In this document: piece by piece, positions 1-34,733 of the stretch
Position numbering within the stretch: the first letter of the stretch is position 1
How the letters are laid out: the number at the start of each line of letters is the position of its first letter
NCBI GenBank assembly: GCA_903919315.1
Contig: CAIXHP010000017.1
Coordinates: 1-34,733, forward strand
Reading direction: 5' to 3'
DNA: 34,733 bases
Source of the DNA: an uncultured Pseudomonadota bacterium
GTDB taxonomy: Bacteria > Pseudomonadota > Alphaproteobacteria > UBA9219
Program-made: the position numbers and the translations under genes
The notes under the pieces: model-generated
Told to the model about the DNA's origin: nothing
Database searches by the model: none
The model's input: the letters and a program-made list of their open reading frames with translations, nothing else

Positions 1-579
1 CAGGAGGGTGATGAGAGGGTAGTCAGGATTGAAGGACAGCAGCTCGATTTTCTGTCCGCCGTCGCGGCCCAGCTGTTTAACCATCACCTCGCCGTTGCGC
101 GTGCGCACGGCGACGCGGTCGCCGCGACGGGGTTTCTCGGCGGGAGAAAGAACAATGCGGGCGCCTTCGCGATAAACGGGCTCCATGCTCTTGCCGCTGC
201 GCCCCCGTACGCGGCAACCACCGCTCTTTTCTAACGTAAACGGACGGGGCTCGATATTGTTTTTTAGGGGATATGTCGTAAAGCCCAAATCGACCGCCCG
301 ATAATATTCCCTGCCCCGCCATCTTCGCGCCGAATTTCCCGCTATGCCTAGCGCGGAGAGGAACGCATGGTCTTCTGGAAGATGTGTCGCGACAACACCT
401 TTCAGGAACGTGCTTTTCCCAGATGCTTTCGGTCCCCAGCATGAGACGACGACGGGATTTGACGGAAATTTTCGATCCGCTACAAGTGGCTCTACGAACG
501 ACCACCCCAGCACAGATCCCAATCGCTGCATCTCATCGGCACTAGAAATCTGAAACGTCAGAACACGCGGCTCACTCAC
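1..579 (-). CDS. Partial P-loop / S24 peptidase-like protein (runs off left edge)
   Basis: The minus frame is open from about 591 to the window edge. Two GTG starts are possible (591 and 579); 579 is chosen because GGTGG lies just upstream. The first half reads ADEMQRLGSVLG, then a hydrophobic strand and a Walker A motif GPKASGKST (about 426-403), loosely like TsaE-type ATPases. The second half (about 235 to 1) is an S24/LexA-type peptidase domain: GKSMEPVYREGA carries the presumed catalytic Ser and EVMVKQL the presumed Lys, and it continues into LLSFNPDYP, as in alphaproteobacterial CI-like regulators. The usual helix-turn-helix and linker of such regulators are missing. Both halves are in one frame with no stop between them; I checked the codon register across the join. 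It may be a true fusion or a recombination seam. The 3' end lies outside the window. Confidence 0.6.
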   Translation of the reverse strand, partial: MSEPRVLTFQISSADEMQRLGSVLGWSFVEPLVADRKFPSNPVVVSCWGPKASGKSTFLKGVVATHLPEDHAFLSALGIAGNSARRWRGREYYRAVDLGFTTYPLKNNIEPRPFTLEKSGGCRVRGRSGKSMEPVYREGARIVLSPAEKPRRGDRVAVRTRNGEVMVKQLGRDGGQKIELLSFNPDYPLITLL

Positions 580-612
580 AACACCAACCACCCAAATGCA
601 CGGCCCTTGAAA

Positions 613-933
613 TCACGCCCGGTTTATAGAGGACTGCTCAATCTCAAGCACCGTCTGATCCGCTTTGCGAACGAGCGTAGCGAGTTCGTCGGCTTCCTGC
701 CAACGACGACGGAGGATGTTCAAATATACTTCGCGCTCTCTTCCCCTCACGTCACCTTTCGGCGGAGCGTCGCGACGTGTACGGTATTCTTGATAGACCT
801 TCTCAGCGCGCCATTCGAAATAAGGCGCGAGTTCTTCGATTTCGAGCTCTTCAAACTGCTGCAACGTCAGCGCCTGCCGCACCATCTCGGCGACATAAAC
901 ACCATAACGTTGCTGGAGCTCGTCAAAAATCAT
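613..933 (-). CDS. Small charged protein of unknown function
   Basis: A 106-residue protein starting at ATG 933, with GAGG about nine bases upstream. It is rich in Glu, Arg and Gln and looks mostly helical (for example LTLQQFEELEIEELAPYFEW and a later REREVYLNILRRRWQEA). It has no signal peptide or membrane segment. It starts three bases after the upstream small gene ends, and the P-loop/S24 frame follows about 34 bases downstream, so the three probably form one operon. Size, charge and company resemble small phage or mobile-element genes, but I recognise no family. Confidence 0.6.
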   Translation of the reverse strand: MIFDELQQRYGVYVAEMVRQALTLQQFEELEIEELAPYFEWRAEKVYQEYRTRRDAPPKGDVRGREREVYLNILRRRWQEADELATLVRKADQTVLEIEQSSINRA

Positions 934-936
934 GGC

Positions 937-1143
937 TCAGTGCCTCGTCTGATACAGCATATTGTCCGTCATCGCCCGCACAACGTTCTCAAACCGTTGC
1001 TCCGGCGTCAAATGGGCAACCTGATCTTTGTGGATGCCTTCGAACTGCTCCAGCATGCGCAGGATGGAGCTAGCATTGTCTCTTCCAAATCTTTGTTCAA
1101 GCTCGAAAAAATGGAGCGGTTCAATGCTCAATGGGCTCGGCAT
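937..1143 (-). CDS. Small protein of unknown function, first gene of left-edge operon
   Basis: ATG at 1143 is preferred because GGGGGA sits six bases upstream; a GTG at 1155 in the same frame would add four residues. The product is about 68 residues, beginning MPSPLSIEPLHFFELEQRFG, with a helical middle (SSILRMLEQFEG) and ending in LYQTRH. No domain is recognised. The gene lies directly downstream of several palindromes and is followed after three bases by the next small gene, so it is probably co-transcribed with it and with the P-loop/S24 frame. Confidence 0.55.
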   Translation of the reverse strand: MPSPLSIEPLHFFELEQRFGRDNASSILRMLEQFEGIHKDQVAHLTPEQRFENVVRAMTDNMLYQTRH

Positions 1144-1153
1144 ATTATCCCCC

Positions 1154-1165
1154 ACAACATGTTGT
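1154..1165. promoter_or_regulatory. 12-bp perfect palindrome at start of left-edge operon
   Basis: ACAACATGTTGT is a perfect palindrome immediately upstream of the Shine-Dalgarno of the first small gene. It partly overlaps a second inverted repeat, GTTGTTTT (1161-1168) with AAAACAAC (1177-1184). These are plausible repressor-binding sites, perhaps for an S24-type regulator; that link is inference. Confidence 0.35.
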
Positions 1166-1241
1166 TTTTAAAAAACAAAACAACCCTCAGGCCAACTAAC
1201 TACCGTTTTTAGAAGATAACCTACCATTATTGGAAAGTAAA

Positions 1242-1257
1242 TACCCTATGTAGGGTA
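1242..1257. promoter_or_regulatory. Inverted repeat TACCCTA-TG-TAGGGTA
   Basis: Two perfect 7-bp arms (1242-1248 and 1251-1257) are separated by 2 bp in an AT-rich stretch between the zeta gene end and the left-edge operon. On the minus strand TTTACT followed 16 bp later by TTATCT could be a promoter just downstream. The compact dyad suits a dimeric regulator binding site. Confidence 0.4.
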
Positions 1258-1311
1258 AAAATACTTTCATTCAGACATTTTCCCCGTTGGCACTAGGGAC
1301 AGAAAATCGGT

Positions 1312-1632
1312 TTATTGCGCCAGATGAACCTTGCGCGCCTCGTCGACCTTATCGGCGAGTTCCTGCACGATATGATGGCGAGAAATGTCGAGATTGCGCG
1401 CTTTAAAATCATTCTCGATCTTAGCCACCAGCGCCGCATGGTGGGGAATCATCAGATCAATATCGAGAACGGACTTCACATACAACTGAGCCTCTTCGGC
1501 TCGCAGCCCCATTTGCTCGGCCGCCCAACGGGCCATCGCCTTGGCAGCATGAGCAGCCACCATAAACCCAATCTCGCGATCGAGTTCATGCTTGCGCTCA
1601 AAAGCTCTTTCTCGCCGTTCAAATTCCGACAT
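1312..1632 (-). CDS. F1-ATPase inhibitor zeta subunit (DUF1476 family)
   Basis: This 106-residue protein matches the alphaproteobacterial DUF1476 family, whose Paracoccus member is the zeta subunit that blocks ATP hydrolysis by F1-ATPase. Visible hallmarks are the N-terminal FERRERAFERKHELDREIGF, then AKAMARWAAEQMGL, YVKSVL and a C-terminal ELADKVDEARKVHLAQ. Length is normal for the family. ATG 1632 has GAGGAG five bases upstream. The gene follows the ferredoxin gene by 30 bases on the same strand, so it is likely the last gene of the crotonase-to-zeta operon. That would tie control of the ATP synthase to a redox operon, which is inference. Confidence 0.85.
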   Translation of the reverse strand: MSEFERRERAFERKHELDREIGFMVAAHAAKAMARWAAEQMGLRAEEAQLYVKSVLDIDLMIPHHAALVAKIENDFKARNLDISRHHIVQELADKVDEARKVHLAQ

Positions 1633-1662
1633 ACAGACTCCTCAACAACACACGGTTAAAAT

Positions 1663-1977
1663 TTAAACCGAACCGGGAGCCAAGCTTATTTTAAGCCCAT
1701 CGAGGTCTTTGTTAAAGGTAATTTGACAGGCCAGACGCGAGTCCTGCGTGACTTCAAAAGCGCCGTCCAACATCCCGACCTCTTCTTCCGAGGGTTCCGG
1801 CAACTTGGATTTCCACGACGGGTCCACATAGACATGGCAGGTCGCGCAGGCGCACGAACCGCCGCACTGGGCCAAAATCGGAATCCCGCCCTCGCGGATG
1901 ATTTCCATCACAGTCCATTCGTCGGTGGCCTGAAGCTCGTGGGTCTTGCCGTCTAAATCGGTGCAGTAAACATGCAT
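1663..1977 (-). CDS. 2Fe-2S ferredoxin, adrenodoxin/putidaredoxin type
   Basis: A 104-residue ferredoxin. The cluster ligands fit C-x5-C-x2-C plus a distal Cys: Cys38, Cys44 and Cys47 in AQCGGSCACATCHVYV and Cys84 in RLACQI; Cys42 is an extra cysteine typical of this group. The segment from GIPILAQCGG to the PEPSEEEVGML acidic stretch is characteristic of adrenodoxin-like ferredoxins, which carry single electrons from a reductase to oxygenases or biosynthetic enzymes. It lies 34 bases downstream of a ferredoxin-NADP reductase gene on the same strand, its likely redox partner. The ribosome binding site before ATG 1977 is weak, suggesting coupling to the upstream gene. Confidence 0.9.
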   Translation of the reverse strand: MHVYCTDLDGKTHELQATDEWTVMEIIREGGIPILAQCGGSCACATCHVYVDPSWKSKLPEPSEEEVGMLDGAFEVTQDSRLACQITFNKDLDGLKISLAPGSV

Positions 1978-2011
1978 AGCGCTAACTCATGTTCCGTTAG
2001 GGGTTAATGGA

Positions 2012-3088
<1,077 letters not shown>

Positions 3089-3122
3089 TCATGGAGTAAT
3101 CGCGAGGTCTTTAGCCCACTCT

Positions 3123-3146
3123 GGCCGCCCCTTCAAGGGGTTGGCC
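3123..3146. other. Intercistronic stem-loop
   Basis: GGCC-g-CCCCTT-c-AAGGGG-tt-GGCC folds into a compact hairpin between the membrane-protein gene and the ferredoxin reductase gene. It has no T-tract on the minus strand, so it is not a canonical terminator; it could be an RNA-processing or stabilising hairpin within the operon. Confidence 0.35.
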
Positions 3147-3148
3147 CG

Positions 3149-3865
3149 CTAGAGAACCGCTTCCTGATACCTTTTTTTGTCAACACGCGCGAAAAAGGCG
3201 GCAAAGTTGGACGTTCCAAAGGCCAGGACCGAGAGAACGACGAACGGATTCATGGTCGCCAAGGCCAACAGAACAACCGCCACGGTCGCCCCCATGAGCA
3301 AAAGAGATGCCGACCGAGTCGCAAGATCGGCCAGCCCTTGCCCTTTGACAAAATCCGCCAGCGAAAAACAGCCGCAGCCTAAAACGATCAAAACGCCCAA
3401 CAGCGCCTGCACCGCCATCGCCGGAATCGGTTGGTCGCCTAGCTGCAACCCGGCATCCACCGCAAGCCCTACCCCGTTAACCGTCAGCATGCCAAAGGCC
3501 ACCCCGACAGGCTTCGCCTTAATCCAACGCTGCAATCCCAAAGGAATCTGTCCGACCATCCACGCGGAGGCCGCGCGAAGCCTCAACACCGCGCGCGCCA
3601 AAACGCCGGACTCATGGGCCACAGCCTCCGCTTGACGGTCGCCGTGCGCCAGCAGAATGATATGCGCCAACATCGTAAACAGCGCTCCGCCCAATTTGGG
3701 CCCGCTGACCCAGCCCTCCGCATAAAAGGCGAAGCCAAGATAGCCCATATCGCCCACGATATTGCCAAGCGCCAAAACAGAAAACGGATGGCGGGCGATA
3801 TAACGAACAGGCGGAAAGGCGGCGAATGAACGCGCAAACGCCGCCGCACGACCGACAAAAATCAT
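3149..3865 (-). CDS. Integral membrane protein of unknown function
   Basis: A 238-residue hydrophobic protein. Probable membrane segments include FSVLALGNIVGDMGYLGFAF (about 28-47), GGALFTMLAHIILLA, VGVAFGMLTVNGVGLAVDAG, AVQALLGVLIVLGCGCFSLA and two near the C-terminus (SLLLMGATVAVVLLALA; FVVLSVLAFGTSNFAAFF). It ends with a basic tail. No family is recognised. It starts 12 bases after the crotonase gene and is probably in the same operon, but nothing in the protein suggests an enzymatic role in CoA chemistry. The gap before the reductase gene holds a small hairpin. Confidence 0.7.
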   Translation of the reverse strand: MIFVGRAAAFARSFAAFPPVRYIARHPFSVLALGNIVGDMGYLGFAFYAEGWVSGPKLGGALFTMLAHIILLAHGDRQAEAVAHESGVLARAVLRLRAASAWMVGQIPLGLQRWIKAKPVGVAFGMLTVNGVGLAVDAGLQLGDQPIPAMAVQALLGVLIVLGCGCFSLADFVKGQGLADLATRSASLLLMGATVAVVLLALATMNPFVVLSVLAFGTSNFAAFFARVDKKRYQEAVL

Positions 3866-3877
3866 CCAGAATAGCCT

Positions 3878-4666
3878 TTATGTGCCAGTGAATTTAGGCG
3901 GACGACGCGCCGCATAGGCTTTCACAACCTCGTGGAAATCAAAGCTGCGCGCGCATTGGCCGATGTAAGTGTGTTCCAGCCCAAGCTGGCCGTTCAAATC
4001 ATGATCGAACGACTGCATAATCAATTTCCGGATAGCGCCATAGGCCCGCGTCGGGCCGCTGGCCAGTCGATCCAGAAACGCCAAGGCCTCCTCCTGAAGC
4101 GCTTCGCTATCCACGACGCGGTTAACCAGATTGATCTTTTCAGCCTCCTCGATGCCAAAGTCCTCGCACAACATCAACAGTTCGAGCGCGCGGCTGGCCC
4201 CGACCTTGCGCGGCAGGAAATAGGAACAGCCCCCATCGGGCGAAATGGCAAATTGGGTGGAGCGGCAATTAAACTGCGTATGGCGCGAGGCGATAACAAT
4301 ATCAGCCGCCAGCATCAGGCTCAGCCCCGGCCCCGCCACCGCGCCCTCCACCGCCGCCAAGACGGGTTTGTCCATGGCCTGAATCTCGCGAATGGCCGAG
4401 TGATAGGGCAAGATCAGCTGATTGGAACGCTCCTGCAAAGATGTCACGTCGCCGACGTAAAAGCTGCCGTCCAACCCATCCATAAAATTATTGCCCGCGC
4501 CACACAGCATGACGGCGCGAATGCTGCGATCCGTCGTCGCATTTTTAAGGAGAAGATGGAGCTGGTTCGCCATATCGAACGTAAAGGCGTTGCCATGTTC
4601 CGGCCTGTTGAAAGTCAGGATCAGACTCTGACCGAGCCGTTGAGACAAAATTTCATTCGCCGCCAT
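3878..4666 (-). CDS. Enoyl-CoA hydratase/isomerase family (crotonase) protein
   Basis: A 262-residue crotonase-fold protein. ATG 4666 is chosen because GGGGAGG lies just upstream; an in-frame start at 4717 lacks this. Family features are LTFNRPEHGNAF near the N-terminus, the oxyanion-hole segments GAGNNFMDGLDG and AVEGAVAGPGLSLMLAADI, and SPDGGCSYFLPRKVGASRAL. The Asp in SPDGG is where many isomerase-type members (PaaG-like) have an acidic residue, which favours isomerase or ring-opening chemistry over plain hydration. The substrate cannot be told. It is the first gene of the minus-strand operon that continues with a membrane protein, ferredoxin reductase, ferredoxin and zeta. Confidence 0.85.
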   Translation of the reverse strand: MAANEILSQRLGQSLILTFNRPEHGNAFTFDMANQLHLLLKNATTDRSIRAVMLCGAGNNFMDGLDGSFYVGDVTSLQERSNQLILPYHSAIREIQAMDKPVLAAVEGAVAGPGLSLMLAADIVIASRHTQFNCRSTQFAISPDGGCSYFLPRKVGASRALELLMLCEDFGIEEAEKINLVNRVVDSEALQEEALAFLDRLASGPTRAYGAIRKLIMQSFDHDLNGQLGLEHTYIGQCARSFDFHEVVKAYAARRPPKFTGT

Positions 4667-4846
4667 AGAAACCTCCCCATCATCCCGACGAACCCGCAGG
4701 ATATAATTGATTCGCATCTCAGATTATCGCACTCCGTTGCATTTACAAGCCGCCGCTGTCGCCCCTCGGCGCTGAACTCAAAGCAAAGTGATTCGCTGGC
4801 TATCCGATTTGAGACGGACGAAGCTCCCAAGCTTCCCCAACAAAAA

Positions 4847-4870
4847 GGCCGATGCATTGCTGCATCGGCC
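4847..4870 (-). terminator. Rho-independent terminator of amtB
   Basis: A perfect 10-bp stem, GGCCGATGCA and TGCATCGGCC with a 4-base loop, is followed on the minus strand by TTTTTG. It sits 43 bases past the amtB stop. The plus-direction flank TTCTTTGTTT might also act weakly. Confidence 0.9.
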
Positions 4871-4912
4871 TTCTTTGTTTGCGGCGTGGCTTGCGCCAGC
4901 GTCGCGGTGGGG

Positions 4913-6283
4913 TTAGGCGGCTTCGTCGAGCGCTTCGCCGTGGAGCGTGATGTCGAGGCCGACTTTTTCTTCTTCGGCCGAGACTCGGACGCCCACGATG
5001 GCGTTGACGACCACCAAGATCACCAAGGTCATGATGCCCGACCAGGCGATTGTGGCGGCGATGCCTTCCAACTGGACCCAGATTTGTCCGGGGTTGCCAT
5101 CGATCAGGCCGCGCATGGCTTCGCTGCCGGTGACGGCGGACGTGGCGAACACGCCCGTCAGCAACGCACCGATGAAGCCGCCCACGCCGTGGACACCGAA
5201 GCAATCGAGGCTGTCGTCGTACTTGAAGACATTCTTGATCACGTTCGAGGCGTAGCAGCAGCCAAAACCGGCGATCAGGCCGATCACCAGCGCTCCGGGC
5301 GTTTCGACAAAGCCCGAAGCCGGGGTGATGGCGACGAGACCGGCGACGGCACCGCAGATGATGCCGACGACGCTGGGCTTGCCGCGCATTTTCCATTCCG
5401 CAGCCATCCATGTGAGGCCCGCCATGGCGGTGGCGATCATGGTGACGGTCATGGCCATACCCGCACGGCCATTGGCCGCGACGGCGGAACCGGCGTTAAA
5501 GCCGAACCAACCCACCCACAGGAGCGATGCGCCGACAAGGCTCAACAGCGTGCTGTAAGGCTTGGCTTCGGCCACCGGATACCCGACGCGCTTGCCGAGA
5601 TAGAGGCAGCACACCAGACCGGCAACGCCGGCGTTGATATGCACGACGGTGCCACCGGCGAAGTCCAGAACGCCCGCGCTGGCCAGAAAGCCATTCGGCT
5701 GCCAGACCCAGTGCGCCAACGGCGCGTAGACGACCAGCGACCACAGGCCCATGAACCACAGCATGCCCGAAAACTTCATGCGGTCCGCAAACGCGCCCGC
5801 GATCAGGGCGGGCGTGATGATGGCAAAGGTCATCTGGTACATCATGAAGACCGATTCCGGGATGGTCGTCGCGGCGGCGGCGTCCGTTCCGGCTCCGAGC
5901 ACGAACGGAGCGTTCATGTCCATTCCCATAAGGAACAGGCGGCTCGTGTCGCCGAGGAAGGAGCTAAAGCTGCCGCCGTTCGTGAAGGCGAAGCTGTAGC
6001 CGACGATAACCCACAAAACGGCCACAAGGCAGGTCGTGGCAAAGCTTTGCATCGCCGTCGCCAGAACATTCTTGCGGCGGACGAGACCAGCGTAAAACAA
6101 CGCGAGGCCGGGGATGGTCATCAGAAGAACGAGCGCCGTTGATGTCAGCATCCACGCGGTGTCGCCGCTGTCGATTTTGGCATCTTGAGCCTGTGCGCCG
6201 CCTGCGACAAGGACGGCTGGAAGAAGCAGGCATAGAAAGGCAGCTAGCCTCCCCGGTAAACCACTCAGTATCTTGTTGGGCAT
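4913..6283 (-). CDS. amtB: Ammonium transporter AmtB
   Basis: A 456-residue inner-membrane ammonium channel with an N-terminal signal peptide (cleavage probably near AGGAQAQ, residue about 33) and about 11 membrane helices. Recognisable parts are FYAGLVRRKNVL, the twin-histidine pore residues in GGTVVHINAGVAGLV and GVHGVGGFIGALLTG, and a cytoplasmic tail with VGLDITLHGEAL, which in this family contacts the GlnK PII protein. ATG 6283 has GAGG about six bases upstream. A strong terminator follows the gene. No glnK is next to it, unlike the common glnK-amtB pair. The 5' leader holds a terminator-like hairpin. Confidence 0.97.
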   Translation of the reverse strand: MPNKILSGLPGRLAAFLCLLLPAVLVAGGAQAQDAKIDSGDTAWMLTSTALVLLMTIPGLALFYAGLVRRKNVLATAMQSFATTCLVAVLWVIVGYSFAFTNGGSFSSFLGDTSRLFLMGMDMNAPFVLGAGTDAAAATTIPESVFMMYQMTFAIITPALIAGAFADRMKFSGMLWFMGLWSLVVYAPLAHWVWQPNGFLASAGVLDFAGGTVVHINAGVAGLVCCLYLGKRVGYPVAEAKPYSTLLSLVGASLLWVGWFGFNAGSAVAANGRAGMAMTVTMIATAMAGLTWMAAEWKMRGKPSVVGIICGAVAGLVAITPASGFVETPGALVIGLIAGFGCCYASNVIKNVFKYDDSLDCFGVHGVGGFIGALLTGVFATSAVTGSEAMRGLIDGNPGQIWVQLEGIAATIAWSGIMTLVILVVVNAIVGVRVSAEEEKVGLDITLHGEALDEAA

Positions 6284-6306
6284 GGGTTCCTCGCTTCACA
6301 GAGTTG

Positions 6307-6329
6307 CAAAAAGGCTTTTTGAAAAGCCT
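6307..6329 (-). promoter_or_regulatory. Terminator-like hairpin in amtB leader
   Basis: On the minus strand AGGCTTTT-CA-AAAAGCCT is followed directly by TTTTTG, the layout of an intrinsic terminator, and it ends about 24 bases before the amtB start codon. The divergent gene reads away from it, so it cannot end an upstream gene on this strand. It may work as an attenuator of amtB; this is inference. Confidence 0.5.
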
Positions 6330-6370
6330 CAGGGTGGTTAGGTCAGGCTCAGATCGACACACAATGCGAT

Positions 6371-6390
6371 GATACTGCGCTGTTAGTATC
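6371..6390. promoter_or_regulatory. Inverted repeat GATACT-N8-AGTATC
   Basis: Perfect 6-bp arms lie in the 238-bp region between amtB and the divergent receptor gene. It is a possible regulator site shared by both; no sigma-54 type -24/-12 promoter was found there. Confidence 0.3.
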
Positions 6391-6521
6391 TTCGTATGCT
6401 GCGCCGCCACAACAGCTTATCCTATTGATATGAGATACTAGATAATAGGTTAATGCATTGTTAATACCATTGTATTATTCGTGGGTTCCGCCGTTTAGCT
6501 ACCAACACAGGTGTGAACCAA

Positions 6522-7550
6522 ATGCCAGAGAGAATCCTCGCCTTATCACGCGCCGTCTCTAGCGTTGCGACTGAAAAGGTCGGCGAAATCCAGAATGCGA
6601 CCAAGGCCACGCGTATTCTCGCGCTCAACGCGCAGATCGAGGCCGCGCGCGCGGGACAGCACGGGGCCGGATTCGCCGTCGTCGCGCAGGAAGTGAAGTC
6701 CATTTCCGCCCAAATCGGGCAACTCACCGACCAGCTCACGGCCAAGCTGAATGAACAGACCGCCGAGTTAGACCGGCTGGGGCAGCGGCTTATTTCCAGC
6801 GTCCGGGGTCGGCGACTCACCGACCTCGCGCTCAACATGATCGAGATCATCGACCGCAATCTCTACGAGCGTTCCTGCGACGTGCGCTGGTGGGCGACCG
6901 ATTCGGCAGTCGTCGATTGTTTGGGACGTCCCGACGCGATGCAGATCGATTTCGCCAACAAGCGGCTTGGCGTGATTCTCAACGCCTACACCGTCTATCT
7001 GGACATATGGGTGGCCGACGCGCATGGGCAGGTCATCGCGAACGGGAGGCCGGATCGCTATCCTCACGCCATAGGATCCTCCGTCGCGCAGGAGGACTGG
7101 TTCCGGCAGGCCATGGCGACGCAGAGCGGGGACGAATTCGTTGTCGCGGATATTTCCCGGAACGACATCCTGAACAATCAACTGGTCGCCGTCTATGCCA
7201 CAGCGGTACGCGAGAACGCGGAGGTCAACGGCGCGCCGATCGGCGTTCTCGGCATATTCTTTGACTGGGAGTCGCAATCCCAGACCGTCGTGGACAACGT
7301 GCGCCTTGAGGCGGATGAAAAGGGCCGGACGCGCTGCCTGCTGGTGGATCGCCATCACAAGATCATCGCCGCATCGGATCGCAACGGCATCCTTTCGGAC
7401 AGTTTCGCGCTGGAGACCGGCAACGAGCCGAACGGAAATTACATGGATTCGCAGAATCGCACCATAGGCTTCGCGCTCACGCCCGGCTATGAGACCTACA
7501 AAGGTCTGGGCTGGTACGGTGTTATTGTGCAGGAAAAGGCGGGAAGCTGA
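6522..7550 (+). CDS. Soluble chemoreceptor-tip plus Cache-like sensor protein
   Basis: About 342 residues; ATG 6522 is preferred over GTG 6513 because AGGTG lies about eight bases before it. Residues 20-65 hold the chemoreceptor signalling tip: ILALNAQIEAARAGQHGAG then FAVVAQEVKSIS, nearly canonical. A helical stretch to about 120 leads into a Cache/PDC-like sensor region with TVYLDIWVADAHGQVIANG, DWFRQAMATQSGDEFVVADI and DRHHKIIAASDRNGIL. There is no transmembrane segment or signal peptide, and the order is reversed relative to normal receptors: tip first, sensor last. It is therefore probably a cytoplasmic sensor. The flanking helices are much shorter than in full receptors. It is divergent from amtB and convergent with a second receptor-like gene. 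Confidence 0.75.
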   Translation: MPERILALSRAVSSVATEKVGEIQNATKATRILALNAQIEAARAGQHGAGFAVVAQEVKSISAQIGQLTDQLTAKLNEQTAELDRLGQRLISSVRGRRLTDLALNMIEIIDRNLYERSCDVRWWATDSAVVDCLGRPDAMQIDFANKRLGVILNAYTVYLDIWVADAHGQVIANGRPDRYPHAIGSSVAQEDWFRQAMATQSGDEFVVADISRNDILNNQLVAVYATAVRENAEVNGAPIGVLGIFFDWESQSQTVVDNVRLEADEKGRTRCLLVDRHHKIIAASDRNGILSDSFALETGNEPNGNYMDSQNRTIGFALTPGYETYKGLGWYGVIVQEKAGS

Positions 7551-7560
7551 CGCTTCCGCC

Positions 7561-8970
7561 TCAGGCTCCCGTTTTTTGAAGATAGGCGGTTACGGCCGCC
7601 AACAGGCGCTCCGACTGCGTGCTGAAAACGCGGGCGTTGGCGCGCGCATCGGGCGTGGCGTATTTGTCCTGCGCGGTGATCGCCGCATTCAGCGCCAAGA
7701 GGTTGGCCTCTGAGGCGATGTCGGCGATGATCTGCGCCATATCCCCGATATGTTCCGCCGTCGCCGCTGGCTCTGCGGCAGGCTTCGCCAGCAGTTCGCG
7801 CCCGTCCAGCACCTTCTTTTCGTCGCTTTTGACAATCTCCCACGTCAGCATCGGCGCGAGATAGCGGCCGTCGTTGCTGAGAATGGCGTCCATGCGCAGC
7901 GACAACGTTTCGTCGCCGACTTTGAATCGCGTGTGCCATGGCGCGCGCGCGACATCCGCGATCACCGAGTTCTGGCGCTGGGCGACGGACGCGGGAACGT
8001 CGATGGTACGGCCTTCGTCCGCAAACGCGCTTAACCCGCCCGGAATAAGAGCCAATCCTTCCAACGTGTTGAGCGTGGCGCGGTTGATATAGGTCACAAC
8101 GCCCGACTTCGGATCGGCCACCATGACGTTGACGGGCATTTCGTCCAAAGTCTTTTTCAACCGAAAAGCTTCGCCTACGGCGGTACGCAGGACAGCGACG
8201 GCCTTCCATATCGTCGCGATTTCGCTCTTGCCGGACGTTTCGCCGATCGAGACATCTTCGTCGCCCTTGGCCAGCAGGTCGAGCGTTTGAGCCACTTGCT
8301 TCAACGGCTTCACGTTCGCGAAATACAGCGCCACAACTCCGGCGATGGCGGCGGCGAGCGCCAGAATCATAAAGGCGTAGATGAGCGCCATCGTCCGCGC
8401 GTCCGTAGCGGCAGCGGCGGCCTCGGCGTTGTCCAACGATCCGTTGGCCATGAGAACCAATTGATCGACGCTGGCGCGATGCGCTTCGTATTCGGCGGCG
8501 ATGACGGCCAGAGCGTCATCAGCGACCTTCGCGTTTCGGGCGCGGATGGCAGGCAGGAACTTCGCGTCGATGATGTCAAAAATCCTTTGGCCGGTGGGAA
8601 TGGTCTTGTTGAACAGGATTTGGCGCTCTTGCTCCGGCAGGTCGCGGCGCTGCCAATAGGCGACGCGCTCGGCGTTTTGTTTTCGCAGCTCGTCGATGCG
8701 TTGCGCCAACGCATCTATCTCGCCGTCCGTCTTCGCCATGGCTATCCTGTGCGCCGACAGATAGGTTTCGATGACATACAGCGGCGGGGGGAGGATGTCC
8801 GCCGTCAGGTCGGCGGCGTCGATAATGCGCCCATAGACCGGCCCATTAACCTTGACCTGATTCAACCCGATTAGAAAGACGGCGAAGGCCGCGATCATGC
8901 AGGCGAGGATAATGGCATTCTGGCCGATGACGAGTTTGGCGATGGAAAGTCTTGATGCGGCCTTGATCAT
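7561..8970 (-). CDS. Membrane chemoreceptor-like protein with HAMP, PAS-like region and reduced signalling tip
   Basis: ATG 8970 (GAGG about ten bases upstream) gives 469 residues. An N-terminal membrane helix (IILACMIAAFAVFLIGL), a helical periplasmic region of about 150 residues, and a second helix (MALIYAFMILALAAAIAGVV) precede a HAMP-like linker (KPLKQVAQTLDLLAKGDEDV). A PAS-like segment follows (LDEMPVNVMVADPKSGVVTY). The C-terminal signalling region is short: it keeps NLLALNAAI but then reads TAQDKYATPDARAN where normal receptors have EAARAGE and a GFAVVA stretch. The kinase-contact tip is thus degraded or altered, so direct CheA control is doubtful. It is convergent with the soluble tip/Cache gene and divergent from an ArsR-type regulator. 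Confidence 0.75.
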   Translation of the reverse strand: MIKAASRLSIAKLVIGQNAIILACMIAAFAVFLIGLNQVKVNGPVYGRIIDAADLTADILPPPLYVIETYLSAHRIAMAKTDGEIDALAQRIDELRKQNAERVAYWQRRDLPEQERQILFNKTIPTGQRIFDIIDAKFLPAIRARNAKVADDALAVIAAEYEAHRASVDQLVLMANGSLDNAEAAAAATDARTMALIYAFMILALAAAIAGVVALYFANVKPLKQVAQTLDLLAKGDEDVSIGETSGKSEIATIWKAVAVLRTAVGEAFRLKKTLDEMPVNVMVADPKSGVVTYINRATLNTLEGLALIPGGLSAFADEGRTIDVPASVAQRQNSVIADVARAPWHTRFKVGDETLSLRMDAILSNDGRYLAPMLTWEIVKSDEKKVLDGRELLAKPAAEPAATAEHIGDMAQIIADIASEANLLALNAAITAQDKYATPDARANARVFSTQSERLLAAVTAYLQKTGA

Positions 8971-9008
8971 GGGGAGCCTCGGCGGGTCATGGGCGTAAGC
9001 GCTACTTG

Positions 9009-9055
9009 ATTGTATCTGCGGCAAAATTATCGTGACGGCAAGATGTATTGTATCT
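9009..9055. promoter_or_regulatory. Direct repeats ATTGTATCT between receptor and ArsR genes
   Basis: ATTGTATCT occurs at 9009-9017 and 9047-9055, 38 bp apart, in the divergent gap. The second copy lies within AGAT-N7-ATCT. These could be binding sites of the adjacent ArsR-type regulator controlling both genes. Confidence 0.35.
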
Positions 9056-9094
9056 AGAATAAAAAGTCATGTTGCGCGACAGGGTCGGAAAAGT

Positions 9095-9784
9095 ATGAAC
9101 GCCGAGAGTAATCACACAGCCCGCACGGACGTTCTGTCCATCATGGCCGCCCTGTCAAAGGATGTTCGGCTGGGCATTCTTGAATTTCTTGTGCAAAACG
9201 ACGGCAGGGACATTCAGTCGAGCGGCATCGCCGAGCGTCTGAACTTGTCAAAGTCCAACGTTTCCTTTCACTTGATGCAACTGCTCGATGCCAAGCTGAT
9301 CGTGCAGCGCAAAGAGGGGCAATTCCACTATTACGCCCCGGATTACGGCACGCTGCGGAGCTTGATCGTCTTTCTGTTCGAAAAATTCGGAGCGCCGAAA
9401 ACGCCCGGCGCGGTCGACGGCTCCGAACGCTCGCTGGCCGCTCTGGCGGTCGAAACCCAACGCGCCGTCGATGTCTCGCCTTCGGCCACAGCAACCAGCG
9501 CGCAAAGACTGGCCAGCAAGACGCATGCGATGGTGAACCAGCTTCAGGAAAAATTCGTGAACGATGTCCTGACTTTCGTCGAAACGCAGGGGACGGAGTC
9601 AGGGATTCTCGATGAAGGCAGCGAATCGCGCACGAAAATCGCGGCGCGTCTCAACCGGATCAACGCCACATTGTCGGAAAGCGCCGCCGTGTTGGAAAGC
9701 ATCGCCGCCAAGGATCCTGACGCTTGCCGCCGTCTCGCCGACGAAATCATCCAACGCAGGGCCGAAGAAGCCGCAAAAGAATGA
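9095..9784 (+). CDS. ArsR-type winged-helix regulator with C-terminal helical extension
   Basis: About 229 residues from ATG 9095 (GGAAAAG upstream); an in-frame start at 9032 would extend it by 21 residues. Residues about 15-90 form an ArsR-like winged helix: LSKDVRLGILEFLVQNDG, then SSGIAERLNLSKSNVSFHLM (recognition helix) and LIVQRKEGQFHYYAPDYGTL (wing). No metal-binding Cys motif is seen. The C-terminal half (about 100-229) is an uncommon helical extension rich in Ala, Ser and Glu, perhaps for dimerisation or signal binding. It is divergent from the membrane receptor-like gene, whose expression it may control. Confidence 0.8.
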   Translation: MNAESNHTARTDVLSIMAALSKDVRLGILEFLVQNDGRDIQSSGIAERLNLSKSNVSFHLMQLLDAKLIVQRKEGQFHYYAPDYGTLRSLIVFLFEKFGAPKTPGAVDGSERSLAALAVETQRAVDVSPSATATSAQRLASKTHAMVNQLQEKFVNDVLTFVETQGTESGILDEGSESRTKIAARLNRINATLSESAAVLESIAAKDPDACRRLADEIIQRRAEEAAKE

Positions 9785-9792
9785 CGTAGAGG

Positions 9793-12438
9793 CTATTTCT
9801 CCATCGCCGCGAGCGCCTCAAGAGCGCTCTTGGCGGACGCGTTCTTTTGATCGGCGGCTTTGCGGAACCATAGCTTGGCTTGCTCGATGTCCTTGGGCAC
9901 ACCAAGGCCGTCGCGGTACAAATTGCCGAGCGCGTTTTGCGCCGGAGCAAAACCGTTCTCAGCCGCTTTGCGGTACCATTTCGCGGCCTGCGCGGCATCT
10001 TTCGCCACGCCGCTCCCGTCGCGGTACATGTCGCCCAGCGAGTTCTGGGACGGCGCGAAATTCAAATCGGCGGCACGCAGGTACCAGCGCCTCGCCTCCT
10101 CAAAGTCTTGTGGAACATCCGTGCCTCGACGATACAGATCGCCCAAAGCGTCCTGTGCCGGTGAATAGAGTTGCTCGGCGGACTTGCGATACCACATCAA
10201 GGCTTGTTTCGGGTTTCGCGCCTCGCCTTGGCCCTGTAGGCACAAGGAGCCCATCGCGAACTGCGCCTCTTGAAAGCCGTCTTCCGCCTTCCTGCGAAGC
10301 GCGGCGGGCGCTTCGACGGTATTCTGCGTCAGAGGAATCTCAATATCCTCCCAGCGCGGCTGTTTCAGCGGTGCCGCGCCCATGGGCTTGGGCAACGCGG
10401 CGAGAGCTTTGCGGAAACAATCCGTCCCGGCGAAGGAATCGGCCACATAGTCCGAGCCGTAAACGGTCAGATGGTGGTCGTCGCGGTAGAGCAGCTTTCG
10501 GTCCTTCACGAGGACATACGTCTCCCCTTTGCGGAACAAGGGGTCTTGATCAAAGATGCAGACTTCCTTACGCGTGGCGAATATCCTTTTCCAGTTCGAC
10601 AGGTATGGCTCCATCAAGGCCTGCACACGCGTCGTGGTGATGTGGCAGTTGGGCGTTCGAAAGGGCGCTAACGGGACGCACGAACGGGGGTCTGTTCCTA
10701 CCGCAGGCAGATCGAACGCGGCGATGACCGTTTTCCCGGCGGCTTTGAGCGCCGCCATGTCCGCCACCGCCAGTTTCTCCATCACCGCGAACTTCTCGGC
10801 GGGTTTCGCCCTCATGTCCACATCATGGAACGCCATGTTCTGGATGTCCCAGGCCGCAAAGGTGAGGATGACCGTTTTGATGTCCTTGTTCTTGATCAGA
10901 TAGTCATAGATCTTGCGGTTGACCTGCTCGCAGGCCTTGTTCCATGGGCGGGTGCCCATCATGCCGTTGAAGGGGTTGCAACTCGACATCCCCACCTGAA
11001 TCACGCCATGTCCATACCGTTCAAAGAGCTTGCTGAATCCGGGGTAGAAATGATCCGACATGCTGTCGCCGATAATCGCGACGCTGGGGTTGGTGATAAA
11101 GGGGTCGAGATGGCAAAAGATCGTCGCGCCTTGCTTTGGCTCCTCGGTCAAATTCACCCGCTCTAGACAGCTTTGGCCCTGTCCCGGCAGCCAGTGAAAG
11201 GCGTTGGCGTTGAGCCGCGCTTCTTCGCTCGCGCTCAAAAAGGCGCGGTCGGGAACGCCGCCTTTTTTATAGACGGCAAAACCCGCGACGCCGACAAGGA
11301 TCACGCCCAAACACAGAGCCGCTGTTTTCTGAGCGGCGTGACCGCCGAAGCGCAACGGCTTTTCCACGAACATATAGGTAAGCCATGCCAACACCACCGC
11401 CAGCGCCAAGGCGATGAGGATGACGTGCTGCGGCGGGGCTCCCGACCAGAGAATCCGCGCAAAGGACAATAACGGCCAGTGCCAGAGGTAGAGCGGGAAG
11501 CTGATCAGGCCGACGAAAACCATGAAGCGGTTGGCCAGCAGTTTCTTGTTCACCCATGCCCTCGGCCCTGCGCCGATCATGAAGAACGCGCCCACCGTCG
11601 GCAGCAACGCCCACCAGCCCGGAAAAGCGTCCGCTTTCTTGAGGCCAAAGACGGCGGCGAGGATCAGGACAAGACCGCAGGCGGCCATCGTGCTGAGAAC
11701 CCTCGGTCGAAGACGATAGCTCAAATCCTTGCCCAGAAACACCGATGCGGCGAGTGCGCTGCCGATCAGCAACTCCCAAAAGCGCGAACCGGGCAGGTAA
11801 AAGGTGGCGACGGGGTCGCTGCCGATCCGGGCCGCGTTAAAAGCAAAGGATGCCACAAGCAGGCCCACCGTCAGCACGGGAAGAAAGGCCTTGCGCCGCC
11901 AGACCAGCATCAGCAACAACGGCCAGACGATGTAAAATTGCTCCTCGATGCCGAGCGTCCACAAATGCAGCAACGGCTTCACGTCGGCGGACACGTCGAA
12001 ATAGCCGGACTCTTTCCAATACAGGAAGTTGGCGACGAATCCCGCGCCTCCGGCGGTGTTCTTGCCCAACGGCATATATTCGTCGGGCAGAAGCGTGAAC
12101 CAACCCACCGCCAGACAGGTCGCCAACACCACGAACAAAGCCGGAAAGATGCGCCGAACGCGGCGTTGGTAGAATTTCAAAATGCTGAAACGGCCCTGCG
12201 CACGTTCCTTGAAGATGACCAAGGAGATCAGGTAGCCGGAAATCACAAAGAAGACATCCACACCGACGAATCCGCCCGTCACCGCTCCGGGAAAGGCATG
12301 GAACAGCATCACCGCAAGAATCGCGATGGCCCTCAGACCGTCGACATCAGGGCGGTAAGTGGTGTGGGTGATGTGGGTGACTTGCTCGGCGCTAACGCCA
12401 AGAACGCCTTTGGGGCGACGGCTAAAAAACGAGAACAT
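9793..12438 (-). CDS. Acyltransferase-3 / SGNH protein with C-terminal Sel1 repeats
   Basis: An 881-residue, three-part protein. Residues about 30-390 are an OafA/YrhL-type membrane acyltransferase: YRPDVDGLRAIAILAVMLFH with the key His, GGFVGVDVFFVISGYLIS, and about ten membrane helices. Residues about 440-700 are an SGNH hydrolase-like domain (AIIGDSMSDHFYPG with the Ser; DDHHLTVYGSDY with the Asp/His pair), as in peptidoglycan or polysaccharide O-acetyltransferases. Residues about 725-867 carry four Sel1-type repeats (ALGDLYRRGTDVPQ, SLGDMYRDGSGVAK, ALGNLYRDGLGVPK and a first copy). The usual two-part enzyme lacks the Sel1 tail. The likely role is O-acylation of a surface glycan; acceptor unknown. 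Convergent with the ArsR gene. Confidence 0.9.
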   Translation of the reverse strand: MFSFFSRRPKGVLGVSAEQVTHITHTTYRPDVDGLRAIAILAVMLFHAFPGAVTGGFVGVDVFFVISGYLISLVIFKERAQGRFSILKFYQRRVRRIFPALFVVLATCLAVGWFTLLPDEYMPLGKNTAGGAGFVANFLYWKESGYFDVSADVKPLLHLWTLGIEEQFYIVWPLLLMLVWRRKAFLPVLTVGLLVASFAFNAARIGSDPVATFYLPGSRFWELLIGSALAASVFLGKDLSYRLRPRVLSTMAACGLVLILAAVFGLKKADAFPGWWALLPTVGAFFMIGAGPRAWVNKKLLANRFMVFVGLISFPLYLWHWPLLSFARILWSGAPPQHVILIALALAVVLAWLTYMFVEKPLRFGGHAAQKTAALCLGVILVGVAGFAVYKKGGVPDRAFLSASEEARLNANAFHWLPGQGQSCLERVNLTEEPKQGATIFCHLDPFITNPSVAIIGDSMSDHFYPGFSKLFERYGHGVIQVGMSSCNPFNGMMGTRPWNKACEQVNRKIYDYLIKNKDIKTVILTFAAWDIQNMAFHDVDMRAKPAEKFAVMEKLAVADMAALKAAGKTVIAAFDLPAVGTDPRSCVPLAPFRTPNCHITTTRVQALMEPYLSNWKRIFATRKEVCIFDQDPLFRKGETYVLVKDRKLLYRDDHHLTVYGSDYVADSFAGTDCFRKALAALPKPMGAAPLKQPRWEDIEIPLTQNTVEAPAALRRKAEDGFQEAQFAMGSLCLQGQGEARNPKQALMWYRKSAEQLYSPAQDALGDLYRRGTDVPQDFEEARRWYLRAADLNFAPSQNSLGDMYRDGSGVAKDAAQAAKWYRKAAENGFAPAQNALGNLYRDGLGVPKDIEQAKLWFRKAADQKNASAKSALEALAAMEK

Positions 12439-12538
12439 GCGGCTTTCTTTCCGTGGAAGACCCGCCCGAACGGACGGCGGTTAAACCTACAGAATAAATT
12501 TTGTGTTTCAATTCCTAATTCGTTGGTATAGCTACCGC

Positions 12539-12694
12539 CGGATAAAATGAACGTGCAGAAGAAACCAAATGGGATCCCCGCCTTCGCGGGGATGACGACG
12601 GAGACGCGGGGATGACGACGGCGAATTGAATTTTAAAAGAAAATTCCGTCATGCCCGCGAAGGCGGGCATCCCATTTTTTAATCATTTTATCCG
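12539..12694. repeat. Nested palindromic, MITE-like element
   Basis: Terminal inverted repeats CGGATAAAATGA (12539-12550) and TCATTTTATCCG (12683-12694) enclose about 130 bp. Inside, AAATGGGATCCCCGCC with TTCGCGGGGATGACG (from 12568) mirrors CCGTCATGCCCGCG with AAGGCGGGCATCCCATTT (to about 12676). A 17-bp direct repeat CGCGGGGATGACGACGG occurs at 12585-12601 and 12605-12621. The core, GGGAT-CCCGCC-TTCGCGGG-ATGACG, resembles dispersed palindromic repeats common in proteobacterial genomes. It fills most of the gap between the acyltransferase gene and the divergent prepilin peptidase gene. Confidence 0.8.
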
Positions 12695-12739
12695 ACATTG
12701 GCTATCTGTCTTCAGGGTCTCTCACTCGTTGAGTTGCAT

Positions 12740-13510
12740 ATGGCGCACCAGATCATTCTGCCCACCATTCTCCATCTTTTGGCCGGAGGCGCGTTAGGTC
12801 TGGCCAGCGCCGGGCTGGCCGCGCATTTCGGGTATCGTTCCGCCGACCGGCTGCCGGGCGAAAGCCGTCGGCCCGAGTGCGTCTATTGCCTGCGCCCCCT
12901 TCAGTGGAACGAGCTGTTTCCTTTGTTCGGCTGGCTTTTGCGTTCAGCCCCCACAACCCTGCCGTGTCCTTGCGGCCAGCGTCGGGGTATTTGGCCTCAG
13001 CCTGTGGCGGAGATTCTGGGCTTTTTGCTGGGAATGGGCGCGGTGGCGCTGGCGGGGTGGTCATGGGCTATTCTGCCTCTGTGCCTCGGCTTGGGGCTGT
13101 TGCCCGCCATCGCTTCGGTTGACCTCGCCTTTACCTTGATACCGGACGAGTTGAATGCTCTTTTGGCGCTCACCGGATTGGGGTGGTTGGTGGGGAGCGG
13201 CAACGACATTTTCCTTGGGCTTGTCAGTTCGGCGGGTCTGTTGGCTTTGGGCTTGCTGCTTGCGCTCGGTTACAGCAAATGGCGGGGGCGCGAGATGCTT
13301 GGCATCGGGGATGTCAAATTCTTTGCCGCCGCCGGACTATGGCTGCCTGCGGTGCATGTGCCGTGGTTTCTGGCCGCCTCCGGCCTCGTCGGCATCGTCT
13401 TTAGCCTGCTGTGGCAGCGTGGCGGGGGCGGGAAAGAGTTCCCCTTTGCTCCGGCCCTGTGTTTATCGCTCGCGGGATGCGTCTTTTATCAGCTATATTC
13501 CGCGCTCTGA
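12740..13510 (+). CDS. Prepilin peptidase (A24 family, PilD-like)
   Basis: About 256 residues from ATG 12740 (an upstream TTG at 12698 is less likely; no strong ribosome site is seen). The N-terminal part has a zinc-finger-like CVYCLRPL and CPCG pair, as in PilD-type enzymes. The two aspartates of the A24 active site lie in ASVDLAFTLIPDELN and GIGDVKFFAAAGLW, the latter a GxGDxK motif. Several membrane helices follow the family pattern. The enzyme cleaves leader peptides of type IV pilins or type II secretion pseudopilins at the inner membrane and often N-methylates the product. No pilin gene is adjacent; a PilO2-like gene lies 14 kb away. murJ starts 27 bases downstream. Confidence 0.85.
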   Translation: MAHQIILPTILHLLAGGALGLASAGLAAHFGYRSADRLPGESRRPECVYCLRPLQWNELFPLFGWLLRSAPTTLPCPCGQRRGIWPQPVAEILGFLLGMGAVALAGWSWAILPLCLGLGLLPAIASVDLAFTLIPDELNALLALTGLGWLVGSGNDIFLGLVSSAGLLALGLLLALGYSKWRGREMLGIGDVKFFAAAGLWLPAVHVPWFLAASGLVGIVFSLLWQRGGGGKEFPFAPALCLSLAGCVFYQLYSAL

Positions 13511-13537
13511 CCACGACAGGACGTCTTTGATCATCCC

Positions 13538-15091
13538 ATGAACTTTGCCCGCGCCCTTTTTACCGTCAGCGGTTTGACCGTCGTCAGCCGGGTGGCTGGG
13601 TTTATCCGCGATACTTTGACGGCGATGTTGCTGGGTGCGGGGCCAGCGGCGGACGCTTTCTTCGTGGCGCAGCGTTTACCCAACCTGTTCCGCAGCCTGT
13701 TCGCCGAGGGCGCGTTCGCGGCGGCCTTTGTCCCGCTCTATGCCGAAGAGGCGGAAAAGCGGGGGCGCGATGCCGCGCAAATCTTCGCGGGCGAGGCTTT
13801 TGCGCTGTTGCTGGCGGTTCTCACGCCTTTCACGCTCGTCATGATGTATTTTATGCCGACGGTCATTCAGGTGATGGCCCCCGGCTTTTCGGACGATCCC
13901 GAACGTTACGCGCTGACGGTCGAATTCAGCCGCATCACCTTTCCCTATCTGGTGCTGATCTCGATCACCGCCTTGCAGGGCGGCGTGCTGAACGCGCAGG
14001 GGCGGTTCGGGCCTTCGGCGGCGACACCGATCGCGCTGAATATCGTTCTGATCACCGGCCTGCTGGTGGCCAAGGTCATGGGCTATCCGGTCGGCGAAAC
14101 GCTGGCGTGGTCTTTGACGATTTCGGGCGTGGCGCAGGCCGTCTGGCTGGCATGGAGTTGCCGCCGCGCCGGATGTTCCATCCCCCTGCTCCGTCCGCGC
14201 CTCACGGCGGCCAGCCGCCGCCTGTTCCGCCAAGTGGGGCCGGGGGCCATCGGTGCGGGCGCGACGCAGATCAACATTCTGATCTCGACGATCCTCGCCT
14301 CGACCCTGCAGACGGGGGCGGTGTCGTATCTGTTTTACGCCGACCGTTTGAACCAATTGCCGCTGGGGATCGTCGGCATTGCCGTCGCGACGACGCTCCT
14401 GCCTCTGTTGTCGCGCCACACCGCCGCCGGAAACGACGCCTCGGTGCGGCACTATGTGAGCCGGGCTATCGAATTTTGTCTGGCGCTAGGGCTTCCCGCG
14501 ACCATCGGGCTGGGGCTGGCGGCGCAGCCGATCATTCAAACCCTGTTCGAGCATGGCAAGTTCAGCCACACCGACACCATCGAAACCGCGCGGGCGCTGG
14601 CGGCCTATTCGCTGTGCATTCCCGCCTTTCTGCTGGTCAAAGTCTTTACGGCGCGGTTCTTTGCGCGGCAGGACACCAAGACCCCGGTCAAAATCGCCGT
14701 GACCGCCATGGCGACCAATGTCGTTTGCTCCCTGCTCCTGATCGGCCCGTTGCAGCATGTCGGCATCGCGCTGGCCACCAGCATCGCCACATGGGTTAAC
14801 GCCATCATTCTCTTCACCCACCTGCGCCGCACGGGCGAGAGGCTGGGCGACACCATGCTCGTTTACCGTCTGCCGCGCCTGATGATCTGCGCGCTGGGCA
14901 TGGGGATTGTGACGCTGGCGGCGGTTCATGGCCTTCGGGACTGGTATGTGGGCCACAGTTCCCTTTATGCCGTCATGGGCCTCGGTATTATTATTGGCGC
15001 CTCCTGTCTGATTTATGGCATTCTCCTCCAACTCACGGGAGCGATGCGCTGGCAGGAAGCCCTCAGCATCATGAAACGCAAGGAGCAATAA
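13538..15091 (+). CDS. murJ: Lipid II flippase MurJ
   Basis: A 517-residue MOP-superfamily protein with about 14 membrane helices. Conserved features are the N-terminal [20 protein letters not shown] (Arg18, Arg24 and Asp25 in the central cavity), [20 protein letters not shown] with [11 protein letters not shown], and [20 protein letters not shown] with [18 protein letters not shown]. It moves lipid-linked peptidoglycan precursor to the outer leaflet of the inner membrane. Length is normal. It sits between prepilin peptidase and trpS; trpS begins 4 bases after its stop, so the two are probably translationally linked. Confidence 0.97.
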
Positions 15092-15095
15092 CACT

Positions 15096-16094
15096 ATGCG
15101 ACGCATATTTTCGGGCATGCAGCCGACCGGCAATCTTCATCTTGGCAATTACCTCGGCGCTTTGAAAAACTGGGTCAAAGTGCAGCAGGACGGCGAGTGC
15201 CTGTTCTGCGTCGTCGATTTGCACGCCATCACCGTGCCGCAAGACCCGCACAAGCTGCGCAACGCGACGCGCGAGACGGCGGCGGCCTATATCGCCGCCG
15301 GGATCGACACCAAACGCAACATCCTGTTTCCGCAAAGCGCGGTTCCGGCGCACACCGAGCTGGGCTGGATTTTGGGAACACAGACTCCGCTCGGCTGGTT
15401 GAACCGCATGACGCAGTTCAAGGAGAAATCCAGCAAGAGCCGCGATCTGGAACTGCTCGGCCTCTACAGCTATCCGGTTTTGATGGCCGCCGACATCCTG
15501 CTTTACAAGACGACGCATGTGCCGGTGGGCGAGGATCAAAAGCAGCATATGGAACTGGCCCGCGACATCGCGGCGGCGTTCAATCGCGCCTATGGCACGG
15601 AATATTTCCCGTTGCCGGAGCCGCAGATCATGGGCGAGGCGACGCGGGTCATGTCGCTGCGCGACGGCACGAAGAAGATGAGCAAGTCGGACGAATCCGA
15701 TTATTCGCGCATCAACCTGACCGATGATGCCGATGCCATCGCCCTCAAAATCCGCAAGGCCAAAACCGATGCCGAGCCTTTGCCGCCCACGTTGGCCGAA
15801 CTGGAAAAGCGGCCCGAAGCCGACAATCTCGTCACCATCTACGCCGCCTTGAGCGACAGCACACGGGCCGCCGTCCTCAAAACCAGCGCCGGAGCGCAGT
15901 TCTCGCAGTTTAAGAAAGACCTGACCGATCTGGCGGTGGCCAAGCTAAGCCCCATCACCGCCACGATGCGCGAGTTGATGGCCGATCCGGCGGAAATCGA
16001 CCGCACCCTCGCCAAAGGCGCCGAAAAAGCCAACCATCTGGCCGCCAAGCACCTGCGCGAGGTCAAGGACATCGTGGGGTTCTGGCGCGGCTAA
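15096..16094 (+). CDS. trpS: Tryptophanyl-tRNA synthetase
   Basis: A 332-residue class I aminoacyl-tRNA synthetase. The HIGH-type motif is HLGN at residues 15-18 in [20 protein letters not shown], and the KMSKS loop is intact near residue 195 ([16 protein letters not shown]). [12 protein letters not shown] and the [20 protein letters not shown] segment are typical of the bacterial Trp enzyme. It charges tRNA-Trp in the cytoplasm. ATG 15096 follows the murJ stop by 4 bases. Confidence 0.97.
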
Positions 16095-16155
16095 CACGCC
16101 GCCTTTTGATCATTAGGCCAATGTAGGCGCAGGTGTTGAAAATATTCACAAACCA

Positions 16156-16184
16156 TTGACCACGCGCGAGCCGCCGACTAGTTT
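16156..16184 (+). promoter_or_regulatory. Candidate promoter of NAD-glutamate dehydrogenase gene
   Basis: TTGACC (16156-16161) is followed after 17 bp by TAGTTT (16179-16184), about 70 bases before the GDH start. The -35 is good and the -10 poor, so this is tentative. Confidence 0.3.
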
Positions 16185-16252
16185 GCCCCGACGGCTTCGC
16201 GAGACGTATCGTGCCGTCTTATTGGACGCGAAAATTTAGGGAGTCACGATCT

Positions 16253-19200
16253 ATGGCCCGCAAAGATGCCGAGACCATTTCAGCCAAGACTTTATCCGAA
16301 GAACAGCTGTCCGCGCAGCGCCCCGCCGCCCCCGCCGCTTTTACCAAACAATTTCTCGCTCGCCTTCTGCCCGACGATCTGGCCGCCATGCCGCGCGGAT
16401 TGCAGCAACGCCTGACCGCCTCGATCTGGCAGTTGGCTCAGGAACGGCTGCGCGGCTCCGTCAGCTTGCGCGTGTTTAACCCCTCGCTCGAAAAAGACGG
16501 GTGGGAGGTCGATCACACCGTTATCGAGATCATCAGCGACGACATGCCTTTTCTCGTCGCGTCCGTTTCCGGCGAATTGCAACGGCGCGGGCTGGCCGTG
16601 CATATGTCGATCCACCCCGTCCTGTTCGTCCAACGCGACACGAAAGGGCGATTGCAGAATTTGCTGGAGGACTCGGCGGAGGCTCACGCCCATTCCGCCG
16701 AATCCTTTATGCATTTTCAGATCGACCATGGCGTTGATCCGAATATGCACGAACACCTCGCCAGCAGCCTGCGCTCGATCCTCGACGACGTGCGCGCGGC
16801 GGTCGAGGACTGGCCCAAGCTGCGCCACCGCATGACCGAAATCACGGCGGAAATCTACGCTCCCGGCGGAGCCGCTATCACGCCGGACGAGGTGGACGAG
16901 ACCCGCCACTTTCTGACGTGGCTCGACCACAATAATTTCACCTACCTCGGCTATCGCATGCTCGATTTGTCGCAGCGGGGGGAACGGATGCAGTGGCGCA
17001 TTGTGCCGGGCAGCGGCCTTGGCATTCTGCGCAACGACGACGCGCATATGTTCGGCGGCCTGCGCGACCTCACCACGCAGCCCACCGAAGTCCGGCGCTT
17101 TTTGCAAGAGCAACGCCTCATCACCATCGTCAAGACCAACCAGCGGTCACGCGTCCATCGCACGGTGCCGATGGAAGCCATCTTTGTGCAACGCTTCGAC
17201 ACCAAGGGCGCGGTGATCGGCGAGCATTTGTTCGTCGGCCTGTTCACATCCGTATCCTATACCCAAAGCGCGCGCATGGTGCCGTTGTTGCGGCAGAAAA
17301 TCGCGCATGTGATCGCTCAGGCGAACTTCGACCCCACGGGTCACAATGGCCGCGCGCTCACGCACATTGTCGACAGCTATCCGCGCGAGGAGTTGTTCCA
17401 GATCGACAGCGACGCGCTGTATCACAACTGCGTCGCCATCGTGCAGTTGCAGGAACGCGCCCGCGCGGCCTTGTTCCTGCGGCGCGATCCGTTCAATCGT
17501 TTTTACACCTGCATCATCTATGTGCCCCGCGACCGGTACGACACGCGCGTGCGCAAGAGCATTCACCGCCTTCTTGAAGAAGCTTTTTCCGGCCACGTCA
17601 CCGACCAGAACATCCGCATCGACGATAGCCCGCTCGCAAGGATGTTCCTGACCGTGTCCATCATGCCGGATTCGACGCAGCCGGATCATGCCAAGCTCGA
17701 AGCGCAGCTGCGCGAGATTTGCCGCAGTTGGACGGATCGCCTGCGCGACGGGCTTGTCGCGCAACATGGCGAGGTGCAGGCGCTTAATCTGCTTCGCCGT
17801 TACGGCGCGGCGTTCCCATCCGCCTACCGCGAACGGACAAACGCCGACATCGCCCTCCGCGACATTCATGCGATTGAACGCGCGCAGGCGGGCGACCGCC
17901 TGATCGTCAAGCTCTCGTCGCCGGACGAAGCGGGACTGTTGCATTTCAAATTGTTCCAGCCCGGTTACCCGCTGGTGCTGTCCAACGTCCTGCCCTTGAT
18001 CGAAAATATGGGGCTGAAGGTCGAATATATGGACGGCCCGCATGAAGTCGCGCCGCAAGACCGTGATCGTAAAGTCTATATCCACGAATTCGTCTGCCGT
18101 CCGGGGGAACCGGACATCGTGGACTTTGCTAAGATCAAGCCGCTGTTCGAGGACGCTTTTGAAAAGGTCTGGATGAACGAGGCCGAAGACGACGGCTTTA
18201 ACGCCCTGACGCTTCGCGCCGGAATGCCGTGGCGCGAGGTCATGGTGTTGCGCGCCCTCGCCCGCTATCTGCGGCAGTTGCGCATTCCGTACAGCCACGA
18301 GCTGATGATCACCACGTTGCTCGCGCATCCGCATACGGCGCGGAATCTGGCGGCATTGTTCCTCGTGCGCCACGATCCCGATCTGCATGGTGACCGCGAG
18401 CAGAAGGCTGCCGTCCTCACCGACGCGATCAACGAGGCGTTAGGCGGCATTAAGGCGTTGGAGGAAGATCGCATCATTCGGCGCTACCTGAATTTGATCC
18501 AATCCATGCTCCGCACCAATTATTTCCAGCGCACGGCGGACGGAGCGCCCAAGCCTTATCTTTCCATCAAGTTCGATAGCCGCGCCGTCGATTACATGCC
18601 GTTGCCGAAGCCGCTGGTGGAGATATTCGTTTACAGTCCGCGCGTCGAAGCCGTGCATTTGCGCGGCGGCAAAGTGGCGCGAGGGGGCATTCGCTGGTCG
18701 GATCGGCGCGAGGATTTCCGCAACGAAATTCTCGGACTCGTTAAGGCGCAGATGGTCAAGAACAGCGTCATCGTACCGGTCGGTTCAAAGGGCGGTTTTA
18801 TCGTCAAGCAACCGCCGCAGGAGTCCGACAAGTTTCAGGCTGAAGGCATCGCCTGCTATCGCACCATGATGTGCGGGTTGCTCGACCTCACCGACAACCG
18901 CGTCGGCAACAAGATCGTGCCGCCGGACAACGTCGTGCGCCACGATGGCGATGATCCCTATCTGGTCGTCGCGGCGGACAAGGGAACGGCACGGTTCTCC
19001 GACATCGCCAACGGCATCGCGCAGGAATATGGCTTCTGGCTCGACGACGCTTTTGCCTCCGGCGGCTCGGTCGGCTATGACCACAAGCAAATGGGCATCA
19101 CGGCGCGGGGCGCGTGGGAAGCGGTCAAGCGGCATTTCCGCGAGTTGGGCAAGGATATTCAAACGACCGACTTTACCTGCGTCGGCGTCGGCGACATGTC

Positions 19201-21100
19201 GGGCGACGTGTTCGGCAACGGCATGCTGTTGTCCAAACACACGCGCATGATCGGCGCGTTCGATCATCGGCACATTTTCTGCGACCCATCGCCGGACGCG
19301 GCCACAAGCTTTGCCGAGCGCAAGCGCCTGTTCAATCTGCCGCGCAGCAGTTGGGACGATTACGACCGCAAGAAAATGTCGAAGGGCGGCGGAGTCTTCG
19401 CGCGTAGCGACAAAGTCATCAAGCTGTCGTCCGAAATCAAACGCGCCTATGGCATCACGGTGGATAGCCTGACTCCGTCTGAGCTGATCCAAGCCATGCT
19501 GCGTTGCAAGGTGGACTTGCTCTACTTTGGCGGCATCGGCACCTACGTCAAGTCCGCCGAGGAATCGCACGAAGAGGTCGGCGACCGCACCAACGATGCC
19601 CTGCGCATCGACGGCGGCGAGATACAAGCCAGCGTCGTCGGCGAAGGCGCTAACCTCGCCATGACGCAACGCGGGCGCATCGAATACGCGCTGAAGCGCG
19701 GCGGGCGCATCAACACCGACGCCATCGACAATTGCTGCGGCGTGGCCACGTCCGACCACGAAGTCAACATTAAGATCCTGCTGCGCAAGATGGTGACCGG
19801 CGGCTCTTTGCCGCTCAACGCCCGCAACAAGATTCTGGCCAGCATGACGGACGATGTCGCTGCGTTGGTGCTGGAGGACAATTACCGCCAGACGGAAGCC
19901 CTGACGATGGCGGAGGCGCAGGCCACGACGCTCCTGCCGCTCCATACGCACACCATCCGCGTTTTGGAGAAGGCGGGCTTGCTCAACCGCGCGGTCGAGT
20001 TTCTCCCGAACGATGCCGACATCGCCGAACGGCAACGGCTGGGCAAGGGCCTCACGCGCCCCGAACTCGCGGTGTTGCTGTCCTATGCCAAGATTTGGCT
20101 GTACGAGCAGATTTTGGCCTCGAACCTTCCCGACGACGCTTTCCTGCAGGATGACTTGCTGCATTACTTCCCGGAGGCACTGCAAAAGAAATACGCCCAT
20201 GAGATCGCGCAGCATCAGTTACGGCGCGAGATCATCGCCACCGGCTTGACCAACGACCTCGTCAACCGCGCCGGATGCCATTTCATGTTTGCGATGATGG
20301 ATCGCACCGGCAAGACGGCTATCGACATCGCGCGGGCCTATCTGATCGTGCGGGCCTCGTATGACATGCCGACGTTGTGGGACGCGATCGACAAGCTGGA
20401 CAACAAGGTGTCGGCGGCGACTCAGACCATGATGCTCTTGGCCGTGAACCGGACGATGAACCATGTCGTGCCGTGGTTCCTTTCACAGGCCGAGATGCCG
20501 CTCAAGTTGTCCAACGCCATCGCGCAATACCGCGACGGCGTGGAGCGCATGACAAAATGGCTTGGTAAAAATCCATCCACCCTCGACACGCCCAGCCACA
20601 GGACAATGTCGGAGCTGGATGAACGCGGCGTACCCGAAACCTTGTCAGGGCGCTTGGCCATCATGCCCTATCTGGCGGCCGCGCCCGACATGACGCTTTT
20701 GGCCGAGCAGTCGGCTTGCGGCATCGAACAGGCTTCGTCCGCCTTCTTCGGCCTAGGCCGACGGCTCGGACTCGATTGGCTGCGCGAGCGCGCGGAATCC
20801 GTCACCGGCATTGAAACGCCGTGGCAACGTGAAGCCGTGGCGCTTTTGCTCGACGACGTGTTCGAAAGCCAACGCGCTCTGGCCTCCAACATGATGGGCA
20901 TCAAGGTCAGCGGCGACACAAAGAAAGGCTGTCACTGCGATCCGCTGCCCGCATGGACGGAAAAGCACGCCGAGCGATTGGAGCATTACGACGCGCTGTT
21001 GAACGAGCTTCGCGCCACGGGTACGCTTGACCTCGCCATGCTGACGCTCGCCAGCCGCCATTTGAGCGCGTTGGTCAAACGGTCGTGTCTGGTGCTGTAA
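16253..21100 (+). CDS. NAD-specific glutamate dehydrogenase, 180-kDa class
   Basis: About 1615 residues from ATG 16253, which has AGGGAG nine bases upstream; a GTG at 16211 would extend it by 14. It belongs to the large NAD-GDH class that oxidises glutamate to 2-oxoglutarate and ammonium with NAD. The central catalytic region has RGGIRWSDRREDFRNEILGL, VPVGSKGGFIVK with the substrate-binding lysine, AADKGTARFSDIANGIAQEY, and VGVGDMSGDVFGNGML in the nucleotide-binding part, then VVGEGANLAMTQRGRIEYA. Long N- and C-terminal regions of the family are present and no frameshift is seen. It stands alone after trpS, with 158 bases for its own promoter. It links to AmtB functionally, in opposite directions of ammonium flow. 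Confidence 0.96.
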   Translation: MARKDAETISAKTLSEEQLSAQRPAAPAAFTKQFLARLLPDDLAAMPRGLQQRLTASIWQLAQERLRGSVSLRVFNPSLEKDGWEVDHTVIEIISDDMPFLVASVSGELQRRGLAVHMSIHPVLFVQRDTKGRLQNLLEDSAEAHAHSAESFMHFQIDHGVDPNMHEHLASSLRSILDDVRAAVEDWPKLRHRMTEITAEIYAPGGAAITPDEVDETRHFLTWLDHNNFTYLGYRMLDLSQRGERMQWRIVPGSGLGILRNDDAHMFGGLRDLTTQPTEVRRFLQEQRLITIVKTNQRSRVHRTVPMEAIFVQRFDTKGAVIGEHLFVGLFTSVSYTQSARMVPLLRQKIAHVIAQANFDPTGHNGRALTHIVDSYPREELFQIDSDALYHNCVAIVQLQERARAALFLRRDPFNRFYTCIIYVPRDRYDTRVRKSIHRLLEEAFSGHVTDQNIRIDDSPLARMFLTVSIMPDSTQPDHAKLEAQLREICRSWTDRLRDGLVAQHGEVQALNLLRRYGAAFPSAYRERTNADIALRDIHAIERAQAGDRLIVKLSSPDEAGLLHFKLFQPGYPLVLSNVLPLIENMGLKVEYMDGPHEVAPQDRDRKVYIHEFVCRPGEPDIVDFAKIKPLFEDAFEKVWMNEAEDDGFNALTLRAGMPWREVMVLRALARYLRQLRIPYSHELMITTLLAHPHTARNLAALFLVRHDPDLHGDREQKAAVLTDAINEALGGIKALEEDRIIRRYLNLIQSMLRTNYFQRTADGAPKPYLSIKFDSRAVDYMPLPKPLVEIFVYSPRVEAVHLRGGKVARGGIRWSDRREDFRNEILGLVKAQMVKNSVIVPVGSKGGFIVKQPPQESDKFQAEGIACYRTMMCGLLDLTDNRVGNKIVPPDNVVRHDGDDPYLVVAADKGTARFSDIANGIAQEYGFWLDDAFASGGSVGYDHKQMGITARGAWEAVKRHFRELGKDIQTTDFTCVGVGDMSGDVFGNGMLLSKHTRMIGAFDHRHIFCDPSPDAATSFAERKRLFNLPRSSWDDYDRKKMSKGGGVFARSDKVIKLSSEIKRAYGITVDSLTPSELIQAMLRCKVDLLYFGGIGTYVKSAEESHEEVGDRTNDALRIDGGEIQASVVGEGANLAMTQRGRIEYALKRGGRINTDAIDNCCGVATSDHEVNIKILLRKMVTGGSLPLNARNKILASMTDDVAALVLEDNYRQTEALTMAEAQATTLLPLHTHTIRVLEKAGLLNRAVEFLPNDADIAERQRLGKGLTRPELAVLLSYAKIWLYEQILASNLPDDAFLQDDLLHYFPEALQKKYAHEIAQHQLRREIIATGLTNDLVNRAGCHFMFAMMDRTGKTAIDIARAYLIVRASYDMPTLWDAIDKLDNKVSAATQTMMLLAVNRTMNHVVPWFLSQAEMPLKLSNAIAQYRDGVERMTKWLGKNPSTLDTPSHRTMSELDERGVPETLSGRLAIMPYLAAAPDMTLLAEQSACGIEQASSAFFGLGRRLGLDWLRERAESVTGIETPWQREAVALLLDDVFESQRALASNMMGIKVSGDTKKGCHCDPLPAWTEKHAERLEHYDALLNELRATGTLDLAMLTLASRHLSALVKRSCLVL

Positions 21101-21113
21101 AGGCGTATGGCCT

Positions 21114-21131
21114 TCCCGCGCGGGAGGGACT
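21114..21131 (+). terminator. Weak terminator-like hairpin after GDH gene
   Basis: CCTTCCCGC pairs with GCGGGAGGG with one wobble, followed by the loosely T-rich ACTTTCTGTT. The loop would be tight and the T-tract is interrupted, so function is uncertain. Confidence 0.3.
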
Positions 21132-21163
21132 TTCTGTTCGGTTCTTTTCGTTAGGATGCTCCT

Positions 21164-22114
21164 ATGGGCTTACGCGAACTGTTTCCGCCGCTTGAACCTT
21201 TTGCGCAAGGTCTGCTGCGCGTTGACGATCTGCACACGCTCTATTGGGAAGAGTGCGGCAATCCGCTCGGCGTTCCTGTGGTTTTCCTCCACGGCGGGCC
21301 GGGGGCCGGAGCCTCGCCCGTTCACCGCCGTTTCTTTGATCCCGCCGCGTGGCGCATTATCATTTTCGATCAACGCGGGGCCGGACGCTCTATGCCTTTG
21401 TTTGAAACGCGGCAGAACACGACTGCGCTGTTGGTGGACGACATCGAAACGTTGCGCCGCTCGCGCGGCATCGACCGTTGGCATGTGTTCGGCGGGTCGT
21501 GGGGCAGTACGCTGGCGCTGGCCTATGCGGAAACGCACCCTGAACGTTGCCTTGGGCTGATCCTGCGCGGCATTTGCCTATTGCAAAAAAGCGAAATCGA
21601 CTGGTTTCTTTATGGCATCCGCAACGTGTTTCCTGATGCTTGGGCGCGTTTTGCCGCTTTCATTCCTCATGACGAACGGCACGATTTGCTCGAAGCCTAT
21701 GCCAAGCGCCTGTTCGGATCGGATGAAACCCAGCGGCGCAAGGCGATCCGGCATTGGCTTCGTTACGAAACGTCATGCTCCTCGCTCTATCTCCCCGAAG
21801 GCGCGGAAGAACCGGACGACTCCGATTCCCGCTCCGCGCTGCCGATCATGGAGGCGCATTATTTCCGTAACAACCGCTTTACGCCCGACAGCCAACTGCT
21901 GGACAACGCGGCGCTTCTGCGCCCTGTTCCCGGCGTGATCGTGCAGGGGCGCTATGACATGGTTTGTCCGGTCGTCACCGCCGACGCGCTGCATCGGGCA
22001 TGGCCTGAGGCCGACTATCGCTTGATCCCCGATGCCGGACACGCGGCGATGGAGCCGGGCATTCGCTCGGCGCTGATCGACGCGACGGAGCGGTTCAAGA
22101 CGATCCGTGGTTAA
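21164..22114 (+). CDS. pip: Proline iminopeptidase
   Basis: A 316-residue alpha/beta-hydrolase of peptidase family S33 that removes N-terminal proline from peptides in the cytoplasm. The family signature is visible throughout: [29 protein letters not shown], the nucleophile elbow [18 protein letters not shown] (Ser near residue 112), Asp near 265 in GRYDMVCP and His near 292 in [10 protein letters not shown]. Length is typical. Its stop codon overlaps the stop of the convergent leuB by four bases. It may feed peptide-derived proline into metabolism. Confidence 0.95.
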
Positions 22115-23208
22115 GCCTCCAACGCCGCCAATACCGCATCGCCCATCGCAGCCGTGCCGACGGTCTTCAGACCGGGTTGCGCGATGTCGGGTGTGCGGAT
22201 GCCCGCGTTGAGGACGGATTCGACCGCCGACTCCAAAGCATCGGCTTCCGGCATCCAACCGAAAGAATAGCGGAACATCATCGCGGCGCTGAGAATGCTC
22301 GCCAATGGATTAGCTATACCCTTTCCGGCGATGTCGGGCGCGGAGCCGTGGATCGGCTCGTACATCGCGGGGCGTTTGCCCGACGCGTCCGCCGCGCCCA
22401 GCGAAGCCGAAGGCAGCATGCCGAGCGATCCCGTCAGCATCGAAGCTTCGTCCGACAGCACGTCGCCGAACAAATTGTCGGTGACGATCACATCGAACTG
22501 CTTGGGGTTGCGCAGCAACTGCATGGCGCAATTGTCGGCGTACATGTGCGACAGCTCCACGTCGGCGTATTCCGCCGCATGAAGCTTGGTGACTTCTTCG
22601 CGCCACAGGATGCCGGATTCCATGACGTTGGATTTTTCGCAGGAACAAACCTTTTTGCTTCTTTGCCGCGCCAATTCAAACGCCACGCGGGCGATGCGCA
22701 GAATTTCCGAAGTGGTGTAAACCTGCGTGTTCACGCCGCGCCGCTCGCCGTTCGGCAGGGTTTCGATGCCGCGCGGTTCGCCGAAATAGACACCGCTGGT
22801 CAATTCGCGCACGATCATGATGTCGAGGCCGCGCACGACTTCGGGTTTCAGAGTCGAGGCTTCCAGCAGCGCGTCGAACACAATCGCGGGGCGCAGGTTG
22901 GCGAACAGCTCCAACTCCTTACGGAGCATGAGCAACCCGGCTTCGGGCCGTTTATCATAGGCCACCTTGCTCCATTTCGGCCCGCCCACCGCGCCGAGCA
23001 AAATCGCGTCCGCCGCCCGCGCGGCCTTGAGCGTGGCGGGAGCCAGAGGCACGCCGTCGCGGTCGTAGGCACAGCCGCCGATCAGGTCTTGCGTGATCGT
23101 CATGCCAAGGCCTCGCTTGGCGGCAAACCAATCCAAGACGCGCCCAACCTGCGCCATCACTTCGGGGCCGATGCCGTCGCCGGGGAGGACGAGGATGTTT
23201 TTCGTCAT
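22111..23208 (-). CDS. leuB: 3-isopropylmalate dehydrogenase
   Basis: A 365-residue enzyme of the leucine pathway that oxidatively decarboxylates 3-isopropylmalate using NAD. Family motifs are [29 protein letters not shown], and [20 protein letters not shown] with the metal-binding aspartates, plus [20 protein letters not shown]. It starts one base after the stop of the upstream acyltransferase gene (TAG-c-ATG), so its translation probably depends on that gene. It is the last gene of the leuC-leuD-leuB run. Confidence 0.97.
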
Positions 23209-23209
23209 G

Positions 23210-24292
23210 CTATCGACTTTCGTTGATCGGGGTTAATGCCTTAGATTTCCATGAAACATATTTCGACAGCGCCTTGCGACTGAGCCCCATCAGCGGACGC
23301 TCCATGAACCGATAGCTTAGCAAGCCGAACAAATTTCCGCCCGCTACGCACAGCACGATCAGCAAGCCTTCGAACACGGCTCCTTGAAGTGTCATTCGGG
23401 TCAGAATGCGCCCGACCAGCGACAACACCAGAATATGACTAAGGTATATCGAATACGACGCATCGCCCAACAACACGAGCCAACTACGTCCGAAGCTTCC
23501 CCTCGCTTTTTCAAACGCGACGGCACCATAGACAATCAACGCACTGGGTATGCCCATTTTCAAAACGTGTTCCCAGTCGGCAACATCAACCAGCGACTTG
23601 AGATCATCGGCGGTTATCATGGCGGCCACCCATCCCACCAGACCCAGACACAGGGACGCACGCGGAAAGCGTACATATCCCCCCATGACGGCATGGCCAA
23701 TCAGACCGCCCATGATGAATTCAAGCGTCAAAGGATGGAACAATGTGGAGGCTATGGGCTGAACGGCGCGGTATGATTCAGCGGCGAAAAACAGGCCCGC
23801 CAAAACGACAACGCACGCCCATGCCGCCAGCGCCCAGCGCTGCGCTACGCCCAGCGCCAGAATGGCGGCAAAGACGACATAGAAATACATTTCATGCACA
23901 AGCGTCCAACCGACGGCCAGCAATGGCTTGACCGTATCCGGTACAAGAAACACAGATCGCCACAGCGAAGGAGCATGTTCGAACGACGCGTTGACGGCGG
24001 CGGGCATAACAAGCGCTGCGCCGAACACCAACAACGTGTAGACCCAATAGGCGGGATAAATGCGCGTGATCCGCGCATAGAGAAACCGACGCCACGACAA
24101 TTTACCGGCGATGGTCACCATGATAAAACCGGAAATCACAAAAAACAGATCGACGCCGACGGCTCCAAAATGCGCCCAGTTCGGCAGCAACGGCTCGGCG
24201 TGACCGTATTTTCCCTCGACCGTCAGCAGATGAGAAGCCAGAACGCCATTCGCCGCCAAAGCGCGCAGAATTTGTATGCCCTGAAAGACCAT
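23210..24292 (-). CDS. Acyltransferase-3 family membrane protein
   Basis: About 360 residues from ATG 24292, two bases past the leuD stop. The family signature is [17 protein letters not shown] with the key His, [37 protein letters not shown] and [13 protein letters not shown]; about ten membrane helices follow. Such proteins transfer acyl groups to sugars of lipopolysaccharide, exopolysaccharide or other glycans. It has no SGNH domain. It lies between leuD and leuB with gaps of two and one bases, so it must be transcribed with leucine genes although no role in leucine synthesis is expected. Confidence 0.93.
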
Positions 24293-24294
24293 AC

Positions 24295-24894
24295 TTAAAC
24301 CCAAGGCTGCGCGGTTTTGCGCGTCGTCTCGAAGGCGGTGATTTTGTCGAACTGCTGTTCCGTCAGGCCGATGTCGTCGAGACCGTTGAGCATGCAGTGA
24401 CGGCGGAAGGATTCGACGACAAAGGGGTAAGCTTCGCCGCCCGCCGTGACGCGCTGCGCCTCAAGATCGACGGTGAAGGACGTGCCGGGTTGTTGCGCCA
24501 TGGCCATCAGGCGCTCCACCTGCTCCGGCGGCAAGACCAGAGGCAGGAGGCCATTTTTGAAACAGTTGTTGAAGAAAATGTCGGCGAAGCTCGGCGCGAT
24601 GATGCAGCGAAGGCCGAAATCCGCCAAGGCCCACGGCGCATGCTCGCGGCTTGAGCCGCAGCCGAAATTCGCGCCCGCCACGAGAATCTTCGCCTCACGG
24701 TAAGGCGGCTGATTCAGCACAAAGCCCGGAATTTCCGCGCCATCCTGCGTGAACCGCAATTCATGAAACAGATGCCGCCCCAGCCCCGTGCGCTTGATCG
24801 TCTTGAGAAACTGCTTGGGAATGATCGCATCGGTATCGACATTCATCATCGGCAATGGCGCGGCAACACCCATCAGTTGCGTAAATTTTTGCAT
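24295..24894 (-). CDS. leuD: 3-isopropylmalate dehydratase small subunit
   Basis: A 199-residue aconitase-swivel subunit that pairs with LeuC to isomerise 2- to 3-isopropylmalate. It shows [37 protein letters not shown] and [20 protein letters not shown], all diagnostic. ATG 24894 has a GGGAAA stretch upstream. It is separated from leuC by two unrelated genes (1.4 kb) and is followed after two bases by an acyltransferase. Confidence 0.97.
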
Positions 24895-24959
24895 GTCACG
24901 TTTCCCAATCCATCCATTTGCACATCGCCCTCACGCACGAGAGATGCCCCTGTTCAGCG

Positions 24960-25577
24960 TTATAGTTTTGATACATCCACGTCCTTGCACACCTTGGACA
25001 CATCTTCGATGGCCTTAACCTGACTTTCCTTGATGCCTGCAATAATCTGCTCGCGGGTTGTCACGGGAATGGCTTCAAGACATGCACGATCCTCGCCGCA
25101 CTTGTCCTGACGTTGCCGCAAGCCCTCAAGACTCCATGCTCGAACGCAACGAACCAGAACTTCCTTGTCGGGAGACAATTGAGAAGCAACCTCATGTTCA
25201 ACATACAGACCATACATGCCAAGTTTAATGGCCTGCTGGATCACAGACGGAAATTCAGGAGATAGGTGAAAGGGAACTGTTCTCTGTACAGCCCTCGACA
25301 CCTCCGCTACGGGTATCAAGGAAATGTAGGCAAGCATACACAAGACTATGCGCGACCCCAGCTTTCTGCGCTGTGCAAAACGCACCCACCCGGCATGTGG
25401 CCTAAACAAGATATACAAGAAGTAGGCAGCGCACGCCAACTCAAGCCCCAAGAGTACCAGCGACATCACCGACGAAAAATGGGATGCAATCCCCTCCAAC
25501 ACGGGCCAATAGCCACAGTTGCCTTGATCAGATGCCAATGAGACATCAGTCACGGCTTCAATTTTCGAGCTGCTCAT
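24960..25577 (-). CDS. Membrane protein of unknown function (leu operon insert, second gene)
   Basis: About 205 residues from ATG 25577, supported by GGGGGAAG upstream and by the ATGA overlap with the stop of the preceding gene. Two membrane segments are likely: MSLVLLGLELACAAYFLYIL near residues 38-57 and IVLCMLAYISLIPVAEV near 80-96. The C-terminal 100 residues are polar and helical with four cysteines (VRCVRAW, KCGEDRACLEA, VCKDVD), possibly disulphide-linked if periplasmic. No family is recognised. Base composition is AT-richer than the leu genes. It is 65 bases upstream of leuD. Confidence 0.7.
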   Translation of the reverse strand: MSSSKIEAVTDVSLASDQGNCGYWPVLEGIASHFSSVMSLVLLGLELACAAYFLYILFRPHAGWVRFAQRRKLGSRIVLCMLAYISLIPVAEVSRAVQRTVPFHLSPEFPSVIQQAIKLGMYGLYVEHEVASQLSPDKEVLVRCVRAWSLEGLRQRQDKCGEDRACLEAIPVTTREQIIAGIKESQVKAIEDVSKVCKDVDVSKL

Positions 25578-26347
25578 AGACACTTCCCCCAACAAAATTG
25601 CGGATAAGTTGTGACCAGCGCTTGATTCAACGAGACCCATGATTTTGGCATCAACGAGGAGCATGTCGCAATGTAGTTTTGGTAATTTTCGCGCATAGAG
25701 TTTTCAAACGGTTCGGCTGGTTTTCCGTCTGTGGGTATCCCAAATTGTCTCCGCTCCAGCTTATACATCTCCGAGGCAACAACCCAAACCTGCCCAATCA
25801 GCACTCCTATAGCAAAAAAGTCTGGCTCACCCATAGAGCAAGTATCTTTGCCCGCCTGACATTCCGCAGCGGCCCTCGTGCGGAGTGCCGCAAATAATGC
25901 CGAATCATTGTTGGCTACAGAGCATTCTTCAGGCCATTCTTTACAAGCTTCTTCGCGTCGTATTGTCTCCCAATGATCTTCAATATAGTTTGAAACGGCT
26001 GCTCTGTAGCAATCCGCTTTTGAGGATGGCCAAACATCCGGGAACATCTCCTGTAAATTACGCGATGCGTACTCCGTCGCGGCGCGATTTCGCAAAACTG
26101 AGGTCTCTCCAGTTACGACTGCATCGGATATGTATAATTTCAATAAATAGGGCAAAATAAAGCTTGCTGATAAAAAACCACAAAAAACCAACCCCGCCAT
26201 CAGCAGAAGAAGTTTTTTTCCGTGTAGGCGGTAGTCCCCGTTTGCTCTGCTCTCAAACAGACCCAACAAGATAGCCACAAAAATTATGCCAAAGGTCGCA
26301 GGAACCGCGTACCTCAAAATTGAGGCAAAAACAAACCAATCTAGCAT
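25574..26347 (-). CDS. Membrane protein of unknown function (leu operon insert, first gene)
   Basis: About 257 residues from ATG 26347, whose codon lies within the last bases of leuC (7-bp overlap). A longer in-frame start at 26545 is rejected because it would lie over conserved leuC sequence. Membrane segments are [18 protein letters not shown] (about 14-31) and [20 protein letters not shown] (about 46-65); the remainder is polar with many cysteines ([40 protein letters not shown]), suggesting a disulphide-rich domain outside the cytoplasm. No family is recognised. The coding sequence is visibly AT-richer than leuC and leuD, which points to later acquisition. It is coupled to the next gene by an ATGA overlap. 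Confidence 0.7.
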
Positions 26348-27756
26348 GTTACGATCTCCCTCACGTCCGCCAATCTCCCCGTCACCGCCGCTGCGGCCGC
26401 CATCGCGGGGCTCATCAGGTGGGTGCGGGAGTCGCGGCCTTGGCGGCCTTCGAAGTTGCGGTTGGATGTCGAGGCGCAGCGTTCGCCGGGTTGCAGGCGG
26501 TCTTCGTTCATGGCGAGGCACATCGAACAGCCCGGCTCGCGCCAATCGAAACCGGCCGCGATGAAAATCTTATCGAGACCTTCCTGTTCGGCTTGTCGCT
26601 TCACAAGGCCGGAGCCGGGCACGACCATCGCCTGAACATGCGCCGCGACATGCTTGCCTTTTGCCACCGCCGCCGCCACGCGCAAATCTTCGATCCGCCC
26701 GTTGGTGCAGGAGCCGATGAAAACCTTGTCCACCTTGATGTCGGTCAGCTTTGTGCCGGGGGTCAAGCCCATATAGTCGAGCGCCCTTTGCATGGATGCG
26801 CGCTTCGCTTCGTCCTTCGCCTTCGCGGGATCAGGCACAACGCCTGTGATCGGCGCTACATCCTCCGGCGACGTTCCCCATGTTACGGTCGGCACGATCA
26901 TCGCGGCCTCGAGCGTGATCGTCTTGTCGTATGTCGCGTCCGCGTCGCTCGGCAACGTGCGCCAATAGGCGACGGCAGCGTCCCAGTCCGCGCCTTGCGG
27001 CGCGTGAGTTCGGCCCTTCAGATAGGCGAAGGTCACGTCGTCGGGCGCGATCAGACCAGCGCGCGCTCCGGCTTCGATCGACATGTTGCAGACCGTCATG
27101 CGGCCTTCCATCGACAGGGAACGGATCGCCTCGCCCGTGTATTCGATCACATAGCCCGTGCCGCCCGCCGTCCCCAACATGCCGATGATGGCGAGGATTA
27201 AATCCTTGGCCGTCACGCCGGAGGGCAGAGCGCCCGTCACGTCCACGCGCATCGTCTTAGATGGTTTCGCGATCAAGGTCTGCGTCGCCAGCACATGCTC
27301 GACCTCAGAGGTGCCAATCCCAAAGGCCAGCGAGCCGAACGCGCCGTGCGTAGCCGTGTGGCTGTCGCCGCAAACGATGGTGAGGCCCGGCAGCGTAAAG
27401 CCCTGCTCCGGCCCGACGATATGCACGACGCCTTGCCGCGCATCCAGCATGGGCAGGTAGGGGACAGAGAATTCGCGGACGTTTTGTTCGAGCGTTTCGA
27501 CCTGAAGGCGGGATTCCTCTTCCCGGATGCCCTGCGCCCGATCCGGCGTGGTCGGCACATTGTGATCCGCGACCGCCAGCGTGCGTTCCGGCCTCCGCAC
27601 TTTGCGTCCAGCGAGGCGCAGGCCCTCGAACGCCTGCGGGCTGGTCACTTCGTGCACCAGATGACGGTCGATATAGAGCAGGCAGGTTCCGTCTTCTTGC
27701 CGGTTCACCACATGGCTGTCCCAAATTTTGTCGTAGAGTGTTTTGGCGCGGCTCAT
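26341..27756 (-). CDS. leuC: 3-isopropylmalate dehydratase large subunit
   Basis: A 471-residue aconitase-family enzyme with a 4Fe-4S cluster. Cluster ligands are Cys in [13 protein letters not shown] (about 348) and in [13 protein letters not shown] (about 408 and 411). Other hallmarks are [12 protein letters not shown] at the start, [20 protein letters not shown] and [17 protein letters not shown] 27756 has GGGAGAA about nine bases upstream. It heads the minus-strand leucine run and is divergent from the PilO2-like gene. Confidence 0.97.
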
Positions 27757-27929
27757 TGTTACGTTCTCCCTTTTTCGTCGTGAAGATTAACGCAGCCGCC
27801 GTACCGGAACAACCAGATTGACATTGGCGGGGCAAGCTTCGCGTGGCTTCCTTTGTGACATTTCCCTCTACATGCTTAACCGATTGTGATAATGATTGCC
27901 GTCGTCCTAAAATGTGTGGAGTCTGCTTT

Positions 27930-28562
27930 ATGACCGGAAGCATCGTTACTATTGGAAAACAAAAGTATGTTGTTGGTCTTTACTGGGAAAATTGCCCTGA
28001 TGACAGTCCTGTTAAGGCGGCAAAGGCGGCGATGCGCGGAGGGGGACAGCGCGTGTATGCCTACACGATCCGCCCCGGCAACAAGCGGAAGGAACGGATT
28101 CCTCAGTTTGGTTTATGGCACAGCAAATTGCATGCCGGTTGTGGCCTTCCGGCTCTAGCCCCCAATTTCGCCAGGCAGCAGACGGGGTCTTGGGCTGGAG
28201 CCTTCCTCGTCTCTGGCGGCGTGGTGGTCATGATCGGGTATGACGACCTGATCAGCCCCGATGGCGATATGTTCTACCCGGACGCGGCCTCAGCACAGCA
28301 GCACTTGACGCGTGTGCTTAAGGAAGGTCGCTATAACAGAGTCTACGCCCCCAAAAGCTGGAATATTCAAGGATCGATGCAAACCACTCTGGCCGAACTC
28401 GTTCAAGGCGAGCCTGACTTTCGCCTCAAGTCGCGTGGCGCTCTTTCCGGAGCCGTTATCGCTGTTATCGTGCTCGCCTTAGTGCTGGTCGTCTTGGCCG
28501 TCATTATTTTGCAAGACAAACCGGATATCGTTCCGATGCAAATCCGTGCGCTGCGTCCCTAA
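27930..28562 (+). CDS. PilO2-like type IVb pilus protein, short form
   Basis: About 210 residues from ATG 27930, which has GGAG eight bases upstream. The sequence resembles the N-terminal part of the PilO/PilO2 pilin accessory family of type IVb pilus systems: KQKYVVGLYWENCPDD at the start, a beta-rich middle, DDLISPDGDMFYPDAASAQQ, and YNRVYAPKSWNIQGSMQTTL. A single membrane helix (AVIAVIVLALVLVVLAVIIL) lies near the end, after which only about 15 residues remain, whereas family members usually continue with a long domain. It may be a natural short form or a truncated remnant. No other pilus assembly gene is beside it. Identification is from remembered family features and should be checked by profile search. 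Confidence 0.6.
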   Translation: MTGSIVTIGKQKYVVGLYWENCPDDSPVKAAKAAMRGGGQRVYAYTIRPGNKRKERIPQFGLWHSKLHAGCGLPALAPNFARQQTGSWAGAFLVSGGVVVMIGYDDLISPDGDMFYPDAASAQQHLTRVLKEGRYNRVYAPKSWNIQGSMQTTLAELVQGEPDFRLKSRGALSGAVIAVIVLALVLVVLAVIILQDKPDIVPMQIRALRP

Positions 28563-28585
28563 CCGTTTTTGTCGTCGGCGGCTTG

Positions 28586-29449
28586 TTACAGGCCGCCGTT
28601 CCACGGCATGAACTCCCTCACGGTGTCTTCCTCTTCTCTCCCGATGTCGTCGAACGTCACGGGGCGGGACTGGGGGGCGATGAGCATGATGACGGAGAGT
28701 TGGCCGCCCGACCGGTCCGCGCCCGCGAGGCAGTTGCGGCGGTAGCTGAAAAAGCGGGCTTCGTCGGCGCAGGTGTCGGCGAGGGGAGGCTGAATGTCGG
28801 CGATACCGAGCCCACGCAGTTTGGCCATCACATAGCCCGGAAGATCAAAATGATAATGTTCGGGCCTGAGCGATGGACGAAAAAACTTTCCATGCGCGGG
28901 ACTCTCGGCCAGAAACGGCGCGGGGAATGCTGGCCCGACTTCATAGGAATTCTGCGCAATGCAGGGACCGAGCGCCGCCTTGATCGTCGCGCGTTCCGCG
29001 CCCAGTTTTTCCATCGCCGCGATGGTGTTTTCGATCACGCCGCCGAGCGCGCCGCGCCATCCGGCGTGGGCCGCGCCGATCACGCCCGACCGTTCCGACG
29101 CGAACAGCACCGGCACGCAATCCGCCGTCTGAATACCCAAGGCCAAGCCGCGTTGACGCGTCACCATCGCATCGGCATGGGGGCGGTCAGCGGTTCGCCA
29201 AGCCTCGATCACCGTCACAACATCCGGCGAATGCACCTGATGGCAACTCAGCAAGTTCTCAGGCGCGACGTCGAGATGCAGCGCGACCAAACGCCTGTTT
29301 TCGATTAAATGCGCCGGATTGTCGGCGCTGGATACGTTGCAGTTCAATCCGGCGTAGATCCCTTCGCTCACGCCGCCGCAGCGGGCGAAAAAGCCGTGAC
29401 GAATGCCATAGGCATCTTTCAGATTGTCGGCCAGCAGCGCTTCGATCAT
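28586..29449 (-). CDS. pgeF: PgeF/YfiH family protein (multi-copper-like, peptidoglycan editing)
   Basis: About 287 residues from ATG 29449, which overlaps the midA stop as ATGA. Family features are GIRHGFFARCGGVSEGIYAG with LNCNVSSADN, the His in CHQVHSPDVV, the Cys in QTADCVPVLF, and IGAAHAGWRGALGGVIENT. These His/Cys residues bind the metal. Members have been given several activities (polyphenol oxidation, purine nucleoside cleavage, and removal of mis-incorporated residues from peptidoglycan precursors); the last gives the name PgeF. Its place in a run with lgt fits an envelope role but does not prove it. Confidence 0.92.
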   Translation of the reverse strand: MIEALLADNLKDAYGIRHGFFARCGGVSEGIYAGLNCNVSSADNPAHLIENRRLVALHLDVAPENLLSCHQVHSPDVVTVIEAWRTADRPHADAMVTRQRGLALGIQTADCVPVLFASERSGVIGAAHAGWRGALGGVIENTIAAMEKLGAERATIKAALGPCIAQNSYEVGPAFPAPFLAESPAHGKFFRPSLRPEHYHFDLPGYVMAKLRGLGIADIQPPLADTCADEARFFSYRRNCLAGADRSGGQLSVIMLIAPQSRPVTFDDIGREEEDTVREFMPWNGGL

Positions 29450-30501
29450 GGGAATCCCGCCACTTGCAAGGCGGGCGAAGCGATGCCCAGCACCTTGAAC
29501 AATACGCCCATCTGCGACGAGTCCGTCAGGCGATGTACCGACGCGCGGATCGCTTCCGCCTGTTCCGGCGTGGCGTTGTGGTTCAACTGCGCGGCCCGCA
29601 ATTCGATGCCCAGCGACTCCAGAAAAGCTCCCTGCCCCACCGGCCCCCACGCTCGCGCGCCCGACCACTCGGCCATTTGGCGCAGAGCGGTAAAGTCCAC
29701 ATGCGCGGTCAGATCGACTTCGCCGGGGCGCTCCAGAACAGGGGCGTACGCGTGCCGCGCCACAGCCTGCAAGGTCGAGCCACCGTTCGGCGCGACGTAG
29801 CCATAGTCAATAAACAATCCCGCGCCGCCGTGACGCGCGATGTGCGTGGCGAGCTTTTGCATGAAGGCCAACGACAGCGGCGATGATTCAAGGAAAGACG
29901 TTGCGCTTGTGTCAGAGACTTCCGGCGCGTCCACCGCCTCGCCTTCCACAAACGCCAAGCCACCGTCTTGGTTCGCCACCATGCGCTCGCGCCATTCCGC
30001 CCCTGTTTTCATGAACTGGCGGATCGGCAACGCGTCAAAGAATTCGTTCGCGACGACCAGCAACGGCAAAGCAGGCAACTGCGTCAGGTCGGCGCAATGG
30101 ACGGGATCGTGCGCCGCCAATCGTTTCTTTTGCTCCGCAATCAGAGGCGCGTCGCTTTCCAACAGCCACAGATGCGATGCCTGATGAAAACCCGCGATCT
30201 TGGCCGTGGCGCGCAACGCGTCCTGCATCAGCGTGCCGCGTCCGGGGCCGAGTTCCAGCAAGAGAAAATCGTCGGGCTTGCCCATCTGTCGCCAAACGTC
30301 GGCACACCACAGGCCAATCAGTTCGCCGAACATCTGGCTGATGTCCGGCGCGGTGACGAAGTCGCCCTCCGCGCCCAGCGGATTGCGCTGGCGGTAATAG
30401 CCGTGAACCGGATGCTGGAGCGCCAGTTCCATGTAACGCGCGACGCTGATCGGGCCGTTGGCGGCAATCTCGTCGCGGATCAGGGCGAGCAGTTGCGTCA
30501 T
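29446..30501 (-). CDS. MidA family protein arginine methyltransferase (NDUFAF7-like)
   Basis: About 351 residues from ATG 30501, whose ATGA overlaps the lgt stop. SAM-binding and family motifs are visible: ISVARYMELALQHPVHGYYR, GDFVTAPDISQMFGELIGLW, FLLLELGPGRGTLMQDALRA and LLVVANEFFDALPIRQFM, then LFIDYGYVAPNGGSTLQAV. Eukaryotic relatives methylate an arginine of complex I, so a role in respiratory complex I assembly is likely here too, as inference. The three-gene lgt-midA-pgeF set is joined by 4-base overlaps and is common in alphaproteobacteria. Confidence 0.92.
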   Translation of the reverse strand: MTQLLALIRDEIAANGPISVARYMELALQHPVHGYYRQRNPLGAEGDFVTAPDISQMFGELIGLWCADVWRQMGKPDDFLLLELGPGRGTLMQDALRATAKIAGFHQASHLWLLESDAPLIAEQKKRLAAHDPVHCADLTQLPALPLLVVANEFFDALPIRQFMKTGAEWRERMVANQDGGLAFVEGEAVDAPEVSDTSATSFLESSPLSLAFMQKLATHIARHGGAGLFIDYGYVAPNGGSTLQAVARHAYAPVLERPGEVDLTAHVDFTALRQMAEWSGARAWGPVGQGAFLESLGIELRAAQLNHNATPEQAEAIRASVHRLTDSSQMGVLFKVLGIASPALQVAGFP

Positions 30502-31292
30502 GCGGGCCGCCTTTGCTGGCGCAGGATAAGGAATGCGCCGAGCAGGATCATCGGGACGCACAACAACTGCCCCATCGTCGCCCCGGCGAACAGAAAGCCG
30601 AGTTGCGCGTCCGGCTCGCGGAAGAACTCGACCGCAAAGCGGAACACGCCATAGCCCAACAAAAACGCGCCCGAGAGAAATCCGGGACGGGCGCGAAGCG
30701 AAGGCTTTCTTGCCAGAAACATCAAAATGATAAACAGCGCCACACCTTCCAGCCCCGCTTCGTAAAGCTGGCTCGGATGGCGCGGCAAATTACCGCCGTG
30801 AGGAAACACCACGCCCCACGGCACATCCGTGGCGCGGCCAAACAATTCGCCGTTGACGAAATTCGCAAGGCGACCCAACCCCAAACCTATCGGAGCCACG
30901 CACGCCAGCAGATCGCTGAACGCGAAGAACGACAGCTTGTTGCGGCGCGTGAACAGCCATGCGGCCAAGATCACGCCCAGCATGCCGCCATGAAACGACA
31001 TGCCGCCGTGCCATATTTTCAGCATCTCCAGAGGATCGCGGATGTACATGTCGGACTGATAGAACAGGATGTAGCCGAGACGGCCGCCCAGCAGCGTGCC
31101 GATCACCGCCCACGTCAGAAAGTCGTCGTAATGCTGCGGTGACGGCCCCTCTGCGTTTTGCCGCGCCAAACGCATGCAGGCGCGCCACCCCAGAACGAAA
31201 CCGGCCAGATAGGCCAGCGCGTACCAATGGATCGCCAACGGGCCGATATGGATCAAAACGGGATCAAGCGGCGGAAAGGCAAGGGCTAACAC
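30498..31292 (-). CDS. lgt: Prolipoprotein diacylglyceryl transferase
   Basis: About 264 residues from GTG 31292, chosen because AGAGG lies about eight bases upstream and no ATG is available near the expected N-terminus. It attaches diacylglycerol to the lipobox cysteine of prolipoproteins at the inner membrane. The Lgt signature GLGRLANFVNGELFGRATDV with PWGVVFP is intact, as are HGGMSFHGGMLGVILA and a terminal helix with PMILLGAFLIL. About seven membrane helices are expected. It is the first gene of the lgt-midA-pgeF operon. Confidence 0.96.
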   Translation of the reverse strand: MLALAFPPLDPVLIHIGPLAIHWYALAYLAGFVLGWRACMRLARQNAEGPSPQHYDDFLTWAVIGTLLGGRLGYILFYQSDMYIRDPLEMLKIWHGGMSFHGGMLGVILAAWLFTRRNKLSFFAFSDLLACVAPIGLGLGRLANFVNGELFGRATDVPWGVVFPHGGNLPRHPSQLYEAGLEGVALFIILMFLARKPSLRARPGFLSGAFLLGYGVFRFAVEFFREPDAQLGFLFAGATMGQLLCVPMILLGAFLILRQQRRPA

Positions 31293-31329
31293 GGAACGAC
31301 CTCTGAAAAACGGGCGGCTGTACAAGAAT

Positions 31330-31351
31330 GACAGGCATGTTATAGCCTGTC
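31330..31351. promoter_or_regulatory. Inverted repeat GACAGGC-N8-GCCTGTC between lgt and ubiK-like gene
   Basis: Perfect 7-bp arms flank ATGTTATA in the 85-bp divergent gap. TTATAG inside could be a plus-strand -10 element, so this may be an operator overlapping a promoter. No clear -35 is seen. Confidence 0.35.
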
Positions 31352-31377
31352 CTGCCTAGGGCGAAGAGGAGAAAGTG

Positions 31378-31719
31378 ATGCGTGACGACGGTTCGATTGT
31401 TGAGGATATTCTGAAATTGGGCAAAAATGCGCTCGGCGAGCTGTTGAGTTCGCGGCACGAATTCGGCGCTCAGGCGCGTTCGCGCTTTGATGACGTGGCG
31501 CAGAAACTGAATCTCGTCAGCCGCCGCGAATTTGATGTCGCCTTTGCGATGCTGGCCAAAGCGCGCGCGATGCAGGAAGATTTCGACGAACGTCTGCGCG
31601 TGATCGAAGCCCACTTGAACATCGCCACCGCGCCCAAGGCTCCGGCGAAAAAGACAAAGAAAGCAAAAAACGGGGCGAAAGCAAATTTACGTTCCGTTAA
31701 GCATAATAAACGCCGCTAA
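31378..31719 (+). CDS. UbiK/BMFP-family accessory factor with lysine-rich tail
   Basis: About 113 residues from ATG 31378, with GAGGAG seven bases upstream (GTG 31375 is the alternative). The N-terminal helix (ILKLGKNALGELLSSRHEFG) and following coiled coil (FDDVAQKLNLVSRREFDVAF, ARAMQEDFDERLRVIEAHL) match the BMFP/UbiK family, trimeric coiled-coil proteins that aid aerobic ubiquinone synthesis and can bind lipid. After residue 80 there is a strongly basic tail (PAKKTKKAKNGAKANLRSVK) that could bind nucleic acid or acidic membranes. Divergent from lgt. Confidence 0.8.
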   Translation: MRDDGSIVEDILKLGKNALGELLSSRHEFGAQARSRFDDVAQKLNLVSRREFDVAFAMLAKARAMQEDFDERLRVIEAHLNIATAPKAPAKKTKKAKNGAKANLRSVKHNKRR

Positions 31720-31953
31720 CGAGCCAAAAGCAGCGCAATACAAAAACGGCGTGGATTCAACCCACTGAAATAGCTTGACTATCACGCCCCATAAATCGTT
31801 CGATGCGGAAGCGAAAGGTTTTGTTCGCACCACGACGCGTGTGACTCAAACCACACGGCGCGAGGCTCTGTGCGTATTTGATCCGTGTAGACTCTTGCGG
31901 CGCGACTCCCAGGTTTGATACGTCTTGTGCCGTTCTTATTGGGAGGTCGGGTT

Positions 31954-32457
31954 ATGTCGTTCGTTGTTGCCCACGAGACGAGTCAGGTTCACAACCCGCT
32001 CGACATTCTTGAAGAAATTGTGACCGCCAACGAATGGCTGTTCGACCGCGCCAACGAAGACGAGTTGATCGTCGAGCTGGCGGGCCGCTGGTGCCATTAT
32101 CGTCTGTTCTTCGTCTGGCAACGCGACATCGGCGCGTTGCAGTTCTCTTGCCAGTTCGACATGCGCGTGCCCGATGCTAAGCGCGGCGACGTGAACGATC
32201 TGCTGTCCATGCTCAACAATCGCATGTGGCTCGGCCACTTTGATCTGGAGCCGCAGCAAAGCACGCCGCTGTTCCGCTACACAATTCTGGCGCGCAGCGA
32301 GCGCATGCCGACGGTGGAGACTCTGGAAGACCTCGTTGAAATCGCGCTGACGGAATGCGAACGCTTTTATCCCGCGTTCCAATTCGTCATCTGGGGCGGA
32401 AAGCGTCCTGCCGAGGCCATGGCGGCCGCGATGATCGACACGGCGGGGCAAGCCTGA
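31954..32457 (+). CDS. YbjN-domain protein
   Basis: About 167 residues from ATG 31954, with GGGAGG eight bases upstream. The YbjN family pattern is visible: DILEEIVTANEWLFDRANED, ELIVELAGRWCHYRLFFVW, LLSMLNNRMWLGHFDL and a C-terminal ALTECERFYPAFQFVIWGG. Such proteins resemble type III secretion chaperone folds and are linked to stress responses in some bacteria, but the biochemical role is unknown. It is coupled to proC, whose coding region begins at or across its stop codon; this pairing is frequent in alphaproteobacteria. A 234-bp gap upstream contains a short CGTGTG/CACACG inverted repeat (31838-31857) and no other recognisable gene. Confidence 0.87.
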   Translation: MSFVVAHETSQVHNPLDILEEIVTANEWLFDRANEDELIVELAGRWCHYRLFFVWQRDIGALQFSCQFDMRVPDAKRGDVNDLLSMLNNRMWLGHFDLEPQQSTPLFRYTILARSERMPTVETLEDLVEIALTECERFYPAFQFVIWGGKRPAEAMAAAMIDTAGQA

Positions 32458-33257
32458 TTCAACGTATCCTCCTTGTCGGATGCGGCAAGATGGGCACGGC
32501 CCTGCTTAAGGGCTGGACGCGGTTGGACCAGTGCTCGGTCGCAGTCGTCGATCCTTCGCAGCGCTCAAAAGAAATTCCGTCGAACGCCGACATCGCGTGG
32601 CATCAAACGCCTGAAGCCCTCGATCCATCGTTCGCGCCCGATGCAATAGTTCTTGCGGTCAAGCCGCAGCAGATGGCGGCGGCGCTTCCCGCTTACGCGC
32701 GTTATCACGATGCCGTGTTCCTTTCGATTGCGGCGGGGCAGACGTTGAAGAGGCTTGCATCGCTGCTGGCCGACTCGCACCGCGCCATCGTTCGCACCAT
32801 GCCCAACCTCCCCGCCAGTATCGGGCAAGGCATGAGCGTCGCGGTGGCCAACGCGCAGGTCACGCCCGATCAGAAAAGGCTGTGCGAAGCTCTGCTCCGC
32901 GCCGTGGGAGACGTGGCGTGGGTTGAGGACGAGACGTTGCTCGATCCCGTCACGGCGCTTTCGGGAAGCGGCCCGGCGTATCTGTTCGCGCTGACGGAAG
33001 CCATGGCCGAGGCGGGAGAAGCGCTCGGCCTCCCCAAGGAACTCGCCGCGCGGTTGGCGCGGCAAACCGTCGTCGGCAGCGCCGCGCTTTTGGCCGCTTC
33101 GACAGAGAGTCCCGCCGCGCTGCGTCAAGCTGTCACCAGTCCCGGTGGCACGACGGCTGCGGCCCTAGAGCATCTCTTGGACGAACAAGGCCTGACCACT
33201 CTGTTGCGTCGCGCCATGCAAGCGGCGGCAAAGAGGGCCAAGGAATTGTCTTCCTGA
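32454..33257 (+). CDS. proC: Pyrroline-5-carboxylate reductase (non-ATG start)
   Basis: About 267 residues. It makes proline from pyrroline-5-carboxylate with NAD(P)H. The Rossmann motif is ILLVGCGKMGTALLKGW at the very start; RTMPNLPASIGQGMSVAV and the C-terminal VTALSGSGPAYLFALTEAM and AVTSPGGTTAAALEHL are intact. There is no ATG, GTG or TTG in a sensible place: the only upstream ATG in frame (32355) would add 33 unrelated residues inside ybjN. The likely start is CTG 32454 or ATT 32457, overlapping the ybjN stop TGA (32455-32457), with GGGG about five to eight bases upstream. That would give a protein starting (M)IQRILLVGCG or (M)QRILLVGCG, as usual in the family. Confidence 0.93.
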   Translation: MIQRILLVGCGKMGTALLKGWTRLDQCSVAVVDPSQRSKEIPSNADIAWHQTPEALDPSFAPDAIVLAVKPQQMAAALPAYARYHDAVFLSIAAGQTLKRLASLLADSHRAIVRTMPNLPASIGQGMSVAVANAQVTPDQKRLCEALLRAVGDVAWVEDETLLDPVTALSGSGPAYLFALTEAMAEAGEALGLPKELAARLARQTVVGSAALLAASTESPAALRQAVTSPGGTTAAALEHLLDEQGLTTLLRRAMQAAAKRAKELSS

Positions 33258-33280
33258 AGCCCATCGTCTAGACTAGGGCC

Positions 33281-33892
33281 ATGATCGCAAACAGAAATTC
33301 GCGGGAACGCGCCCTCGCCCTCGCAGCGCTAAAACTGGCGGGACAAACGGCTTGGGACAATCTGACGCTGGCGCAGATCGCCAAGGCAGCGCGTTGTCCA
33401 TTGCTCCAAGCACGCAAGCTTTTCCCTGATACGACTGCGCTTTTGCCTGCGGTTGTCCGCTTGATCGACGAAGAAACCGCCGTTCTGGTCGGAACTCTGG
33501 ACAACAGCGCGGCGGCGCGTGATCGCCTGTTCGAAGTTCTGATGGCGCGATTCGATGTCCTGCAATCGCACCGCGCCGGAGTCCTCGCCATCGCCGCCGC
33601 TTGCCGCGCCACGCCGAGTCGCATTCCAGTGATGCTAAAAACGCAATGGGACTCGATGCGCGCGATGCTGCGTCTCGCGAATCTTTCCGAGTGTGGCATC
33701 TTTCAAACAGTCGGATTGATCGCGCTCTATGATCTGGCCTTGCGGCGCTGGAGCGATGACCACACATCCGACATGGCAAAAACCATGGCAACACTTGATC
33801 GTTTGCTGCGCCGCGCCGAACGCCTGATCGAAATTTTTGCGCGCGCGTCGTCCGACGATCACCCGCGACAGCGCGGTCACACGCGTGTGTGA
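33281..33892 (+). CDS. TetR/COQ9-like regulator-type protein
   Basis: A 203-residue protein from ATG 33281. The N-terminal 60 residues form a TetR-type helix-turn-helix: ERALALAALKLAGQTAWDNL, TLAQIAKAARCPLLQARKLF and PDTTALLPAVVRLID. The C-terminal part is all-helical (VLMARFDVLQSHRAGVLAIA, WDSMRAMLRLANLSECGIF) and resembles the COQ9-like C-terminal fold found in alphaproteobacterial TetR relatives. It could be a DNA-binding regulator or a ubiquinone-related lipid binder. It lies between proC and a phasin gene; the palindrome in the gap to the phasin could be its site, which is inference. Confidence 0.75.
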   Translation: MIANRNSRERALALAALKLAGQTAWDNLTLAQIAKAARCPLLQARKLFPDTTALLPAVVRLIDEETAVLVGTLDNSAAARDRLFEVLMARFDVLQSHRAGVLAIAAACRATPSRIPVMLKTQWDSMRAMLRLANLSECGIFQTVGLIALYDLALRRWSDDHTSDMAKTMATLDRLLRRAERLIEIFARASSDDHPRQRGHTRV

Positions 33893-33933
33893 TGAATAAT
33901 TTGCGTGACAAGCGCGTTAAGAATCGGCATATT

Positions 33934-33947
33934 GGTTAACGTTAACC
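33934..33947. promoter_or_regulatory. 14-bp perfect palindrome upstream of phasin gene
   Basis: GGTTAACGTTAACC is a perfect palindrome in the 142-bp gap before the phasin gene. It is a good candidate operator, for example for the adjacent TetR-type protein or for a PhaR-like regulator encoded elsewhere. Confidence 0.45.
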
Positions 33948-34034
33948 TTGAATCTCGCTATCCATAAGGATGTGGACGCTCGGTTTTTCATCTTGCCGTC
34001 CTAACTGCACCCACCTTCTCAGATGAGGATCCCA

Positions 34035-34502
34035 ATGTCGAAACCCGCCGCCACCGCCTTCCCCGAAACCGATTTTTCGAAGTTCATGGACATGTCCAAA
34101 CTGATGGACGCGACCAAGGCTTTTGGCGAATTTAAGATGCCGACCCTGAATGTCGAGGCTCTCGTCGCTGTACACCGCAAAAACATGGAAGCCATCACGT
34201 CGGCCAATCAGGTCGCGATTGAAGGCTTTCAGGCCTTGGCGCGCCGTCAAGCTGAACTGGCCAAACAGAGCTTTGAAGCCACCACGAGCATGGTTCAGGC
34301 CGTGACCTCGGCTCAGACACCCGAAGAAAAAGTCGCCTGCCAAGCCGAAGCGACCAAGGCGACGATGGGCCGCTGCCTGTCGAGCCTCAAGGAACTCACG
34401 GATGTCATGACCCGCAACCAGTATCAAGCCATGGAGCTCGTCAGCAACCGCGTTTGCGAAAGCATGGACGAACTGCAGGGCATCATCAAGTCGAGCCGCT
34501 AA
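34035..34502 (+). CDS. Phasin (phasin_2 family)
   Basis: About 155 residues from ATG 34035, with GAGGA seven bases upstream; the ATG at 34023 overlaps that site and is unlikely. The phasin_2 pattern is clear: FGEFKMPTLNVEALVAVHRK, NMEAITSANQVAIEGFQALA, RRQAELAKQSFEATTSMVQA, and a C-terminal helix ELTDVMTRNQYQAMELVSNR. Phasins coat polyhydroxyalkanoate granules. No PHA synthesis gene is in the window, and phasin_2 proteins also occur without PHA, so granule binding is probable rather than certain. A strong terminator follows. Confidence 0.9.
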   Translation: MSKPAATAFPETDFSKFMDMSKLMDATKAFGEFKMPTLNVEALVAVHRKNMEAITSANQVAIEGFQALARRQAELAKQSFEATTSMVQAVTSAQTPEEKVACQAEATKATMGRCLSSLKELTDVMTRNQYQAMELVSNRVCESMDELQGIIKSSR

Positions 34503-34532
34503 GACTTATTGCCTTATTGACTGCCAAATATG

Positions 34533-34562
34533 AGGCGTGGGCTTTAGCTCACGCCTTTTTTT
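34533..34562 (+). terminator. Rho-independent terminator of phasin gene
   Basis: AGGCGTGGGC and GCTCACGCCT form a 10-bp stem (one G-T wobble) around a TTTA loop, followed by seven T. It lies 31 bases past the phasin stop. Confidence 0.92.
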
Positions 34563-34586
34563 GTTGGCAAAATCTGGAGACATTGT

Positions 34587-34643
34587 ATGACCGACCATAG
34601 TACCGGACTCATTTTTGAACACCCTGTAATATCAGCATGTTAG
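34587..34643 (+). CDS. Possible 18-residue peptide
   Basis: ATG 34587 has GGAG eight bases upstream and opens MTDHSTGLIFEHPVISAC, then TAG. It follows the phasin terminator. With no conservation data it may be chance; it overlaps the possible minus-strand partial gene. Confidence 0.2.
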   Translation: MTDHSTGLIFEHPVISAC

Positions 34644-34733
34644 GTTGTCTTTTGGGGGCTGAGGGGGCGGTAAAGAATATTTTTTGGGCTTCGTTTTCTG
34701 CTCCGGCGAGGAGCCTTGCGAGAGTTTCGAGGC
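34609..34733 (-). CDS. Possible C-terminal end of a gene entering from the right edge
   Basis: A minus frame is open from the window edge to TGA at 34609-34611. It reads about 40 residues, including LARLLAGAENEAQKIFFTAP and ending MLILQGVQK. Another minus frame stays open to a stop at 34632, with a Lys/Pro-rich reading, so the correct frame is not settled. Either would be convergent with the phasin gene. No family is recognised. Confidence 0.3.
   Translation of the reverse strand, partial: LETLARLLAGAENEAQKIFFTAPSAPKRQPNMLILQGVQK

Follow-up and report, generated by a model that had tools for sequence, protein, structure and literature searches.

LexA/CI-like regulators of the HTH-S24 type have an N-terminal DNA-binding part and an S24 domain (PF00717) with an Ala-Gly cleavage region upstream of the catalytic Ser, and their action as a switch needs both the cleavage region and the whole fold. 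A gene of this kind is common across Alphaproteobacteria in the collection of bacterial genomes that we searched. Eight genomes of the same bacterial family as the one studied here carry a full-length orthologue with 51–70% identity, and of 88 related loci 85 have the gene at full length, by which we mean a match that begins no later than residue 6 and extends at least as far as residue 195. The HTH label for the N-terminal part comes from inspection of the sequence, and no HTH Pfam model matched it. In a minority of the relatives the catalytic Ser, the catalytic Lys or both are lost, leaving, for example, E/G, A/G or D/G pairs (loci L051, L052, L048, L055, L118, L121, L124, L126, L137, L138, L143 and L146–L148). 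The sequences suggest that some of these orthologues may work as repressors that are unable to cleave themselves.

We analyzed a locus in which the end of such a gene shares a reading frame with an ATP-binding P-loop motif. The window, by which we mean the whole 34,733-nucleotide stretch of DNA that was analyzed, is contig C17 of a 2.4-Mb genome in 70 contigs, starting from base 1 of that contig. A first-pass annotation made from the window sequence alone had read the frame either as an unusual ATPase-protease switch protein or as a repressor gene whose 5′ end had been replaced by a mobile segment. The window sequence alone could not show that C17 ends at position 1, or that the S24 half copies, almost letter for letter, sequence found on two other contigs, C68 and C59.

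Results

On the minus strand of the window, from position 591 to position 1, a frame of 197 codons is open from a GTG and runs off the end of the contig. As the first-pass annotation had reported, the Walker A motif GPKASGKST (residues 53–61) and the catalytic part of an S24 domain (residues 132–197) lie in this frame without interruption. It had also noted correctly that the HTH and linker are missing before the S24 part and that the sequence becomes more AT-rich, the GC content being 63% at positions 1–199 and 54% at positions 200–591, with a minimum of about 50% at 251–350. The seam that it placed near 235–300 does exist but lies slightly outside that range, at 199/200, where a base-by-base comparison with C68 shows that identity to an intact S24 gene ends. 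Positions 1–199 are thus a copy of the 3′ part of an HTH-S24 repressor gene, from the region of the catalytic Ser onward, while positions 200–591 encode the N-terminal part of a P-loop protein.

Profile searches of the two halves separately, as the first-pass annotation had proposed, gave a clear match to PF00717 for the S24 half (E = 3.5e-13), confined to profile positions 41–102 of 116. The catalytic Ser (in GKSMEP) and Lys (in MVKQL) are present and align with those of the intact gene and its relatives. The domain is incomplete in that its first 40 profile positions are missing; the fused frame has no counterpart to EAG, residues 90–92 of the intact protein, in the cleavage region, and the N-terminal part seen in the 85 full-length homologues is absent. 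We considered whether the residues EPRPFTLE, immediately before the seam, were the remnant of another S24 gene that had received an insertion; BLAST alignments extend through them, but a shuffle test gave p = 0.18, so that the resemblance to an S24 strand is attributed to chance.

The intact gene is present in the same genome. Read toward its end, contig C68 contains 192 codons from the start of an ordinary S24 regulator, including the N-terminal DNA-binding part; C59 opens with the final 62 codons and the stop codon, with pyrD close behind. Joined through an overlap of 141 bases, the two contigs give a complete HTH-S24 protein of 207 amino acids that ends in WIYRVVWASQ and matches its relatives to the last residue. 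In the C68 gene PF00717 covers profile positions 1–102, compared with 41–102 in the fused frame. None of the 88 related loci is fused at the position of the seam. A paralogue was rejected as the donor of positions 1–199, the only other S24-like match in the genome (on C8) being 26% identical.

When positions 1–900 of the window were compared with the rest of the genome, two further places matched, C68:1–199 (99%) and C59:1–141 (100%, on the other strand). Base by base, C17 and C68 are 99.5% identical over the 199 bases; they are the same over 1–141, differ at position 142 (G in C17, A in C68, a synonymous change) and diverge for good at 199/200. The match of C17 to C59 is perfect over exactly 141 bases, and the end of C68 carries the same 141. 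We searched the genome for a second partner for C59, which extends 58 kb, and found none.

The length of the overlap is informative. Exactly 141 bases are also common to other, unrelated pairs of contig ends, C69–C63 and C54–C50, which meet at a high-copy repeat, and 141 is therefore the k-mer of the assembly (de Bruijn graph, k = 141). Several records from the search of the bacterial-genome collection have contig names containing “k141_”, which we take to be MEGAHIT naming, with 141 as that program's default largest k; this would fit papers quoting “k-max 141”. An exact overlap of length k is thus found at the ends of C17, C68 and C59, with k confirmed elsewhere in the assembly, and C17 and C68 are therefore two branches into one contig, C59. 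A C17 copy with a continuation of its own would give a three-way overlap of precisely 141 bases only by chance.

At the right end of the window (34595–34733) a high-copy repeat begins, which is probably an insertion sequence. Matches of 138–139 bases with 98–100% identity were found at 17 other places in the genome; wherever the end of a copy was seen it sat at the end of a contig, and these copies cause much of the fragmentation of the genome.

Residues 1–131 of the fused frame had no match above noise in Pfam, NCBIfam or PHROGs. The P-loop half nevertheless has relatives in four other genomes of the bacterial family (E = 1.7e-7 to 8e-5), and a profile search added a member in G012 and a second copy in G019, giving a family with members in G007, G008, G012, G019 and G023. 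According to the first-pass annotation, a P-loop half without homologues, combined with a normal HTH-S24 gene in related genomes and a sequencing error here, would have spoken against its reading; the normal gene was found, but the P-loop half does have relatives. Members for which both ends are available stand alone and are 226–253 amino acids long, none of them fused to an S24 domain, and the G008 member is cut by the end of its contig. The family has a Walker A motif and a D[FL]G motif, and in its C-terminal half an FEHS-like motif is followed by strands; it is small, patchy and lineage-specific. G007:C60 (L005 627–2149) has a tandem pair of members that share 50% identity. We rejected the idea that the P-loop half came from a phage or mobile element, as it had no match in phage records, viral contigs or PHROGs.

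The fused frame matches the N-terminal motif and Walker A of this family over residues 6–82 (E = 6e-14). It had no match to the C-terminal profile, so that the P-loop half, like the S24 half, is observed to be truncated. Nor did a search of the rest of the genome at E ≤ 10 recover the C-terminal half, the sensitivity being moderate (in a leave-one-out trial the C-terminal halves of known members were recovered at E = 1e-7 to 2e-3), and we found no reciprocal contig holding the rest of the gene. No homologue spanning the seam was present in 33 genomes of the order, in phages or in viral contigs.

These results bear directly on the proposed ATPase-protease switch. What speaks for it is the single open frame across both motifs and the retention of the catalytic Ser and Lys. 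Set against this are an S24 profile that begins only at position 41, the missing Ala-Gly region, the missing C-terminal half of the P-loop family, the lack of any seam-spanning homologue in the sequences searched, and the chance nature of the S24-like residues before the seam. Since an S24 switch needs the cleavage region and the whole fold, neither of which the fused frame has, and the P-loop part is itself incomplete, a functional switch protein is very unlikely; the intact HTH-S24 gene in the same genome and at 85 of the 88 loci points the same way. We give equally little credence to an expressed, genuine in-frame P-loop::S24 gene beside the intact one, perhaps interfering with the intact repressor through their common C-terminal half.

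Upstream of the P-loop frame the contig looks like ordinary chromosome. The frame starts about 20 bases downstream of a small gene of 106 amino acids (613–933, minus strand), which is preceded by one of 72 amino acids (937–1155, minus strand) and by the gene for ATPase inhibitor subunit zeta (1312–1632, minus strand; PF07345, E = 1.8e-23), an ordinary chromosomal neighbor. A similar pair of small genes occupies the same place after the zeta gene in G007 (L060 3600–4126). The 72-amino-acid protein is 50% identical to its counterpart on G007:C52, where the gene order following the ATPase inhibitor is the same; the 106-amino-acid gene had no tblastn match to its counterpart, a gene of similar size paired with it by position and by eye. 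We found no mobile-element gene at the left end of C17. Of the idea that a mobile segment had replaced the 5′ end of the repressor, the seam survives and the replacement does not, an intact copy being present.

Discussion

The fused frame is probably a contig-end junction, either an assembly join or a minority-strain branch into a single S24 locus, and not a maintained gene product. The left 199 bases consist of the k-mer overlap and another 58 bases, by way of which both C17 and C68 enter C59. The standing arrangement is C68–C59, with an intact HTH-S24 repressor followed by pyrD, and C17 would join C59 by a side branch that an assembler join, chimeric reads or a minority strain had created. 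On C17 the P-loop gene is cut after about 107–130 codons and is in frame with S24 by chance. In favor of such a fork, C17 equals C68 over the shared stretch apart from position 142, the fork point, and C59 lacks a second partner; moreover, the P-loop relatives stand alone and the fused S24 part lacks the region of the cleavage site. For the side branch itself we infer an artefact or a minority variant rather than a second locus that is fixed.

Some of the evidence points elsewhere. Nowhere else in the assembly does the P-loop locus continue, and its C-terminal half escaped the search described above, both of which count against a fork. The mismatch at position 142, being synonymous, also counts against it, since it points to an S24 3′ end that exists in two genuine versions rather than to a single sequence joined wrongly. 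Such observations would fit a genuine rearrangement. A duplicated S24 3′ fragment could have been inserted into the P-loop gene, or a deletion could have joined the P-loop gene to it; either event would have left a chimeric pseudogene, broken but in frame, next to the undamaged HTH-S24 gene. The order of the zeta, 72- and 106-amino-acid genes on C17 is chromosomal and partly conserved in G007, so that this side is real lineage sequence, and the P-loop family, patchy and tandemly duplicated elsewhere, is unstable, which also agrees with a rearrangement. However, both copies run into one and the same contig, C59, with an overlap of precisely the assembler's k, and the second copy has no downstream contig of its own; the structure of the graph accounts for the fork at 142, and the left end of C17 is free of mobile-element genes. 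We therefore regard a rearrangement as a possible but tentative explanation. Under a fork and under a rearrangement alike, there is no new kind of protein here.

The finding is an ordinary one and serves mainly as a caution, in that a striking fusion at the first bases of a contig turned out to have, as its second domain, a copy of the end of another contig over the assembler's k-mer. Before a contig-end fusion of this sort is called new, it should be compared with the remaining contigs of its genome. If the junction were real, it would illustrate on a small scale a broken gene that carries a duplicate of a repressor's end.

Three known systems can be compared with the frame. Its likeness to TsaE (PF02367) is a weak profile resemblance around Walker A and the next strand (hhalign probability 66%). 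No member of the P-loop family has a Pfam match above cut-off; for PF02367 the fused frame gave no hit and one relative reached 14.2 bits against a cut-off of 26.6. We rejected TsaE as the identity of the P-loop half, and the genome's proper TsaE is on C51. With the P-loop family the frame has in common the pattern ..F.I..A.EM..LG...G..F..P..., Walker A and then the D[FL]G motif, but S24 sequence stands in place of the C-terminal half. It differs from the alphaproteobacterial HTH-S24 orthologue in having no HTH, linker or Ala-Gly region and a 3′ end cut by the end of the contig, whereas its residues 132–197 are the sequence of the C68/C59 gene itself, with the Ser-Lys pair of this LexA/CI-like protein kept.
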